A DNA stretch of 64,000 bases from Streptomyces sp. A 4/2. Lineage in GTDB: Bacteria > Actinomycetota > Actinomycetes > Streptomycetales > Streptomycetaceae. Below the pieces are notes generated by a model. That model saw only the letters and a program-made list of their open reading frames with translations. It was not told where the DNA came from and ran no database searches. Of this stretch, positions 1 through 64,000 are shown piece after piece (position 1 is the first letter of the stretch; every line of letters starts with the position of its first letter). A program made the position numbers and the translations under genes. The stretch lies in contig NZ_CALNVW010000019.1 of NCBI RefSeq assembly GCF_940670765.1, positions 62,001 through 126,000 of the forward strand. Direction: 5' to 3'.

Positions 1-35
1 CTCTCCCGCTTTCCCGACCTGAAGGACAGATCCGT

Positions 36-323
36 ATGTGTGGAGCAAAGGCCGGCGGCCCCGACGCTTCGACGATCAAGCCCGGTGAGACCACCATCCA
101 GGGCAGCGTGACCCGCGACGGCGAGCCCGTCACCGGTTATGTGCGACTCCTGGACTCGACCGGCGAGTTCACCGCCGAGGTCCCGACCTCGGCGACCGGG
201 CAGTTCCGCTTCTACGCGGCCGAGGGCACCTGGACGCTGCGCGCGCTCGTCCCGGGTGGCACGGCGGACCGTACGGTCGTCGCGCAGACCGGCGGACTGG
301 CCGAGGTCGCGATCGCCGTCTGA
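36..323 (+). CDS. DUF1416 domain-containing protein
   Basis: A 95-residue protein opening MCGAKAGGPDAS, typical of the actinobacterial DUF1416 family. It has one predicted beta-sandwich domain of the carboxypeptidase-regulatory type (repeated V-T/F-Y-A-E-G-W patterns) and no signal peptide or membrane segment. A GAAGGAC ribosome site lies about 9 bases before the ATG. In Streptomyces this gene normally follows a thiosulfate sulfurtransferase gene, and an in-frame TGA at 20-22 could be the end of that gene. The link to sulfur metabolism is from gene neighbourhood only; no biochemical role is established. Confidence 0.88.
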   Translation: MCGAKAGGPDASTIKPGETTIQGSVTRDGEPVTGYVRLLDSTGEFTAEVPTSATGQFRFYAAEGTWTLRALVPGGTADRTVVAQTGGLAEVAIAV

Positions 324-379
324 GTCCGGTGGACCTTGACGGGATCCACGCACGGCTCACGCACGACTCATGAACCGGC

Positions 380-434
380 CGGAGGGCCGCACCCCAGGGG
401 GTTGGACGCCACTTGGAGCGGGTGCGGCCCTCCG
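380..434 (+). terminator. stem-loop after DUF1416 gene
   Basis: A perfect 15-bp inverted repeat (380-394 with 420-434) encloses a 25-base loop. There is no T-tract, as is common for Streptomyces terminators. It lies between the DUF1416 stop and the DUF3099 start and probably ends the upstream operon. Confidence 0.6.
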
Positions 435-513
435 CGCTGTCCCGGAACCACCCGCGGAGTCCCGGGTACGACGCGAGCAGGCCGACCCCGTCGTCCGGTC
501 TTACGCTGGAGGC

Positions 514-789
514 ATGTACTCGCGACGTCGGCGCGGCTATTTCCTGCTGATGGGCGGATGCCTGGTGCTCTTCGTGTCCGCCTGGGCCTTCGTACGTCTC
601 TGGTCGGTCCCGGCAGCGATCGCCATGTGCGGCGTGGCCATGATCATCCCCCCGGTCGCCGCGATCGTCGGCAACCGGCGCGGCCCCGACGACCACTGGT
701 GGGACGAGCCGTCGGGCGACGACACGTCCGACAAGTGGTGGGACGAACTGGACGGCAAGGACGGCAAGAAGAGCAAGAAGCGCCGGTAG
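514..789 (+). CDS. DUF3099 membrane protein
   Basis: A 91-residue protein. The ATG at 514 is preferred over an upstream in-frame start at 370, because the extension would cross the terminator stem. Two hydrophobic segments (about residues 9-27 and 32-52) with an arginine-rich N-terminus (SRRRRG) indicate a two-pass membrane protein. They are followed by an acidic, Trp-rich tail (DDHWWDE, DKWWDEL) and a lysine-rich end. This matches the DUF3099 family of actinobacteria. Its function is unknown. It is convergent with the DsrE gene. Confidence 0.85.
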   Translation: MYSRRRRGYFLLMGGCLVLFVSAWAFVRLWSVPAAIAMCGVAMIIPPVAAIVGNRRGPDDHWWDEPSGDDTSDKWWDELDGKDGKKSKKRR

Positions 790-796
790 CTCTGGT

Positions 797-820
797 GCGG
801 CCGGTCCATGGACCGGTGCC
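797..820. terminator. palindrome between convergent genes
   Basis: A perfect 16-bp palindrome CCGGTCCATGGACCGG at 801-816 lies between the convergent DUF3099 and dsrE genes. It may act as a bidirectional terminator. It is short and has no T-tract. Confidence 0.35.
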
Positions 821-833
821 GCCACACAGCACA

Positions 834-893
834 GCACGGCCCGGCACGGCCCGGCCCGGAACGGTACGGCCCGCCACGGCCCGGCACGGCAGC
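834..893. repeat. CACGGCCCGG-type tandem repeat
   Basis: Imperfect copies of a 10-base unit (CACGGCCCGG and variants) fill the gap between the convergent DUF3099 and dsrE genes and stop just before the dsrE stop codon. Confidence 0.7.
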
Positions 894-895
894 GG

Positions 896-1261
896 TCAGT
901 AGACCAGCGCCTGGACGCCGTCCGTCATCGCTTCCTGTACGAAGACCTGCGCACCCGCGATCCGTACGCCTTCCAGCACGTCCTTCTCGGTGATGTCGCG
1001 ACGGGTCGCACACTGCGTGCAGAGCGTGACCCGACCGCCCGCCAGAATCGAGTCGATCAGGTCCGGCAGCGGCGCCGCGTGCGGCAGTTCGAACTCCGCG
1101 GCCCTTCCCGGCAGGGCGAACCACGAGGACTCACCGGTCAGCCAGAGCGAGACCTCCACCCCGCTGGCGACCGCGACCGCCGCCACGGTGAAGGCCTGTG
1201 AGCAGCGCTCGGGGGCGTCGGACCCTGCGGTCACCTTGATCACTAGCTTCTTCTGCGCCAT
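896..1261 (-). CDS. DsrE family protein
   Basis: A 121-residue protein of the DsrE/YchN sulfur-relay fold (alternating beta strands and helices; N-terminal KLVIKVTAG strand). Cys81 and Cys84 form a CTQC pair where DsrE-family members often carry the sulfur-handling cysteine. It is probably cytosolic. The start is the ATG at 1261. In Streptomyces it sits near the sulfurtransferase/DUF1416 genes, consistent with intracellular sulfur transfer. The partner protein is not known from the sequence. Confidence 0.85.
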   Translation of the reverse strand: MAQKKLVIKVTAGSDAPERCSQAFTVAAVAVASGVEVSLWLTGESSWFALPGRAAEFELPHAAPLPDLIDSILAGGRVTLCTQCATRRDITEKDVLEGVRIAGAQVFVQEAMTDGVQALVY

Positions 1262-1365
1262 GACCGAACTGTAATCGGCGGGCGTACAACCCCCGTGTCG
1301 CCTGGTGGGTCAGTGGGGTGTGCAGGTATCGGAATCTGTGCCTCAGGTCTCGTGGGGGGACCCCT

Positions 1366-2199
1366 TTGGAAGCGTCACACAACGTTCCTGAACAGCAGGA
1401 ACAGCAGCAGGAGCTGCAGCAGGACCAGCAGGAACAGCAGGACCCCGAAAGAAAGCCGCGCCGCCGCGGCCGTACGACGCTGATCGTCGCCGCTGCCGCG
1501 CTGCTCGGCCTCGTCGGCGGCAGCGCCGTCGCGTTCAAGATCCAGGCCGACCGGCCGCCGACCCCGCTGCCGCCCCTGGCCCAGCAGCGGCTGTCGTACC
1601 CCGCCGAACCGCTCGCCAAGGGCGCGGGCCGTGCGCCGCTGTCCGTCAAGGACGACAGCCGGTTGCGGACCGACGGCGACCTGCGGAAGCTGCTCGTCGC
1701 CCGGCCGAAGGGCGCGCACGAGTCGGAACTGCCGATCTACGAAAAGGGACCGATCCCGTACGACCACTGGCTGTCCACGGACGAGTACGCCACTGAATTC
1801 CGCGACGACGCCAGCTTGTTCACCGAAATCACCGCGGCGGGCATCCGTCGGATCGCTGCGGCGGGCTGGATGCAGGGGCACCGTATGACCGGTGTGCGGC
1901 TGGTGCAGTTCCGGGCCGGTACGGAGATGGGTGCCGCGGACATGTTCCAGGGGCAGGCCGACTACATGGCGGAGTCCAAGTACGGCGCGGGCAACGGCGG
2001 CACCGCGGTCAAGGGCAGCGGCAATGCCAGGTATTACCTCTTTCCGGTCGACAACGAGCCCGGATACATGCCCAGTTACGAGGCCCGTGCACTGGGCTGG
2101 CGCGGCGACGTGATGGTCGACATCGTCATTTTCGACACCCGGCCGATCAGCAAGAAGGACATCAGGACGTTGGCCGAGCGGCAGCTGGAGCGCCTGTGA
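1366..2199 (+). CDS. membrane-anchored protein, first of three paralogs
   Basis: Read from a TTG start at 1366 (277 aa), which follows a GGGGGGA ribosome site by about 5 bases. A GTG at 1318 is possible but lacks a site. The N-terminus is Gln-rich (EQQEQQQELQQDQQEQQ), then basic, then one membrane helix (about residues 37-57), so the remainder is probably extracytoplasmic. The extracytoplasmic domain has no family I can name. It shares a DL..LL(V/L) segment followed by a Y-A-(T/S)-E helix with the third gene, pointing to duplication. The stop overlaps the next start (GTGA), so the genes are translationally coupled. Confidence 0.75.
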   Translation: MEASHNVPEQQEQQQELQQDQQEQQDPERKPRRRGRTTLIVAAAALLGLVGGSAVAFKIQADRPPTPLPPLAQQRLSYPAEPLAKGAGRAPLSVKDDSRLRTDGDLRKLLVARPKGAHESELPIYEKGPIPYDHWLSTDEYATEFRDDASLFTEITAAGIRRIAAAGWMQGHRMTGVRLVQFRAGTEMGAADMFQGQADYMAESKYGAGNGGTAVKGSGNARYYLFPVDNEPGYMPSYEARALGWRGDVMVDIVIFDTRPISKKDIRTLAERQLERL

Positions 2200-3053
2200 A
2201 CGACGAACAGACCGCCCTGCCGGAGCCCTCGGACTCCCCGGAGCCGCTGAGTCTCCCGGAGGCGTCGGAACACCCGGAGGCGCCGGAAGTCCCGAAGCCG
2301 CCCGTGCAGCGGTCCCGCGCCTTCAGGATCGCGGCTGCCGTACTGCCGGTGGTCCTGGTGCTCGGTGTTGCCGGTGGCGGCATCGCGTACTCCGCGTCCA
2401 CGGCGGACAAGGCCGACAAGAAGGCACCGACCCGGTCCTGGGGAGACGACCCCCGCGGGCCGGGCAAGGACCCGGTGACCAGGTCGGCCGAGGGGCGGCA
2501 CGACACCGACCTGAGCAAGATGCTGCTGCCCGCCACGGGTGAGTACCGGCTCGGTCCGGACATCGGCGCGTACGGCAATGACGCCGAACTGACCGCCAAG
2601 CAGGCCGAGGCCATGCTGAAGGCGGGCGGCAAGGGCCTCTCCGGCACCCGGCGCCGGGACTGGAACGAGCGGGTGGAGAAGCTCGGCGCGAAGGGACAGG
2701 CGATGCGTTCGTACGCCAACGACTCCGGCGATCTCGTCATCGAGGTCCAGATCTCCCGTATGACGGACAAGAAGGCCGTGCGCAACGCCTACACCTTCCG
2801 CACGGAGCTCTTCAAGGCGATGGAGGTCTTCGAGGCCGGTCCGAAGGTCGAGGGCCACCGGAACACGGCGAACTGCTTCCTGCCGCCGAAGGAGAAGAGG
2901 TCGGGCCTCGACGAGATGATGTGCACCGCCTACGAGGGCGAGTTCCTGATCTCGTTCGATGCCTACGGTGTCCAGCCGTTCCCCCGGAAGATCGTCGCGG
3001 CCCTGTTGGAGAAGCAGATCGACTACGTCAAGTCCCCGGGGGAGTCCGTATGA
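2196..3053 (+). CDS. membrane-anchored protein, second of three paralogs
   Basis: 285 residues from a GTG overlapping the previous stop by 4 bases. The N-terminus is rich in Pro, Glu and Ser (PEPLSLPEASEHPEAPEVP), followed by one membrane helix (about residues 44-66) and a long extracytoplasmic domain beginning with the shared DLSKMLLP motif. No catalytic motif is recognised. As the middle gene of a three-gene operon it is coupled to both neighbours. It may belong to a cell-surface complex, but no partner or substrate can be inferred. Confidence 0.75.
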   Translation: MNDEQTALPEPSDSPEPLSLPEASEHPEAPEVPKPPVQRSRAFRIAAAVLPVVLVLGVAGGGIAYSASTADKADKKAPTRSWGDDPRGPGKDPVTRSAEGRHDTDLSKMLLPATGEYRLGPDIGAYGNDAELTAKQAEAMLKAGGKGLSGTRRRDWNERVEKLGAKGQAMRSYANDSGDLVIEVQISRMTDKKAVRNAYTFRTELFKAMEVFEAGPKVEGHRNTANCFLPPKEKRSGLDEMMCTAYEGEFLISFDAYGVQPFPRKIVAALLEKQIDYVKSPGESV

Positions 3054-3979
3054 CCGAGCCTCTGATGTCGACGGATCCCGCCGAGCCGCCGACGGCGCCG
3101 GACAGCGGGACCACCGCACCGGCCGTGCCGCCCATGCCGACTGCGCCGCCCGTGTTCGCCACGAATCCGATGTACCACGTGATTCCCGGTGCTCCCGTGA
3201 CTCCCGTGAAGAAGGACCGCAGGGCGCTGCGCGCGGTGGCCCGCTGGACCCTCGCGGCCGTCGTCTTCGGCGGCTGCGGCGCCGGGGCCGCAACCGGTCT
3301 CACCGCCATGCACCGCACCGATGTGCCGGGCCTGGCGACCGCGTCCGACGGCCGCTGGGACTTCGCCGACCTGAAACTGCCCGCGCTGCCCGCCGGGACG
3401 CCGCGGCCGTTCAACGACGGCAACACCGCGCAGATCCATGCCACGGACGCCCGTGACCTGCTGCTGCCCGCCCCGGCCGGGGCCACCCCGGACAAGAAGC
3501 TGACCGGGGGCTGGGTGACGGTCGGCCAGTACGCCTCCGAGTACAGCGGCAAGGACGCACGGGCCCTGCTCACCGAGCAGCTGCGCGACTACGCGGTACG
3601 GCACATCGCGGCCCGTGGCTGGACCATGCCGGACGGCACGTCCACCCGGATCTACCTGCTGACCTTCCAGTCGACTGCTTTCGCCGCGGCGTTCAAGGAC
3701 CAAGTGATCGACTCCGGGACGGGGCGCGGCTCCGGGGCTCCCGTGCTGAACGGGGTGACCGACACCGAGATCGACGAGGGCTGGAGCAGCGCGGGCAGCC
3801 TGCGGGACATCGACGACTACGTGTACGTCGAGCAGCAGCCGTACGGCGCGCAGCAGGTCCGGCAGGCGTACTCCATCGCCGGGGACACGCTCGCGCTGGT
3901 GGTCGAGCGGGGGAAGGGTGCGGCTCCCGCGGTGCCGTTCCACCAGACGGTGATCCTCCAGGACCAGCTGCTCAGCTAG
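3050..3979 (+). CDS. membrane-anchored protein, third of three paralogs
   Basis: 309 residues. The ATG at 3050 overlaps the preceding TGA (ATGA), so a start further upstream is unnecessary. The N-terminus is Pro/Thr-rich; one membrane helix (about residues 60-85) is followed by a domain with the DARDLLLP segment shared with its two paralogs. The last six codons and the stop lie in a short tandem repeat that continues beyond the gene. A terminator hairpin at 4075-4118 ends the operon. Function is unknown. Confidence 0.75.
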   Translation: MTEPLMSTDPAEPPTAPDSGTTAPAVPPMPTAPPVFATNPMYHVIPGAPVTPVKKDRRALRAVARWTLAAVVFGGCGAGAATGLTAMHRTDVPGLATASDGRWDFADLKLPALPAGTPRPFNDGNTAQIHATDARDLLLPAPAGATPDKKLTGGWVTVGQYASEYSGKDARALLTEQLRDYAVRHIAARGWTMPDGTSTRIYLLTFQSTAFAAAFKDQVIDSGTGRGSGAPVLNGVTDTEIDEGWSSAGSLRDIDDYVYVEQQPYGAQQVRQAYSIAGDTLALVVERGKGAAPAVPFHQTVILQDQLLS

Positions 3980-4015
3980 GACCAGCTGCTCAGAGCCAGG
4001 ACCAGCTGCTCGGCC
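3959..4015. repeat. stop-codon-spanning repeat (AGGACCAGCTGCTCAG x3)
   Basis: Three near-identical copies of AGGACCAGCTGCTCAG start near 3960, 3978 and 3998. The first encodes the last residues (QDQLLS) of the third paralog, and the others lie beyond its stop. Confidence 0.85.
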
Positions 4016-4074
4016 AGGACCCTGAGCCGAGGTCCGCCGGCGGCTCGCGACCGGCCGCCGCGCACCTCGCAGAG

Positions 4075-4118
4075 AGGGCCGGGCCCCCACCCATTAGGCT
4101 GGGACCCGGCCCTTCCTT
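4075..4118 (+). terminator. terminator of the three-paralog operon
   Basis: A 9-bp perfect stem AGGGCCGGG / CCCGGCCCT (4075-4083 with 4105-4113) is followed by TTCCTT. It sits about 95 bases after the last operon gene and just before a new ribosome site. Confidence 0.6.
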
Positions 4119-4144
4119 CACACCGTTCATGCAAGGAGCACCTC

Positions 4145-4246
4145 GTGCTTGAGGCAATCTTCTCCACTCTGCTGGTTCTGGTCTGCGTCGGCGTCATCGC
4201 GTTCGCCGGTCTGTCCGTGAAGAAGCTCTACCAGGGCCAGCGCTGA
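4145..4246 (+). CDS. 33-residue small membrane protein
   Basis: The GTG at 4145 follows a strong AAGGAGCACC ribosome site and opens a 33-codon frame ending at 4246. The peptide is one hydrophobic helix (STLLVLVCVGVIAFAGLSV) with a basic tail (KKLYQGQR), so a single-pass membrane peptide. From memory, a similar tiny gene occurs beside the nitrobindin/nur genes in many Streptomyces. Function is unknown. Confidence 0.75.
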   Translation: MLEAIFSTLLVLVCVGVIAFAGLSVKKLYQGQR

Positions 4247-4308
4247 CCCTCGGCCCGAGAGCTTCCGAGCCCGAGCCCGCACCCTCCTCACAGATCGTCT
4301 GAGCCCTC

Positions 4309-4896
4309 ATGATCGAGATTCCGTCGGACCTGCATCCGAGCCTCGTCCCCCTCGTGTTCCTCCTCGGCCACTGGGAGGGAGCGGGCGTCGCGGCTCCCTT
4401 CGGTGACGCCGGGGAAGGCAGCCCCGCCGGGGAGCAGTGCAACTTCGGCCAGGAAGTCGACTTCAGCCACGACGGCCGGGACTTCCTGGAGTACGTGTCG
4501 CACACCTGGGTGCTCGACGCCGAAGGCAAGAAGGTCAGGCCGCTGGAGTCCGAGTCGGGCTACTGGCGCGTCGACGAGCACCGCAAGGTCGAGGTCGTGA
4601 TGGTCCGCGACCAGGGCGTCGTCGAGATCTGGTACGGCGAGCTGGCCGACCAGAAGCCGCAGATCGACCTGGTCACGGACGCGGTGGCGCGTACCGCGGC
4701 GTCCGGTCCGTACTCCGGTGGGAAGCGGCTCTACGGTTATGTGAAGAGCGACCTGATGTGGGTGGGGGAGAAGGCCACCCCCGAGATCGAGCTGCGGCCG
4801 TACATGTCCGCGCATCTGAAGAAGGTCGTCGACCCGAAGGAATGGGCGAAGGACGTCGTGGATCTGCCCGACGACGGAATCGCGTTCTTCAAGTAG
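4309..4896 (+). CDS. nitrobindin-like heme-binding protein (DUF1794/FABP-like)
   Basis: 195 residues with the family signature G-x-W-x-G-x-G at residues 20-26 (GHWEGAG) and a predicted ten-strand beta barrel. His169 in YMSAHLKK is at the place of the proximal heme-iron ligand of nitrobindins (family knowledge). Bacterial and plant nitrobindins bind ferric heme and react with nitric oxide or peroxynitrite; that role is inferred here. It lies directly upstream of nur, as in S. coelicolor. The gene ends FFK-TAG inside an 18-bp tandem repeat that continues in frame to an identical K-TAG. Confidence 0.88.
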   Translation: MIEIPSDLHPSLVPLVFLLGHWEGAGVAAPFGDAGEGSPAGEQCNFGQEVDFSHDGRDFLEYVSHTWVLDAEGKKVRPLESESGYWRVDEHRKVEVVMVRDQGVVEIWYGELADQKPQIDLVTDAVARTAASGPYSGGKRLYGYVKSDLMWVGEKATPEIELRPYMSAHLKKVVDPKEWAKDVVDLPDDGIAFFK

Positions 4897-4956
4897 CCCG
4901 CGTTCTTCGAGCAGCCTGCTTTCTCCGAGCGGGCTGCTTCCTCCAAGTAGCCCGCT
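4885..4956. repeat. four in-frame 18-bp repeats spanning the nitrobindin stop
   Basis: Four 18-base units start at 4885, 4903, 4921 and 4939. Read in the gene frame they give FFK-stop-PA, FFEQPA, FSERAA and SSK-stop-PA. The real stop TAG is in unit 1 and unit 4 restores the same TAG. Confidence 0.9.
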
Positions 4957-4984
4957 CCGGGGCTGCCGCTCCTAGACTGGGGGT

Positions 4985-5422
4985 GTGGTGACCACCGACT
5001 GGCAGAGCGACCTCCGCAGCCGCGGGTACCGGCTGACCCCTCAGCGGCAGCTGGTGCTGGAGGCTGTCGACAGGCTGGAGCACGCGACGCCCGACGACAT
5101 CCTCACCGAGGTGCGCAGAACCGCGGGCGGCGTGAACATCTCCACGGTCTACCGGACCCTGGAGCTGCTGGAGGAGCTGGAGTTGGTGAGCCATGCCCAT
5201 CTCGGGCACGGCGCTCCCACGTACCACCTCGCCGACCGGCACCACCACCTCCACCTGGTGTGCCGGGACTGTACGAACGTGATCGAGGCGGACATGAGCG
5301 TCGCCGCCGACTTCACCGCGAAGCTCCGCGGGATGTTCGGTTTCGAGACGGACATGAAGCACTTCGCGATCTTCGGGCAGTGCGAGAAGTGCGCCGGGAA
5401 GGCTTCCGGCGGTCAGCCGTAG
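4985..5422 (+). CDS. nur: Nur, nickel-responsive Fur-family repressor
   Basis: 145 residues from a GTG. An N-terminal winged helix (RLTPQRQLVLEAV, ISTVYRTLELLEE) is followed by the Fur-type dimerisation/metal domain. Every residue I recall for S. coelicolor Nur is present at the same number: His33, His86, His88 and His90 (M-site) and His70, His72 and His126 (nickel site), plus C-terminal CxxC pairs (Cys93/Cys96, Cys133/Cys136). Nur binds nickel and represses nickel uptake genes and sodF, allowing sodN expression. Stop and next start are 10 bases apart, so ygfZ may be co-transcribed. Confidence 0.95.
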   Translation: MVTTDWQSDLRSRGYRLTPQRQLVLEAVDRLEHATPDDILTEVRRTAGGVNISTVYRTLELLEELELVSHAHLGHGAPTYHLADRHHHLHLVCRDCTNVIEADMSVAADFTAKLRGMFGFETDMKHFAIFGQCEKCAGKASGGQP

Positions 5423-5432
5423 GCTTGCGTAC

Positions 5433-6398
5433 ATGAAGAGCCCGCTGCTGTCCCTGCCCGGTGCCGTCCCCGCCGAAGGACGAGACGAAGGTGTTGCCGC
5501 GCACTACGGCGACCTGTTCCGCGAGCAGCGCGCGCTCGCGGCCGGTACCGGCCTCGTCGATCTCTCGAACCGCGGTGTCGTCACCGTCTCCGGCGCCGAC
5601 CGGCTGAGCTGGCTGCATCTGCTGATCACCCAGCACGTCAGCGAGCTGCCGCCGGGGGTGGCCACCGAGGCGCTGATCCTCTCCTCCAAGGGCCACATCG
5701 AGCACGCGCTCTACCTCGTCGACGACGGCGAGACGCTGTGGGCGCACGTGGAGCCGGGGACGCAGCAGGAGCTGGTCGCGTACCTGGAGAGCATGAAGTT
5801 CTACTACCGGGTCGAGGTCGCCGACCGGACCGACGCGTTCGCGGTCGTGCACCTGCCGGCCGGTTCGATCGCCGCGGTGCCGGACGGCGTGACCGTACGG
5901 GAGACGGCGTACGGCCGTGATCTCTTCCTGCCGCGGGAGCAGCTGGAGGCGTACGCGGCACAGCACGGCCCGGCCGTCGGACTGCTGGCGTACGAGGCGC
6001 TGCGCATCGAGGAGCACCGGCCGCGGCTGGGTCTGGAGACCGACCACCGCACCATCCCGCACGAGCTGGGGTGGATCGGCACGGCCGTGCACCTGGAGAA
6101 GGGCTGCTACCGGGGCCAGGAGACGGTCGCCCGTGTCCACAACCTGGGGAAGCCGCCGCGGCGGCTGGTCTTTCTGCATCTGGACGGGAGCGAGGTGCTG
6201 CTGCCGGGGCACGGTACGCCGGTCAGGCTCGCCGCGGACGGTGCCGAGGGCCGCCAGCTGGGCTTCGTCACCTCGTCGGCCCGCCACCACGAGCTGGGGC
6301 CGATCGCGCTGGCGCTGGTGAAGCGGAACGTGCCGGTGGACGCGGAGCTGATGGCGGGGGACACGGCGGCGTCCCAGGAAGTCGTCGTCGAGCCCTGA
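5433..6398 (+). CDS. ygfZ: YgfZ/GcvT-family folate-binding protein
   Basis: 321 residues with the diagnostic KGCYRGQE motif (about residues 217-224), whose cysteine is essential in E. coli YgfZ. YgfZ is a tetrahydrofolate-binding protein that supports assembly or repair of iron-sulfur enzymes. The N-terminal GcvT-like fold (VDLSNRGVVTVSGADRLSWLHLL) is intact. It follows nur by 10 bases. The stop lies in a perfectly duplicated 14-base sequence (6391-6418). Confidence 0.92.
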   Translation: MKSPLLSLPGAVPAEGRDEGVAAHYGDLFREQRALAAGTGLVDLSNRGVVTVSGADRLSWLHLLITQHVSELPPGVATEALILSSKGHIEHALYLVDDGETLWAHVEPGTQQELVAYLESMKFYYRVEVADRTDAFAVVHLPAGSIAAVPDGVTVRETAYGRDLFLPREQLEAYAAQHGPAVGLLAYEALRIEEHRPRLGLETDHRTIPHELGWIGTAVHLEKGCYRGQETVARVHNLGKPPRRLVFLHLDGSEVLLPGHGTPVRLAADGAEGRQLGFVTSSARHHELGPIALALVKRNVPVDAELMAGDTAASQEVVVEP

Positions 6399-6427
6399 GA
6401 CGTCAGCCCTGAGACGTCGGGCCTGAG
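6391..6427. repeat. 14-bp duplication across the ygfZ stop
   Basis: AGCCCTGAGACGTC at 6391-6404 is repeated exactly at 6405-6418 and partly again to 6427. The first copy contains the ygfZ stop codon. The 14-base period is not a multiple of three. Confidence 0.85.
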
Positions 6428-6473
6428 CCGCCTCAGACCCGAGACGGCTGAGGCCCTGGATCTCCGAGGCGCC

Positions 6474-6899
6474 TCAGAGGTCCAGCACGATCGTGAACGG
6501 GCCGTCGTTCGTCAGCGAGACCCGCATGCTCGCGCCGAACCGGCCCGTTCCCACGGTCGCCCCCAGGGCCCGCAGCTGCGCCACGACCTCGTCGACGAGC
6601 GGCTCCGCCACCTCGCCCGGCGCGGCCCCGTTCCAGGTGGGCCGGCGGCCCTTGCGGGCGTCTCCGTAAAGAGTGAACTGGGAAATCACCAACAAGGGTG
6701 CATTTACGTCCGAGCAGGATTTTTCGCCCGACAGGATGCGTACCGACCAGAGCTTGCGGGCGAGCTGCGCTGCTTTTTCCTTTGTGTCCTCATGGGTGAC
6801 ACCCACCAGGACGCACAACCCCTCGCCGGTGATCTCACCGACCGTCTCACCTGCCACGACGACGCTCGCGCCGTCCACCCTCTGCACCACTGCACGCAT
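6474..6899 (-). CDS. dtd: D-aminoacyl-tRNA deacylase
   Basis: 141 residues from the ATG at 6899 (MRAVVQRV, the canonical DTD start); a TTG nine bases upstream is less likely. Both DTD signatures are present: SQFTLYGD near residue 73 and the Gly-cisPro-type NDGPFT near residue 131. DTD hydrolyses the ester of D-amino acids (and misacylated Gly) on tRNA, protecting translation. Cytosolic. It is transcribed divergently from rsiG, sharing a short intergenic region. Confidence 0.95.
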
Positions 6900-7048
6900 A
6901 CGGGCCAATGTACCGGGGGGCCGAACGGGTGCGATCGGTCGGCGCAGGGGCTACCGGGAGTGGCAACATGCACGGGAGGCGGTGCTTCCCCTCGGCTCTG
7001 AGGGCCCGGGGAGACCCCATGCACCGGTCGAGGGGACGGAATACGCAT

Positions 7049-7636
7049 ATGAGCACATCTGGTATCGGGCGCTCGCCCGGTCCCGTGTCCATGACCCGGA
7101 TCAGCTCCGTACAGCGAGCACCCGCACCGAGGTCGGGCACCGCGCTCCCGGCGGTCACCGAGCACGACATCGGCGGTCTGCGTCTGCCCGAGCTGCGTAC
7201 GCTGCGCAGGGACGCCCAGCGGGACGAGGCCGATCTGAGCTACGTACGGCGGATGCTGCACGGGCGGATCGACATCCTCCGCGCCGAGCTCTCCCGGCGT
7301 ACCGGCCCGGAGTCCCCGGTCGTCGACCGGCTCTCCGAGATCCTCGCGGACGTCCCCTCCTCGCACCGTTCGTCGGCCCGGCACGTCACGCTCTCCCCGC
7401 CGCGCAGCGCGGAGAACAGCAAGCTGGCCACCGACATGCTGGCCGAGGTGGAACTCTCCGACCTCGGCGCCCGTACGGACGAGGAACTGCACACCGGCAT
7501 GGGCCGTCTGGTCCGCTACGAGCAGCAGGTCTCGCGCCGCAGGCAGCACCTCCAGCGGACCGCCGACGATTGCAGCGCGGAGATCGCCCGCAGGTACCGT
7601 GAAGGCGAAGCACAAGTAGACGACCTGCTCACCTGA
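7049..7636 (+). CDS. rsiG: RsiG, c-di-GMP-dependent anti-sigma factor for WhiG
   Basis: 195 residues from an ATG preceded by GGGGACGGA. Two helices carry the c-di-GMP motif E(x3)S(x2)R(x3)Q(x3)D. The second copy is exact (Glu158, Ser162, Arg165, Gln169, Asp173). The first matches except that His71 replaces Gln (Glu60, Ser64, Arg67, His71, Asp75). In S. venezuelae RsiG holds WhiG inactive while bound to c-di-GMP, controlling the switch from aerial hyphae to spores. The N-terminal 40 residues appear disordered. Mapping is by motif rather than alignment. Confidence 0.9.
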   Translation: MSTSGIGRSPGPVSMTRISSVQRAPAPRSGTALPAVTEHDIGGLRLPELRTLRRDAQRDEADLSYVRRMLHGRIDILRAELSRRTGPESPVVDRLSEILADVPSSHRSSARHVTLSPPRSAENSKLATDMLAEVELSDLGARTDEELHTGMGRLVRYEQQVSRRRQHLQRTADDCSAEIARRYREGEAQVDDLLT

Positions 7637-7683
7637 GGCGATCCTTCCGGTCGGGCGGGCCACCCCCGTTCGGAAGGCCGACC

Positions 7684-8646
7684 ATGACCGCCAGTTCCCC
7701 TGCCCCGCTGTCCCCGGTTCTCGCGGAGGTCGTCCGGTCCGGCTTCGTCGAGGGGCGGCACCGGGGCTCGCTGGTGGTCCTCGCCGCCGACGGCAGCGTG
7801 GAGTACGCACTCGGCGACCCGTCACTGCCGGTCTTCCCGCGCTCCAGCAACAAGCCGATGCAGGCCGCCGCGATCCTGCGGGCCGGTCTGGATCTGGCGG
7901 GCGAGAGGCTGGCACTGACCTCGGCGAGCCACTCGGGCGAAGGCTTCCACCTGGCTCTCGTACGGAAGATGCTCGGCGAGTACGGGCTGAGCGAGGCCGA
8001 TCTCCAGTGCCCGGCGGATCTGCCGCTGGACCCGGTCGAGGCCGAGGCGTACCTCGCGGCGGGTCAGGTCCGTGAGCGCGTCACCATGAACTGCTCGGGC
8101 AAGCACACCGCGATGCTGGCCGTCTGCGCGCGGAACGGCTGGCCCACCGACTCCTACCTCGACCCCGCGCACCCGCTCCAGCAGCTGGTGCTCACGGTGG
8201 TCGAGGAGGCCGCGGGCGAACGGGTCACCGCGATCGGTACGGACGGCTGCGGGGCGCCGCTGATGGCGCTGAGCCTGGTGGGTCTGGCCCGCGCGTTCCG
8301 TACGTTCGTCCTCGCCCCCGAGGGCTCGCCCGAGCGCCGGGTCGCGGACGCGATACGCGCCCACCCCGAGTACGTCGCGGGCACCCGCAGGCCCGACACC
8401 TGGCTGATGCGCGCCCTGCCCGGGACGCTGTCCAAGATGGGCGCCGAGGCGGTCCAGGCCCTGGCCCTGCCCGACGGCCGGGCGCTCGCCTTCAAGGTCG
8501 ACGACGGCGCTACCCGGGTCCTCGGCCCGGTGCTGGCGCGGACCCTGGAGCGGATGGGCGTGGACAGCCCGGTGCTCGGCAGGCTGGCGGACGCACCGCT
8601 GTTCGGCGGCGCCGCCAAGGTCGGTGAAATTCGCGCGACAGTCTGA
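7684..8646 (+). CDS. L-asparaginase II family protein
   Basis: 320 residues of the asparaginase type found in rhizobia and actinobacteria. Signature blocks are RSSNKPMQA (about 55), ASHSGE (about 80), NCSGKH (about 137) and TDGCGAP (about 185). The expected reaction is asparagine to aspartate plus ammonia, cytosolic with no signal peptide. The AC-GGCCG-AC spacer after rsiG contains GGAAGG before the ATG. The downstream acetyltransferase starts 25 bases after the stop, so the two may be co-transcribed. Confidence 0.88.
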
Positions 8647-8671
8647 AACGGGGGCCGTTAGCGTGCGGCGT

Positions 8672-9916
8672 ATGACTGTCGACGTCCGCACGATCACCGA
8701 ATCCGAGTTCCCCGACTGGTTGCGGGCCCTGCGCACCGGCTTTCTGCGCTCGCCCCTGGTCACGGACGCCGAGGTCGAACTGCGCCGCCCGCGCCTCGAC
8801 CCGCCGCGCACCCGGGGCGCGTTCGACGAAGGGCGCTGTGTGGCGACCTTCCGGTCGTTCCCGCAGGAGATCACCGTCGTCGGCGGGGCCTCGCTCCGGG
8901 CGGACGCGGTCTCCAACGTGACGGTCTCGCCCACGCACCGCCGCCGTGGCCTGCTCAGCCGCATGATGGCCGCGGACCTGGCCGCCGCGAAGGAGCGCGG
9001 GGACACACTGGCGACGCTGATCGCCGCCGAGTACCCGATCTACGGGCGGTACGGATTCGGGCCCGCCACCTGGGTCAGCGACTGGACGGTCGACGTGGCC
9101 CGGACGGGACTCGACCCGCGCTGGTCGGGGCCGGAGGACGGCGGCCGGATCGATCTGGTCGACGCCGACGACGTACGGAAGACGGGCCCCGAACTGCACG
9201 ACCGCTTCCGGGCCGGGCAGCCCGGTGCGATCAGCCGCGACGAGCGCTGGTGGCAGATCGCCACCGGTCTCCACCCGCTGCCCGACGAGCCCTGGACGGA
9301 ACCCTTCCACGCGGTCTACCGCTCGGCGTCCGGCCAGGTCGAGGGGATGATGACGTACCGGGCCGACGACGTCTGGGGCGACAACAAGCAGCCGCAGGAC
9401 ACCGCGACCGTGAGCCGGATGCTGGCAGTGACCCCGGCCGCCCAGCGGGCCCTGTGGCACTTCCTCTGCTCGGTCGACTGGATCACCACGGTCAAATCCG
9501 GCCACCTGGGCCCCGACGACCTGCTCCCGCTGCTGCTGCCGGACCCGCGGGCGGCCAGGCTCACCACGCACGCGGACTATCTGTGGGTGCGGCTGCTGGA
9601 TGTCGTACGGGCGCTGGAGGCCCGGACGTACCCGGTCTCCGGCACCCTGGTCCTGGACGTCCGGGACGCGGACGGCCTGTCGGCGGGCCGCTACCGGCTG
9701 GACGCGTCACCGGACGGCGCGACCTGCGCGCCGACCACCGGGTCGGCCGATGTCACGCTGGACGTACGGGAGTTGGGGGCCCTGTACCTCGGCGACGAGT
9801 CGGCGCTCCGGCTGGCGGCGCTCGGCCGCATCTCCGAGGAGACCCCGGGCGCGGTCGCGGTCACGGAGGCGCTGTTCCGTACGGCGGCCAGGCCCTGGTG
9901 CCCGGACGTCTTCTGA
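8672..9916 (+). CDS. Eis-like GNAT N-acetyltransferase
   Basis: 414 residues from ATG at 8672. Architecture matches mycobacterial Eis: an N-terminal GNAT domain with the acetyl-CoA loop [15 protein letters not shown] (about residues 88-102), a second degenerate GNAT domain, and a C-terminal SCP2-like domain ending in the invariant C-terminal Phe (PDVF), whose carboxylate is the catalytic base in Eis. Eis enzymes acetylate aminoglycosides at several amines and some protein lysines; the natural substrate here is unknown. Confidence 0.88.
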
Positions 9917-9993
9917 CCGGGATTCCGGCCCCGCTGCGGTCCACGTCGAACCCCACGTACGGATCCGGCACCGCACGCACGCTCGGGCCGTCT

Positions 9994-10045
9994 GAGGCGC
10001 GAGTCCGAGGCACGGGTCCGAGGCGCGGGTCCGAGGTGGGAGTTT
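9994..10045. repeat. 13-bp tandem repeat x4
   Basis: Four 13-base units of GAGGCGCGGGTCC type start at 9994, 10007, 10020 and 10033 (the last degenerate). They lie in the gap between the Eis-like and HAD genes. Confidence 0.8.
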
Positions 10046-10190
10046 GAGTGCGGGGGAGACGGCCAGGAGAACGGAAGGAAGCCCTCCCGCCGAAGTCAGA
10101 AGCTGGTAGAAGAGCCACAGAAGTGGTTCGATGCGGTCGGAACCACCAGCAGTTCGGACCTGGGGCTGTCCGAACGACCTCTGATACGAC

Positions 10191-10925
10191 ATGACCTCGG
10201 CCACGAGGCGAAGCGAACAGGCGGCATCCGTGATCCGTGAGAACCTCCGAGACCGGATCAGGTCGACCCGCTCCGTGCTGTTGGGTTTCGACGGTCCGAT
10301 CTGCCGGCTGTTCGCCCGCCACGAGGCGCTGGGGGTGGCCGCCGGGATGCGGCAGTTCCTGGCGGAGCGCGGGGTGGACCTGGCTCCGGGCACGGCCCCG
10401 GAGACCGCCGGCCCGCACGACATCCTGCGGGCGGTGGGCGCGCTCCACCCGGGCAGCGCACTGATCGTGGACCTGGAGGAGTGGCTGGCCCGGCAGGAGC
10501 AGCTGGCCGTCCCCGGGGCCTGGCCCACGATGTACGCGGACGGGGTGATGCGGACCTGGTCCGCGAGCGGCTGCCGGCTGGCGGTCACCACGGACAACTC
10601 GGCCCGCGCGGTGGACGCGTACCTCGCGGCGCGGTCGCTGTCCGAGTGCTTCGGCCCGCACATCCACGGCCGCACGGCGGACATCCAGCTGCTCAAGCCG
10701 CACCCGCACACCCTGGAGAAGGCCCTGGCAGGCCTGGACGCCGACCGGTCCTCGACGCTGGTGGTCGGCGACACGGTGACGGACCTCGAGGCGGCCCAGG
10801 AGGCCGGTCTGGCGTTCCTCGGCTACGCGACGAACGACCGCAGCGTCGACGAACTGGCCTCGGCTGGTGCGGACTTGGTCCTCAACACCTGGGAGCCGGT
10901 CCTGGACATCCTGTGGGGACGCTGA
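10191..10925 (+). CDS. HAD-like hydrolase, nucleophile Asp replaced
   Basis: 244 residues with the HAD fold. Motif II is VTTDNS, motif III Lys in LLKPHP, motif IV GDTVTDLEAA. Motif I reads LLGFDGPIC, so the usual D-x-D nucleophile is Gly32 while the acid/base Asp34 remains. It may therefore lack phosphatase activity, or use another chemistry. A cap domain occupies about residues 45-110. Start codon is ATG at 10191; an internal GTG near 10228 is also possible. It stands alone between intergenic gaps of more than 170 bases. Confidence 0.8.
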   Translation: MTSATRRSEQAASVIRENLRDRIRSTRSVLLGFDGPICRLFARHEALGVAAGMRQFLAERGVDLAPGTAPETAGPHDILRAVGALHPGSALIVDLEEWLARQEQLAVPGAWPTMYADGVMRTWSASGCRLAVTTDNSARAVDAYLAARSLSECFGPHIHGRTADIQLLKPHPHTLEKALAGLDADRSSTLVVGDTVTDLEAAQEAGLAFLGYATNDRSVDELASAGADLVLNTWEPVLDILWGR

Positions 10926-11106
10926 CGGGTGCCTGCGGTGCGCGGGGCCGGTGATCCGCGCCGTGCGAGGGGGCGGCGGCCGTCCCGGGAACGTGATGGC
11001 GCATATTGAGGACCATGCTGGAGCAGGACGAAGGCGACACGGGCAGCCCGGTGTGTACCGGCGGTCCGTCTTCGTTGATGCTTGCGGGAGCCGGAGACGG
11101 TGATCT

Positions 11107-11943
11107 GTGGGCCGCGTGAGTGGGGACGACATGGAAATCGTGGTGGATTTCGACCGGGACTCCCGGGCGGAGCGCCGACTGACCGAAGAGCTGCGCGCCG
11201 GGCTGCCCGGCGAGGGCGCGGACCTCGGTGAAAGCCGTCCGTACCCCGGGCTGCTGGGCACTGCGATCGCTCGGGCGGACGGTGAACTGCTCGGGTGGGC
11301 AGCGGTGTTCAGCCCCGGGCCCGACCCGGAGGCGGCGGCCGTCCAGTGGCAGCTGGTGTCCCTGGAGCGGGAGCGCATCGTCTCCGGGTGCGTGGCCGAA
11401 CCGGACGGGACCGGCGACCAGGAGGCCGTGCTGGCCCGCCTCTTCCGGGTGGCGGCCGACGAGGCCCGCGCCGCCGGATTCCGCGCGCTGGACTGGGACG
11501 GCACCGAATCGGAGCTCGACGCCCGGGTGGCGGCCGAGCTGGAGGCGTCCGTGCACCAGGAGCTCGGCCGCAAGTGGGGCATCTCCGCGCTCGGCCGCTG
11601 GCAGCGGCCGGCCGGACTGCCGACCGTACGGACCCGCCGCGCCCCCGAGGGGACGGGATGGCAGGGGCTGGAGCTGCTGACGGCCGCGGGGCGTACGGCG
11701 GCCCGGATCGCGGCGGTGGTGGCAGGACCGGAGGTGTACGTCGAGAAGGTCGGTCACCACGGCGTGGACGCACCCGAACTGGGCTCCCTGGTCGCGGAGT
11801 TCGTCGAGCAGGTGCGCCGGGACCATCCCTCGGTCGAGTCCATCCAGGTCCGCGAGGTGGACGACGAACTCCTCGGGCGGGGGCTCAAGGCGGCCAAGCT
11901 CCGGATCAGCCACCGGTGGTGGCAGTACCGGCTGCCGCTCTGA
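11107..11943 (+). CDS. GNAT-like acetyltransferase family protein
   Basis: 278 residues from GTG at 11107; ATG at 11131 with GGGGAC four bases upstream is an equally good start (270 aa). The pattern of a helix-strand pair ending EARAAGFRALDWDG, then a second half (VYVEKVGHHGVDAPELG, VRRDHPSVESIQVREV), resembles a double-GNAT protein. I see no clear acetyl-CoA loop, so the assignment is tentative. Convergent with the sugar acetyltransferase gene. Confidence 0.6.
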   Translation: MGRVSGDDMEIVVDFDRDSRAERRLTEELRAGLPGEGADLGESRPYPGLLGTAIARADGELLGWAAVFSPGPDPEAAAVQWQLVSLERERIVSGCVAEPDGTGDQEAVLARLFRVAADEARAAGFRALDWDGTESELDARVAAELEASVHQELGRKWGISALGRWQRPAGLPTVRTRRAPEGTGWQGLELLTAAGRTAARIAAVVAGPEVYVEKVGHHGVDAPELGSLVAEFVEQVRRDHPSVESIQVREVDDELLGRGLKAAKLRISHRWWQYRLPL

Positions 11944-12052
11944 ACGCCCTTCCTGGGAAGGTGCGTTGGGCTATTGGCGCGGCCGGGCGGGCTGGACGCG
12001 GCCGGGCGCGGCAAGCCCGCAGGCCCGCGTGCCGACGGCCGTGCGCGCCCGC

Positions 12053-12607
12053 TCAGATCTCCCGTACGACCCGGGCCGGGTTGCCGACCGCGACCACATT
12101 CGCGGGCAGGTCCTTGGTGACGACCGAGCCGGCACCGACGACGGTGTTCTCGCCGATCGTCACACCGGGGCAGACGATGACGCCGCCGCCGAGCCAGACG
12201 TTGTCCCCGATGGTGATCGGCTGCGCCGCCTCCCACTTGGCGCGGCGCGGCTCGGGGTCGACCGGGTGGGTCGGGGTGAGGAGCTGGACGTTCGGGCCGA
12301 TCTGTACGTCGGCGCCGATCGTGATCGCCGCCACGTCGAGCAGGACGGCACCGAAGTTGATGAAGGTGCGCGGCCCGATGGTGATCCCGCTGCCGTAGTC
12401 CACCCGTAGCGGCGGCCGTACCTCGCAGTCCTCGCCCACCTTGCCGAGGAGTTCGGCGAGTGCGGTCCTGCGGCCTTCCGGATCGGCCGCGGACGTGGCG
12501 TTGAACTGCTCGCTGAGCACGGCCGCGCGCAGCGCGTCGGCGGCCAGCTCGGGGTCGTCGGCGAGGTAGAGCTCGCCTGCGAGCATGCGCTGCTTATGAC
12601 TGGTCAC
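12053..12607 (-). CDS. maltose/galactoside O-acetyltransferase (hexapeptide repeat)
   Basis: 184 residues from a GTG at 12607, nine bases after a perfect AGGAGG. The maltose-acetyltransferase cap (MLAGELYLADDPEL) is followed by left-handed beta-helix hexapeptide repeats (ITIGPRTFINFG, ITIGADVQIGPNV, ITIGDNVWLGGGV, VTIGENTVVGAGS) and the NPARVVREI end. His in PTHPVD is the expected catalytic base. It acetylates a sugar hydroxyl using acetyl-CoA, probably as a cytosolic trimer. It is divergent from the MFS gene at 12765, with a shared promoter region. Confidence 0.92.
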   Translation of the reverse strand: MTSHKQRMLAGELYLADDPELAADALRAAVLSEQFNATSAADPEGRRTALAELLGKVGEDCEVRPPLRVDYGSGITIGPRTFINFGAVLLDVAAITIGADVQIGPNVQLLTPTHPVDPEPRRAKWEAAQPITIGDNVWLGGGVIVCPGVTIGENTVVGAGSVVTKDLPANVVAVGNPARVVREI

Positions 12608-12764
12608 GACGGGTGTCCTCCTGATCGACCGGTGGTGCTCGGACATACGTATCGACAGTACGGGGACGCCCGCCGGGCCGTCGGCGGGTGCGCCGCCGGA
12701 GTGGTCGCGGGCAGCCGGAAAACAAGTGGCAGACAACCGTGGGGCGCGCATAACTTGATCGCTC

Positions 12765-14252
12765 GTGACTGATGATCCGGAGGCGCTCGCCGAGCAGTTG
12801 GCGCACGGCGCCACGCACAGCACTGACGGCACCGACGGCGACGGGGATGATCGCCCGCGAGGAGCGGGAGCCGACGCGGGTGCCGACGCCGGCGGCGGGC
12901 TGTGGTCCCGTAAGTACCTCGCTGCCACCGCCAGTTTCGCCGCGGTGATGTTCCTGACCGGGTTCGCCGCGCTCGCGGTGGTGCCCACCCTGCCGGTGGC
13001 CGCACGGGACCTGCACGGGGTGTCGCTCTACCCGCTGGTGGCGGGCTGTTTCGTGGCCGCGAGCCTGCTCGGCGGGGTGCTGGGCGGGGACTGGGCGGAC
13101 CGCGCCGGGGCGCGCCGTCCGCTGGCGGCGGGGGTGGTGCTGGCGGTGGTCACCCTGCTGGTCTCGGCGACCAGTACGACGATCTGGCAGCTGGCGGCCG
13201 GGCGCTTCCTGGACGGGGTGGCGGCCGGGATGGTGGCGGTGTCCATCAACGCCGCCATCGCCCAGTCCTACCCCGAGCGCCTGCGCCCGCGCGCCCTGTC
13301 GATGATGGCGAGCTGCTGGATCGTCCCGTCGCTGGCCGGTCCGCCGCTGGCCGGGCTGGTGGCGGCCTGGTGGTCCTGGCGGGTGGTCTTCTTCGGCCTG
13401 GCTGTCCTGACCGTGATTCCGTCGCTTGCCGTGGTGGCCCTGCTGCGCGGCCGTTCCGGGCAGACCGGGACGGCGCCGTCCGGGGACAGCGGGCCGCGCC
13501 CCGCGCTACTGGTCGCGGGAGCCGTGAGCGTGGGTGCGGCGCTGGCGCAGTACGCCGTGTCCGGCTGGGACGTGCGCCATCTGCTGTCCGCGGTGGCGGG
13601 GCTCGCGCTGCTGGTGGTGTTCACCCCACGGCTGCTGCCCCGGGGCACGGGGCGCGCGGCGCGCGGCCTGCCCGCCGCGGTGCTGCTGCGCGGCCTCAGC
13701 TCGGGGGCGTACTTCACGCTGGAGGCCTTCGTACCGCTGCTGCTCGCCACCTCCCGGCGGGTGCCGCCGGTGGCCACCGGGCTGGCCTTCACGGGCGCCG
13801 CCGTGGCCTGGGCGGCATCGTCCTGGGTGCAGGGCCACCTGCTGGACCGCCGGCCCCGCCACCACCTGGTCACGGCGGGTGCGGTGGTGATGGCCGCGGC
13901 GGTCGCGCTCGCGGCGGCCGGGACACATCCCGCGATGCCCGCGCTCACCGCCGCCTCGGCCATGGTCGTCGCGGCCGTCGGCATGGGCGTGCTCGCCCCC
14001 TCCCTCACTCTGCTCTCGCTCTCCCACAGCCCGCCGGGACGGCAGGGCTATGCCAGCAGCTCGATGCAGACCAGCCAGAACCTGGGCCAGATCGCGGTCA
14101 TGGGCATCGCGTCCGCCCTGTTCAACGCCTGCCTGGGCTTCGGCTCGGCCGATCTGGCGGGCTACGCCGCCGCGTTCGGGCTGCTGATCGTGCCGTGCGC
14201 CCTGGCCGCCGTGCTCGCTTCCCGCGCCCGTGTGGACGGACCCGCTGTGTGA
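12765..14252 (+). CDS. MFS transporter (drug-efflux type)
   Basis: 495 residues with about 12 membrane helices. An acidic cytoplasmic N-terminus (DDPEALAEQLAHG) precedes helix 1 near residue 50. The loop 2-3 motif GGDWADRAGARRPL (about 108-121) is the MFS signature, and the helix-5 type GPPLAGLVAAWWSWRVVFF follows. Substrate cannot be read from sequence. Divergent pairing with a sugar acetyltransferase is the only context. Confidence 0.85.
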   Translation: MTDDPEALAEQLAHGATHSTDGTDGDGDDRPRGAGADAGADAGGGLWSRKYLAATASFAAVMFLTGFAALAVVPTLPVAARDLHGVSLYPLVAGCFVAASLLGGVLGGDWADRAGARRPLAAGVVLAVVTLLVSATSTTIWQLAAGRFLDGVAAGMVAVSINAAIAQSYPERLRPRALSMMASCWIVPSLAGPPLAGLVAAWWSWRVVFFGLAVLTVIPSLAVVALLRGRSGQTGTAPSGDSGPRPALLVAGAVSVGAALAQYAVSGWDVRHLLSAVAGLALLVVFTPRLLPRGTGRAARGLPAAVLLRGLSSGAYFTLEAFVPLLLATSRRVPPVATGLAFTGAAVAWAASSWVQGHLLDRRPRHHLVTAGAVVMAAAVALAAAGTHPAMPALTAASAMVVAAVGMGVLAPSLTLLSLSHSPPGRQGYASSSMQTSQNLGQIAVMGIASALFNACLGFGSADLAGYAAAFGLLIVPCALAAVLASRARVDGPAV

Positions 14253-14294
14253 GACGGCGGGGCAGGGGCCGTCGCCGGGGCGGGGCCACCCCAT

Positions 14295-14333
14295 GCGTCG
14301 TACAGATGCGCCCCCACGCGTCGTACAGATGCG
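14295..14333. repeat. 16-bp direct repeat
   Basis: GCGTCGTACAGATGCG occurs at 14295-14310 and 14318-14333 between the convergent MFS and DHFR-like genes. Confidence 0.85.
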
Positions 14334-14348
14334 GCCCCGCCGCCTCGG

Positions 14349-14945
14349 TCACCCCTCGGCGACCGGCCGGTAGGTGCACACATGCACGCCGGTCCCGCTG
14401 GTGACGGTCGAGACCAGTTCGAGCGCGTGGAGCGCGCCGTCGCCGGGGAAGATCGACTTACCGCCGCCGACGATCACCGGCATGATCACGAGCCGCAACT
14501 CGTCGACCAGACCCTCGTGCAGCAGGGTGCGTACGAGGGTGGGGCTCCCCATGACCAACAGGTCACCGCCCTCGGCCGCGCGCAGCTCCCGGATGCGGGT
14601 GACGGACTCGTCGCCGGGGATGCGTGTGCTGTTCGGCCAGGTCCGGCCGGGGTCGCCCGGCTCCCGGGTCACGACGTACTTCGGGATGGCGTTCATCCGG
14701 TCGGCGAACGGGTCGCCCGCACGCTCGGGCCACGCCGCGGCCATCGACTGCCACGTACGGCGGCCGAACAGCAGAGCCCCGGCCTGCGTCAACGCGTCGT
14801 CGAAGGCGCCACCCACCACCTCCGGATCGAAGAAGCGGTGGGACCAGCCGCCGTGCGCGAACCCGCCCTCGGTGTCCTCGTCGGGACCGCCCGGCGCCTG
14901 TACGACGCCGTCCAGGCTCATGAACTCACTGATGACGATGCGCAC
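14349..14945 (-). CDS. dihydrofolate reductase family protein (RibD C-terminal-like)
   Basis: 198 residues from GTG at 14945 with an AGGTAGGAGC site. It has the actinobacterial pattern MRIVISEFMSLDGVVQAPG, GRRTWQSM, and VMGSPTLVRTLLHEGLVDELRLVIMPVIVGGGKSIF. These are NADPH-dependent reductase folds related to riboflavin RibD-C; most members have no assigned substrate. Cytosolic. It stands alone at the left edge of the variable region. Confidence 0.88.
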   Translation of the reverse strand: MRIVISEFMSLDGVVQAPGGPDEDTEGGFAHGGWSHRFFDPEVVGGAFDDALTQAGALLFGRRTWQSMAAAWPERAGDPFADRMNAIPKYVVTREPGDPGRTWPNSTRIPGDESVTRIRELRAAEGGDLLVMGSPTLVRTLLHEGLVDELRLVIMPVIVGGGKSIFPGDGALHALELVSTVTSGTGVHVCTYRPVAEG

Positions 14946-15462
14946 GGACTCGCTCCTACCTCGTTAGGGGATACCGCAAGGGAGACTGCCGCGCCGCTCG
15001 GAACTCATCGCACCGCCGTGAAGCCGGGTGGGAATGGGAACGATACGGGCGGTCGCGCCAGGTGTACGGGACCTGCACTCGGCGCAATCCGGCCGTGGAG
15101 CGGGGAAGGGAAGCCCTGGCTTTTGTGCGGGTACGGGTCACGGAGAGCCGGGACAGTGCCGCTGAACTGGTCTAGCCGCACCAGCGGTTGGGGCGCAAAG
15201 GCGCAAAGGCGCGAGGGCGCGAGGGCGCGTTGCGCGGACGCGTGCGGACCGAGATGCGGCCGAATGAGGAACTTCTGAACCTCGGTCCACGTCTCATCTG
15301 ACGTGAGACCTGCGGCTGTTGTGCGCGTGGCCCCTCCCCGGTGTGGCCCGGCTCACAGCCCGGCTCACAGCCCGGCTCACTGTGACGCAGTCCTCACCAC
15401 ACATCCGGCAAGGACACCGCAGCGGCCTCCCGTTCGACAGCCTTCATCGTTACCATTCCTCC
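14946..15462. other. intergenic region with short tandem repeats
   Basis: No credible gene. It contains 9-base GCGCAAAGG/GCGCGAGGG-type repeats around 15190-15235 and a 12-base CCCGGCTCACAG repeat x3 at 15347-15382. Open frames here lack ribosome sites and family resemblance. Confidence 0.6.
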
Positions 15463-15651
15463 ATGCCTTCCGACCAGGACGTTCATGACTCCGCGCGACG
15501 GGACGCCGCCCACGCGAACGAGCAGATCCGGGCGCTGGTCGACGCGGGAAACCTGGCGGGCGACGAGTACGAACAGCTCCTGGCCGAGTGGGTCGCGGCC
15601 CATCTGCACGGCGACCGGCCCGAGGCCCAGGGGCCCCAGGGTCCCTCGTAG
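15463..15651 (+). CDS. 62-residue hypothetical protein
   Basis: ATG at 15463 opens a small acidic alpha-helical protein (MPSDQDVHDSARRD, AHANEQIRALVDAGN, EYEQLLAEWVAAHL) with a Gly/Pro tail. It resembles small conserved actinobacterial proteins of unknown role. No ribosome site is obvious. It lies just upstream of the ECF41 promoter and may be unrelated to it. Confidence 0.55.
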   Translation: MPSDQDVHDSARRDAAHANEQIRALVDAGNLAGDEYEQLLAEWVAAHLHGDRPEAQGPQGPS

Positions 15652-15682
15652 CCCTCCGCGTTGAAGGTCTGCGCGCGGTGGC

Positions 15683-15709
15683 TGTCACATCCGCGGACAT
15701 GGCGGTGTC
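15683..15709 (+). promoter_or_regulatory. ECF41-type promoter
   Basis: TGTCACA (15683-15689), 16 bases, then TGTC (15706-15709). The ECF41 sigma consensus, as I recall it, is TGTCACA-n16-CGTC, so 10 of 11 positions match. It lies 36 bases before the CMD-like gene that precedes the ECF41 sigma gene, implying autoregulation. Confidence 0.8.
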
Positions 15710-15744
15710 TCTATGCCGAACAGGCAAACTCCGAGGAGGACACC

Positions 15745-16323
15745 ATGGCGCTACGCATACCGAAGGCCGAGCTCCCCACCGAGCTCAAGGAAGAAATGAT
15801 CAAGCGGTTCGGCGCTACGGCCGAACCCGTCGAGGCGACCTGGCACAACCCCGAAGTCTCCCTTGCCAGCTCCGAGTTCGGGGGCAAGGTGGGCGCGTGG
15901 CAGGCGGCCGACGAGGGCCTCAAGTCGTACGCGCACATGGCCGTCGCGGCCCAGGTCGGCTGCGGCTGGTGCCTCGACATCGGCTACTTCCACGCGCAGA
16001 ACCAGGACTTGGACCTGGCCAAGGCGAGTCAGGTGCCGCGCTGGCGGGAGTCGGAGGTCTTCACACCGCTGGAGCGCGACGTGCTGGAGTACGCCGAGGC
16101 CATGACGAACACGCCGCCGACCGTTACCGACGAGCTGTACGCGGGCCTGCTCGACCGGCTCGGCCCGTCGGCGATGGTCGAACTCACCGCGTACATCGCC
16201 TACGTCAACCTCGCGACCAGGAACAACGTGGCGCACGGGGTCGAGTCGCAGGGCTTTTCCACCGCGTGCGAGATTCCGCTGGCCGTACGTCCTGGGAACA
16301 CCGGCGGAGCGTCGACGGCGTGA
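15745..16323 (+). CDS. carboxymuconolactone decarboxylase/AhpD-like protein (COE partner of ECF41)
   Basis: 192 residues from ATG at 15745 after GAGGACACC. The AhpD-type redox centre is Cys73-Gly-Trp-Cys76 with His83 seven residues on (CGWCLDIGYFH). The family includes alkylhydroperoxidases and carboxymuconolactone decarboxylases; substrate unknown. Genes of this class are the usual partner encoded beside ECF41 sigma factors. The stop overlaps the sigma start (GTGA), so the two are translationally coupled under the promoter at 15683. Confidence 0.9.
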   Translation: MALRIPKAELPTELKEEMIKRFGATAEPVEATWHNPEVSLASSEFGGKVGAWQAADEGLKSYAHMAVAAQVGCGWCLDIGYFHAQNQDLDLAKASQVPRWRESEVFTPLERDVLEYAEAMTNTPPTVTDELYAGLLDRLGPSAMVELTAYIAYVNLATRNNVAHGVESQGFSTACEIPLAVRPGNTGGASTA

Positions 16324-17186
16324 CCGAGGATCCGTTCGTCGCCCATCGCAGCCTGCTGTTCACGGTCGCCTACGAGATGCTCGGGTCGGCGGCCGATGCG
16401 GAGGACGTGCTGCAGGAGTCCTGGCTGCGGTGGGCCGACATCGACCGGTCGCAGGTGCGCGATCCGCGGGCGTACCTCGTCCGGACCGTCACCCGGCAAG
16501 CGCTCAACCGGTTGCGTACGTTGTCGCGCAGCCGCGAGGAGTACGTCGGCGAGTGGCTGCCGGAACCGCTGCTGACCAGCCCTGATGTCGCCGAGGACGT
16601 CGAACTCGCGGAGAGTGTCTCGATCGCGCTGCTGACCGTGCTGGAAACGCTCGGACCGACGGAGCGGGCGGTGTTCGTGCTCCGGGAGGTCTTCGAGGTC
16701 CCGTACAACGAGATCGCCGAGGCCACCGGGAAGTCCGCAGCCGCGGTGCGGCAGATCGCGCGGCGGGCCCGCGAGCACGTGGCGGCCCGGCGGCCACGGG
16801 TGCAGGTGAGCCGGTCCGAGCAGCGGGCCGTGGTGGAGCGGTTCCTGCTGGCGTTGCGCACCGGCCAGTTGCACGAGCTGATGGAGGTCATGGCACCGGA
16901 CGTGGTGCTGATCGCCGACGGTGGCGGGCTGGTACCCGCCGTGCTGGATCCGATCCACGGAGCCGGACCGGTGGCGCAGTTGCTCGCGCGGGTGAACCGT
17001 GTGGTGGCCGCGTTCGCGATGACGACCGTGTCGCTCAACGGCGCGCCTGCGGTCCGTATCGAGATCGACGGCCAACCGTCCGCGGTGAGCCTTGTGGTGG
17101 AGGACGGCCGGATCACCCGGATCTACGCGATCAGGAACCCGCGGAAGCTGACGCGACTGGACGAACCGTCTCAACTCGCCAGGTGA
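16320..17186 (+). CDS. ECF41-group RNA polymerase sigma factor (SigJ-like)
   Basis: 288 residues from GTG at 16320. Region 2 includes YEMLGSAADAEDVLQESWLRW; the linker has the ECF41 hallmark YVGEWLPEPL; region 4 is VFVLREVFEVPYNEIAEATGKSAAAVRQIARRA. A C-terminal SnoaL/NTF2-like domain (about 175-285) carries DGGGL and NPRKL, equivalents of the conserved DGGGK and NPDKL boxes that tune activity. ECF41 factors have no separate anti-sigma factor. The likely target is its own operon. Confidence 0.93.
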   Translation: MTEDPFVAHRSLLFTVAYEMLGSAADAEDVLQESWLRWADIDRSQVRDPRAYLVRTVTRQALNRLRTLSRSREEYVGEWLPEPLLTSPDVAEDVELAESVSIALLTVLETLGPTERAVFVLREVFEVPYNEIAEATGKSAAAVRQIARRAREHVAARRPRVQVSRSEQRAVVERFLLALRTGQLHELMEVMAPDVVLIADGGGLVPAVLDPIHGAGPVAQLLARVNRVVAAFAMTTVSLNGAPAVRIEIDGQPSAVSLVVEDGRITRIYAIRNPRKLTRLDEPSQLAR

Positions 17187-17187
17187 G

Positions 17188-17234
17188 CCGACTGCGTTCG
17201 CGGTCGCCCGTGCGGTGACCACGAACGCAGTCGG
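17188..17234 (+). terminator. terminator of the ECF41 operon
   Basis: Perfect 13-bp outer stem (17188-17200 with 17222-17234) plus an inner GGTC/GACC pairing, two bases after the sigma-factor stop. Confidence 0.75.
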
Positions 17235-17277
17235 TGTCCGGCGTCCGGTGTCCGGTGTCCGTGCCGCCGTCGGCGGA

Positions 17278-18034
17278 TCAGAGCGTGAGTACAGGCCGGG
17301 TGGTGAAGTCCTCGCAGAGGTCTTCACCACCCGGGCCGTACACGAACTCGGCGGTGAAGGGGTTGCGGTTGGCCGTGGCCAGGGGCAGCCACGCCAGCAG
17401 GAAGCCGTACCCCCCGCACGCGGACTCGCCGCCGTCACCGCCGCGGACCGAAGCGATGTCGCTCGTCAGCTCCATGCTGCTGATGCGGGCCGGTGCGGTT
17501 CTCGTAGGGGATGTCGTCGAGAGGGCAGTCGTTGCCCCACCGGAACAGCGTGTCCGCGCCCGCTCCGCAGGCGTGCTCCCACTCGTCGGAGCTGGGCATC
17601 CGGAGGCCGCGCGCCGCGAGGACGGCGGGCATGTCGGCGGGCGGTTCGGTCAGGGGCTCGTCCTCCACCGCCATGAGCACCGTGGCCAGGGTGACACTCC
17701 GGCGGGGGCTGAGCACCTGCGCGAGGTGGGCCCGCAGGTCGGGGCCGTAACCGAAGCCTTGATCCAGACTCTCCGCGTAGTCGGCGGCCTGCTCGGGCGT
17801 CGGCTGCCAGGCGTCGAGATCGAACCCGAGCGTCACCTCGCCTCCGGGTATCAGGGCGAATTCCTGCCCGCCCCGCTCGATCCGGACCCGGTGCAGCGGA
17901 GCACCGAGGTGCTCGACGGCCTCCACGGCGGTCACCTGGCCGTCCACCTGGTGCGCCGCCTCCTGGGCGACGCGACGTGCGGTGGGCAGCTCGAAGGACC
18001 GCCACTGGTCGAGACCGAGATCAGCAAGAGACAT
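17278..18034 (-). pseudogene. SUMF1/FGE-like gene broken by an internal deletion and frameshift
   Basis: The 5' part (ATG at 18034, MSLADLGLDQWRSF) encodes the first 180-odd residues of an FGE/SUMF1-fold protein: FALIPGGEVTLGFD, then RGLRMPSSDEWEHACGAGA and LFRWGNDCPLDDIPYENRTGPHQQ. At about 17477 the frame is lost. The family's expected continuation resumes in another minus-strand frame at 17475 (MELTSDIASVRGGDGG, ACGGYGFLLAWLPLATANRNP) to 17278. A short NAFGL-type segment seems missing at the junction, so a small deletion plus frameshift is inferred. Either this is a pseudogene or a sequencing error. Confidence 0.7.
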
Positions 18035-18208
18035 GGGTCGCAGTGTCGCACCCAGGTCTGACCCCGGCCGCGACCGGCGAACTCCGAAGCCGCGGTGTGC
18101 CGTTCGCGCTGCGGCGGACGCTCTCGAGACGGGTACTCCGTTCACCTCCTACTGGCCCACGACCTTTGGAGCACCCTTCCGGCAGGACCTGCGTCGAGTG
18201 GGAGAGTG

Positions 18209-19096
18209 TCAGCGCGCTGCGAAGTCCGTGGAGTCCGGGTCTGCGAGGTCTGCGAGGTCTGCGAGCAACCCGGCTGCGGGCTTCGGGTGGACGAGCCAGC
18301 GCAGGTGACTCCCCTCAAGCGTCCGGACGTCGAAGGGGTTGTCAGGTGTGAGCGCGTTCGCCTCGCGAATCATGCGGTCCTGCACGGCGAGCGGAATGCT
18401 GGCATCGGCTTCCAGACGTACATAGGTCTTGGGAACCCGGCCCCAGGTCGTGGCCTGTGCCCGGTCGGCGGACGTACCGGCGTCGAGGTTCTCGTCGGGC
18501 TGGAAGGTGTTCAGGAATATCCGGAACTCGTCATCGGTGAGATCGGCGGCGAACCCTCGCTTGAACGCGGCGAGCACCGCCGGGTCGGCGGTGCGGAAGT
18601 TGGTCCGGAGCAGGCCGAGTTCGGCCGGGTTCCCGACGAGCGAGGCAGCGAAGGCCCCCGGGTCGACGTCCGCCATCTCCGGCTGGGCGTAGTAGTCGTT
18701 CACGTCCAGATCGACCGGGCACCAGGCGGAGACGTACACGATCCGGTCGATCAGCCCGGGCCGGGCGTTGGCGACGGCGGTGGCCGTGATGCCGCCCCTG
18801 CTGTGGGCGACGAGGACGGTGGGGCCGTTCCGCTTGGCCCGTTCGAGGACTTCGATGACGCGGGCGGCGTTGTCGGCGAGCGTGACTCCCTTGATGGCTC
18901 CCGGTTCCGCAGCGAGGGCATCGAGATCCTGCGGAGCTTGGTACGCGGCGGGGAAGGTCGCCTCGAACCCGTGCCCGGGAAGGTCGACCGCGACCGAACG
19001 GTGCCCGAGCAGGGCGAGTTCGGCCTGCAGCGGCGCGAACGAGAACGAATTCGCGAAGGCCCCATGGACAAGGACGAATGTCGGCAGAGTCTGCAT
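18209..19096 (-). CDS. alpha/beta hydrolase
   Basis: 295 residues from ATG at 19096 with a GGAGG site. Oxyanion block LVHGAFANSFSF is near residue 9; the nucleophile elbow is AHSRGG with Ser in place of the GxSxG serine (about 98); a late GSHLRWLVHP provides the expected His. It is close to EstC/pheophytinase-like small-molecule esterases of actinobacteria; substrate unknown. The C-terminus is extended by LADLADLAD from a 9-base repeat (about 18238-18266). It borders gene-poor DNA. Confidence 0.87.
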   Translation of the reverse strand: MQTLPTFVLVHGAFANSFSFAPLQAELALLGHRSVAVDLPGHGFEATFPAAYQAPQDLDALAAEPGAIKGVTLADNAARVIEVLERAKRNGPTVLVAHSRGGITATAVANARPGLIDRIVYVSAWCPVDLDVNDYYAQPEMADVDPGAFAASLVGNPAELGLLRTNFRTADPAVLAAFKRGFAADLTDDEFRIFLNTFQPDENLDAGTSADRAQATTWGRVPKTYVRLEADASIPLAVQDRMIREANALTPDNPFDVRTLEGSHLRWLVHPKPAAGLLADLADLADPDSTDFAAR

Positions 19097-20110
19097 GCCT
19101 CAGCCTCCAACAGAAAGATCTTCAGAACAAGATCAGGGTTCGAGAGAGCCAGGCAGTGGTTCGCCTGCCCACGGAAGAGCGGACTGCCCACGCACCGCGG
19201 CGTCGAGTACCGACGGGGCCGCCGGGGGTGCCGCCGGGGGTGCCGAGGCGCGATGGGTGTCACCCGGAGGAACCTGGCTTAGTGATGTGCAATCGGGCCA
19301 GCACATACCTGCTCTGCTGGACCAGTCGCATCGGATCCGGCCTCCGAGTGCTGGACCGACCTCTGGTCGGCACTGTGCCACCAGGGCAGCGTGTACTCGG
19401 CCAGCTTCGACCAGCGGTGATCACGCGCTGTCGGACAATCACGTGGAGACGAAGGCTCTGCGTCCCACCGACCCCACCGGCCTGACCGGCATTGGTCGAC
19501 CTCTCCACGATGTCGCGCTCGCTCACGACCAGCAAGAGGTCGCCAGGGTGTTGACCTACATCTTCGGCGATGCAACCTGCCCGGACTGCGAGGAGGACTT
19601 CTCAGTCTCTGCCCAGATCAGCGCCAACTGGGCGGCCACGCTGGGGTGATTCGGCAGATCAGATCGACAAATGGCCGAGGTTGACTGAGTCACGCGACCG
19701 AATGGTTCAGACAGACCGAGACTGGCCCACCTTCAGCGGAACAAGCCACGCGAGCAGCCAGCGAGGTTTCGTCGATGTTGCTTGCGTCATCTGCCCCCGC
19801 AGCGACAGGAATCGTCGAGTCTGTGAGCGGAACGGTATGACATCGCAGTAGCGCACGCCGGCTACCACAACGAATTTGCGCCCGCGGGATGGTGGTGTGT
19901 CGCCCTACCCCGGTGGGGCCAACAACTGCTGGAAGGCGACTGCTGACGCTGGAAGTTGTCCCGTCCCAGATAACTGTGGGCAGGGGGAGGCTCTGAGCTG
20001 TGTTGCCTACGGTTGAGTGGGACAGGTCGGCTGTCGGTGTCCCGCTCGGCCATAGGCAGCCGCCACTAGGGTGTTCATCGCGGAAGTCCACCGACCGGCT
20101 CGGAGATGCC
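19097..20110. other. gene-poor accessory DNA
   Basis: About 1 kb with visibly lower GC than its surroundings and no frame I can assign. A plus-strand frame ending at 19649 (C-terminal CPDCEEDFSVSAQ) lacks a start region and relatives. A duplicated CCGCCGGGGGTG unit lies near 19218-19245. I read it as decayed or laterally acquired DNA. Confidence 0.5.
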
Positions 20111-20482
20111 ATGCCCATGCAGATCAAGTTGGTTGCGATAACGCTCGATTGCTCTGATCCGCTGGCTCTGGCGGCGTTCTATCAGCAGGCAACCGACCAT
20201 GAACTGCACCCGAAGTCAGATGCCGACTTTGCGGGTCTCAACGGCGAACACGGACTCCTCATCGGCTTTCAACGGGTCGACGACTACCGGGCTCCGAGCT
20301 GGCCCGACCAAATGGTCCCCCAGCAGCTCCATATCTGCTTCAAGGTCGATGAGGACTTGGACGTGGCCGAGGCCCGGTTGCTGGAGTTGGGTGCGGGCAA
20401 GCCGGACCACCAGCCACATGGCGACAGGGCGCGAGTCCTCACTGATCCGGCTGGGCATCCATTCTGCATCGTCAGAAGCTGA
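20111..20482 (+). CDS. VOC family (glyoxalase-like) protein
   Basis: 123 residues from ATG at 20111 (alternative ATG at 20117), preceded by CGGAGA. The sequence shows paired beta-alpha-beta-beta modules typical of vicinal oxygen chelate proteins (ITLDCSDPLALAAFYQQATD, HICFKVDEDLDVAEARLLELGA, RVLTDPAGHPFCIV). Metal ligand positions are partly conserved. Codon use is less GC-rich than in the core genes, fitting the accessory segment. Substrate unknown. Confidence 0.85.
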   Translation: MPMQIKLVAITLDCSDPLALAAFYQQATDHELHPKSDADFAGLNGEHGLLIGFQRVDDYRAPSWPDQMVPQQLHICFKVDEDLDVAEARLLELGAGKPDHQPHGDRARVLTDPAGHPFCIVRS

Positions 20483-20703
20483 TTGAGGGGTTCAGGAGGG
20501 CCTCTGCCGAGGTACTGACTGCTCTTCCGCGCACCGGTCGATGCGCCGTACTACCGTGGCGCGCTCCTGGCCGAGTCCGACGAGGGAGGGACCGGCCAGG
20601 GGAGGGGTGCCAACGGGTAAGCGGCGTTGGAACTCTGCGAGGTCTCGACCGATGTCGTCGGGGTGACCACGTCGGCCAGCATGTCGAGGAGCGCGTACGT
20701 GCC

Positions 20704-20982
20704 TCAATCTGGGAGATCGCCGGCAGCAGCATCCGAAGGGTCTCGTGGATGAGACCCGTCAGGAGTGCCAGCCGTGGCAGAACTACCGGAGTCCAGCGCC
20801 ATAACGCGTCCCGTCCGCCTTTCGATCAGCACGTTTTTGAATGACGTCAGGGTTTTCGCCAGTTGGCCCGACGTCACGTGATGTGCGGCGGCGAGGCGGT
20901 GCAGATACCAGCCGAAGACCTCCGCGTGGGCTGGCGGCAGAGGAAGTGGCAGGAGCTGGACTGGGGCTTCCCAGGGTCCCAC
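20704..20982 (-). pseudogene. TniQ-like fragment
   Basis: The N-terminal 45 residues (LPLPLPPAHAEVFGWYLHRLAAAHHV) resemble the start of TniQ-family transposition proteins, which begin with P-E-(S/V)-x-x-S-(Y/W)-L-x-R-L-A. After about residue 55 the frame has no resemblance and no zinc-finger region follows. It is probably a truncated remnant of a transposon gene. Confidence 0.5.
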
Positions 20983-21054
20983 TACTCAGGCCGGCTTCGG
21001 CCTGCGGGCGCACTTGGCACGGGCGATCGGGCCGGGTCTCCACTGGTGCCCCTA

Positions 21055-21951
21055 TCAGCCGATGAGCGCCTCGGTGATCTGCCGGGTGGTCTGCGCGGCG
21101 ACCCGAGGGTTGACGGCGGCGTAGGAGGTGTAGGCGTTCAGACCGGTGGCCATGGCCCAGCCGCGGCCTCGCAACCATGTGGCGTCGTCCACACCGAGCG
21201 CGTTACGGAAGGAGGCTCGGCTGCTGGCCGTCATCAGGGTGAAGGCGATCAGCAGGTCGCAAGCCGGGTCACCGATACCGAGCCCGCCAAAGTCAATGAC
21301 GGCGCTGAGGTGGCCGTGGATGGTCAGCAGGTTGCCCGTGTGGAAGTCGCCGTGGAAACACACCGGAGGGCCATCCCATCCGGGGGCGCTCACGGCCGCA
21401 TCCCACAGCTTGGTCATCGCCGTGGCGTCGAAAATGCCATCGACCTTTGCGATGGCGACCCGCGTCGCGCGGTCTCGTTCGGACAACGACCAACTGGTGA
21501 GATATTCGCGGGCAGTCTTGGGTGTGTTCTCGGGTGTAAACCGCTGTAGAGCGGCCAGGAAGTGCGCCAGTTCGACCGCGGTCCTGGTGGAGTCGGCCAG
21601 TGCGTCGACGGTCGCCACTTCACCTTCAAGCCATCGGGACACCGCCCACGGCCACGGATAGCCCAAGCTGGATTCCCCCACCTCTACCGGTACCGGAATG
21701 GTCAGGGGGAGGTACGGGGCGAGTCGGGGTAGCCACTGGAACTCCTTCCTGGCCTGACCGATGACCCCGGCATGGCGGGGCATCCGGACGGCCAGCTCCT
21801 CGCCCAGCCGGTAGATCACATGGTCGGAGCCGGCCGGGTCAAGCAGCTTCAGAGGCAGTCTTGCCCACCGCGGGAACCGGGTGTCGATCAGGCGCCTGAC
21901 GAGTGCGGCATCGATCTCGGGTCGGGAGTCCGCCGTTCTCGCGGTTGCCAA
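21055..21951 (-). CDS. aminoglycoside phosphotransferase family kinase
   Basis: 298 residues from TTG at 21951 with AGGAG six bases upstream. The kinase catalytic loop is HGDFHTGNLL (about 199-208) and the metal-binding IDFGGLGIGDPACDLL follows (about 218-233), both intact. Family members phosphorylate aminoglycosides, macrolides, or small metabolites; this subgroup is common in Streptomyces and is not evidence of resistance by itself. It lies in the accessory segment between a TniQ remnant and a Nudix gene. Confidence 0.87.
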   Translation of the reverse strand: MATARTADSRPEIDAALVRRLIDTRFPRWARLPLKLLDPAGSDHVIYRLGEELAVRMPRHAGVIGQARKEFQWLPRLAPYLPLTIPVPVEVGESSLGYPWPWAVSRWLEGEVATVDALADSTRTAVELAHFLAALQRFTPENTPKTAREYLTSWSLSERDRATRVAIAKVDGIFDATAMTKLWDAAVSAPGWDGPPVCFHGDFHTGNLLTIHGHLSAVIDFGGLGIGDPACDLLIAFTLMTASSRASFRNALGVDDATWLRGRGWAMATGLNAYTSYAAVNPRVAAQTTRQITEALIG

Positions 21952-22166
21952 GACAGCTCCTGTGGTTGGTTCACTCCGTGCGGCGGACGGTATGGGGTCA
22001 TCACAGTGTGTCGTGGCTCTGCCTGTCGTCCGATTTATCGCCGTGCGCAGCTACTCATCGGAGCGCGGTTGGCTCCGCAGATTTGATCGGGACCCGTTCA
22101 GTTCACATTGCAGGTCCGGGGTGCGTTGGCCACAAGCAGGCGTCCCAGCCCGAAAGGCGAGAAAGG

Positions 22167-22679
22167 TCAGGACTGCGAGGTCCGGAACTCGAGGTACCGG
22201 CTGAAGGCTTCGTGGCTGTCGGGGGTGAAGCGCCACTCCAGCAGGGCCGACCGCAGCTCCGGCTCGGTCAGCCAGCCATGCCAGGCGACCTCGTCAGGAT
22301 CGGCGGCGACCGTGTCCGGCACCACGGCTTCGTGCACGCCGAGCCAGTGAGGGCTCACACCGCTGCGGTTGAGGAAGGTGAACAGCAAGCGCGGCAGCAC
22401 ACGAAGGCCCAGCTCTTCGGCCAGCTCGCGCGCGGCGGCCTGTTCATAGGACTCACCGACATCCACGGCACCACCGACCTCGACCTCGTAGAGCCCGGGG
22501 AAGCGCGACAGCTGCTCCGACCGTCGGTGAACGAGGATCCGTCCACGCTCATCACGACACACCGTCACGGCGACACGGTGCAGCCACCCCTCCCGGATGG
22601 CCTGTCGGCGGCTGACCACCACCCCCAGCACGCCATCTTGATCGTCGACACGCTCCACCAGTTCATCCACGACGCACAC
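22167..22679 (-). CDS. Nudix hydrolase
   Basis: About 170 residues from GTG at 22679 (another GTG at 22670); longer upstream frames lack support. The Nudix box GGAVDVGESYEQAAARELAE-EL-G-L fits G(x5)E(x7)RE(U)xEExGU fully, so it should bind Mg2+ and hydrolyse a nucleoside diphosphate derivative. The subgroup (VDELVERVDDQDGVLGVV, EGWLHRVAVTVCRDERGRILVHRR) resembles YfcD-type Nudix proteins. Divergent from the XRE regulator. Confidence 0.9.
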   Translation of the reverse strand: MCVVDELVERVDDQDGVLGVVVSRRQAIREGWLHRVAVTVCRDERGRILVHRRSEQLSRFPGLYEVEVGGAVDVGESYEQAAARELAEELGLRVLPRLLFTFLNRSGVSPHWLGVHEAVVPDTVAADPDEVAWHGWLTEPELRSALLEWRFTPDSHEAFSRYLEFRTSQS

Positions 22680-22831
22680 CCTGGCAGAGCCCACCGACAA
22701 CGCCGCTTCCCGGCGGCTCGCGGAACCGGACCGAGAGCGCCTGCGCAGGGAGGCCGGACGCGCGATAGCTGTCGTGCACATGCGACACCTGTTGCGCTCA
22801 GGCGCAAGCAGCCATTCAGGTGGCATGGAAC

Positions 22832-22859
22832 ACTTTTGCAAGCGTCTGCTTGCAAAAGT
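22832..22859 (+). promoter_or_regulatory. 28-bp palindromic operator of the XRE regulator
   Basis: Perfect 12-bp arms ACTTTTGCAAGC and GCTTGCAAAAGT around GTCT, 26 bases before the XRE start. It contains a TTGCAA that could be a -35 box, with TAGCAG 18 bases on as -10, so a bound repressor would block RNA polymerase. Confidence 0.75.
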
Positions 22860-22885
22860 TAGCAGGGTAGGTGCAGCATCGAAGC

Positions 22886-23281
22886 ATGGCATCACTCAAC
22901 GTCGGCAATCTCGGTGAGTACCTGCGCGAGCAGCGGCGCACCGCGCAGCTGTCCCTGCGGCAGCTCGCCGACGCTGCCGGGGTGTCGAATCCGTATCTGA
23001 GCCAGATCGAGCGCGGCCTGCGCAAGCCCAGCGCGGACATCCTCCAGCAGCTGGCCAAGGCGCTGCGGATCTCCGCGGAGACCTTGTACGTGCAGGCCGG
23101 GATCCTCGACGAGCGGGAGCGGGACGAGCTGGAGACGCGCGCCGTCATCCTGGCCGACCCCTCCATATCCGAGCGGCAGAAGCACGTCCTGCTCCAGATC
23201 TACGAGTCCTTCCGCAAGGAGAACGGGCTCGCGGTGGACGACGGTGCTGCCGGACAGCCCTCAGAGCACGAACCGAGCTGA
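22886..23281 (+). CDS. XRE-family transcriptional regulator
   Basis: 131 residues from ATG at 22886. Helix-turn-helix of the Cro/cI type at residues 10-65 (LGEYLREQRRTAQLSLRQLADAAGVS, YLSQIERGLRKPS). A second helical part (ERDELETRAVILADPSISERQKHVLLQIYESF) is the conserved feature of this actinobacterial group. The adjacent perfect palindrome suggests it binds its own promoter. Downstream are hbhA-like and DUF2516 genes, a conserved arrangement in Streptomyces. The stop lies in the first unit of a 15-bp tandem repeat. Confidence 0.9.
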   Translation: MASLNVGNLGEYLREQRRTAQLSLRQLADAAGVSNPYLSQIERGLRKPSADILQQLAKALRISAETLYVQAGILDERERDELETRAVILADPSISERQKHVLLQIYESFRKENGLAVDDGAAGQPSEHEPS

Positions 23282-23349
23282 CAAGTACAGAGCTGACAAG
23301 TACAGAGCTGACAAGTACAGAGCTGACACGTACAGAGCTGACACGTACG
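23275..23349. repeat. 15-bp tandem repeat x5 across the XRE stop
   Basis: Five units of GAGCTGACAAGTACA (last two with ACACG) start at 23275, 23290, 23305, 23320 and 23335. The gene stop TGA at 23279-23281 is inside the first unit and an in-frame TGA recurs in every unit. Confidence 0.95.
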
Positions 23350-23418
23350 GAACGACCCGCGCAGACGCGCACAGACACGTACAGACACATACCGAACTGA
23401 TCCGGGAGGACCACAGTC

Positions 23419-24111
23419 ATGGCCATCACCGATGACCTGCGCAAGACCCTCACCGACCCGACCCCCCTCTACTTCGCGGCCGGTACGGCCGACATCGCCG
23501 TGCAGCAGGCCAGGAAGGTCCCGGCGCTGATCGAGAAGTTCCAGACCGAGGCACCGGCACGTATCGACGCGGTGCGCAACACCGATCCCAGGACCGTTCA
23601 GGACCGGGTGGCCACGCAGGCCAAGGAGGCGCAGGCCTCCGTCTCCGCGAAGTTCACCGAGGTGATCGGCACGTTCGACACCGATCTGAAGAAGCTCGGC
23701 GAGACCGCGCAGGACCTGGCGCTGCGGAGCATCGGTATGGCTGCCGAGTACGCGGTCCGGGCGCGTGAGACGTACGAGAAGGTCGCCGAGCGCGGTGAGC
23801 AGTCCGTACGGCAGTGGCGTGGTGAGGCGGCCGACGATCTCGTCCTGTTCGGCACGGTCACCGAGTCCAAGGCTCCCGCCGGGCCGAAGGCCGGGTCGCG
23901 GACCGAGCCCAAGGCGGAGTCGAAGGCCGGGCCCAAGGCCGAGGCCAGGATCGCTCAGCCCAGGACCGCCCCGAAGCCGGGCCCCAAGCCCGCGCCGAAG
24001 ACCGTGAAGTCCGAGGCCAAGCCGGTGGCCAAGCCCGCGGCGGCCAAGAAGACCAGCACCACCCCGCGTAAGGCGACGGCGAAGAAGACCACGCCGCCCG
24101 CCGGGAAGTAG
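23419..24111 (+). CDS. heparin-binding hemagglutinin (HbhA)-like protein
   Basis: 230 residues after GGGAGGACCACAGTC. The first about 150 residues are predicted long amphipathic helices (DDLRKTLTDPTPLYFAAGTADIA, coiled-coil type). The last 80 are Lys/Ala/Pro-rich repeats (PKAESKAGPKAEA, AKKTSTTPRKATAKK), the layout of mycobacterial HBHA, whose tail binds heparan sulfate. In Streptomyces the role is unknown; a cell-envelope or nucleoid/lipid contact is possible. No signal peptide. Confidence 0.88.
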   Translation: MAITDDLRKTLTDPTPLYFAAGTADIAVQQARKVPALIEKFQTEAPARIDAVRNTDPRTVQDRVATQAKEAQASVSAKFTEVIGTFDTDLKKLGETAQDLALRSIGMAAEYAVRARETYEKVAERGEQSVRQWRGEAADDLVLFGTVTESKAPAGPKAGSRTEPKAESKAGPKAEARIAQPRTAPKPGPKPAPKTVKSEAKPVAKPAAAKKTSTTPRKATAKKTTPPAGK

Positions 24112-24271
24112 AGCGCCGCACTGGAGCGGAAGAGTACGAGTTCAAGAGTTCAGAAAGAGTCCAGAAGTTCAGGAGTGGCCGGGGGAGCGGGCCGGGCATC
24201 TTCTCGGTGCCCGGGTCGTTCTCCCGGTAGCGTGGCCGCGTTGATGGCCGGTCTAACAGGCGGTGGGCACA

Positions 24272-24613
24272 GTGCTGATGCAGGGTTTCGCGGGATTCAT
24301 GTCGCTGTTGAGTTTGGCGCTGATCCTCTTCAGTGGCTTCGCGCTGGTGGACGCGGCGATCCGCCGTGAGGACGCGTACCGGGCCGCGAGCAAGCAGACC
24401 AAACCGTTCTGGCTGATCGTCCTGGCCATCGCGTTCGTCGTGAACTGGCTGTTCTCGATCCTGTCGTTCCTGCCGGTCATCGGGCTGATCGCGACCATCG
24501 TCTACATGGTGGACGTGCGCCCCGCGGTGCGGCAGATCACCGGTGGTGGCGGTCGCCGGGGCGGCGGCTCCAGCAGCGACGGGCCGTACGGTCCGTACAA
24601 CGGCGGGCGCTGA
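24272..24613 (+). CDS. DUF2516 membrane protein
   Basis: 113 residues from GTG at 24272 (GGTGGG six bases upstream); GTG at 24263 or ATG at 24278 are alternatives. Two membrane segments (FMSLLSLALILFSGFALV, WLIVLAIAFVVNWLFSIL), joined by the conserved DAAIRREDAYRAASKQTKPFW loop and ended by a Gly-rich tail, identify DUF2516. Function unknown. The stop region contains a repeat of ACGGCGGGCG. Confidence 0.87.
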   Translation: MLMQGFAGFMSLLSLALILFSGFALVDAAIRREDAYRAASKQTKPFWLIVLAIAFVVNWLFSILSFLPVIGLIATIVYMVDVRPAVRQITGGGGRRGGGSSSDGPYGPYNGGR

Positions 24614-24674
24614 GCCTCAAGAGCGACGGCGGGCGCCGGGCCCGACTACGGCGGGGGCCGACCCGGCCGGCGGC

Positions 24675-25904
24675 TCAGGCGTCGCCGCGCCTGCGTTCCA
24701 GGAGCAGGACCGCCACGTCGTCCGTCAGCTCGTCGCCGTTCAGGTCGCGGACCTCGGCCACCGCCGCCTCCAGCAGGCTCTCGCCGCGCAGCCCCGCCGT
24801 CAGCTGCCGGTCGATCATCTCGACCATGCCGTCCTGGCCCAGGCGCTGGGTGCCCTGGCCGATACGGCCCTCGATCAGGCCGTCCGTGTACATCAACAGG
24901 TTCCAGGCGCCGCCCAGTTCGACCTGGCGGCGTGGCCAGCGGGCGCGCGGCAGCAGGCCCAGGGCCGGGCCGCCGTCCTCGTACGGGAAGAGCTGCGCCC
25001 TTCCGTCGCTGCGGGAGATCAGCGGGGCGGGGTGCCCGGCCAGGCAGAGTCCGGCCCGTTGTCCGTCCGGTGCTATGTCGACCGTGCAGAGCGTCGCGAA
25101 GAGCTCCTCGCTCTCCCGCTCGTGTTCCAGGACCTGCTGGAGCGTGCTGAGGAGTTCGTCCCCGGACAGCCCGGCGAAGGTCAACGCCCGCCAGGCGATG
25201 CGCAGTTCCACTCCCAGGGCCGCCTCGTCGGGACCGTGGCCGCAGACGTCGCCGATCATCGCGTGGACCGTACCGTCCGGGGTGCGGACCACGTCGTAGA
25301 AGTCACCGCCGAGCAGGGCGCGGGAGCGGCCGGGGCGGTACCGCGCGGCGAAGCGCAGGTCCGAACCCTCCAGCAGCGGCGTCGGGAGCAGACCGCGCTC
25401 CAGGCGGGCGTTCTCCTGGGCGCGCAGCCGGGACTCGGCCAGTTTGTAGTGCGCGGTGTCGGCGCGCTTGCGCTCTACCGCGTACCGGACGGTCCGGCTC
25501 AGCAGACGGCTGTCCAGCTCGTCGCGGAGCAGGTAGTCCTGTGCCCCGACCCGGACCGCGTGGGCCGCGCGCTCGACATGGCCGGACGGGGCCAGTGCCA
25601 GTACGGCGTGGCAGGGCGCGAGCTTCAGGACATGGCGCAGTACGGACAGCTCGTCGTCCTCGTCCGCGCCCGGCAGCGCCAGGTCCAGCAGGATGCAGTG
25701 GACGTCGTCGGTGAGCAGCCGCTCGGCCTCGGTGAGGTTCCGCGCGGTCCGGATGCGTACCCGGGTTCCGGCAGTGTCGAGCAGCTCCGGGACCGTGAAG
25801 GTGCCCGCAGGGTCGTTCTCGATCACCAGCAGCGTGAGGTCGGTGCTGCCGGTGGTGTCCGGTCCCCTGGTCTGGTGGGGCAGAACGGCCTGACCGCTCT
25901 CCAT
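24675..25904 (-). CDS. response-regulator PP2C/SpoIIE-type phosphatase
   Basis: 409 residues. The N-terminal receiver domain (about 20-140) has the phospho-acceptor in CILLDLALPGAD and an acidic VIENDPAG strand end. A short coiled linker is followed by a PP2C/SpoIIE domain with GGDFYDVV (about 205), GDVCGHG (about 227), TDGLIEGR (about 345) and DDVAVLLL (about 395). Such proteins dephosphorylate anti-anti-sigma factors in partner-switching. No sigma or STAS gene is adjacent, so the target is unknown. Confidence 0.92.
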   Translation of the reverse strand: MESGQAVLPHQTRGPDTTGSTDLTLLVIENDPAGTFTVPELLDTAGTRVRIRTARNLTEAERLLTDDVHCILLDLALPGADEDDELSVLRHVLKLAPCHAVLALAPSGHVERAAHAVRVGAQDYLLRDELDSRLLSRTVRYAVERKRADTAHYKLAESRLRAQENARLERGLLPTPLLEGSDLRFAARYRPGRSRALLGGDFYDVVRTPDGTVHAMIGDVCGHGPDEAALGVELRIAWRALTFAGLSGDELLSTLQQVLEHERESEELFATLCTVDIAPDGQRAGLCLAGHPAPLISRSDGRAQLFPYEDGGPALGLLPRARWPRRQVELGGAWNLLMYTDGLIEGRIGQGTQRLGQDGMVEMIDRQLTAGLRGESLLEAAVAEVRDLNGDELTDDVAVLLLERRRGDA

Positions 25905-26158
25905 CGCTTCGGTTTCCTTCCCTCCCCCCGAGGGCAGTGGGGCGCCAGTCGACGCCTCACCAGACGGGGACCATAGCGGTTAGCGCGGCCCCAGCGGAAT
26001 GGCGCCTCGAAAATCGCCGGGGTCATATGCCGCCTCCTGGCCCGCATCCGGCGGTTTGTCGGTGGTCGGGTCCATGACGAACGTCACTCCGCGGCCGGGC
26101 GGACGCGGGGTGACGGACGACACGGGGGTGATGTCGGACGCACCAGGAGGTGCGGTCG

Positions 26159-26225
26159 GACACAGGGACACAAGGACACAAGGGACACAAGGACACAAGG
26201 GACACAGGGACACAGGGACACAGCG
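26159..26225. repeat. GGGACACAAGGACACAA minisatellite
   Basis: About seven imperfect units of 8-9 bases (GGGACACAA, GGACACAA) between the PP2C and NlpC/P60 genes. No coding sense. Confidence 0.9.
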
Positions 26226-26359
26226 GACGGCAGGGGAGAGCGGCGGTCGTGCCGGACGGTGCGGCTGCGTCGGCGGTGCGGCCGCGTGGCCGGGCGGCGG
26301 ACGGGTCCTGGCCGCCGCCCCGCCTACGGACGGCGGTTACCCGCCGGGCCGGGCAGCGG

Positions 26360-27463
26360 CTACTTGTCCGGCCGGACGACGCCCAGGATCGGCATCGAGC
26401 CCGCCCCGCCGATCGTGATGTCCCTGCCGGGCCGTGGCGCGTTGATCATCGCGCCGTCGCCTATGTACATCCCGACATGGGTCGCGTCCGAGAAGTAGAT
26501 GATGAGGTCGCCGGGGCGCATGTCCTTCACGTCCACGTGCTGCAACTGCTTCCACTGTTCCTGCGAGGTACGCGGAATGGGATGGCCGGCCGCCGCCCAC
26601 GCCTGTGAGGTCAGCCCGGAGCAGTCGAACGATTGCGGGCCCACCGCGCCCCACTTGTACGGCTTGCCGATCTGCGCCGTGGCGAACTGGACGGCCTTCT
26701 TGCCCTGGGCGCTCGCCTTGTTGTTGATCTCCTTCAGGATGCCCGAACTCAGCCAGGCCGTCTGGGCCTTGTACTGCTGCTCGTCCTCCAGCTTGCGGAG
26801 CCGTTCGCGTTCCTTCTTCGCCAGGCTCGATTCGAGCTTCTTGGCGGCGCTGATCTTCTGGTCGATGTCCTTCTTGGTCTTCGCCTGCTTCTTGCGGTTG
26901 GACTCCAGCTTCTGCCACTGGTCGCTGGCGTCCTGGGTGTACGTCTTCAAGTCCTGCTGGGTCCTGTCCATTTCGGCCAGCAGGTTCTTCTGTGCCTGCT
27001 GCCCCGCGCGCAGCCGGTCGGCGCCGTCCAGGAAGTTGTCCGGGTTGCCGCTGAGCATCAGCTGCGCGGCGGGCGGCAGTCCGGCGTCCCGGTACTGGGC
27101 GCGGGCCTCGGCGCCCGCCTGGGTCTTGAGCTGGTCGATCCTCGCCTGACCCTTGACGATGGACTTGGCGAGTTCGACGATCTGCGACGACTGCTTCTCG
27201 GACTGTTCCTTGGCGAGGTTGTACGCGTCGGTGGCGGCCCCGGCCTTGCGGTAGAGGTCGTCGATCTCCTTGCGCACCTCTTCGAGGCTCTTCTTCGACG
27301 ACGGCGCCTTGTGGGAGCCGGAAGAGCCGGAAGTGTCCGAAGAGCCGGAAGTGCCCGAAGAATGGGGCGGCTTGGGGGCGGCGTACGCGGTCGTCGGTAC
27401 GGTCAGCGCGGTCAGTCCGCAGACCAGTGTGATCGCGGCGGCGGCACAGCGGCGTCGGTTCAC
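26360..27463 (-). CDS. secreted NlpC/P60 peptidoglycan endopeptidase
   Basis: 367 residues. Signal peptide (AAAAITLVCGLTALTVPTTAYA, cleavage near residue 29), a Ser/Gly-rich linker, a long coiled coil (about 60-235; LEEVRKEIDDLYRKAG onward), and the NlpC/P60 domain with Cys281 (FDCSGL), His329 (DATHVGMYIG) and Asn341. It should cut D-gamma-Glu-DAP type bonds in peptidoglycan, acting outside the membrane. The coiled coil resembles the RipC/CwlO regulatory domain, which interacts with FtsX; that is inferred. Confidence 0.93.
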   Translation of the reverse strand: MNRRRCAAAAITLVCGLTALTVPTTAYAAPKPPHSSGTSGSSDTSGSSGSHKAPSSKKSLEEVRKEIDDLYRKAGAATDAYNLAKEQSEKQSSQIVELAKSIVKGQARIDQLKTQAGAEARAQYRDAGLPPAAQLMLSGNPDNFLDGADRLRAGQQAQKNLLAEMDRTQQDLKTYTQDASDQWQKLESNRKKQAKTKKDIDQKISAAKKLESSLAKKERERLRKLEDEQQYKAQTAWLSSGILKEINNKASAQGKKAVQFATAQIGKPYKWGAVGPQSFDCSGLTSQAWAAAGHPIPRTSQEQWKQLQHVDVKDMRPGDLIIYFSDATHVGMYIGDGAMINAPRPGRDITIGGAGSMPILGVVRPDK

Positions 27464-27661
27464 GAGCTCCCCCTCCAGAGCTGATTTACCGTCAGTAACT
27501 TAGGTGACGTTGGCGCGATATTGCCATGCCCTGCGCGAATGCGACAGAGGTGTACAACAACTCCCCAGCCCCACCCGTGTTCCTGCGCCGCATCAGCCTT
27601 CGTGCGGTGTCTCTGCTTCGTCCGACGAACGGCACCCGCCCCAGGTTCCCGACGGCCCGCC

Positions 27662-27745
27662 GGATACCTCGTACGTGGTGCCGGATACCCCGTACGTGGT
27701 GCCGGTTGCCCCGTACGCGGTCCTGGTTACCCCGTACGTGGTGCC
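27662..27745. repeat. 21-bp repeat x4 across the methyltransferase stop
   Basis: Four 21-base units (GGATACCCCGTACGTGGTGCC type) start at 27662, 27683, 27704 and 27725. The stop codon of the minus-strand methyltransferase lies in the last one. Confidence 0.95.
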
Positions 27746-28539
27746 AGCGCCGCCCAGTCCACCGTGACTTCGCCCTGGCGCCACCGGCGGACATCGTCCG
27801 TGAGCGGCCAGTCGGTGGTGAGGGAGCGCGCCGCGGTGATCCAGCGCTGCCGGGCGCCCAGCGAGGCGTACGGCGCCGCCGCCGCCCACGCCCGGTCGAA
27901 GTCCCGCAGGAAGGCGTGCACCGGCTCACCGGGAACATTCCGGTGGATGAGCGCCTTCGGCAGCCGCTCCGCGAGGTCGGACGGCTGGTGCAGCGAGCCG
28001 AGCCGGGTCGCGAACGTCACCGTGCGCGGGCCGTCCGGTCCGAGCGCCACCCAGACCTGCCGCCGCCCGATCTCGTCGCAGGTGCCCTCGACCAGCAGCC
28101 CGTCCGGCGCCAGCCGGGCGCACAGCCGCTGCCACACGGCGGCGACCTCGCCCTCGTCGTACTGGCGCAGTACGTTCGCCGCCCGGATCAGCGACGGGCT
28201 GCGGCCGTCCAGCGGCACCTCGAAGCCGCCGTGCCGGAAGGACAGCCCCGGCTGCTCGTACGGCTTCGCCGCCGCGACCCGGGCCGGTTCGATCTCGATG
28301 CCCACGACCTCGGCGGCGGGAGCGGCCCCACGCAGCCGCCGGAGCAGTTCGACGGCGGTCCAGGGGGCGGCTCCGTACCCCAGATCCACCACTACGGGGT
28401 CGTCCGAGCGGCGCAGTGCGGGGCCGTGCACGGCGGCGATCCAGCGGTCCATCCGGCGCAGCCGGTTGGGGTTGGTGGTCCCGCGGGTCACAGCGCCGAC
28501 GGGGCGTGCGCCGGTGGGGCGAGGGGCGGGCGGGGTCAT
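27727..28539 (-). CDS. class I SAM-dependent methyltransferase-like protein
   Basis: 270 residues from ATG at 28539 (ATG at 28566 possible). SAM-binding motif I is VVVDLGYGAAPWTAVEL (about 49-65), followed by an acidic VVGIEIEP strand 2. The conserved N-terminus GTTNPNRLRRMDRW is typical of a Streptomyces family encoded beside mshA. Substrate unknown. Divergent from mshA. Confidence 0.85.
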   Translation of the reverse strand: MTPPAPRPTGARPVGAVTRGTTNPNRLRRMDRWIAAVHGPALRRSDDPVVVDLGYGAAPWTAVELLRRLRGAAPAAEVVGIEIEPARVAAAKPYEQPGLSFRHGGFEVPLDGRSPSLIRAANVLRQYDEGEVAAVWQRLCARLAPDGLLVEGTCDEIGRRQVWVALGPDGPRTVTFATRLGSLHQPSDLAERLPKALIHRNVPGEPVHAFLRDFDRAWAAAAPYASLGARQRWITAARSLTTDWPLTDDVRRWRQGEVTVDWAALAPRTG

Positions 28540-28689
28540 GGGACGAGGGTATGCGAGGCGTGTCATGGTAATGATTCGGCAAAGAGGAAATGCGGGGCGG
28601 TGTTCTGCTGTTCCACACCTCTGAAGGGGACGGGGCAGGTACGCGTGCCCTGGCGTAGACCGTGCCCGCGCGAGGAGAGGACCGTCCAC

Positions 28690-30039
28690 GTGAGCCAGTA
28701 CGTGTCCCGGCTCGGCGGCCGGATCACGGGACCCGCGCGACCCCCCAGGCTGAAGTTCGCCGGGCATCGCAAACCGCGCAGGATCGCCATGCTCAGCGTG
28801 CACACGTCCCCCCTGCACCAGCCCGGCACGGGCGACGCGGGCGGGATGAACGTCTACATCGTCGAGCTGGCGAAGCGGCTCGCCGCGATCAACATCGAGG
28901 TCGAGATCTTCACCCGCGCCACCACGGGCGGCCTGGCGCCGCTCGTCGAGCTGGCGCCCGGTGTGCTCGTACGGCACGTGGACGCGGGCCCGTACGAGGG
29001 CCTGGCCAAGGAGGAGCTGCCGGCCCAGCTGTGCGCCTTCACCCACGGCGTGATGCAGGCCTGGGCGGGCAACCGGCCCGGCCACTACGACCTCGTGCAC
29101 TCGCACTACTGGCTCTCCGGCCATGTCGGCTGGCTCGCGGCCGAGCGGTGGGGCGCGCCGCTCGTCCACGCCATGCACACCATGGCCAAGGTGAAGAACG
29201 CCGCGCTCGCCGCGGGCGACAGCCCCGAGCCCGCCGCGCGGGTCATCGGCGAGACCCAGATCGTGCGGGCCGCCGACCGGCTCATCGCCAACACCGCGGA
29301 GGAGTCCGACGAGCTGGTCCGCCACTACGAGGCGGAACGGGGCAAGGTCGCCGTCGTCCACCCCGGTGTGAACCTCGACCGCTTCCGCCCCGGCGACGGC
29401 CGGTCCGCCGCCCGCGCCCGGCTCGGCCTGCCGCGGGACGCGTTCGTACCGCTCTTCGCCGGGCGCATCCAGCCGCTCAAGGCGCCGGACATCCTGTTGC
29501 GCGCGGTGGCGGTCCTGCTCGACCAGGATCCCTCGCTGCGGACGCGGATGGTCGTACCGGTGGTCGGCGGTCCCAGCGGCAGCGGTCTCGCCAAGCCGGA
29601 GGGCCTGCAGAAGCTGGCCGCGCGCCTCGGTATCGCGGACATCGTCCGGTTCTGTCCGCCGGTCGGTCAGGATCAGCTCGCCGACTGGTTCCGGGCCGCG
29701 TCCGTGCTGGTCATGCCGTCGTACAACGAATCCTTCGGGCTGGTCGCGATCGAGGCCCAGGCGGCCGGTACGCCGGTGGTGGCGGCTGCGGTCGGCGGGC
29801 TGCCCGTCGCCGTACGGGAAGGGTCGACCGGTTTCCTGATCCCCGGGCACGACCCGACCGCGTACGCGGCGGCGCTGCGCCGCTTCATCGACAGCCCGGA
29901 ACTGGTCGACCGGATGGGCGGCGCCGCGGCCCGGCACGCCGGACGCTTCGGCTGGGACACGGCCGCGGCGGCGACGGCCGAGGTCTACACGGCCGCGATG
30001 CAGGAACACCGCCGTCGCGTACGCTCGCATCATGGCTGA
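28690..30039 (+). CDS. mshA: MshA, D-inositol-3-phosphate glycosyltransferase (mycothiol synthesis)
   Basis: 449 residues from GTG at 28690 after GAGAGGACC. GT-B family 4 fold. Signature features are SVHTSPLHQPGTGDAGGMNVYI near residue 37 (inositol-phosphate site), HSHYWLSG, HTMAKVKN, FAGRIQPLKAPD and the ESFGLVAIEAQAAGTPVV nucleotide-sugar block near 345. It joins GlcNAc from UDP-GlcNAc to 1L-myo-inositol-1-phosphate, the first step of mycothiol. The stop overlaps the YbjN gene by 8 bases. Confidence 0.96.
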   Translation: MSQYVSRLGGRITGPARPPRLKFAGHRKPRRIAMLSVHTSPLHQPGTGDAGGMNVYIVELAKRLAAINIEVEIFTRATTGGLAPLVELAPGVLVRHVDAGPYEGLAKEELPAQLCAFTHGVMQAWAGNRPGHYDLVHSHYWLSGHVGWLAAERWGAPLVHAMHTMAKVKNAALAAGDSPEPAARVIGETQIVRAADRLIANTAEESDELVRHYEAERGKVAVVHPGVNLDRFRPGDGRSAARARLGLPRDAFVPLFAGRIQPLKAPDILLRAVAVLLDQDPSLRTRMVVPVVGGPSGSGLAKPEGLQKLAARLGIADIVRFCPPVGQDQLADWFRAASVLVMPSYNESFGLVAIEAQAAGTPVVAAAVGGLPVAVREGSTGFLIPGHDPTAYAAALRRFIDSPELVDRMGGAAARHAGRFGWDTAAAATAEVYTAAMQEHRRRVRSHHG

Positions 30040-30538
30040 TGTGCGACAGGTCATGGAGCAGGCGTTCGAGGATGCCGAGCTGGAGTGGGAGAGCCCCGAG
30101 CCGGGCTCCTACGTGGTGAAACTCCCCGGCACCCGGAAGCTCTCCACCACCTGCTCGCTGATCGTCGGCAAGCACTCGCTGTCGGTCAACGCGTTCGTGA
30201 TCCGCCACCCCGACGAGAACGTCGCGGCGGTGCACCGGTGGCTGCTGGAGCGGAATCTGCGGCTGTACGGGGTGAGTTACGCGGTCGATCAGCTCGGCGA
30301 CATCTATCTGGTCGGGAAGCTGCCGCTGTCCGTGATCACACCGGACGAGATCGACCGGCTGCTCGGATCGGTCCTCGAAGCGGCCGACGGGCCCTTCAAC
30401 TCGTTGCTGGAGCTGGGCTTCTCGGCGGCGATCAAGCGGGAGTACGCGTGGCGGGTGTCGCGGGGGGAGTCGACGCGGAACCTGGATGCGTTCACGCATC
30501 TGACTCGCGGGGCCGAAGACGCGGGCGCGGAGGGCTGA
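30032..30538 (+). CDS. YbjN domain-containing protein
   Basis: 168 residues from an ATG inside the end of mshA. Fold of the YbjN/type III secretion chaperone-like family (CSLIVGKHSLSVNAFVIRHPDENVAAVHRWLLERN, DIYLVGKLPLSVITPDEIDRLLG). In actinobacteria it commonly accompanies mshA. Function is unknown; cytosolic. Confidence 0.9.
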   Translation: MADVRQVMEQAFEDAELEWESPEPGSYVVKLPGTRKLSTTCSLIVGKHSLSVNAFVIRHPDENVAAVHRWLLERNLRLYGVSYAVDQLGDIYLVGKLPLSVITPDEIDRLLGSVLEAADGPFNSLLELGFSAAIKREYAWRVSRGESTRNLDAFTHLTRGAEDAGAEG

Positions 30539-30640
30539 GGCCAGTGCTTTCGGGGCGCCGCCCCCATCCAAGCCCCTCCGGCGATTGAGGAGCAGGGGTC
30601 CGGGGGCAGAGCCCCCGAAAGCTCGCCGCAGGCGCCCGCC
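30539..30640. repeat. interspersed Streptomyces intergenic element with terminator stem
   Basis: Contains CCTCCGGCGATTGAGGAGC and a CGGGGGC-AGA-GCCCCCG hairpin (30601-30617). From memory, both recur between genes throughout Streptomyces chromosomes. Here it lies directly after YbjN and may terminate the mshA transcript. Confidence 0.65.
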
Positions 30641-30740
30641 CGCTTCGCCCCTGCACGACCCTTCCCCGCCCTGCGCCCCCCATGGCATGCTCACCGCCAA
30701 CGCATGTATGAACTTCGTTCACATCCATGGAGGTTGGCTC

Positions 30741-32468
30741 GTGGGGAACAACATGGCGGACAACGTGGCGAACAACGTGGCGAACATCAGCAGACGCACA
30801 CTGCTCAGCACCGCGACAGCCATCGCGGCTGCCACCGCGGCTGTTACCGCGACGGGAGGAACCGCCATGGCCGTACCCCGTGGAGGGACCCCCTCCGGAG
30901 GACGTACTCCGGTCACCCCCCTCTGGCGCGAGTTCGCCCGGACCCCGTACACCCACCCCCAGATCCCGTACATCGGCCGCGCCGGACGCCGTACCGGCGG
31001 CGAGGCCCGGTTCCCCCGGCGCCCCGTCGTCGCCGACGTGACGGACCACGGTGCGACGCCCGACGGCTCCACCGACTCGGCGCCCGCGATCAACCGTGCC
31101 ATCGCCGCTGCCGGCGAACGCGGCGGTGGCACGGTCCTCGTCCCCGCAGGGACCTTCCGCATCGACGACCTCATCCGGATCGGGCACAGCAACGTCGTTC
31201 TGCGCGGCGCGGGCAGTGGCCGCACCAAGCTCTACGCGACGAAGAACCTCACCGAACTGATCGGCCCGTACGGGTCCCGGTACGGCGGCGACAAGTCGTC
31301 GTGGTCCTGGGCGGGCGGGCTGATCTGGCTCTGCCCCGAGGCGCGCTTCGCGTCACTGACCGCCGCCATCGAGGCCGCGACCTGGCCCTTCGAGGGGTGG
31401 ACGGGCAACAAGCGCGACGAGTGGCGCACCCTCACCACCGTCGCTCCCGCCCGGCAGGGCGACCGCACCGTCACCGTCCGGGACGCGGCACGGCTGCGCC
31501 GCGGCGATCTCGTCCTGCTCCGCCTCGCCGACGACGCCGACCACACGCTCCTGGAGCACATGTCGGGCGGCGGCCCGGGGCCCGAGGCGTACTTCTGGGA
31601 CGACAAGACCAAGCTGACCTCGTACGTGCCGTACGAATGGCCGGTACGCATCACCGCCGTCCACGGCCGCAAGGTCACCCTGGAACGCCCCCTCCCGCTG
31701 GACGTCCGGCCCGAGTGGGACCCCCGCCTCACCACCCATGTGGCGCCGCTGACCGGGTCCGCCGTGGAGGGGCTCACGCTGGAGGCGGTCCTCACCCCGC
31801 AGTCCCAGCACCTGCTCGACAAGGGGTACAACGGCGTCGCCTTCCAGTGCGCCTACGACTGCTGGGCCGACGACGTCGTCGTCCGTAACGTCGACAACGG
31901 CTTCGGGCTGGTCGCGGCGTCCGCCACCACGCTGCGCCGCACCCGCGTCGAGGGCCGCGGCTCGCACCACCCGTACTTCTGCCGGGAGGGCTCGCACGAC
32001 AACCTGGTCGAGGACTTCGCCATCGCGCAGCGCACCGTCCCGGCCCCCGCGGGCACCCAGTTGCACGGCATCAACGTCGAGGGGCTGTCCAGCCACAACG
32101 TCTGGTCGCGGGGCGTGATGGAGATGGGCACCTTCGACTCGCACCGGGGGCTGCCGTTCGCCAACGTCCGTACCGACATCACCGTGAACAACGACGGGCG
32201 GCACGGCGGCGACGACTCGGCGGGACCGCTCTTCGGCGCCCGCTTCACGCACTGGAACATCCGGGTCACCAACGGCCGCGAGGGCCTGATGAAGATCGAC
32301 GGTCTGGCCCCGTACAGCGCGAGCGTCGGGATCAGCACGGTCAGCCCGTTCGGCCAGATCGACGTACCGGACTTCACCGGCGATCTGCACTCCCGCCTGG
32401 AGGCGTACGGGGCGCCGGAGTCGGTACGTCCGGTCAATCTGTACGAGGCCCAGCGCGGCCTGCGCTGA
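30741..32468 (+). CDS. Tat-exported pectate-lyase-superfamily (beta-helix) protein
   Basis: 575 residues from GTG at 30741, seven bases after GGAGG. A Tat signal (SRRTLLSTATAIAAATAAV, twin Arg near residue 20) is followed by a right-handed beta-helix: VADVTDHGATPDGSTDSAPAINRAIA is the opening signature of the pectate lyase superfamily (GH28/PL-like). Later repeats (NVVLRGAGSGRTKL, WADDVVVRNVDNGFGLVAAS) form coils. Catalytic residues are not assignable; it likely binds or cuts an extracellular polysaccharide. Upstream DNA has a near-repeat GACAACGTGGCGAACAACGTG. Confidence 0.87.
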   Translation: MGNNMADNVANNVANISRRTLLSTATAIAAATAAVTATGGTAMAVPRGGTPSGGRTPVTPLWREFARTPYTHPQIPYIGRAGRRTGGEARFPRRPVVADVTDHGATPDGSTDSAPAINRAIAAAGERGGGTVLVPAGTFRIDDLIRIGHSNVVLRGAGSGRTKLYATKNLTELIGPYGSRYGGDKSSWSWAGGLIWLCPEARFASLTAAIEAATWPFEGWTGNKRDEWRTLTTVAPARQGDRTVTVRDAARLRRGDLVLLRLADDADHTLLEHMSGGGPGPEAYFWDDKTKLTSYVPYEWPVRITAVHGRKVTLERPLPLDVRPEWDPRLTTHVAPLTGSAVEGLTLEAVLTPQSQHLLDKGYNGVAFQCAYDCWADDVVVRNVDNGFGLVAASATTLRRTRVEGRGSHHPYFCREGSHDNLVEDFAIAQRTVPAPAGTQLHGINVEGLSSHNVWSRGVMEMGTFDSHRGLPFANVRTDITVNNDGRHGGDDSAGPLFGARFTHWNIRVTNGREGLMKIDGLAPYSASVGISTVSPFGQIDVPDFTGDLHSRLEAYGAPESVRPVNLYEAQRGLR

Positions 32469-32724
32469 TCCGGGACGTTCGGACGCACAGCCGAGAGCGC
32501 TTGCCGCACGACCGGGAGCGGCCCGATCCGGGACGACGGGGTCGGGCCGCTCCTGATGCGGGGTGGGGGGAACGGCGTGCGGGGGCTCGGCTCGTACTAC
32601 GCCTGCGACCGCTCCAACTCGCCTTCACGCGTGCCGCTTTCGAACGCGGCACGCTTCCCCGGAGTGAGGGCGGCAGCGACCTCGTTACGCCGAACCGTGG
32701 CCGGCAAGGCTCTACTGTGTCGCG

Positions 32725-33309
32725 GTGAACAACAGCCCTCTCGTCGGCCGCACCGTCCGCCTCGTGCCGCTGTCCACCGACCACGCAGAAGCCCTCCTGC
32801 CCTCCGCATCCGACCCGGAGGTATGGCAATGGATGCCCCGGCCGCGCCCTGAAAGCCTGTTACAGATGCGCGCGCTGCTCAGCCGGATGACAGCGGATCC
32901 GTCCAGGCGGTGCTTCGCCGTGCAGCGCTGTGACGACGACGTCGTGATCGGTTCGACCAGTCTGTACGACCTCGACCTGGCCGAGAGCCGCGCTGAGATC
33001 GGCGCGACCTGGTTCGACCGTTCCTGCTGGGGAGGTCCCTACAACGCCGAGTCCAAGCTGCTGTTGTTCGGCCATGCCTTCGACGACCTGCGACTCGCCA
33101 GGCTCGCCCTGCGCACCGACAATCTCAACCTGCGTTCCCAGCGCGCCTTGACCGGCCTCGGCCTGGTCCACGAAGGAACCCTGCGCAGTCATATGCGGCG
33201 TCAGGACGGAACCCGCCGCGATTCGCTCTACTACAGCCTGCTCGCAGACGAGTGGCCCACGGTCCGCGACAAGCTGCGCGCCAGGGTCGCTGCCAAGAGG
33301 GCCCGCTGA
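32725..33309 (+). CDS. RimJ/RimL-type GNAT N-acetyltransferase
   Basis: 194 residues from GTG at 32725. The sequence follows RimJ/RimL-type GNATs: GRTVRLVPLSTDHAEALL, VIGSTSLYDLD, ESKLLLFGHAFDDLRLARLALRTDNLNLRSQRALTGLG. The usual Q/R-x-x-G-x-G/A loop is not clear in this copy. Substrate unknown. Immediately after its stop a 9-base tandem repeat fills the whole gap to a convergent GNAT gene. Confidence 0.83.
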   Translation: MNNSPLVGRTVRLVPLSTDHAEALLPSASDPEVWQWMPRPRPESLLQMRALLSRMTADPSRRCFAVQRCDDDVVIGSTSLYDLDLAESRAEIGATWFDRSCWGGPYNAESKLLLFGHAFDDLRLARLALRTDNLNLRSQRALTGLGLVHEGTLRSHMRRQDGTRRDSLYYSLLADEWPTVRDKLRARVAAKRAR

Positions 33310-33381
33310 TCCGTCTGGTCCGGCTGGTCCGTCTGCGATCCCTCTGGTCCCTCTGGTCCGTCTGGTCCGTCTGGTCCGTCT
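33308..33381. repeat. 9-bp GGTCCGTCT repeat x8 between two convergent GNAT genes
   Basis: About eight units of 9 bases run from inside the stop codon of the plus-strand GNAT to the stop codon of the minus-strand GNAT, the entire 70-base interval. Both stops lie at the repeat edges. Confidence 0.95.
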
Positions 33382-33928
33382 AAGCAGGCAGCGTGTCCGG
33401 GGACCGGACGCCGAGCCACTGCTCGGCGCCGTACTCCTCGTACCGCTGCACCTCGGTGAACCCCAGCTTCGCCGCGAGGTGCATCGAGCGGGCGTTGGCG
33501 GTCTGGGTGATGAGTACCACCGGCTCGCCGGGAAGTGCGCCGGTGAACCAGTCGAGTGCCGCTGTGCACGCCTCGGCGGCGTACCCATGTCCCCAGGCCT
33601 CCGGCAGGAACAGGTAGCCGAGTTCGGCCTCTCCGGCATCCGGACGGACCTGGCTCCGGTGCTCCGCGTCGCGCCGGTTGAGCTCGATCATGCCGATCAT
33701 CGCTCCGTCGAGATCGGTCACGAACAGGCCGGGACGTCGCCGGGGTGCCTCAGGCACCGTGCGTTCGAGCTCATCACGCGATCGGTGGCCACCGATGTAG
33801 GTGCCCACCTCCGGCGAGGCGAACAGCTCGATGAGCGCCGCACGGTCCCGGGCCTCGGGCTCACGGAGCACGAGCCGTTCGGTCTTTATCGGGGCGGGTG
33901 GCCAGGCGACGTGTCCGAGTCCAGTCAT
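33380..33928 (-). CDS. GNAT N-acetyltransferase
   Basis: 182 residues from ATG at 33928. Acetyl-CoA loop LPEAWGHGYAAEACTAAL (about 108-125) and preceding IKTERLVLREPEARDRAALIELFASPEVG match RimJ/RimL-like GNATs. Substrate unknown. Convergent with another GNAT; the two share only the fold, not close sequence. Confidence 0.87.
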   Translation of the reverse strand: MTGLGHVAWPPAPIKTERLVLREPEARDRAALIELFASPEVGTYIGGHRSRDELERTVPEAPRRRPGLFVTDLDGAMIGMIELNRRDAEHRSQVRPDAGEAELGYLFLPEAWGHGYAAEACTAALDWFTGALPGEPVVLITQTANARSMHLAAKLGFTEVQRYEEYGAEQWLGVRSPDTLPA

Positions 33929-34022
33929 GGCGGGCAAGTTATCGCACGTCCGCAGGGCAGGAGCGTCTGAACCCGTCGGCCTCAGCTGCCAGTAGGATCC
34001 CGATGCCGTCGAACCGGAGCAA

Positions 34023-35396
34023 CTACTCGACCGGCGCACTCACCACGGCGGCGCCGTTCTGCTCGGCCGTTGCTGCCGTTGCTGCCGTTGCTGTAGTGGT
34101 CGTCGTGGCCGCCGTGGCCGCCGTAGTTGCCGTCGTAGCGGGGGACTTGGGCGAGACCACCAGATGCGGCTCCGGCGGCAGGTTCCGCATCAGCAGCCAG
34201 TAGCCGACCGCCGCGGCCGTGCCCAGGACGGCGCAGGTCGCCCAGAGCCACTCCGCCCCGTACCGGTCGATCACGAAACCGGAGAGCAGCGGCGCGACCA
34301 GGGCCGCCACGGCCCAGGACGTCGAGTACATGCCCTGGTAGCGACCGCGTCCATGGACGGGGGAGAGGCGGACCACCAACCCTGTCTGGGTCGGTGCGTT
34401 GACGATCTCGGCGAGGGTCCAGACGCAGACCGTCAGCGCGTACAGCCCGAGGGAACCGGCGAACGCGGTCAGCCCGAATCCGTAACCCGCCAGCACCGAG
34501 GAGATGATCAACAGGCGGCGCGGGTCCCGGTGTTCGATGAAGCGGGTCACCGGGATCTGGAGGACCACGATCAGCACACCGTTGACGGCCACGGCCATCC
34601 CGTAATCGGCGCTGCTGAAGCCCGCCTTGCCCATCGCCACCGGGAGGCCCACCGAGGCCTGTTGGAAGATCAGCGCGACCACGAAGGACAGGCCGACGAC
34701 GCTCATGAAACGGCCGTCGCGCAGGACGGTCCCCAGCCGGACCGCCGACTCGGTGGCCTGTTCCACCGCCGTACGGACCGGCCGCGACTCCGGCAGCTTC
34801 AGGAAGACCACGACGGCGCAGACCAGGGTCAGCGCCGCCTCGCCGAGGAAGCCCGCCAGATAGCTGTACTGGGCGACGAAGCCCGCGAGCGCCGAGGAGA
34901 CCGCGAACCCGAGGTTGATGGCCCAGTAGTTGAGGGAGAACGCGCGCACCCGGTCCTGCGGCTTCACGATGTCGGCCATCATCGCCTGCACGGCCGGGCG
35001 CGAGGCGTTCGACGCCATGCCGACGAGGAAGGCGACGCCCGCGATGGCCACCGGGTCGTGCATGAAGCCGAGCAGCGCCACCGAGAGGGCTGTCGAGACC
35101 TGCGCGACGAGGAGCGTGGGGCGCCGCCCGAGCCGGTCCGTCATGACCCCGGCGCCGAGCGACGAGGCGACCCCGCCGAGGCCGTGCAGGGAGGCGACCA
35201 GGCCCGCGTACGAGGCCGAGTAGCCGCGGTCGAGGGTGAGGTAGAGCGCCATGAAGGTGGCGACGAACGCGCCGAGCCGGTTGATCAGGGTGCTGGTCCA
35301 CAGCCACCAGAACTCCCGGGGCAGACCGGAGACGCTCTCCCGTGCGGCGCGTCTGAGACCGGTGAGACCGGCGGTACGACCGGCTGTGGACGGCAT
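34023..35396 (-). CDS. MFS transporter (MdtH/YfcJ-like)
   Basis: 457 residues from ATG at 35396 with GGGGGA upstream. About 12 helices with the MFS signature [16 protein letters not shown] (about 80-95) and [19 protein letters not shown] (about 128-146), typical of the MdtH-like multidrug group. The C-terminal tail after the last helix is a low-complexity Thr/Ala tract (TTATTAATAATTTTTATAA) that looks like repeat expansion. Substrate unknown. Confidence 0.87.
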
Positions 35397-35579
35397 TGGG
35401 CTTCCCCCAGGACAGATACATGTAAGTGGCGCTACGAACTCTGGGAGGTTACGTGCGCGCGCGTCGCGCCCGCCACCCGATTGACGAGGGCCGTCAATCC
35501 TTCTGACCGGGGGGCCGCCCATCCCTCGGTTCCCCGGCCGTTCAGCTGTGCGCAAGGGCGGTGGATTAGGCTCGGGACC

Positions 35580-36341
35580 ATGGCCGACGCACCGTACAAG
35601 CTGATCCTCCTCCGCCACGGCGAGAGTGAATGGAACGCGAAGAACCAGTTCACCGGTTGGGTGGACGTCAATCTCACCGAGAAGGGCGAGAAGGAGGCGG
35701 TCCGCGGCGGTGAGCTGCTCACGGACGCCGGCCTGCTCCCCGATGTCGTGCACACGTCGCTCCAGAAGCGCGCCATCCGCACCGCCCAGCTCTCGCTGGA
35801 GTCCGCGGACCGCCACTGGATCCCCGTGCACCGCTCCTGGCGCCTGAACGAGCGGCACTACGGCGCGCTCCAGGGCAAGGACAAGGCGCAGACGCTCGCG
35901 GAGTTCGGCGAGGAGCAGTTCATGCTGTGGCGCCGCTCGTACGACACCCCGCCGCCGCCCCTGGAGGACGGCGCGGAGTACTCGCAGAGCGACGACCCCC
36001 GTTACGCGACGATCCCGCCGGAGCTGCGCCCGCGCACCGAGTGCCTCAAGGACGTCGTCGAGCGGATGCTGCCGTACTGGTACGACGACATCGTCCCCGA
36101 CCTGCTCGCCGGCCGCACGGTCCTGGTCGCCGCCCACGGCAACTCGCTGCGCGCCCTGGTGAAGCACCTCGACGGCATCTCGGACGCGGACATCGCGGGA
36201 CTCAACATCCCGACCGGCATCCCGCTCGTGTACGAGCTGGACGCGGACTTCAAGCCGGTCAAGGCCGGTGGCACGTACCTCGACGCGGACGCCGCTGCGG
36301 CGGCCATCGAGGCCGTGAAGAACCAGGGCAAGAAGAAGTAA
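35580..36341 (+). CDS. gpmA: 2,3-bisphosphoglycerate-dependent phosphoglycerate mutase
   Basis: 253 residues from ATG at 35580. The phospho-histidine motif LRHGESEWN (His13) and the second His in [15 protein letters not shown] (about 182), with [10 protein letters not shown] and [13 protein letters not shown] loops, identify cofactor-dependent GpmA. It interconverts 3- and 2-phosphoglycerate in glycolysis/gluconeogenesis. It is followed by a T-tract terminator. Confidence 0.97.
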
Positions 36342-36354
36342 CCAGCCAGCTGTA

Positions 36355-36395
36355 AGCCCCCCACCTGCGGGTTCTCCGTGTGGTGGGGGGCTTTT
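36355..36395 (+). terminator. gpmA terminator
   Basis: An 11-bp perfect stem (36355-36365 with 36382-36392) ending in TTTT, 13 bases after the gpmA stop: a textbook intrinsic terminator. Confidence 0.9.
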
Positions 36396-36460
36396 CAGCC
36401 GGGCAGGCGGGCGACGGCACCGCACAGAGCTGGCGCACCGCCGCCGCAGGGCGGCACCGC

Positions 36461-36507
36461 ACGGGGCAGGGCCCGGACCGCGATGCGCGGTCCGGGCCCT
36501 GCCCCGT
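36461..36507. terminator. 22-bp perfect hairpin
   Basis: Arms 36461-36482 and 36486-36507 are perfect 22-bp complements with a 3-base loop (ATG). It lies between convergent gpmA and the NHL gene. Confidence 0.7.
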
Positions 36508-36606
36508 ATTGCCCTACCGGGCGCGGCCGGGAGGCGGTAGACCGATCCGCCGCCGGGGGTGGCCTCGGCCAGAGGCCCCGGAGTGGAGAGATCCGGGGCG
36601 CACACG

Positions 36607-36638
36607 CCAGAGGCCCCGGAGAGATCCGGGGCCTCTGG
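36607..36638. terminator. 14-bp hairpin, NHL gene terminator
   Basis: Arms 36607-36620 and 36625-36638 (CCAGAGGCCCCGGA and complement) with a GAGA loop, just past the NHL gene stop on the minus strand. Confidence 0.75.
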
Positions 36639-36664
36639 TGCTGCTCGTGGATCAGCGCAGGACG

Positions 36665-37792
36665 TCAGCGCAGGACGTTGAGGAAGTTGGTGGCGTCGTC
36701 GACGAAGTACACGGCGTCACAGTCCAAGTCCACCGCAAGGCCGAACAGCGCGCCCGCGCCGGGCGGGGAGCCGCTGTTGTCGAGTTGCCGGAACGCCACT
36801 TGGCGACCCCTCGGTGTGGTCTCGACGATGTTGCCGTCACCGCTGTTGACGGTCAGGATGTGGCCGTTGGGTGCGATGGCCAGGCCGAGGGGGCCGTTGA
36901 GCCGGCCGCCGCTGCTGACGACCCGGCCGGTGCCGGCGCTGGATCCCCGGGACAGTGCGCGCGGGATGACGGTGATCCGGTTCTTGACCGTGTCAGCAAC
37001 GTAGAGCGAGCCGTTCTTGGCAAGGCCTACGCCTGTCGGGCCGATCACCAGGGCGGCGGGGTCGGTCTTCTGGGCGAAACCCGAGCCGATCCTGGTGGTC
37101 CTCAGCCGCTGCGGCGGCCGGTTGCCATGGCGCTTGAGGGTGATGCGCAGGACGGTGCCCCGGTCCACTTCGTTGCCGCCGCCCGCCACAGTGCCGTTGA
37201 GCACGTTGGTGACGAACAGGTCGGTACGGTCGCCGTGGCTCGCGGCGGTCATGTCCCAGGGTCCGTTGATGCCGCCTCCGGCGAGCGTCTCGCGGACCTT
37301 GCCGTGGCTGTCGAGTACCAGCAGGCAACCTGCCCGGGCGGTGGCGGATGTGCCGTCGGTGGTCGGCAGGCTGCCGACCACCACCCACCCGCCGGGCAGG
37401 ATGCTCAGGGCGGTGGTGAGCCCCACGCCGCCGGGGCATCGGCCGGGCAGGCGGCGCGGATCGATCCGGGCGAACAGCTTGGCGGTGCCCCGCGGGCTGA
37501 TCTGGACCAGTGTGGTGCCCGTGCCTTGCTGGTTCTGGCTGTTGTTGAAGTTGCTGACCAGCACGTTGCCTCGGTGGAGCCTCCCGGCGTCGCGCGCGAC
37601 CACGGCCGTGCCGTAGGGGTTCACGTCGCCGTTCGCGGGGACCGTGGAGGCAATCTCACGCACGGTGTGCAGACGGCCGAGGAACGTCCCATCGGCCGAG
37701 GCGGCGCCTGCGGCAGCCGTGACCGAGAGGGCCACGGCGGCTGTCAACGCCGACAACCCCCGGGTCAATGGTGACAGGAAGTGAGGTTTCAT
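36665..37792 (-). CDS. secreted NHL-repeat beta-propeller protein
   Basis: 375 residues from ATG at 37792. Signal peptide (LTRGLSALTAAVALSVTAAAGAASA, cleavage near residue 32) followed by repeats of the NHL/SMP-30 type (NGPLGLAIAPNGHILTVNSGDGNIVE, VGLAKNGSLYVADTVKNRITVI). A six-bladed propeller outside the cell is predicted. No catalytic metal residues are assignable. Not part of the syntenic core; nearby is another surface protein. Confidence 0.87.
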   Translation of the reverse strand: MKPHFLSPLTRGLSALTAAVALSVTAAAGAASADGTFLGRLHTVREIASTVPANGDVNPYGTAVVARDAGRLHRGNVLVSNFNNSQNQQGTGTTLVQISPRGTAKLFARIDPRRLPGRCPGGVGLTTALSILPGGWVVVGSLPTTDGTSATARAGCLLVLDSHGKVRETLAGGGINGPWDMTAASHGDRTDLFVTNVLNGTVAGGGNEVDRGTVLRITLKRHGNRPPQRLRTTRIGSGFAQKTDPAALVIGPTGVGLAKNGSLYVADTVKNRITVIPRALSRGSSAGTGRVVSSGGRLNGPLGLAIAPNGHILTVNSGDGNIVETTPRGRQVAFRQLDNSGSPPGAGALFGLAVDLDCDAVYFVDDATNFLNVLR

Positions 37793-38148
37793 GAGCGTTA
37801 AGTTAAAAGTGATGGTGTGTTCGGTGCGCACGGACACGCGCTCCCCGCGGGTATATCGCTCGGACGGTGGTCCGAGCGCGCAAAGCGTGCAGCCCGCAAG
37901 CGTGCGGGGTGCTGCGCAATCAGCCGTTGCTGTCGGAGCAGAGCTGCTCACCCCGGCAAGTGAATGTCGAAGAGGCAGCACTCTCGGCACCCGTAAGGCC
38001 ACCCCCGTCACGCACGTCCGAGGACCTGCTGCGCCGACCAGCGAAGGGCCGGCTCGACCCGGATTGGTCGCAAGACCAGGGCGAGAAGAAGTAATTCCGC
38101 CCGGAAGGGCCCCCTGCCCGTGACGCAATCACGGGCAGGGGGCTTTTT
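37793..38148. other. region upstream of NHL gene with small candidate frame
   Basis: 356 bases between divergent genes. It contains two AT-rich spots near 37795 and a plus-strand frame 37867-38094 (GTG start, 75 codons, ending SQDQGEKK), whose stop sits 15 bases before a strong terminator. Nothing here resembles a known protein. The terminator implies that a plus-strand transcript does cross the region. Confidence 0.4.
38109..38148 (+). terminator. intrinsic terminator
   Basis: A 15-bp perfect stem (38109-38123 with 38129-38143), loop CGCAA, then TTTTT. It ends exactly where the next open frame begins. Confidence 0.9.
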
Positions 38149-39591
38149 GTGCGATATGTGTCATATGTGAATAAAGAACGCAGAAAAGGGCTATTCGTCG
38201 GTCCCGTGCCGGTGGTCGCAGCCGGGACCGCGACCGCGGCGGCGCTGACCGGGCTGCTGCTCGTGTACCCGGGGGCCGAACGGGCCGGAGCCGCTGCCGC
38301 CCCTGCGGGCGACACCAGCGCCGCCCTGATCCACCTGGACATCTCCCGGGTGGCCGCACTGCATGCGTCCGCGTTCCACGGGACGTACGGCACGGCGGGA
38401 TCGCCGCCCCTGAACGGCGGCGAGGACACCGGCGACTTCTCCGACCCGGACGGGGTGCTGGCCTACTACCAGGACGGCACGCACGCCGTGACCACCTCGA
38501 TCACCGACGCCAAGCACTACGCGAAGGTGGACGCGGCGGGAATCGTGATCAGCCTGCACGGGCTGGATCTCATCTCCACGAACCCCAGCGGTGCGATCGG
38601 CTCGCTGAACACGTACGCGGAGTGCACCCCGCCGCCGTTCGGCCCGTACGCCCTCGCCTACGCGCACACGGACGGACAGCAGATCGCGGTACTGGGCCAC
38701 CGCGTGGACGTCGGCACCACGGAGCTCCCGGTCACCGGGGCCGAGCTGAACCAGCCCGACACCCTGGGAGACAGCACGTTGCGGGTGGTCTTCACGCACC
38801 ACGTCGTACCGGGCGGTGAGATCCAGACGCCGGGGGCGTACGAGGCCGAGGCATGGTTCGACGTGTCGGTGACCGGGGTGCTGCGCGACACGTCGGGGGC
38901 CGTGGTCTACGACGGGCCGATCGCGGGTGCCCGTCTGGGAGAGGTGCACGCCCGCTGCAATCCGGAGTCGCCGTCTCCGTCGCCGTCACCTTCGGCCTCG
39001 GAGAGTGAGAGTCCGTCCCCGTCGCCGTCGGAGAGTGAAAGCCCTTCTCCGTCCCCTTCGGAGAGTGAGAGTCCGTCTCCGTCGCCGTCCGAGAGTGAGA
39101 GTCCGTCCCCGTCCCCGTCCGAGAGTGAGAGTCCGTCTCCGTCCCCTTCGGAGAGTGAGAGTCCGTCTCCGTCGCCGTCCGAGAGTGAGAGTCCTTCGCC
39201 GTCTCCCTCGCCGTCCGAGAGCGAGAGCCCTTCGCCTTCGCCGTCGGAGAGTGAGAGCCCGTCCCCCTCGGGCTCGGTGCCCTCGGATGACGGCGGAGCC
39301 TACGGCGACAGTGGTGGCTCCAACGGCGGTGGTTCCAACGGCGGTTCCAGCGGCGGTGGCGACAACGGCGGCGCCTACGGCGACAGCGGTGGCGGCAGCG
39401 GCGCCAGCGGTGGCGACAACGGCGGCGCATACGGCGACAACGGCGGAACCGGCGGCGGAGACGCTGGCGCCGGCGGTGAACTGGCCGACACCGGTGACTC
39501 GTTCACGCTGATGGGTGGCGTCGCCGTCGTACTCAGCGCCCTCGGTGCGGTGCTGTTCACCCGGAGGCGCCGCTACCAGCGACGTCACTGA
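38149..39591 (+). CDS. sortase-anchored surface protein with SPSES repeats
   Basis: 480 residues from GTG at 38149 (GTGs at 38158 and 38167 are likely alternatives; none has a good ribosome site). An N-terminal export helix (PVPVVAAGTATAAALTGLLLVY) precedes a choice-of-function extracellular domain (about 50-270), about ten units of ESPSPSPSES linker, Gly/Asp/Tyr-rich GGAYGDSGG repeats, then the class E sortase signal LADTG (about 443), a hydrophobic segment and RRRRYQRRH. It should be covalently fixed to the cell wall. Domain function unknown. Confidence 0.82.
   Translation: MRYVSYVNKERRKGLFVGPVPVVAAGTATAAALTGLLLVYPGAERAGAAAAPAGDTSAALIHLDISRVAALHASAFHGTYGTAGSPPLNGGEDTGDFSDPDGVLAYYQDGTHAVTTSITDAKHYAKVDAAGIVISLHGLDLISTNPSGAIGSLNTYAECTPPPFGPYALAYAHTDGQQIAVLGHRVDVGTTELPVTGAELNQPDTLGDSTLRVVFTHHVVPGGEIQTPGAYEAEAWFDVSVTGVLRDTSGAVVYDGPIAGARLGEVHARCNPESPSPSPSPSASESESPSPSPSESESPSPSPSESESPSPSPSESESPSPSPSESESPSPSPSESESPSPSPSESESPSPSPSPSESESPSPSPSESESPSPSGSVPSDDGGAYGDSGGSNGGGSNGGSSGGGDNGGAYGDSGGGSGASGGDNGGAYGDNGGTGGGDAGAGGELADTGDSFTLMGGVAVVLSALGAVLFTRRRRYQRRH
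38965..39273 (+). repeat. SPSES coding repeat
   Basis: Units of about 30 bases (GAGAGTGAGAGTCCGTCTCC type) encode ESESPSPSPS; the DNA repeat is degenerate at third positions but the protein repeat is nearly perfect. Confidence 0.9.
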
Positions 39592-39612
39592 CCGTACTGA
39601 CCGTTCGCGCAC

Positions 39613-39660
39613 GGAGAGCCCCGTCCATCAGGCCTGAACAGGCGCTGGACGGGGCTCTCC
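39613..39660. terminator. bidirectional terminator
   Basis: A 15-bp perfect stem (39613-39627 with 39646-39660) with an 18-base loop containing a second small palindrome. It separates the convergent surface-protein and Cys-rich genes. Confidence 0.8.
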
Positions 39661-39695
39661 CGGTTGTACGGAACCGCCCTACGGAACGGCGCGCG

Positions 39696-39845
39696 TCAGC
39701 CGTGGCACCCGCCGCACTGGCACGGTGCTCCCGACTGGCAGCCGCAGCCGCAGCCCGAGCCGCAGCCGCAGGCGCCGAGAACGCGCAGGTGGTGCACTTC
39801 GACAGCGGCTTCCTGCTGGGAATCGGTGACGGGGGAATCGGCCAT
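39696..39845 (-). CDS. 49-residue Cys-rich metallothionein-like protein
   Basis: ATG at 39845 follows AGGAGG by 5 bases; 49 codons. The N-half is acidic (MADSPVTDSQQEAAVEVHHL). The C-half has eight cysteines in 22 residues as CxC, CxCxC, CxC and CxxCH (Cys26, 28, 32, 34, 36, 42, 44, 47). Such spacing resembles bacterial metallothioneins; zinc or copper binding is inferred. It lies beside phoU. Too short for most gene callers. Confidence 0.75.
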   Translation of the reverse strand: MADSPVTDSQQEAAVEVHHLRVLGACGCGSGCGCGCQSGAPCQCGGCHG

Positions 39846-39944
39846 GGGTTCCTCCTGATCAGACATACGAGGTCGTACTGCCTCTGCCATCCCATACCCA
39901 TCCCGGCGGGGCGCATCAACGGCGCATACGCGCAAGCGCGCCGT

Positions 39945-40625
39945 TCACGCCCCCTCGACCTGCGCCGGGGCGGACTGGAGTTCGTCCGCGTGCTCGCCCG
40001 TCACCAGGTACACCACGCGCTTGGCCACCGACACCGCGTGGTCGGCGAACCGCTCGTAGTAGCGGCCGAGGAGCGTGACGTCCACCGCCGTCTCGATGCC
40101 GTGCTTCCAGCGGTCGTCCATCAGGTGCTGGAAGAGCGTCCGGTGCAGCAGGTCCATCTCGTCGTCGTCCGTCTCCAGCTGGAGGGCCAGGTCGACGTCC
40201 ATCGTGATGATGACCTCCGCCGCCTTCGCCATCAGCCGCTGCGCGAGCTGACCCATTTCCAGGATCGTGGCGTGCAGATCGTTCGGAACGGCACGTTCCG
40301 GGTAGCGGAGCCGTGTGAGCTTCGCGACATGCTGGGCCAGGTCGCCCGAGCGCTCCAGGTCGGCGCTCATCCGCAGCGAGGTGACCACGATGCGCAGATC
40401 CGTGGCGACGGGCTGTTGCCGGGCCAGCAGGGCGATGGCCCGTGCTTCGAGGTCGTGCTGGAGGTCGTCGACCTTCTGATCGGCGGCGATCACGCTCTCG
40501 GCGAGCTTGAGATCGGCGTCGAGCATCGCGGTCGTGGCCCGGCCGATCGCCGAACCGACGAGCCGGGCCATCTCGACCAGACCTTCGCCGATCGAGTCCA
40601 GTTCCTCGTGGTACGCGTCCCGCAT
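39945..40625 (-). CDS. phoU: PhoU phosphate-signalling regulator
   Basis: 226 residues from ATG at 40625 after GAGAGG. Two PhoU three-helix repeats with E(x)3D(x)...-type metal-binding DLQHDLEARAIALLARQQPVATDLR and WKHGIETAVDVTLLGRYYERFADHAVSVAKR. PhoU dampens the Pst/PhoR pathway when phosphate is plentiful. It is divergent from phoR-phoP and shares their regulatory region, which contains a PHO box. Confidence 0.95.
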   Translation of the reverse strand: MRDAYHEELDSIGEGLVEMARLVGSAIGRATTAMLDADLKLAESVIAADQKVDDLQHDLEARAIALLARQQPVATDLRIVVTSLRMSADLERSGDLAQHVAKLTRLRYPERAVPNDLHATILEMGQLAQRLMAKAAEVIITMDVDLALQLETDDDEMDLLHRTLFQHLMDDRWKHGIETAVDVTLLGRYYERFADHAVSVAKRVVYLVTGEHADELQSAPAQVEGA

Positions 40626-40757
40626 TGGGTTTCCTCTCTTGTACGACCGACTGCAACCGACGGAAGCCGACTGGAGCCGACACTGTCCGGAGGCGTCCTG
40701 CAGCTGTCCGGCCCCCACGCTTCCACGGTGCGGGCGGCACGCGTCCGTTTCAGTCAC

Positions 40758-40790
40758 CCCAAGTGAATCGACCCTGTCCCCTCGGTGAAC
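40758..40790 (-). promoter_or_regulatory. PHO box (PhoP operator)
   Basis: On the minus strand three 11-base direct-repeat units follow one another: GTTCACCGAGG, GGACAGGGTCG and ATTCACTTGGG; the outer two match the GTTCACC consensus. The position between phoU and phoR fits known PhoP self-regulation. Confidence 0.75.
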
Positions 40791-40863
40791 TCTGGGCGAC
40801 GAACGTTCGAGCGGGCACCCATTTGGCTGGGGATGTGCCGGTGGGGCCGCATAACCTTGTGGC

Positions 40864-42132
40864 ATGGACGTGAACGCGGCGGTCGCCGCAGCAAGCGCGA
40901 TCGTCGGGCTGTGCACCGGCGTGATCGGCGTGCTGGCGTTCCGCTGGAGCGAGCGCGATCAGGCCCGCCCCACCCGGACCTCCCTGCACACCGGCGACGT
41001 GCTGCCGCCCGGCGTCGACACGGTTCTCTCGGTGCTCAGCTCGTCCGCCGTGGTGCTCGACGAGAGCGACTCGGTGGTCAAGGCAAGCTCGGCGGCGTAC
41101 GCCCTGGGGCTGGTCAGGGGCGGCAAGCTGGCCGTGGAGCCCATGCTCCACATGGCCCGTGACACCCGGCGCGACGGGGAGATACGACAGGTCGAACTGG
41201 ACCTGCCCCGCCGGGGCACCGGCCGGGGCGAGGCCCTCGCGGTCTCCGCCCGCGTCGCACCGCTGGGCTCCCGGCTGGTACTGCTGCTCGTCGAGGACCT
41301 CACCGAGGCCCGTCGTATCGAAGCGGTCCGGCGGGACTTCGTCGCCAACGTGAGCCATGAGCTCAAGACCCCGGTCGGCGCGCTCTCGCTGCTCTCCGAA
41401 GCGGTCATGGACGCGTCCGACGACCCCGAGGCGGTCACCCGGTTCGCGGGCCGGATGCAGATCGAAGCGACCCGGCTCACCAATCTGGTCCAGGAACTCA
41501 TCGACCTCTCCCGGGTGCAGAACGACGACCCGCTGGAGGACGCCGAGCCGGTCCGGGTCGATGTCCTGGTGGCCGAGGCCATCGACCGCTGCCGTCATCA
41601 GGCAGGTACCAAACACATCACCATGGCGGCAGGCGGCACCGCCGACCTGCACGTCTGGGGCAACCGGTCGCAGCTCGCCGCCGCCCTCGGCAATCTCGTC
41701 GAGAACGCGGTCAACTACTCACCGGCCCGCACCCGGGTCGGCATCGCGGCCCGCCGCGCCTCCGCCCCGGGCGGGGACTTCATCGAGATAGCCGTCACCG
41801 ACCAGGGGCTCGGCATCTCCGAGAAGGACCGGGAGCGGATCTTCGAGCGCTTCTACCGCGTCGACCCGGCCCGTTCGCGGGCCACCGGCGGCACGGGCCT
41901 GGGCCTCGCCATCGTCAAACACGTGGCCGCCTCGCACGGCGGGGAGGTCACGGTGTGGAGCTCGGAGGGCCAGGGCTCCACGTTCACCCTGCGGCTGCCG
42001 GAAGCCGGTGCCACGCGCAACGGCCGCAGCCGCAAGGATTCAGGGCCGGACGTCGTCGACGTGGACGACGACCAGCCGTACGCGACCTTCCTTTCCGCTG
42101 ATCCCATTCCTGCCCCGGAGGTCCTTCCGTGA
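40864..42132 (+). CDS. phoR: PhoR sensor histidine kinase (SenX3-like)
   Basis: 422 residues from ATG at 40864. One N-terminal membrane helix (about 7-27), a PAS-like region, then HisKA with His165 in VSHELKTP and an HATPase with N box GNLVENAVNYS, G1 DQGLGIS and G2 GTGLGLAIVKH. It senses phosphate limitation and phosphorylates PhoP, controlling phosphate uptake and antibiotic production. The stop overlaps the phoP start (GTGA). Confidence 0.95.
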   Translation: MDVNAAVAAASAIVGLCTGVIGVLAFRWSERDQARPTRTSLHTGDVLPPGVDTVLSVLSSSAVVLDESDSVVKASSAAYALGLVRGGKLAVEPMLHMARDTRRDGEIRQVELDLPRRGTGRGEALAVSARVAPLGSRLVLLLVEDLTEARRIEAVRRDFVANVSHELKTPVGALSLLSEAVMDASDDPEAVTRFAGRMQIEATRLTNLVQELIDLSRVQNDDPLEDAEPVRVDVLVAEAIDRCRHQAGTKHITMAAGGTADLHVWGNRSQLAAALGNLVENAVNYSPARTRVGIAARRASAPGGDFIEIAVTDQGLGISEKDRERIFERFYRVDPARSRATGGTGLGLAIVKHVAASHGGEVTVWSSEGQGSTFTLRLPEAGATRNGRSRKDSGPDVVDVDDDQPYATFLSADPIPAPEVLP

Positions 42133-42809
42133 CCCGAGTGCTTGTCGTCGAGGATGAGGAATCCTTCAGCGACGCCCTGTCCTACATGCTCCGCAAGGAA
42201 GGTTTCGAGGTCGCCATCGCGGCCACGGGACCCGACGGCCTCGACGAGTTCGAGCGCAACGGCGCCGACCTCGTCCTGCTCGACCTGATGCTGCCGGGGC
42301 TGCCCGGTACGGAGGTCTGCCGCCAGCTGCGCGGGCGCTCCAACGTCCCGGTGATCATGGTGACGGCGAAGGACAGCGAGATCGACAAGGTGGTCGGCCT
42401 GGAAATAGGAGCCGACGACTACGTCACCAAGCCGTTCTCCTCGCGGGAGCTGGTCGCGCGCATCCGCGCGGTCCTGCGCCGCCGCGGCGAGCCGGAGGAG
42501 GTTTCCCCGGCGGCCCTGGAGGCCGGCCCGGTCCGGATGGACGTGGACCGCCACGTCGTCACGGTCTCCGGCGCCAAGGTCGACCTGCCGCTGAAGGAGT
42601 TCGACCTGCTGGAGATGCTGCTCAGGAACGCGGGCCGGGTGCTGACCCGGATGCAGCTGATCGACCGGGTCTGGGGCGCGGACTACGTCGGCGACACCAA
42701 GACCCTGGACGTCCACGTGAAGAGGCTGCGCGCCAAGATCGAGCCGGACCCGGGTGCGCCCAGGTATCTGGTGACGGTCCGGGGCCTGGGCTACAAGTTC
42801 GAGCCGTAG
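42129..42809 (+). CDS. phoP: PhoP response regulator
   Basis: 226 residues. Receiver domain with Asp52 (LVLLDLMLPG), Asp9/Glu8 acidic pair and Lys in VTAKDSE; C-terminal OmpR/PhoB winged helix (KEFDLLEMLLRNAGRVLTRMQLIDRVWG). Translationally coupled to phoR. Binds PHO boxes such as the one at 40758. Confidence 0.96.
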   Translation: MTRVLVVEDEESFSDALSYMLRKEGFEVAIAATGPDGLDEFERNGADLVLLDLMLPGLPGTEVCRQLRGRSNVPVIMVTAKDSEIDKVVGLEIGADDYVTKPFSSRELVARIRAVLRRRGEPEEVSPAALEAGPVRMDVDRHVVTVSGAKVDLPLKEFDLLEMLLRNAGRVLTRMQLIDRVWGADYVGDTKTLDVHVKRLRAKIEPDPGAPRYLVTVRGLGYKFEP

Positions 42810-42840
42810 ACCGACCCGTACGCCCGTATGCCGTACGGCT

Positions 42841-42892
42841 GCATACGGAGGTGCCCCCGCCGGACCGTTCCGGCGGGGGCACCTCCGTATGC
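42841..42892. terminator. 24-bp perfect hairpin between convergent genes
   Basis: Arms 42841-42864 and 42869-42892 are perfect complements with a CCGT loop, midway between the convergent phoP and lipoprotein genes: a strong bidirectional terminator. Confidence 0.9.
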
Positions 42893-42906
42893 GTACGTGG
42901 ACCGGG

Positions 42907-43569
42907 TCAGCCGATCGTCGCGGTGGCCGAGTCGGAGGGGGTCGCCTTGTTCGGCGGCACCGAGTTCGAGGGGATGGTCCCGTTCGGGGTGCCCTTGCCG
43001 GACGGGGTGCCGGTCGGGTTCACCGGCGTGCCGGGCGTGGCGGGCGCCGTGGGCAGGCTGCTCGGACCGAAGCCGGTGAAGTAGCTGGTCGCCGGGACGA
43101 CGTACGCCGTCAGCGGGACCTTGCCGGTCTCGCTGAACTGGAAGACCAGGTTCTGGGTGCTGCCGTCCGCGGCTGCCTTGCGGCCGTCGGCGAGCACGGC
43201 GGCGGCGTGGTTCTTGCCGCCGATGAGGACCGAACCGTGCGCGGGCACGACGACCTGGCCCGAACCCTTGGCGGGGGTGATCTTCACCAGGGAAGTGGAG
43301 CCCGCGATCGAGATGTCGTCGAGGGTCTGGTTCGTGCTGCCGTTGTTGAAGAGCGTCGCGGAGATGACGGCGGGACCCTCGACGTCGGCCTTCGGCTGGG
43401 TGATCACCGTCGCGTTCTGGACCTTGATGACGCCGACGGAGGTGGCGGCGTTGTCCGGCTTGACCTCGATCGTCGCGGCGTCGTTGCCCGCGGCGCAGGC
43501 GGACAGGGAGGCGATCGAGACCACGATGGCAGAAGCGGCGAGGACGCCGCGTCGAAGGCTGCAGCTCAC
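42907..43569 (-). CDS. lipoprotein (DUF461/copper-chaperone-like)
   Basis: 220 residues from GTG at 43569. Lipobox LSAC places the lipidated Cys at residue 25. The extracellular beta domain (IEVKPDNAATSVGVIKVQNATVITQP, GPAVISATLFNNGSTNQTLDDI) resembles DUF461/PCuAC-like proteins, though a Met/His copper motif is not evident. The tail is Pro/Thr/Ser-rich linker (PATPGTPVNPTGTPSGKG). In S. coelicolor it also follows phoP, suggesting a cell-surface role. Confidence 0.83.
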   Translation of the reverse strand: MSCSLRRGVLAASAIVVSIASLSACAAGNDAATIEVKPDNAATSVGVIKVQNATVITQPKADVEGPAVISATLFNNGSTNQTLDDISIAGSTSLVKITPAKGSGQVVVPAHGSVLIGGKNHAAAVLADGRKAAADGSTQNLVFQFSETGKVPLTAYVVPATSYFTGFGPSSLPTAPATPGTPVNPTGTPSGKGTPNGTIPSNSVPPNKATPSDSATATIG

Positions 43570-44175
43570 GGCGGCGGCTTCTCCTAGGACGTTCGGACAG
43601 AGGCGGGGGCGGGAGGGTGTAAAGCCTCCCTAAGGGTGTGTCAGCGCGCTCAGGTTACCGAGCCGTTGTCGCGGGCTCGCACCCGACCCGCCCCAGGCGG
43701 GGTACCGGTACCCCGCGGTTGCCCGATCGTGCGGCTTCGTACGGTGTTCACATATCGCGGGTGATCAATTCTCCGGGGCGCCACGTATTCCTTACGGAAA
43801 ACCCTCTTGCGGCGCGCGGTGATCTCCTTCGTGATCTGCTTCGTGATCTCCTCCGTGATCTCGGTAGTGATCAATTCCGGATTGCGTCCGTACGGGTGAT
43901 CGGCAACCGAACAGACGTAGCGAAGTTCACTGTTTGGAATCTGGCAAATCGGGACGTTAGCCCCCTGTGAGGGAGGTTCGGAACCCTGTAGGTTGTGCGT
44001 TTCTGTTCGCCCGCAGAGCGGCTCCGACCTGCGAATACCGTCTTCCGGAAGCCGTCCGCAGCACGTTCCTGTTGCTGTTGTCAAGCCCCGAGATATGCCC
44101 TGACCTGCGAAAACGTCATTCAGAAGAAGCCGTTCTCGTGTTACCCTGGATAGCCACGGAAGGGGTACCTGTCAC
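43570..44175. other. 606-bp intergenic region with 12-bp tandem repeats
   Basis: No gene recognised. Five 12-base units (GTGATCTCCTTC type) occupy 43819-43878. The region is less GC-rich than its flanks. A minus-strand open frame here translates the repeat as EITEEITKQITKEI and is not supported. The carD promoter must lie in its right part; TTCAGA, 17 bases, TACCCT (about 44119-44147) is one weak candidate. Confidence 0.6.
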
Positions 44176-44658
44176 ATGACGTTCAAGGTTGGCGACACCG
44201 TGGTCTATCCCCATCACGGGGCCGCGCTGATCGAGGCTATCGAAACTCGCCAGATCAAAGGCGTGGACAAGACCTACTTGGTGCTCAAGGTCGCCCAGGG
44301 CGACTTGACTGTTCGTGTGCCGGCGGACAATGCGGAGTTCGTAGGCGTACGCGACGTGGTTGGTCAGGAAGGGCTGGACCGGGTCTTCGAGGTGCTTCGT
44401 GCACCGTACGCCGAAGAGCCCACGAACTGGTCCCGCCGTTACAAGGCAAATCTTGAGAAACTCGCCTCCGGCGATGTCATCAAGGTCGCCGAAGTCGTGC
44501 GCGACCTGTGGCGTCGTGAGCGTGAGCGCGGACTTTCCGCAGGTGAGAAGCGGATGCTCGCCAAGGCCCGCCAGATCCTGGTGAGCGAGCTCGCTCTTGC
44601 GGAGAACACGAACGAAGACAAGGCCGAGGCTCTGCTCGACGAGGTCCTCGCGTCCTGA
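44176..44658 (+). CDS. carD: CarD-family RNA polymerase-binding regulator
   Basis: 160 residues after GGAAGGGG. N-terminal Tudor-like RNAP-interaction domain ([27 protein letters not shown]) and C-terminal helical DNA-binding domain containing the conserved Trp in [15 protein letters not shown] (Trp near residue 85). CarD stabilises the open promoter complex at rRNA and other promoters. It is followed by ispD/ispF, as in other actinobacteria. Confidence 0.96.
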
Positions 44659-44762
44659 CGCATGACGCATCGAAATGCCGTGGTGCCCGTTGACGACATG
44701 GAATGACCTTCCGTGTGTCGTCGGGTGCTGCGGCATGTTGTTTTCTGTGGATCAACGCTTCT

Positions 44763-44804
44763 TGAGCAGTACTCCCTGAGCAGTGCCGCCTGAGCGCTGC
44801 CTGG
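44763..44804. repeat. 14-bp TGAGCAGT repeat x3
   Basis: Three 14-base units beginning TGAGCAGT/TGAGCGCT at 44763, 44777 and 44791 lie between carD and ispD. Confidence 0.75.
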
Positions 44805-44928
44805 TGTGCCGGGCCCGGGATGCCGACTCGACCAGTCGTCACGGAAGGGGCCGGTCAGGGCGTCGCGCCCGGCACGCTTGTGGCCATACCCATGTCGGCT
44901 GAGGACACAAACCCTGAACGCGCAACCG

Positions 44929-45780
44929 ATGTCAGACGAAGCCGGGGACGAATCGCGCGGCGATTTCCCGGGCGATTTTCCGAGCGTGCCGCCGAGCGTC
45001 CCGCCCAACCTCTCCCCGAGCGTCCGGTCGGGCGCTCCGAGTACCTCCCCGAGCGGATCCGGCCACCTCACCGCCGCGGTGATTCCCGCCGCCGGCCGCG
45101 GTGTACGGCTGGGCCCCGGCGCCCCCAAGGCGCTGCGCGCCCTCCACGGGACTCCCATGCTGGTCCACGCCGTCCGGGCGATGGCCGGATCGCGTGCCGT
45201 CACGCTGGTCGTCGTGGTGGCCCCGCCGGACGGCGCCCCCGAGGTCGAGAAGCTGCTCGGCGAACACGGCTGCCCGCCCGGTACGGAGGTCGTCGTCGTA
45301 CCCGGCGGTGACACCCGCCAGGAGTCGGTCCGGCTGGGGATCTCCGTACTGCCCGCGACCGTCTCCACCGTCCTGGTCCACGACGCGGCCCGGCCGCTCG
45401 TCCCGGTGGACACGGTGGACGCGGTGATCGAAGCCGTACGGGACGGGGCGCCCGCGGTCGTTCCCGCCCTGCCGCTCGCCGACACCGTCAAGCAGGTCGA
45501 CCCGCGGCCCGACGGCGCGCCCGAGCCGGTCGTCGCCACCCCGGAGCGGGCCAGGCTCCGCGCCGTACAGACACCGCAGGGCTTCGACCGTGCGCTGCTC
45601 GCCCGCGCGCACGCCACGGTCACGCACGACGTCACCGACGACGCGAGCATGGTCGAACAGTTGGGGGTGCAGGTCGTGGTGGTCCCCGGGCACGAAGAGG
45701 CGTTCAAGGTGACCAGGCCGCTGGACCTGGTCCTGGCCGAGGCGGTTCTCGCCCGTAGGAGGGCCAACGATGGCTACTGA
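44929..45780 (+). CDS. ispD: IspD, 2-C-methyl-D-erythritol 4-phosphate cytidylyltransferase
   Basis: 283 residues from ATG at 44929; the first 40 are a Pro/Ser-rich extension ([16 protein letters not shown]) ahead of the core, which begins [16 protein letters not shown]. It contains the IspD loops [22 protein letters not shown] and [12 protein letters not shown]. It makes CDP-ME from MEP and CTP in the non-mevalonate isoprenoid pathway. The end overlaps ispF by 11 bases. The extension is unusual and its start uncertain. Confidence 0.93.
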
Positions 45781-46288
45781 GCAGTCCGCCGTTCCGACGC
45801 TGCCGCTGGTCGGTATCGGCACCGACATCCACGCCTTCGAGGAGGGCCGTGAGCTGTGGTGTGCCGGTCTCCGCTGGGAGGGGGAGGGCTCCGGCCTCGC
45901 CGGGCACTCCGACGCCGATGTCGTCGCGCACGCCGCCTGCAACGCGCTGTTCTCCGCCGCGGGCCTCGGTGACCTCGGGGCCCACTTCGGCACCGGCCGC
46001 CCCGAGTGGTCCGGTGCCTCCGGGCTGACGCTGCTCACCGAGGCCGCCAGGATCGTCCGCGCCGAGGGCTTCGCCATCGGCAACGTGGCCGTCCAGGTCA
46101 TCGGTCTCCGGCCGAAGATCGGCAAGCGCAGGGAAGAGGCGCAGAAGGTCCTCTCCGGGGCCGTCGGCGCGCCCGTCTCGGTCTCCGCCGCCACCAGCGA
46201 CGGACTCGGGTTCACCGGCCGGGGCGAGGGGCTCGCCGCCGTGGCGACCGCGCTCGTCGTCCGTACGGAACGGCCCCAGGCCGGGTAG
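45770..46288 (+). CDS. ispF: IspF, 2-C-methyl-D-erythritol 2,4-cyclodiphosphate synthase
   Basis: 172 residues. Metal ligands in GTDIHAF (Asp19, His21) and the SDADVVAHA loop (H-S-D-A-D-V) are present, as is the late [14 protein letters not shown]. It cyclises CDP-ME-2P, acting two steps after IspD; coupled by overlapping frames. Its C-terminus runs into a repeated G-G-G-T-A-G-G-C unit. Confidence 0.95.
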
Positions 46289-46375
46289 GCGGTAGGCGCA
46301 ACGGTGTCCCGGGCGGGGTAGGCAACCGTCCGGGTCGGGTAGGCAACCGTCCCGCCCGGGGTAGGCATGGGTCAC
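46281..46375. repeat. CGGGTAGGCAACCGTCC repeat across the ispF stop
   Basis: Copies of a unit (CGGGTAGGC[AACCGTCC]) appear at the ispF stop (GGGTAGGC) and near 46317, 46337 and 46359; the TAG stop is part of the repeat. Confidence 0.8.
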
Positions 46376-46404
46376 ACCCCGCTCACCCCCAGGAGGCCAG
46401 CCCC

Positions 46405-46809
46405 GTGTCTGCCGTACTCAGTGACGAGCTCAAGAAGCTCCTCGACGGTCCCGTATTCGTCAGCATCGCCACCATCCAGCCCGACGGCAGCCCGCAGGTG
46501 TCACCGGTCTGGGTGAAACGGGACGGGAACGACGTCCTGATCTCGACGACCGTGGACCGCCGCAAGGAGAAGAACCTGCGCCGCGACCCGCGGGTGACGG
46601 TGCTGGTGCAGCCCGCCGACAACCCGTACGCGTACGCCGAGATCCGCGGCACCGCGACGCTCACCACCGAGGGCAGCCAGGAGCTGATCGACGAGCTGTC
46701 GCAGAAGTACCAGGGCAAGTCGTACGCGGAGTTCAACCCGGACTCCGCCCACGACGGCCCGCGGGTGGTCGTCCGGATCACCCCGCGCAAGGTCGTGGGC
46801 CGGATCTGA
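46405..46809 (+). CDS. PPOX-class (F420-type) flavin/deazaflavin-binding protein
   Basis: 134 residues from GTG eight bases after AGGAGG. Split-barrel fold: FVSIATIQPDGSPQVSPVWVKRDG, DRRKEKNLRRDPRVTVLV, YAEIRGTATL. Basic residues in the RRKEKNLRRDPR helix suit F420 phosphate binding, as in F420-dependent reductases. Substrate unknown. Confidence 0.87.
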   Translation: MSAVLSDELKKLLDGPVFVSIATIQPDGSPQVSPVWVKRDGNDVLISTTVDRRKEKNLRRDPRVTVLVQPADNPYAYAEIRGTATLTTEGSQELIDELSQKYQGKSYAEFNPDSAHDGPRVVVRITPRKVVGRI

Positions 46810-46956
46810 GCGCTGCCGCCCGGTCGGCGTTCACCCGGCAGCCACCGGGCCGGACGGCCCGCCCGGGGCTGCTCCGCAGCACTGTTGCGTCACACTTCGG
46901 TGCCCCGTGGCCGAAAGGGTCGCGGGGCACTGGTATGGGCCCACTACCCTGGTGGG

Positions 46957-48354
<1,398 letters not shown>

Positions 48355-48423
48355 GCGCCCGGCCGCCATTGGCGGCACACTTTCCTATACGTACGTACTG
48401 AGCAGCAAAGAAACAGGTAGGTC

Positions 48424-49380
48424 ATGGCCGGGAACAGCCAGCGCAGGAACCGCCGCACGTCCAACAAGAAGGGCGCGCAGGTCGGCAGCGGGGGCCAGCG
48501 ACGCCGCGGCCTGGAGGGCAAGGGCCCGACGCCGCCCGCCTCCGAACGCAAGGGACACAAGAAGAACCGGATCGCGGGCGCCCAGGCCCGGCAGGCCGCG
48601 GCCCGCCGTCCGGCGCCCCGCCGCGGCGGCGTCAAGGGCACGTCCGAGATGGTCGTCGGCCGCAACCCGGTCTACGAGGCGCTGCGCGACGGCGTCCCGG
48701 CGGTCACCCTGTACGTGCAGCAGTACATCGACAACGACGAGCGGGTCCGCGAGGCGCTCCAGCTGGCCGGCCAGCGCGGCAACATCAACCTGATGGAGGC
48801 CCCGCGCCCCGAGCTGGACCGGATGACGAACGGCCTGAACCACCAGGGTCTCGTCCTCCAGGTCCCGCCGTACGAGTACGCGCACCCGGAGGACCTCACG
48901 GGCGCCGCGTACGACGCCAACGAGGACCCGCTGATCGTCGCGCTCGACGGGGTCACCGACCCGCGGAACCTGGGCGCGATCGTCCGTTCCGTCTCCGCGT
49001 TCGGCGGTCACGGCGTGGTCGTCCCCGAGCGCCGTGCGGCCGGGATGACGGCGGGTGCCTGGAAGTCGTCGGCGGGCACCGCGGCCCGTACGCCGGTCTC
49101 CCGGGTGACCAACCTGACGCGGGCGCTGGAGGGCTACCAGAAGGCGGGCATCACGGTCGTCGGCCTCGCCGCGGACGGTGAGCACGAGGTCCAGGACCTG
49201 GAGGCGCTGGGCGGCCCGGTCGTCATCGTCATCGGCAGCGAGGGCAAGGGCCTCGGCCGGCTCGTCGGCGAGACCTGCGACTACCGGGTGCGCATTCCGA
49301 TGCCGGGTGGCGCGGAGTCGCTGAACGCGGGCGTCGCGGCGGGCATTGTGCTGTACGAGGCCGCGCGTCGCCGGGCCTGA
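48424..49380 (+). CDS. rlmB: RlmB/TrmH-family 23S rRNA 2'-O-ribose methyltransferase
   Basis: 318 residues. A highly basic N-terminal tail (NSQRRNRRTSNKKGAQ, GHKKNRIAGAQARQ) precedes a SpoU_sub_bind domain and the SPOUT knot motifs DGVTDPRNLGAIVRSVSAFG, VVIVIGSEGKGLGRL and IPMPGGAESLNAGVAAGIVLYEA. It methylates an equivalent of 23S rRNA G2251 (E. coli). Lies 69 bases after cysS, the usual neighbour. Confidence 0.95.
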   Translation: MAGNSQRRNRRTSNKKGAQVGSGGQRRRGLEGKGPTPPASERKGHKKNRIAGAQARQAAARRPAPRRGGVKGTSEMVVGRNPVYEALRDGVPAVTLYVQQYIDNDERVREALQLAGQRGNINLMEAPRPELDRMTNGLNHQGLVLQVPPYEYAHPEDLTGAAYDANEDPLIVALDGVTDPRNLGAIVRSVSAFGGHGVVVPERRAAGMTAGAWKSSAGTAARTPVSRVTNLTRALEGYQKAGITVVGLAADGEHEVQDLEALGGPVVIVIGSEGKGLGRLVGETCDYRVRIPMPGGAESLNAGVAAGIVLYEAARRRA

Positions 49381-49402
49381 CAGCAAGGCTTTCTCTTTTC
49401 CT

Positions 49403-49440
49403 CTGCCGGGCGGTCCCGTATATACGGGACCGCCCGGCAG
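49403..49440. terminator. 38-bp perfect palindrome, rlmB terminator
   Basis: Two 18-bp arms (49403-49420, 49423-49440) and a TA centre make a fully palindromic hairpin 22 bases after rlmB. It follows a T/C-rich tract. Confidence 0.85.
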
Positions 49441-49721
49441 TGCGTTGTGCGGTCACTGCCGGTGCGGTGTGCCAACTCGGTCTGGTACAGGCCAAGTTGG
49501 CGCGTCGCATCGGCAGTCTGCTTTACGCGGCATTCAGCGGCATTCATGAGACTTCGGTGAACTGAAAATGAGCCGCGACTGTGGTGCGGCTGAGTTGTTC
49601 ATTAAAGATCGATTAAACAGAAAGTCATGTTACGGTCGCCTGCTTGCGGGAGAAAATTGCTTCTCCTGACCGTCGTCGCGGGAGATCCCATGAATTCGTT
49701 CGCGCTCGCCCCCTTTCCTGC
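49441..49721. other. AT-rich upstream region of the dehydratase-like gene
   Basis: No gene. Includes an unusually AT-rich stretch (about 49595-49665: CATTAAAGATCGATTAAACAG and nearby), rare for this chromosome and a likely regulatory or promoter site. Confidence 0.5.
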
Positions 49722-50711
49722 ATGAGCACCACAACTCCCGCCAGGATCCTCGTCACCGGCGGCGCCGGGTTCATAGGTTCGGCGTACGTCCGCATGCTGC
49801 TCGGCCCGGACGGCCCGCCCGGCGTCACCGTCACGGTCCTCGACAAGCTCACGTACGCGGGCACCCTGACCAACCTGGCGTCCGTACTCGCCGACCCCCG
49901 CTTCCGTTTCGTGCGCGGCGACATCTGCGACCCCGCGCTCGTCGGCCGGCTCACCGCCGAGCACGACCAGACCGTGCACTTCGCCGCCGAGTCCCCGGCG
50001 GACCGGCCGGCCGAGGACAGCGGGGTGTTCGTGCGGACGAACACCCTCGGCACCCGGACCCTTCTCGATGCCGCCGTGCACCACGGCACCCGCAGGTTCG
50101 TCCATGTCTCCACCGGCGAGGTGTACGGACCGATCGCCGAAGGCTCCTGGACCGAGGACCGGCCGCTCGCGCCCGACTCGCCCTGGTCCGTGTCCAAGGC
50201 GTCGTCCGATCTGCTCGCGCTGGAGTACCACCGCGAACTCGGCCTCGACGTACGGATCACGCGGAGCGCGGGCACCTACGGGCCGCACCAGTTCCCCGAC
50301 AAGGTCATCCCGTTCCGGGTCACCCGGCTCATCGACGGACACCGCGTACCGCCGCCCCGGGACGGCGCGGAGGTCCGCGGCTGGGTCCACGTCGAGGACC
50401 ACTGCCGGGGCATCGAACTCGCCCGCACCGGGGGGCGTCCCGGCCGTACGTACAACATCGGCGGCGGCACCGAACTCTCCGCCAGGGAACTCACCGGTCT
50501 GCTCCTCGAAGCGTGCGGCGCGGGCTGGGAGCGCGTGCGGGGCGCGGGGGAGCGCGAGGGGCGTGGCGGGAGCGGGCCGCGGTACGCCGTCGACTGGCGC
50601 CGGGCCCGCGACGAACTCGGCTACCGGCCGCGCCACGGCCTCGCCGACGGACTGGCCCGCACCGTCGCCTGGTACCGCGCCCGCCGTGACTGGTGGGAGC
50701 CGCTCACCTGA
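49722..50711 (+). CDS. dTDP-glucose 4,6-dehydratase-like SDR, catalytic Tyr and Asp replaced
   Basis: 329 residues from ATG at 49722. Extended SDR with TGGAGFIGSAYVR (NAD site). Overall closest to RmlB (GDICDPALVGRL, TYGPHQFPDKVIPF). But the catalytic Y-x3-K is Trp155-Ser-Val-Ser-Lys159 and the T-D-E triad is Thr131-Gly132-Glu133. The enzyme likely lacks classical dehydratase activity or has another substrate. The stop lies in a 12-bp repeat. Nearby DoxX and nucleotidyltransferase genes give weak context. Confidence 0.8.
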   Translation: MSTTTPARILVTGGAGFIGSAYVRMLLGPDGPPGVTVTVLDKLTYAGTLTNLASVLADPRFRFVRGDICDPALVGRLTAEHDQTVHFAAESPADRPAEDSGVFVRTNTLGTRTLLDAAVHHGTRRFVHVSTGEVYGPIAEGSWTEDRPLAPDSPWSVSKASSDLLALEYHRELGLDVRITRSAGTYGPHQFPDKVIPFRVTRLIDGHRVPPPRDGAEVRGWVHVEDHCRGIELARTGGRPGRTYNIGGGTELSARELTGLLLEACGAGWERVRGAGEREGRGGSGPRYAVDWRRARDELGYRPRHGLADGLARTVAWYRARRDWWEPLT

Positions 50712-50760
50712 CCGCTCACCTGACCGCTCACCGACCGTTCACCCGGCCGCTCACCTGCCC
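50700..50760. repeat. 12-bp CCGCTCACCTGA repeat across the stop
   Basis: CCGCTCACCTGA occurs exactly at 50700-50711 and 50712-50723, with degenerate copies to about 50760. The dehydratase-like stop TGA is in unit 1. Confidence 0.85.
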
Positions 50761-50858
50761 GCTCCGGTGCTCCTTCCCCTACGGATACGGAGTGTTGACG
50801 GGTCGCGGACAGATCCGGCGCGTCAAGGCAGTGTCCTAAGCCTGCGTCACTCGGTTAG

Positions 50859-52436
50859 ATGAGCGTGGACACCAGAACACCCGGGTTCGACAACCTGCCC
50901 GCGCTGAGCATGGTCAAGGTGCCGTGCGATCCCGCACAGGTCGTCGTCAACCACGCCAGCTTCCGGGTGCAGCTCGCACCGAACTCGATCCGCAGGCCCG
51001 CCGGTTCGGGCCTGACGGATACGGCAAGGATGCCCGCGGGCGCACGCGCGCGGCGCAGGGCGCCCGTCGTGTGGAGTGGGAAGTCCGCCCCGGACGACAC
51101 CGGCGCCATCAGACTCCTGCAGGCCGTACGGAACTCCGGCGTCCAGGAGGTCGGTTACGCCTCCGGCCAGGACGCCGGAGCCACCCAGGTCATCCCGCGC
51201 ATCTCGGTCGACGACCCGGGCACCGCGGGCACGGCGCTGCTGCCCCGGATGCGGGAGGCGGTCGGCGCGTACGACGAGCCGGAGCGGTACCGGCGCGAGG
51301 AGTTCGACGGGCCGCACGAGTACGGCGATCACCACGCGTACGGCGAGTTCGACGAGTTCGACGACGACGGCCAGGACGGCACCCGCCGCCACGGCTCCGA
51401 CAACGTCCGGCACGCCTACTACCCCGGCCGCCGGATGAACCTCGGCGTGGTGCTGCTGCCGCTCCGGGTGTTCCTCGGGCTCATCTCGATGTACGCCGGA
51501 ATGGGCAAGCTCTGCGACCCCGTCTACTTCGACGGCGGCGAGCGCGGCTCGATGGTCAAGTGGCTGCACTCGCTGCACCCTTGGGCCCTCGCCGAACCCC
51601 TCCGAGACTTCGCGCTCTCGCATCCGGTGGGCGCCGGGCTCACCATCGCGTTCCTTCAGGTCGTCGTCGGAGTGCTCACCGTCCTGGGGCTCTGGCAGCG
51701 CGTCGCCGCCGTGTTCGGGGCGCTGCTCTCGATCGCGCTCCTGGTGACGGTCACGTGGCGGACCGTACCGGCGTACGACGCACCGGACATCATCTACCTC
51801 GCCGCCTGGTCCCCGCTGATCATCGCCGGAGCGCCCGTCTACTCGGTCGACGGCCGCCTCGCGGGCGAGGCCTGGCGCAAGCTCGGACCGCGCTCCGAAC
51901 TGACCGAACTGCGGCGGCGGGTGCTGCGGCGCGGCACCGTCGTGGCCACCGTGGTGGTGGGGCTGACGCTGCTCATCGGCTCGCTCCTCGGCGGCGCCGT
52001 CCGCTCCGCGCAGGTCGTGACCGTACCGGGCCCGAACACCGATCCCACCAACCGGCTGCCCGGACAGGTGCTGCCGCAGGAGCCCGGCTCGTCCGGCAGC
52101 CCGGCGCAGCAGCGCACGTCGAGGCACCCGTCGCCGTCCGCGAGCGGTGCGGCGAGCCCCTCGGGGAAGTCCTCGGCGCCGGGCACGGTACGGGAGAGCG
52201 CGACCGCGGGCACCGTCGGCGGGCAGCCCAGCCAGACGCAGGGCACCGCGCAACTGCCGCCGTCGCAGCGGCAGCAACAGCAGGCTCCGCCGCCTCCGGC
52301 GACGACCAGCGCGGGCCCGTCGGCCACGGCCGGGACGAGCGGCGGCGGCAGCGGCGGCACGGCGTCCGGCGGCGGGTCCGGGGGCACCTCGGGCGGCGGC
52401 AGCAACAAGAACCCGATCGGCGGCCTTCTCGGCTGA
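50859..52436 (+). CDS. DoxX-family membrane protein with long disordered tails
   Basis: 525 residues. The N-terminal about 185 residues are hydrophilic, with acidic DEFDDDGQDG stretch. The DoxX domain (about 190-310) has four membrane helices (VVLLPLRVFLGLISMYAGMGKL onward); a fifth helix near 365-385 follows. The 130-residue C-terminus is Ser/Gly/Pro/Gln-rich (GGGSGGTASGGGSGGTSGGG). DoxX proteins take part in thiosulfate/quinone or oxidative-stress reactions in some organisms; no such role can be read here. Stop is in a 21-bp duplication. Confidence 0.83.
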   Translation: MSVDTRTPGFDNLPALSMVKVPCDPAQVVVNHASFRVQLAPNSIRRPAGSGLTDTARMPAGARARRRAPVVWSGKSAPDDTGAIRLLQAVRNSGVQEVGYASGQDAGATQVIPRISVDDPGTAGTALLPRMREAVGAYDEPERYRREEFDGPHEYGDHHAYGEFDEFDDDGQDGTRRHGSDNVRHAYYPGRRMNLGVVLLPLRVFLGLISMYAGMGKLCDPVYFDGGERGSMVKWLHSLHPWALAEPLRDFALSHPVGAGLTIAFLQVVVGVLTVLGLWQRVAAVFGALLSIALLVTVTWRTVPAYDAPDIIYLAAWSPLIIAGAPVYSVDGRLAGEAWRKLGPRSELTELRRRVLRRGTVVATVVVGLTLLIGSLLGGAVRSAQVVTVPGPNTDPTNRLPGQVLPQEPGSSGSPAQQRTSRHPSPSASGAASPSGKSSAPGTVRESATAGTVGGQPSQTQGTAQLPPSQRQQQQAPPPPATTSAGPSATAGTSGGGSGGTASGGGSGGTSGGGSNKNPIGGLLG

Positions 52437-52471
52437 CGGCCGTACCGGGGGTGCTGACGGTCGTACCGGGG
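52432..52471. repeat. 19-bp duplication across the DoxX stop
   Basis: GCTGACGGCCGTACCGGGG (52432-52450) is repeated with one change at 52453-52471, period 21; TGA of the gene is within unit 1. Confidence 0.85.
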
Positions 52472-52581
52472 TACCGCGGGACGGATCCGGCCGCCTGATC
52501 CGGTGGGCGTAGGACGCAGGCCCGAGGCGGCCGGGACGCCGGACCGAGGCGCTCCGGCGGGGACGCGGGTGAGATGGGGGA

Positions 52582-53043
52582 ATGAGCGATTCCTCGTCCC
52601 TTCCCGAGTCTCATCCCGAGCCCCGTCCCGAGCCCCGTCCCGAGTCCCTCACCGATTCCCTCGATGGAGCGGTGCGTGACCGCCTGTACCGGGAGAAGCA
52701 CGTCTGGCTGTGCACCGTGCGTCCGGACGGGTCCACCCATGTGACGCCCGTCTGGTTCGTCTTCCTGAAGGACAGCTGGTGGATCGGTGCGGACGGAGCG
52801 TCGGTCAAGGTCCGCAACATCGAGGCGTTCCCGCGGGTGTCCCTGGCGCTGGAGGACGGCCGGCTTCCCGTCGTGGCCGAGGGGGAGGCGGTGGTGCACC
52901 GCGGCCGGTTCCCGGAGCGGATCCTGGATGCCTTCGCCGCGAAGTACGCCTGGGACGCCTCCACCCCGTACCGGCCGGACGGGGAGCGGGTACTGCTCGA
53001 AGTCCCGGTCCGGCGCTGGCTGTTGGCCGGTGCGGCCCAGTGA
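52582..53043 (+). CDS. pyridoxamine 5'-phosphate oxidase/PPOX-like protein
   Basis: 153 residues. After an N-terminal PEPRPEPRPES repeat the split-barrel domain begins (VRDRLYREKHVWLCTVRPDGSTHVTPVWFVF). Flavin or F420 binding is expected; basic contacts such as SVKVRNIEAFPRV support F420/FMN. Substrate unknown. Convergent with the nucleotidyltransferase, 18 bases apart. Confidence 0.83.
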   Translation: MSDSSSLPESHPEPRPEPRPESLTDSLDGAVRDRLYREKHVWLCTVRPDGSTHVTPVWFVFLKDSWWIGADGASVKVRNIEAFPRVSLALEDGRLPVVAEGEAVVHRGRFPERILDAFAAKYAWDASTPYRPDGERVLLEVPVRRWLLAGAAQ

Positions 53044-53061
53044 CCGCCGGGCGTGGTCCGG

Positions 53062-53808
53062 TCAGGACCGGCCGAGTTCCCTGGCTGCCTCGGTGAGGTC
53101 CTTGGCGGTGTCGATGGCCCGCCAGTACGCCCCGTGCGGCAGCGGATACCCGGCCAGCTTGCGCTCGCGGGCGAGCCGCGGGAAGGTGGTCCGCTCGTGG
53201 TCGCCGCGGTCCGGCAGCAGCGCCCTGAAGGCCGCGGAGAAGACGTACACCCCGGCGTTGATGAGATACGGCGAGGGCGGCGCCTCGATGAAGTCGAGGA
53301 CCTGCCCGAACTCGTTCGTCTCGACGGCGCCCCACGGGATGCGGGGGCGGGCGAGGGCCAGGGTGGCGGTGGCGTCGCGTTCGGCGTGGAAGGCGGCCAT
53401 CTCGCGCAGCGAGAAGCGCGTCCAGATGTCACCGTTCGTCGCGTACCAGGGGCGGTCGGGGTGCGGGAGATGCCCTGCGGCGTACTTGAGACCGCCGCCG
53501 CGGCCCAGCGGTTCGGACTCGACGACCGTCGTGACCCGGAGGGGCAGGGTGCTGGACTCCAGCCATTCCTGGAGCACTTCGGCGAGATGGCCGCAGGAGA
53601 TGACCGCGTCGGTCACGCCCTCGGCGGCCAGCCAGGCCAGTTGATGGCCGATGATCGGCGTCCCGGTGCCCGGGATCTCGACCATCGGCTTGGGGCGGTC
53701 GTCGGTGTACGGGCGCAGCCGGGAACCCTGGCCGCCCGCCAGGATCACGGCCTGGGTGGGCAGTGCGGACGCAGGCGCATGCGCATGCGGTTCAGCGGTC
53801 GTCGTCAT
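53062..53808 (-). CDS. sugar-1-phosphate nucleotidyltransferase-like protein
   Basis: 248 residues from ATG at 53808 (GTG at 53817 possible). NTP_transferase signature AVILAGGQGSRLRPYTDDRPKPMVEI, with GRGGGLKYAAGHL and NGDIWTRF loops. Members activate sugar 1-phosphates to NDP-sugars. Substrate unknown. The degenerate RmlB-like gene 2.3 kb away would be a natural partner, but linkage is weak. Confidence 0.87.
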   Translation of the reverse strand: MTTTAEPHAHAPASALPTQAVILAGGQGSRLRPYTDDRPKPMVEIPGTGTPIIGHQLAWLAAEGVTDAVISCGHLAEVLQEWLESSTLPLRVTTVVESEPLGRGGGLKYAAGHLPHPDRPWYATNGDIWTRFSLREMAAFHAERDATATLALARPRIPWGAVETNEFGQVLDFIEAPPSPYLINAGVYVFSAAFRALLPDRGDHERTTFPRLARERKLAGYPLPHGAYWRAIDTAKDLTEAARELGRS

Positions 53809-53905
53809 GAGGCGCACCCTAGACCGGCCTGCACATGGGAGCGGCCCCGACGCCCACGCCGGTGGCGCGCGGCAGCCCCTCCCTCACGGACCGGTGTCCG
53901 ACGGG

Positions 53906-54319
53906 TCAGCGCTGGTGGGCCACCCCGGAGGCGAAGGACGTGTCGCAGACCGGGCGGGAGTACGCCTGGGCGCGCGCCGGCCCGTAGTGCTCGACCGCGG
54001 CGCGGCCCAGCGAGCGGGCGATCGACATGCAGTGGCTCGCCAGCGAAGGGCGGTTCTCGACCTCGCGCTGGAGGTGCGTGAGGGCGACGCCGGGGTTCTT
54101 CTCCTGGAGTTCGGTCAGGAGCTGGTCGCGCAGAACGTCCTGCGGGGTGCGGGTCTTGGCGCGTACCGACACTTCCTTGGAGGAAGCGGTCAGCATCTGC
54201 GAGTCGTTGGAGGTGCCTGCCCACGGGACGCGGGTGACCGCGAGCGTCCCGGAGAGAACCAGGACGACGGGCAGGACGAGTGCGAGAGTTCGGCCGATTC
54301 GGCGGGCTGTGTGGGTCAC
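53906..54319 (-). CDS. small secreted/membrane-anchored protein
   Basis: 137 residues from GTG at 54319. A basic then hydrophobic N-terminus (ARRIGRTLALVLPVVLVLSGTLAV) works as export signal or anchor. The extracellular part is helical (PQDVLRDQLLTELQEKNPGVALTHLQ) with two Cys residues (SHCMSI, PVCDTS), possibly a disulfide. It lies upstream of msiK in the same direction in Streptomyces. Function unknown. Confidence 0.75.
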   Translation of the reverse strand: MTHTARRIGRTLALVLPVVLVLSGTLAVTRVPWAGTSNDSQMLTASSKEVSVRAKTRTPQDVLRDQLLTELQEKNPGVALTHLQREVENRPSLASHCMSIARSLGRAAVEHYGPARAQAYSRPVCDTSFASGVAHQR

Positions 54320-54457
54320 GCAGCGAGCGTAGCGGTCGGTGATGAATCGGAGACATTCAGTCACTCTTGTGGGGGATGGTTCGAGTCCGCTTTTCGAATC
54401 GGGCGTTGACCCGCCTCCGGCGAAATGCCCGTTCCGGTGGGGTATTTGTCGACAACG

Positions 54458-54503
54458 CACTGCGGCCCCGCACCTCCGGGAAGGGAGGTGCGGGGCCGCA
54501 GTG
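54458..54503. terminator. 20-bp perfect hairpin after msiK
   Basis: Arms 54458-54477 and 54484-54503 pair fully around a GGGAAG loop, just downstream of the msiK stop on the minus strand. Confidence 0.85.
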
Positions 54504-54514
54504 AGGCGGGAGCG

Positions 54515-55648
<1,134 letters not shown>

Positions 55649-55829
55649 GAGCGTGTGCTCCTTCACCGGCAGGAACGTGCCGGACGATCCGAGTAAAGGT
55701 GAGTGGTGTAGTCCACATAGGTGAACTGAAACGAGACGGTACCTGGCCGTTTGCGGTATGTCAGTAGTTCCGGGCCGGGGAAATTTTCGACTTGGTCACG
55801 TCCGCGGTCCGGTTAGAATGCTGCGACGC

Positions 55830-55903
55830 GCCTCCTTAGCTCAGCTGGCCAGAGCAACGCACTTGTAATGCGTAGGTCATCGGTTCGAATCCGATAGGGG
55901 GCT
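55830..55903 (+). tRNA. tRNA-Thr (anticodon TGT)
   Basis: 74 bases with all four arms: acceptor GCCTCCT/AGGGGGC, D-arm GCTC, anticodon stem ACGCA/TGCGT around CTTGTAA (anticodon 55864-55866), T-loop GGTTCGAATCC. Discriminator base T. CCA is not encoded. Confidence 0.97.
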
Positions 55904-55909
55904 CCGGAG

Positions 55910-55942
55910 AGGGCCAGGTCACGTAGTCCGTGACCTGGCCCT
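55910..55942 (+). terminator. tRNA terminator
   Basis: 14-bp perfect stem (55910-55923 with 55929-55942), loop TAGTC, then TTCTTG, directly after tRNA-Thr. Confidence 0.85.
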
Positions 55943-56064
55943 TCTTGTGCATGGGGGGGGATTCGTGGTGGGTTCAGGGCCTGCGGGGATCCCTGGCTCC
56001 GGTCCGGCAGGTACTGCAAGTGGTGTCGCGATCACCGTGAATCACCGCCGCGGGGGGACCTGGG

Positions 56065-57399
56065 TCAGGACGGGAGCGATTCCGTCCGCGCACGCGCCTT
56101 TTCCAGGTCACGTACCAGGGGTGGGGCGCACAGGCCGAGCAGGATGAACAGTGCTGCCAGGACCAGCCACCCGGTCACCGCGGCGCCGACGATCAGCGAG
56201 GTCATCAGCCAGGGGCCGGTGAACTGCTGGAGTCCACGCCCGAGGGAGAAGACCGCCTGGTATTCGCCCTGCCGGTCCGGCCGGGCGAGGCCGAAGGACA
56301 GTCCCCACCCCGCGGACGCCTGGTACAGCTCGCCGCACGCGAGGATCAGTACGCCGCCCAGCAGAACCGCGCTGTCGAAGAGCCTGCCGTGGTTCCCACT
56401 CAGCGCGAACACCAGGCAGGACGCCCCCAGCAACCAGCCCGCCCGGCGCAGCATGCGGGCCGCTCCGGCGGGGGTTCGCGCGCCTCGGCTGACCGTGACC
56501 TGGAAGAGGAGCACCAGGACGGTATCGAGGGTCAGCAGGGCCGACACCATGAGGGCGGGAGCGTCTGTACTGGTCACGATCCACAGCGGCAGGCCGACGG
56601 TGAGCAGCGGGTTGTACAGCTCCAGCGCCCCGCAGGCCAGGGCGACCGCGACGTAACGCACGTCCCGCAGTGCCGAGTTGCGCAGCAGACCTCCCGCCTC
56701 CTCGCCGTCCGGGCGCTCCGAGGTATCGACGTCGGCGAGGATTTCTTCCGGTGCCCTCGCCGGTGTCCCCGCCGGTACCTTCACCGGTGTCTTCAAGCCC
56801 AGGAGCAGTGCTACGGAGACCAGTTGGATGGCGGCGGTGGCAAGGAACATGGCGTACAGAGCGGTCGCGCTGTCGGCTGCCAGCGCGACCCCGGCCAGCG
56901 CGGCACCTCCCAGGAAGCCCAGGTTGAAAAGGCTGCGCATCTGCGCGCTGACCCTGAGCCGTTGGTCCGCGCCCACCAGGTCGTTGGTCAGCGACGCCTG
57001 TAGGGCGCTCGCGGAGTTCTCCAGCACCGCGACAGCGCAGGCGACAGCTGCGAACCCGGCGAAATTCTCCACCAGGCAATAGGCGGTGAAGCAAGCGGAG
57101 GCGAGGAGGAAGTTGGCCGTCAGTACCCGGCGCGGACCGTGCCGGTCGGCGAGCCTGCCGATCGGCACGGTACAGACCAGCCCGCAGAGCCCGGCGACCG
57201 ACAGTGCGAGACCGACGCGCTGTGCGGGAATGCCGATGGTCCGGGTGAAGAACACCGCGCTGGAGGTGAGGAAGATCCCGAGCCCCAGGGACTGTACGAG
57301 GGCGAGACCACCGAGTCGGCGCGCGGGTCCGGACGCTGGGAGGGTTTCCCGCAGCCAGGTGCGCAGGGCGGGTCCGGGCCTGCGGTCGAGGCCGGTCAC
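56065..57399 (-). CDS. MFS exporter of the hydrazine-type cluster
   Basis: 444 residues from GTG at 57399, overlapping the ATP-grasp stop by 4 bases. About 12 helices with MFS loop GRLADRHGPRRVL (about 74-86) and LALVQSLGLGIFLTSSAVFF helix 1. Being the last gene of a coupled operon beside two ligases, it probably exports or gives self-resistance to the product. It ends just after tRNA-Thr and its terminator. Substrate inferred only. Confidence 0.85.
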   Translation of the reverse strand: MTGLDRRPGPALRTWLRETLPASGPARRLGGLALVQSLGLGIFLTSSAVFFTRTIGIPAQRVGLALSVAGLCGLVCTVPIGRLADRHGPRRVLTANFLLASACFTAYCLVENFAGFAAVACAVAVLENSASALQASLTNDLVGADQRLRVSAQMRSLFNLGFLGGAALAGVALAADSATALYAMFLATAAIQLVSVALLLGLKTPVKVPAGTPARAPEEILADVDTSERPDGEEAGGLLRNSALRDVRYVAVALACGALELYNPLLTVGLPLWIVTSTDAPALMVSALLTLDTVLVLLFQVTVSRGARTPAGAARMLRRAGWLLGASCLVFALSGNHGRLFDSAVLLGGVLILACGELYQASAGWGLSFGLARPDRQGEYQAVFSLGRGLQQFTGPWLMTSLIVGAAVTGWLVLAALFILLGLCAPPLVRDLEKARARTESLPS

Positions 57400-58703
57400 G
57401 GTGCCGTCCCCAGGGACGCCCCCGGGGCCGTGCCGGAGGCATCCACGAGTTCGGTCCGCAGGTCGTAGCGGTCGAGCACCGTGTGTACGGCATCCAGCAC
57501 GCCGGCCGGGTCGTCCCCCCTGAACCGGAAGGTGCCACAGCCGTTGTCGTAGCCGCCGGGGCTGGTGATGGTCCACCCGACGGGCGGCAGTTCCTCGTGG
57601 TACACCTCGGGGACGGTGGCCCGCAGCGAGGTGCGACGGGTGACCCGGCTGGGCAGCCGGCCGGGTGTCGGGTAGATGAGCCATCCGCCGGTGGCGCCCT
57701 GGGGGCCGGCACCCGGCTGCCACAGCGGAGGCAGTCCGATGGCTGCCCGGAAGGCCTCGGCGAACAAGTCGATGCCGAAGAGGTCGGCATGGAGGAACGG
57801 CACCTGGGCCCCACCCGGCCGCAGACCGACCTCCAGGAACACGAGTTCACCGTCCGGGCGCCGGATCAGCTCCAGGTGGAAGGCGCCGTCGGTGAGCCCG
57901 AGGGCCCTGAGGCAGCGTTCGGCGAACTCGGTGAGTTCGGCCCGCTCCCGCCCTTCGCCCAGCAGTACGGACCCGAGCGGCCGGCCGTGCGCGTAGTCCA
58001 GGCAGGTGTTGACGTACCGCGACGCGGTGACGAAGTGGAAGCTGTGGGAGCGGTAGACGCCATCGACGTGGAAGACGGCGCCTTCTATGTACTCCTCGCA
58101 CTCGTACGCGGCAGGGTCGACGCCACTCAGCGCCTGCTCCAGCTGCTCCGTGCTCTCGACCAGAGTGACTCCCTCGGAGCCGGCCGAGGCACGGGGTTTG
58201 AGGATCAGGGGGAGGCTCCCGAGTGCCTCGATGACCGCTTCGGCCCGGAGTCCGCCGCCCGAGCCGCCCGAGCCGCCCGAGCTGCCCGAGCGGTCCAGGG
58301 GGCAGAAGTCCGGTACGCGCAGTCCGGCACCGCGCACAGCGCTCTTCATGGTGGGCTTGTCCTTGAACCGCCGTACCAGGTCGAGGCCGTGTCCTCCGCG
58401 TACGCCGAGTCCGTCCGAAAGCAGGGCGGCGGTGAGGATGTCGTACTCGGACTGCCCGAAGACCGCATCGGGGGTCCCGTGCCGGCCCACCAGCTCGCGT
58501 ACGACAGGCAGGACGTCCTCGTGGGCGAGGCTGTCGAGCACCCGGATCTCCACGGCCTCGCTCTTCCTGAGCGGGGCCAGGCCGCCGGGGGTGGTGAGGT
58601 ACACCATCCGGCAAGGGGTGCCGTCGAGGAAGCGCTGGTACTCCCCGAACTCGTCACCGGAGCGGTTGAGTACGACGTACAGCGGAGCCGGGCCGGCGGT
58701 CAT
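57396..58703 (-). CDS. ATP-grasp ligase 1
   Basis: 435 residues, ATG overlapping the MetRS-like stop (ATGA). ATP-grasp fold: VRRFKDKPTMKSAVRGAGLRVP (central Lys), SLPLILKPRASAGSEGV, EEYIEGAVFHVDGV, and the Mg2+ block FHLELIRRPDGELVFLEVGLRPGG. A Ser/Gly insert (SSGGSGGSGGG) near residue 140. Such enzymes link a carboxylate to an amine through an acyl phosphate (amino acid ligases, e.g. BacD or dapdiamide type). Substrates unknown; joining a hydrazine or amino acid unit is inferred. Confidence 0.87.
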   Translation of the reverse strand: MTAGPAPLYVVLNRSGDEFGEYQRFLDGTPCRMVYLTTPGGLAPLRKSEAVEIRVLDSLAHEDVLPVVRELVGRHGTPDAVFGQSEYDILTAALLSDGLGVRGGHGLDLVRRFKDKPTMKSAVRGAGLRVPDFCPLDRSGSSGGSGGSGGGLRAEAVIEALGSLPLILKPRASAGSEGVTLVESTEQLEQALSGVDPAAYECEEYIEGAVFHVDGVYRSHSFHFVTASRYVNTCLDYAHGRPLGSVLLGEGRERAELTEFAERCLRALGLTDGAFHLELIRRPDGELVFLEVGLRPGGAQVPFLHADLFGIDLFAEAFRAAIGLPPLWQPGAGPQGATGGWLIYPTPGRLPSRVTRRTSLRATVPEVYHEELPPVGWTITSPGGYDNGCGTFRFRGDDPAGVLDAVHTVLDRYDLRTELVDASGTAPGASLGTAP

Positions 58704-60340
58704 GAGCGCGCCCCCGATCGCAGCGCGAGCGGCATGCAGGCGTCGAGGTCGTCGGCTTCGGCCCGTACGAAGCCGGGGGCGGCCGGTGTCCCATCGGGTG
58801 GCGTCGGCCTGAGGAAGGCCGCCGCTGTGGGCTCTCCGGTGCCACCGAGCCGCAGCCAGAGCTGCTCGGCGAGGTCCGGGACCACCGGGAACCCGAGCAG
58901 GCACACACCCTTGAGCCACCAGTAGGCACCGTCCTCGGCCGAGTGGATCAACGCGTCGTCGGCGCACCAGCGGTCGAGTGCGGCGACCGCGCGGGCCGTG
59001 GAGATCCGGGAGGAGTCCAGGGCCGCGGACTGCTCGGCGAGCAGGGATTCCAGCAGGTCGGCGACGGCGGGTGCGGGGGGACGGGGAGGCCCGTCGGGCA
59101 GGAGCGTCCAGGCGGTGTCGAGGCGCTTGCCGAGGCCATCGGCGAGCGTCACGCGGGCAGTTGTGAGGAAGTCCGCCGACTCGAAGCTCGCAGGGCCCGA
59201 CTCCAGATCGGCGCGGGCGAGGAAATATCGCACCGTGTCGGCGCCGATGGTGGGTGCTGCCGCGATGTCCGAGGCCCAGATGGCATGGCGGGCGCTGGTG
59301 GAGAACTTGCGGCCGGCCAGCCGGTAGAAGTGGTTGACGAGGCACCGGTCGTAGGGCTTCATGTCGCCGTGCAGCAGGCTGGTGCCGACGATGCCGACCA
59401 GGGTGGGGATCACGTTGTCGATGCCCAGGGTGGTGATGGTGGTGACCCCGGAGTCCGGGTCGAACGCGTTCACTCCGGTACCCGACAGCTGTCCGTGGAC
59501 GGCGCCGGCGAGCCGCGCGAACATGAAGATGCCGGCGTAGGGGAACAGCGCGTGCGGTACGCCCGCCTCGGGCGCGGGCAGTGGTACACCCCACGTCTGC
59601 GGCGCGCTGAGCCGGAGCGTCAGGCCGTCCCGCTCCAGGAAGCGCGCCACGCTCCGCCGGTAGCGGCGGGCGATGTCCAGGCGCGCGAGTGCGGCATCGA
59701 GGACGTCGCGTTCCGGCACGCGCAGGAAGAGGCTGGATATCTCCCGCCAGGTCAGTGGCCCCTCGTCGAGCAAGGGGCGCGGTTCGACGACGGATTCGGG
59801 CAGGAAATGGGCACTGCACTCCTCACAGAAGTAGCTGGCCACTCCGGCGCCGCACTCGGGACAGCGGCCCAGCAGCCAACCGCCCACGACCCAGCGGTCC
59901 GACGCGGCGCAGTACGGCACGCGCTCGGTACGGCTCAGCACGGCGCCCCTGTCCTTCAGGCGCCCCGACGCGGTGGCCACCTCCGCTTCGAAGAGATCCC
60001 GCCAGGGCTCCTGGTCCGGGCTGATGAAGGTGTCGATGCCGATGCGGAGGGCGGCCAGATCGTCCTGGATCCGCCGGCCGTAGCGGGCGGCGACCTCGCT
60101 GGGGGTGGATCCCTCGGCGTGGGCCGTCAGGGCGACGTACGACTCGTACACATCGCTTCCGGTGATCACGAGCGGCAGGTCGCCCCGTACACGCAGATGG
60201 CGCGCGATCATGTCGGCCCACAGGAACGGTCCGCCGATGTGGCCCAGGTGAAGGGGGCCGTTCGGAGTGGCCTCGGGTGGTACCAGCAGGTAGTGCTTCG
60301 GGACGTGTGCGTCCCCCGTCAGCAGTGCGCTCACGTTCAC
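58700..60340 (-). CDS. stand-alone methionyl-tRNA synthetase-like protein (hydrazine synthetase type)
   Basis: 546 residues from GTG at 60340 overlapping the FAD oxidase stop. Class I aminoacyl-tRNA synthetase of the MetG branch: HLGH at 31-34, a CPEC...CEEC zinc knuckle (160-175), and KFSTS at 345-349 where MetRS has KMSKS. The anticodon-binding tail is short and divergent. In Spb40, PyrN and Tri28 (recalled), a MetRS-like domain fused to a cupin activates an amino acid and esterifies it to an N-hydroxylated amine before N-N bond formation. Here the cupin is a separate gene. A duplicate housekeeping MetRS is less likely given context. Confidence 0.75.
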   Translation of the reverse strand: MNVSALLTGDAHVPKHYLLVPPEATPNGPLHLGHIGGPFLWADMIARHLRVRGDLPLVITGSDVYESYVALTAHAEGSTPSEVAARYGRRIQDDLAALRIGIDTFISPDQEPWRDLFEAEVATASGRLKDRGAVLSRTERVPYCAASDRWVVGGWLLGRCPECGAGVASYFCEECSAHFLPESVVEPRPLLDEGPLTWREISSLFLRVPERDVLDAALARLDIARRYRRSVARFLERDGLTLRLSAPQTWGVPLPAPEAGVPHALFPYAGIFMFARLAGAVHGQLSGTGVNAFDPDSGVTTITTLGIDNVIPTLVGIVGTSLLHGDMKPYDRCLVNHFYRLAGRKFSTSARHAIWASDIAAAPTIGADTVRYFLARADLESGPASFESADFLTTARVTLADGLGKRLDTAWTLLPDGPPRPPAPAVADLLESLLAEQSAALDSSRISTARAVAALDRWCADDALIHSAEDGAYWWLKGVCLLGFPVVPDLAEQLWLRLGGTGEPTAAAFLRPTPPDGTPAAPGFVRAEADDLDACMPLALRSGARS

Positions 60341-61434
60341 GTTCTCCCATCGAGCAGTTTCAGCGCGTCCTCGGCCATGGCCGGGGCGAGCCGGTAACCG
60401 GACCCTGATCCACCGATCGCCATCACCACGCCGTCGTCACCGGCTGTGTCCACGAGAGGCAGATGGCCGGGTGTGAAGCAGTCGCTGAAGACCCGCCCGC
60501 CGGACAAGTGCGGGAGGAATCCCGGCACATGGCGTGCGAGCAGGGCGCGGGCGAGCGACCGGTCGCGGGCATCGATGACCAGGGGGCCGTCCGGGCCGCG
60601 GTCCCAGTCGGGTGACGTGACGCTGAGAATCCAGTGGCCACGGTTGTGGTCCGGCAGCAGAAAGGCGTCCTCGTCCTCAAGGACGAGGGCGGGTGCGTGC
60701 GGCGCGGGCCGCGACCTGACATGGAAGGCCACCACCTTCTTGACCCGGGCGCCCCGGTCGCGGGCTGCTCGCGCCACCGGTCCTTCCAGGGCCCACGGGC
60801 CGGGGGCGATGACGGTCCGGTCCGCGGTGACGCGGCTTCCGTCGGTGGCGACCAGCTCGATGTGCTTTCCGACGCGGCGTACGGACGCGACCCGGAAGCC
60901 CTCCCACAGGGCGCGGCCGGGTGCGCCGAGCGCCTGGTCCAGCAACAGGTCCGTCAGCGACTGCGCGGAGCCGACCGTCATCGGAGGGGAGGCCAGCAGC
61001 ACCTCGTCGTCACCGTGGGCGAGCCCGGGAAACGTCTCGGCGAGCATGCGCCGCTGCCGGGGAGTGGGAGGGCAGGTCCGTCTGCCCCCGACCAGACTCT
61101 CGTCGAGGGCTGCCGTACCGTCCCGGTTCACCAACCAGTAGGTGTCGACCGGTTCTCGCGGTACGGCAGGCAGTTCGGCCGAGAGTTCGGTGAACAGAGC
61201 GGTACTGCGCGCGGCGAGCGCCCGCTGGGCGCTGCCGCGTCCGGTCGGTGTGTCGAACCCCGCGGACAGGCGGGTGGCGCCCACCCCGCGGGTGGCATGG
61301 GTGAGGGCGAGTACGCGCCGGCCGGGGTTCTGGCGCACGGCGTAGTACAGGGTCAGGGCGCCCACGATGCCGATGCCGACGACGGCCAGGTCGTAGTGCG
61401 GGACGCCACCGGACACAGCGGAGCGCTCAGCCAC
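60337..61434 (-). CDS. FAD-dependent DadA/DAO-type oxidase
   Basis: 365 residues from GTG at 61434; overlaps cupin by 8 and MetRS-like by 4 bases. FAD motif VVGIGIVGALTLYYA (Gly20-x-Gly22-x-x-Gly25), DAO-family interior (APGPWALEGPV) and C-terminal FAD contact GGSGSGYRLAPAMAEDAL. DadA-like oxidases such as Spb39 (recalled) oxidise the N-N linked adduct to release a hydrazino acid. The gene position between cupin and MetRS-like supports that role. Confidence 0.8.
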   Translation of the reverse strand: MAERSAVSGGVPHYDLAVVGIGIVGALTLYYAVRQNPGRRVLALTHATRGVGATRLSAGFDTPTGRGSAQRALAARSTALFTELSAELPAVPREPVDTYWLVNRDGTAALDESLVGGRRTCPPTPRQRRMLAETFPGLAHGDDEVLLASPPMTVGSAQSLTDLLLDQALGAPGRALWEGFRVASVRRVGKHIELVATDGSRVTADRTVIAPGPWALEGPVARAARDRGARVKKVVAFHVRSRPAPHAPALVLEDEDAFLLPDHNRGHWILSVTSPDWDRGPDGPLVIDARDRSLARALLARHVPGFLPHLSGGRVFSDCFTPGHLPLVDTAGDDGVVMAIGGSGSGYRLAPAMAEDALKLLDGRT

Positions 61435-61789
61435 GGGGCACCGGCCACCAGAAGGAGAAGACGGTCAGTTCCTCGCCCCGGTCGGCGAAGGCTTCGTGGA
61501 CCGCGTGCGAGGGGAAGCCGACCGTCGAGCCGGGGCCGATGGGCAGTTGCTCCCCATCGACCACCAGCGTGCCGTGTCCGGTATGGACCACCCAGATCTC
61601 CCGTACCTCGTGCACATCGGGGGAGGATGTTCCGCCGGGCGGCACGGTGAAGCGGGCCATCTTGAACGGGACCGAGGGGAAGCACGACCGGGCCAGGTCC
61701 GCCTCGGCGACGGTCACACCGTCCGGCTCGGTCTCCGTGGGCAGGAAGGGCAACTCGCTCCGATGGGACGCGTGTTGATCGGACGTCAT
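61427..61789 (-). CDS. small cupin protein (hydrazine-forming type)
   Basis: 120 residues from ATG at 61789. One cupin barrel: metal motif 1 is Asp58-x-His60-x3-Glu64 (SSPDVHEVREIWVV), motif 2 is PSHAVHEAF (His95/His98). In hydrazine synthetases a zinc-binding cupin domain rearranges the hydroxylamine ester to an N-N bond. The N-terminal 45 residues lack a signal peptide. It is co-transcribed with the oxidase and MetRS-like genes. Confidence 0.78.
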   Translation of the reverse strand: MTSDQHASHRSELPFLPTETEPDGVTVAEADLARSCFPSVPFKMARFTVPPGGTSSPDVHEVREIWVVHTGHGTLVVDGEQLPIGPGSTVGFPSHAVHEAFADRGEELTVFSFWWPVPRG

Positions 61790-61859
61790 GGGATGTACCT
61801 CGTCTCGCCGGGGACGCGATCGGCCTTCTCCGTGTGAGGGTTCGCGCGTGCCTGAGCCG

Positions 61860-63122
61860 TCAGTTCAGGGCGATGGCGTCCCCCAGCGCCCGCCAGCGAT
61901 CCGACGCGCTCCGGGGGGAGTCCGCGGTGAACAGGGCGTGGCCGATGCGCGAGCGGCAGTCCTCGACCGCGGGAATGGATTCGCCGGATGCGAAGTAGAG
62001 CGAGGTCTCAGTGACCCCGGGCAGTTCCGTCATGTCCTGCCAGCCCGTCAACTCCCGGTAGGACGTACGCCCTTCGGCGGAGAAGAAGCGAATGCCGGCG
62101 CTCTTCGCCGACGGAGCGGAGAAGACTCCGGCCTCTTCGGGGGCGAGTCCGAGGGACGCGGCGATCGCCATCCTGGGAAGGCTGACTCCGGTGACGAGCC
62201 GCAGCAGTTCCACGATCCGGTCCCCGGGCAGCCGTGCGCCGATCTCGATGAGGACCGGCCCGTCGGCGGTCAGCCGCAGCTCGCAGTGGAACGTGCCCCC
62301 TGTCAGGCGCACCGCGCGGACGACGGCGCGGACGTACGCCGTAACGGCTTCCAGCGTGTTGTCGTCGACCTCGGCCGGGGTGAGGTGGCCCATCTCCACG
62401 AAGTCCGGCTCGGGACCGAGCAGCGTGCGGGTGAGGGCGATGACCGTGGCTTCCTCGCCGGGCAGGACGTATCCGTCGGCGCTGAACTCGGGGCCGTCGA
62501 CGTACTCCTCGACGAGCACACGGTGCTCGTGCGGCTGCCCCATGTCCGGGACGGGGTCGGTGACCAGGCGGTGGAACGCGGCGGAGAGCCGGTCCATGTC
62601 GTCCGCCCGGCTGACATGGATGCTGCCGGAGCAGGCCACCGGCTTCATCACGCAGGGGAACCCGACATGCGCCGCTGCCGCGCGCAGTTCCTCGTCGGTG
62701 GTGGCTTGAGCGAAGCGCGGAGTACGCAGCCCCGCCCCGGCGACGGCGGCCCGCATGACGCTCTTGTCCCTGACGCGGTCGACGGTGTCCACTTCCAGCC
62801 CCGGCAGGCCCAGCGCGTCGGCGACGCGGGCGGCCGCGGGCACGTAGATGTCCGATCCGGCCAGGACCGCTTCGAAGGGCTCGCGCCGGTGCAGGTCCCG
62901 TACGGCCGCTTCGAGCGCGGCCTGGTCATTGGTCTCCACGGTGAGGACCGTCTCGGCCGCGGCCCGTACGGCGTCGGGGAGCCGGCGGTCGCCGGTGTCC
63001 GCCGAGGCCACGACCACCCTCAGTCCCATGCCGGCTGCGACACCGATCAGGGTGGTTCCTCCGGAAGAGGCGGGTTCGACCACGAGGACGTGTGCCGGGT
63101 GACGGGAACGCAGGGGTGACAA
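61860..63122 (-). CDS. ATP-grasp ligase 2
   Basis: 420 residues from a TTG at 63122 (GAGAGG seven bases upstream). Rossmann-like start (VLVVEPASSGGTTLIGVAAGMGLRVVVAS), ATP-grasp Lys block VRDKSVMRAAVAGAGLRTPRF, FPCVMKPVACSGSIHVSRADD and metal block FHCELRLTADGPVLIEIGARLPGDRI. It resembles BacD/dapdiamide-type L-amino acid ligases, so a peptide or amide bond is expected. It is only distantly like ATP-grasp ligase 1, so they probably act on different bonds. Confidence 0.87.
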   Translation of the reverse strand: MSPLRSRHPAHVLVVEPASSGGTTLIGVAAGMGLRVVVASADTGDRRLPDAVRAAAETVLTVETNDQAALEAAVRDLHRREPFEAVLAGSDIYVPAAARVADALGLPGLEVDTVDRVRDKSVMRAAVAGAGLRTPRFAQATTDEELRAAAAHVGFPCVMKPVACSGSIHVSRADDMDRLSAAFHRLVTDPVPDMGQPHEHRVLVEEYVDGPEFSADGYVLPGEEATVIALTRTLLGPEPDFVEMGHLTPAEVDDNTLEAVTAYVRAVVRAVRLTGGTFHCELRLTADGPVLIEIGARLPGDRIVELLRLVTGVSLPRMAIAASLGLAPEEAGVFSAPSAKSAGIRFFSAEGRTSYRELTGWQDMTELPGVTETSLYFASGESIPAVEDCRSRIGHALFTADSPRSASDRWRALGDAIALN

Positions 63123-63263
63123 GGCAGACCTCTCGGGTCAGGGGCGGGTCGGGCAGGGTGCGCGGACGGCCGGGGCACGGGCGGTCCGCGACGCGGCACC
63201 GCGAGGAGCGCGGGGAGGCGTCGCCGTGGCGGACCGCGCGGCCCGCCACGGCGTATCACCGGT

Positions 63264-63923
63264 TCAGCCACCGCTCGGACTCACGGTGAGTCGGGCGGTG
63301 CCCCGGCCCTTGCCCTTGACGGAGACGTCAAGGCGGCCCACCTCGCCGGTACGGCGGACATGGGTGCCCCCGCAGGCGATGGCCGCGTGCCCCTCCACCC
63401 GCCACTCCCACCGGCCGGCGGCCAGGTCGACGACGTACCGCTCGATGGGCAGGTCGGCCTCGGTGAGGGCGGCCAGCCGGGCGGTGAGAGCGTCGGCGGC
63501 GGGCCGCTGTGCGGCATCCCAGACGACATCGAGCCGTGCTTTGTCCGGCCGGATCTCGCCACCGCTGTCCTTCTGCCCCTCGCCGTACTCCCCGACGAGG
63601 GCCAGCCACAGCAGATGCTGCGCGCTGTGCATCCGCATCGTGGCGTATCTGCGGTCCCAGTCGATGCGCCCTGTCACCTGCCGGCCCACGCGCAGGGGTT
63701 CTCCCGACCACTCCACCCGGTGCAGGACACTGTCCCGGCCGGGCGACACCACCGTATCGACGACCCGGTGACCGCCGAGGTCTCCCTGATCTCCCACCTG
63801 GCCACCGCCCCGGGCGTAGAAGGCCGTGGAGTCGAGTTCGACCACGTCGTCCTCGACCCCGGTCACGTTCGCCGTGAACTCGCTGAGGTAGGGGTCCTCA
63901 CGGTGAAGTTCATGTGTGCGCAT
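63264..63923 (-). CDS. AlaX-type alanyl-tRNA editing protein
   Basis: 219 residues from ATG at 63923 after GGAGAGGAC. Conserved Zn2+ ligands HxxxH (His99, His103 in MHSAQHLLW) and CxxxH (Cys184, His188 in CGGTHV) are all present, with the GG(x)GQVGDQG loop near 39. AlaX proteins deacylate Ser- or Gly-tRNA-Ala. As the first gene of the cluster in this window, it may clear misacylated tRNA or hydrolyse a cluster intermediate. The upstream part is off the right edge. Confidence 0.87.
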   Translation of the reverse strand: MRTHELHREDPYLSEFTANVTGVEDDVVELDSTAFYARGGGQVGDQGDLGGHRVVDTVVSPGRDSVLHRVEWSGEPLRVGRQVTGRIDWDRRYATMRMHSAQHLLWLALVGEYGEGQKDSGGEIRPDKARLDVVWDAAQRPAADALTARLAALTEADLPIERYVVDLAAGRWEWRVEGHAAIACGGTHVRRTGEVGRLDVSVKGKGRGTARLTVSPSGG

Positions 63924-64000
63924 ATGTCCTCTCCTTTCCTTTCCCGGTTCGTGTCCCACGATCCGTACGACGGGCATCGGGGGAACGGGTCCGGGCAGCT

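Follow-up and report, generated by a model that had tools for sequence, protein, structure and literature searches.

A candidate hydrazine-forming gene cluster with ATP-grasp ligases and an AlaX-type editing protein in Streptomyces sp. A 4/2

The window, i.e., the whole 64,000-nucleotide stretch of Streptomyces sp. A 4/2 DNA analysed here, contains seven minus-strand genes that an initial annotation made from the sequence had described as AlaX-type, ATP-grasp, cupin, FAD oxidase, MetRS-like, ATP-grasp and MFS genes, and all of them were confirmed at the coordinates of Table 1, each as an intact single frame with one terminal stop. From the cupin through the MFS gene, neighbours overlap by 4–8 bases (4 bases between ATP-grasp 2 and the MetRS-like gene), as in a translationally coupled operon; unlike these overlapping genes, AlaX is set off from its neighbours by gaps of 90 and 141 bp. 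Within the window, the proposed span (56065–63923) is correct; the full cluster extends to about 71010 and is about twice as long. Indeed, a Fe/2OG oxygenase, an N-monooxygenase (NMO), a LysE protein and an MFS protein are found past position 64000, upstream of AlaX, together with a divergent Lrp regulator and an M20 peptidase, and the whole cluster comprises 13 genes. At the other end, an ABC gene and tRNA-Thr were found adjacent, with no cluster genes, in all seven same-genus regions (25 genomes searched), and a 74–77% identical copy of MFSb occupies the same position in 8/8 Streptomyces loci of the threonine-aldolase type described below. Rfam searches at the gathering threshold returned the tRNA-Thr and an msiK element alone, both outside the cluster, PADLOC run on three proteins gave nothing beyond a generic 2OG match, and domain searches detected no NRPS, PKS or carrier gene or domain among the 13 cluster genes.

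Table 1. Features at the left boundary and within the window part of the cluster (positions in the window)
Feature	Coordinates	Strand	Evidence and remarks
tRNA-Thr (TGT)	55830..55905	+	ARAGORN, Rfam tRNA; marks left boundary, outside pathway
MFS exporter (MFSb)	56065..57399	-	Pfam MFS_1 1.6e-20
ATP-grasp ligase 2	57396..58703	-	ATP-grasp_4 2.3e-08; core gene in 16/16 core loci
MetRS-like enzyme	58700..60340	-	tRNA-synt_1g 1.2e-36; LHLGH at 30, KFSTS at 345
FAD oxidase, DAO family	60337..61434	-	Pfam DAO 1.7e-22; core gene in 16/16 core loci
Zinc cupin, free-standing	61427..61789	-	best PDB match 5UQP/RHS1 4.8e-17
ATP-grasp ligase 1 with L-amino acid ligase C-terminal domain	61860..63122	-	ATP-grasp_4 1.1e-25, LAL_C2 1.5e-08
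AlaX-M-type tRNA-editing hydrolase, 219 aa	63264..63923	-	2e1b AlaX-M 5.2e-23; NCBIfam AlaXM 3.6e-42

The MetRS-like protein carries both class I ATP-binding motifs, LHLGH and KFSTS. Its best NCBIfam model, NF008863 (named methionine--tRNA ligase), gives 456.9 bits, below the curated cut-off of 551, and on the MetRS model for which a protein encoded elsewhere in the genome (G000:C27) reaches 480.6 bits, above the cut-off of 336.35, the cluster protein obtains 108.7 bits. A housekeeping identity was therefore ruled out by the presence of this separate full MetRS and by the sub-cut-off score. The grouping with housekeeping MetRS that the initial annotation had named as evidence against its reading was not observed, since the protein and its counterparts from 16 related loci (the core loci defined below) form one clade of their own (support 100/100). 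It is 27% identical to its partner from the RHS1 cluster, the one validated partner compared, from which it is separated by the midpoint of the tree, where long branches make the placement unreliable. Because of this low identity, we infer rather than assign from sequence both the amino acid used and the formation of an N-N bond; by analogy, the enzyme would make an aminoacyl-O-hydroxylamine ester.

The cupin does not belong to an unrelated family either, as its closest PDB entry, 5UQP, is RHS1, a demonstrated N-N-forming cupin (PMC8664883). Its ligands D58, H60, E64 and H98 align with D63, H65, E69 and H103 of RHS1, and the four zinc ligands, including the essential Glu, are kept in the window and in 16/16 core loci. 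This Glu is described as invariant among the N-N-forming cupins studied, and the window cupin is a putative N-N bond former. An N-hydroxylase, which it had been suggested to seek past position 64000, was found adjacent, 1 kb past the window end (Lys_Orn_oxgnase, E 3.9e-93), and shares 44% identity with its RHS1-cluster counterpart. It falls outside the clade of the core NMOs, the window being the sole locus whose NMO is displaced from the core order. The NMO has been swapped in the Streptomyces sp. A 4/2 genome, and its substrate may differ because it lies outside the core clade. The DAO-type oxidase, by analogy, may perform a cleavage of the Spb39/Apy10 type. Altogether, these observations support the hydrazine (N-N) cluster proposed from the sequence.

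The RHS1 cluster (Rhodococcus jostii RHA1 plasmid pRHL1, L101) was compared through a 98–100% identical annotated copy from Rhodococcus sp. DK176 (L098). Like the present cluster, it has a free-standing cupin (35% identity), a MetRS-like protein, an NMO, an MFS protein (32% identity) and two ATP-grasps; unlike the present cluster, it has a saccharopine dehydrogenase in place of the DAO enzyme, in addition to a lysine 2,3-aminomutase, AMP-binding and carrier proteins, while its incomplete annotation lists no AlaX and no Fe/2OG gene. The RHS1 system forms the N-N bond from N6-OH-Lys and Glu, according to PMC8664883. The hydrazinoacetic-acid pathways (s56-p1, Spb38-40; triacsin, Tri26-28; azaserine; N-nitroglycine) share with the present cluster an NMO, MetRS/cupin functions and a DAO-type oxidase (PMC13274452), but with enzymes reported as two-domain MetRS/cupin proteins where the window cupin is free-standing. 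According to the same source, azaserine and nitroglycine biosynthesis relies on carrier proteins and an NRPS, whereas the present cluster has two ATP-grasps, AlaX and the Fe/2OG enzyme instead; an azaserine/nitroglycine type was rejected, given that none of the 13 genes encodes an NRPS or carrier domain. The actinopyridazinone cluster (Apy9-11), likened here via a review, resembles the present cluster in its N-hydroxylase, hydrazine synthetase and FAD oxidase, and it shows that an oxidase of this kind can cleave on one or the other flank of the N-N unit. The negamycin cluster was also compared by description, with KinJ/NegJ as heme N-N enzyme, beta-lysine formation and N-methylation; a negamycin type (N-N by NegJ) was rejected, as the 13 genes match other Pfam families and include no aminomutase or methyltransferase.

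A six-gene core (ATP-grasp, NMO, cupin, oxidase, MetRS-like, ATP-grasp) is collinear in 16/16 other core loci of Streptomyces and Streptosporangiales, which is beyond chance. Core loci are here every locus found with MetRS-like identity of at least 49%, and the 16 correspond to 15 distinct ones since the MetRS-like proteins of L072 and L045 are identical. Small loci lying at the coordinates of others (L010 and L011 at L037 and L039) or inside them (L012 in L047; L050-L052 in L073, L071 and L072) were counted once. Note that gene orders were established by homology to open frames, because the GC-based gene caller mispredicts some genes. MetRS-like matches of at most 38% were excluded from the counts, including L075 and L076, two loci where relatives of the cupin, DAO and ATP-grasp proteins also occur but are arranged differently. 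We read the window cluster as a hydrazine-forming cluster of a family for which we found no description, the parts of whose product would be joined by ATP-grasp ligases.

The window AlaX matches 2e1b over residues 3-212, a span that covers the whole AlaX-M length with its N-terminal part, and carries the zinc motif H99/H103/C184/H188 (HxxxH + CxxxH), as do the AlaX-M proteins of Pyrococcus (2e1b, 9iuw), which, unlike the window protein, are to our knowledge not located within a biosynthetic cluster. In the PDB it matches entries for AlaX and alanyl-tRNA synthetase, and it scores 144.7 bits on the NCBIfam AlaXM model, below the equivalog cut-off of 300. Archaeal AlaX-M is described as a quality-control enzyme for Ser/Gly-tRNA(Ala) in the review PMC11295145. 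Deacylation by AlaX-M proteins involves recognition of G3:U70. In the genus, AlaX-M is rare, being found in 4/291 genomes, the present one included (E<=1e-20). AlaX of either type is present in the window and in 8/16 core loci, and the MetRS-like protein of the window groups with those of these eight loci (100/100); the AlaX gene adjoins that of ATP-grasp 1 both here and in seven Streptosporangiales loci. The divergent AlaX of the relatives is a homologue of AlaX (hhalign probability 97.9, E 3.4e-13), and its top Foldseek matches are AlaX-M 9iuw and 2e1b.

In addition, all nine AlaX loci, window included, show a Fe/2OG gene or at least a sequence matching such a gene: seven of the eight AlaX-bearing relatives encode a TauD-type protein of at least 52% identity, while L043 shows an 82-residue match alone, at the locus edge. 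AlaX-M occurs with a WelO5-like hydroxylase in the present cluster, and the divergent AlaX, found mainly in Streptosporangiales, is accompanied by a clavaminate-synthase-like enzyme. Thus, an AlaX-type protein and a Fe/2OG oxygenase accompany the hydrazine core in at least two versions of different subfamilies, an observation new here. Separate gains are the simplest explanation since both proteins belong to different subfamilies in the window and in Streptosporangiales, and the link counts about two independent gains. The eight other core loci, all close Streptomyces relatives, carry a threonine aldolase and show neither AlaX nor Fe/2OG oxygenase; four AlaX/oxygenase profiles gave no match at E<=0.1 in the flanks covered, and Pfam detected no tRNA-editing or Fe/2OG family in ten flanking proteins (eight from L036, two from L035), the other flanks being covered by the profiles. 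AlaX is therefore dispensable for the core chemistry. We found no paper joining alanyl-tRNA editing with a biosynthetic gene cluster, which is weak evidence as subscription papers were mostly outside the literature covered.

Our preferred explanation, which we consider probable as a whole, is that the cluster makes a small ATP-grasp-assembled peptide or amide with a hydrazine unit and uses AlaX for self-protection. In this scheme, whose chemical steps are borrowed from published relatives, the NMO would N-hydroxylate the side-chain amine of a basic amino acid; a second amino acid would be ATP-activated by the MetRS-like enzyme and, with no tRNA involved, esterified onto the hydroxylamine; the zinc cupin would convert the unstable ester into the N-N bond; and the DAO-type oxidase would cut one C-N bond and free a hydrazino compound. 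The two ATP-grasp ligases would couple it with other amino acids, and the MFS and LysE proteins would export the product. The Fe/2OG enzyme may hydroxylate an amino acid building block into a hydroxy-amino acid that could be mischarged onto tRNA, and AlaX would be a dedicated trans-editing hydrolase clearing tRNA mischarged with the hydroxy- or hydrazino amino acid; co-occurrence suggests this functional link between both proteins. Taken by itself, the protective role of AlaX, drawn from the same co-occurrence, is a nearly balanced call that falls slightly on the doubtful side. More tentatively still, AlaX types of different subfamilies may have been recruited at least twice into this one cluster family, each with a different Fe/2OG hydroxylase, as self-resistance that frees tRNA of the hydroxylated or hydrazino amino acid which the producer itself makes. 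FthB, the fluorothreonyl-tRNA deacylase of Streptomyces cattleya, works by trans-editing in the way proposed for AlaX, being encoded by the producer of a toxic amino acid that it strips from tRNA. However, its fold family (ProXp-ST1/INS) differs from that of the window AlaX, and it was rejected as an AlaX relative since PMC11295145 places it with ProXp-ST1.

Other explanations differ from this scheme in the core chemistry or in the role of its companions. The MetRS-like/cupin pair of the clade might have shifted to another reaction, e.g., the formation of an N-acyl-hydroxylamine (hydroxamate) with no N-N bond, as the separate clade and low identity to the validated protein would allow and as the amide shunt that forms without an active cupin illustrates (PMC8664883); nevertheless, the conserved cupin ligands, Glu included, and the DAO-type enzyme retained in 16/16 loci make this highly improbable. 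For the relatives, it could be argued that the threonine aldolase does no more than provide the MetRS-like enzyme with glycine and that the Fe/2OG enzymes act on the completed product, with no mischarged hydroxy-amino acid involved. Glycine is indeed the reported substrate of Spb40, Tri28 and DobE, and G173 and G626, the two aldolase-type genomes tested, each encode another copy of the aldolase besides that of the cluster, but such a supply does not explain why AlaX and Fe/2OG enzymes repeatedly occur together, and we judge it unlikely.

As for AlaX, an ordinary alanyl-tRNA editing gene may have drifted by chance beside the cluster, a view to which the gaps around it and the general role of AlaX proteins on Ser/Gly-tRNA(Ala) (PMC11295145) lend some weight. 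Given the rarity of AlaX-M in the genus, a different AlaX subfamily inside half of the core clusters, and the placement of the gene, co-directional with the two pathway genes that flank it, chance is quite unlikely. AlaX could also act within the pathway, as a post-transfer editor for a tRNA-free synthetase, by hydrolysing stray aminoacyl esters or adenylates that the MetRS-like enzyme makes: the O-aminoacyl ester is reactive, chemically akin to an aminoacyl-tRNA ester and subject to the off-pathway amide shunt (PMC8664883), and AlaX repeatedly adjoins ATP-grasp 1. Yet eight loci with the same MetRS-like/cupin pair give no AlaX match and the window AlaX retains its full AlaX-M length, which leaves this role very unlikely.

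If the self-resistance proposed above is true, the toxicity of the product would be mistranslation after uptake and cleavage of the peptide (a Trojan-horse amino acid); a protective AlaX would point to a mistranslation-based antibiotic and make cluster AlaX genes a signpost for toxic amino acids. The family itself is compact, conserved and testable, with hydrazine formation predicted to feed ATP-grasp ligases and not NRPS/PKS lines, and its members differ naturally in having an aldolase or an oxygenase, in the presence of AlaX, in the number of ATP-grasps (two or three) and in a swapped NMO, which offers a built-in comparison.

Concerning the oxygenase of the window, WelO5-type halogenases have HxG/HxA as their halide site. 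The best fold match of the window protein is WelO5 G166D, and HxD is found in 12/12 aligned members of its WelO5-like family, so that a halogenase reading was rejected. The aldolase-type genome G173 encodes a 39% relative of this oxygenase about 320 kb away from its cluster, and the oxygenase family therefore serves elsewhere too.

All seven minus-strand genes that the initial annotation had read as a hydrazine biosynthetic set (AlaX-M-type protein, ATP-grasp 1, cupin, DAO-type FAD oxidase, MetRS-like protein, ATP-grasp 2 and MFS transporter) were recovered where it had placed them, with one open frame apiece, and successive genes overlap by 4–8 bases from the cupin through the MFS gene. Past base 64000 of the window, six further genes were found in the 8.3 Mb source genome. 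A nearby N-hydroxylase had been set beforehand as a test of that reading, and in its favour a lysine/ornithine N-monooxygenase (NMO) gene lies just past the window end. Note that the earlier NMO start overlaps the stop of the LysE gene, and that the real start of the Fe/2OG oxygenase is probably farther inside the frame, because most of residues 1–68 are modelled poorly.

Features beside and beyond the window genes (continued window coordinate = position on contig C19 minus 62000 = position in locus L006 plus 61999)
Feature	Position	Strand	Match
ABC ATPase gene	54515-55666		
msiK RNA	55652-55707	-	RF01747
tRNA-Thr(TGT)	55830-55905	+	
Fe/2OG oxygenase	64014-64997	-	Pfam WelO5 5e-08
Lysine/ornithine N-monooxygenase	64994 to 66367 (66289 if later start)	-	Lys_Orn_oxgnase 3.9e-93
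LysE/RhtC-type exporter	66364-66999	-	4e-36
MFS metabolite symporter (MFSa)	67202-68548	-	
Lrp/AsnC regulator	68655-69650	+ (divergent)	AsnC_trans_reg 4.8e-18
M20 peptidase/deacylase	about 69703-71010	+ (divergent)	3.6e-28; NF005913 574 bits (cut-off 382)

Among 177,635 distinct PDB sequences, the top match of the window cupin was 5UQP (E 4.8e-17), named in PMC8664883 as RHS1, the N-N-forming cupin of Rhodococcus jostii RHA1. According to the same text, RHS1 forms the N-N product from an O-aminoacyl-hydroxylamine ester, itself unstable, and needs each of Asp63, His65, Glu69 and His103; these positions are D58, H60, E64 and H98 in the window cupin, with identical residues in 16/16 core loci. 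The MetRS-like protein (motifs LHLGH and KFSTS) indeed stands apart from housekeeping MetRS, as initially supposed: with the housekeeping model (cut-off 336.35) it reached 108.7 bits, versus 480.6 for the genuine MetRS of the genome on contig C27. Its top NCBIfam model, NF008863, is also named methionine--tRNA ligase, and the cut-off of 551 was not reached (456.9 bits). In a tree of 49 rows, the window protein and the 16 core loci formed one clade (support 100/100). The partner in the RHS1 cluster shares 27% identity with it and lies on a long branch at the opposite side of the midpoint root, and therefore substrate specificity is not transferable from that partner.

Relatives came from two genome searches and one collection scan. 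In the genus search, 26/295 genomes matched at E<=1e-40, and E<1e-100 was reached only in four (the source genome G000, G173, G229 and G035). Core loci, i.e., every locus recovered at a MetRS-like identity of 49% or more (n=16, 15 distinct), comprised eight from Streptomyces (L035-L041, L073; 80–83%), seven from Streptosporangiales (L042-L046, L071, L072, the last two placed by tree; 52–54%) and L047 from G035, of the same genus as the window (49%). The order ATP-grasp, NMO, cupin, oxidase, MetRS-like, ATP-grasp was conserved in all 16, while L042 and L047 each hold one additional ATP-grasp, and thus the assembly step varies. Relatives of M20, Lrp and MFSa were observed side by side solely in L042 and L043.

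In the MetRS-like tree, the window clusters with the eight Streptomyces loci (100/100). It has a 70 bp gap and no NMO between ATP-grasp 1 and the cupin; its NMO stands upstream instead, outside the clade of the 16 core NMOs (96/94) and nearest to those of loci L102 and L104 (99/98), the window row being flagged as a long branch. In these two loci, the NMO adjoins a PLP enzyme, presumably cystathionine-gamma-synthase-like as judged from the start of its sequence, which is followed in L102 by a 2163-residue AMP-binding, NRPS-like frame. Threonine aldolase follows the MFS gene in 8/8 close relatives (the aldolase-type loci), and the window cluster, which has no aldolase, carries AlaX and the Fe/2OG gene instead. 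The cluster aldolase is a second copy in both aldolase-type genomes tested (G173 and G626), with 71–72% identity to the copy elsewhere; G000 and G035 have one aldolase each, outside the cluster (66% with stops within the match, and 72%, respectively).

Along its entire length, the window AlaX aligned with the AlaX-M structure 2e1b (5.2e-23), and it has the zinc motif H99/H103/C184/H188. A divergent AlaX-type protein, barely recognised by sequence libraries (two of the eight scanned), occurs in 8/16 core loci, namely the seven Streptosporangiales loci and L047. As judged by profile comparison with the window AlaX group (probability 97.9, E 3.4e-13), PDB sequence matches (limited to 2e1b, 8.2e-4, and 9iuw, 0.49) and predicted fold (model pLDDT 71.7; Foldseek 9iuw 4.8e-11, 2e1b 5.7e-11), it is an AlaX homologue. 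It was found in genomes G035, G310 and G445 and not in the whole genomes G000, G173, G229 and G626 (E<=1e-5); in the flanking sequence covered for the eight aldolase-type loci, neither AlaX nor oxygenase profiles (two each) matched at E<=0.1. AlaX-M relatives with 44% identity to the window AlaX were also seen in two other Streptomyces genomes (L105, 3971-4711, minus strand; L107, 9021-9758, plus strand). Both adjoin a PLP enzyme that we take to be PatB-like (Aminotran_1_2 in L105; read from the start of the sequence only in L107), together in L105 with a GHMP kinase, presumably PduX-like, and these settings possibly represent a second type of AlaX-bearing cluster.

A TauD-type oxygenase with an HTE motif accompanies the divergent AlaX in 7/8 loci (52–100% identity to the L042 protein); the eighth, L043, shows just an 82-residue, 37% match at the locus edge. 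The two scanned resemble clavaminate synthase, GntD and VioC, with scores below those cut-offs. The window oxygenase belongs to a different subfamily, with the WelO5 fold yet with HxD, the hydroxylase form, in 12/12 members aligned out of 15 genomes matched. Its relatives occur in 14 other genomes (of 291, E<=1e-20); the three annotated neighbourhoods held no core cluster, with an NMO relative in one. In G173, which is of the aldolase type, about 320 kb separate this relative from the cluster. At least two versions of the AlaX and Fe/2OG pair, of differing subfamilies, thus accompany this core, most simply as separate gains. Given this repeated pairing, we propose a link between AlaX and the oxygenase, which is a co-occurrence argument from about two events.

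The chemistry proposed for the window cluster is of an already known kind. In the proposed pathway, the NMO would hydroxylate a side-chain amine, the MetRS-like enzyme would activate and then esterify a second amino acid, the cupin would make the N-N bond, and the oxidase would cut one C-N bond, possibly on either side, because Spb39 and Apy10 differ in cleavage side. The ATP-grasps would form amide bonds and the transporters would serve export. The Fe/2OG enzyme may be the source of a hydroxy-amino acid, and AlaX may keep tRNA free of this compound or of the hydrazino acid. In the relatives, the aldolase may either form or break down a beta-hydroxy amino acid, or merely supply glycine. According to PMC11295145, known AlaX substrates are Ser- and Gly-tRNA(Ala), and FthB is a deacylase known for fluorothreonine. 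The RHS1 cluster is likewise flanked by two ATP-grasps, and the pair is thus not unique to the window family. Searches of mostly open-access literature gave no earlier description of a family built on ATP-grasps that also carries AlaX and an Fe/2OG enzyme.

Among related clusters, the RHS1-type L098 (10324-11424) has its cupin and NMO separated by a MupA-like luciferase monooxygenase, with a lysine 2,3-aminomutase preceding the cupin. L103 (genome G139) is a distinct cluster of MetRS-like, NMO, cupin, DAO and aminomutase-like genes. In L048 and L074, where an NMO adjoins a MetRS-like gene, no cupin was recognised (E<=1e-4), and the MetRS-like family possibly serves a further purpose there.

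Concerning the genomic site, the ABC gene neighbours tRNA-Thr in 7/7 same-genus regions fetched (25 genomes searched), and none of these held cluster genes within roughly 11 kb beyond them. The gene at 76409 in continued window coordinates follows the tRNA at distances of about 2.4 kb (G005) and about 5.9 kb (G004), with no counterpart seen in the remaining five regions. The cluster therefore sits next to a conserved tRNA, in a stretch of variable content. The msiK RNA lies upstream of the ABC ATPase gene.
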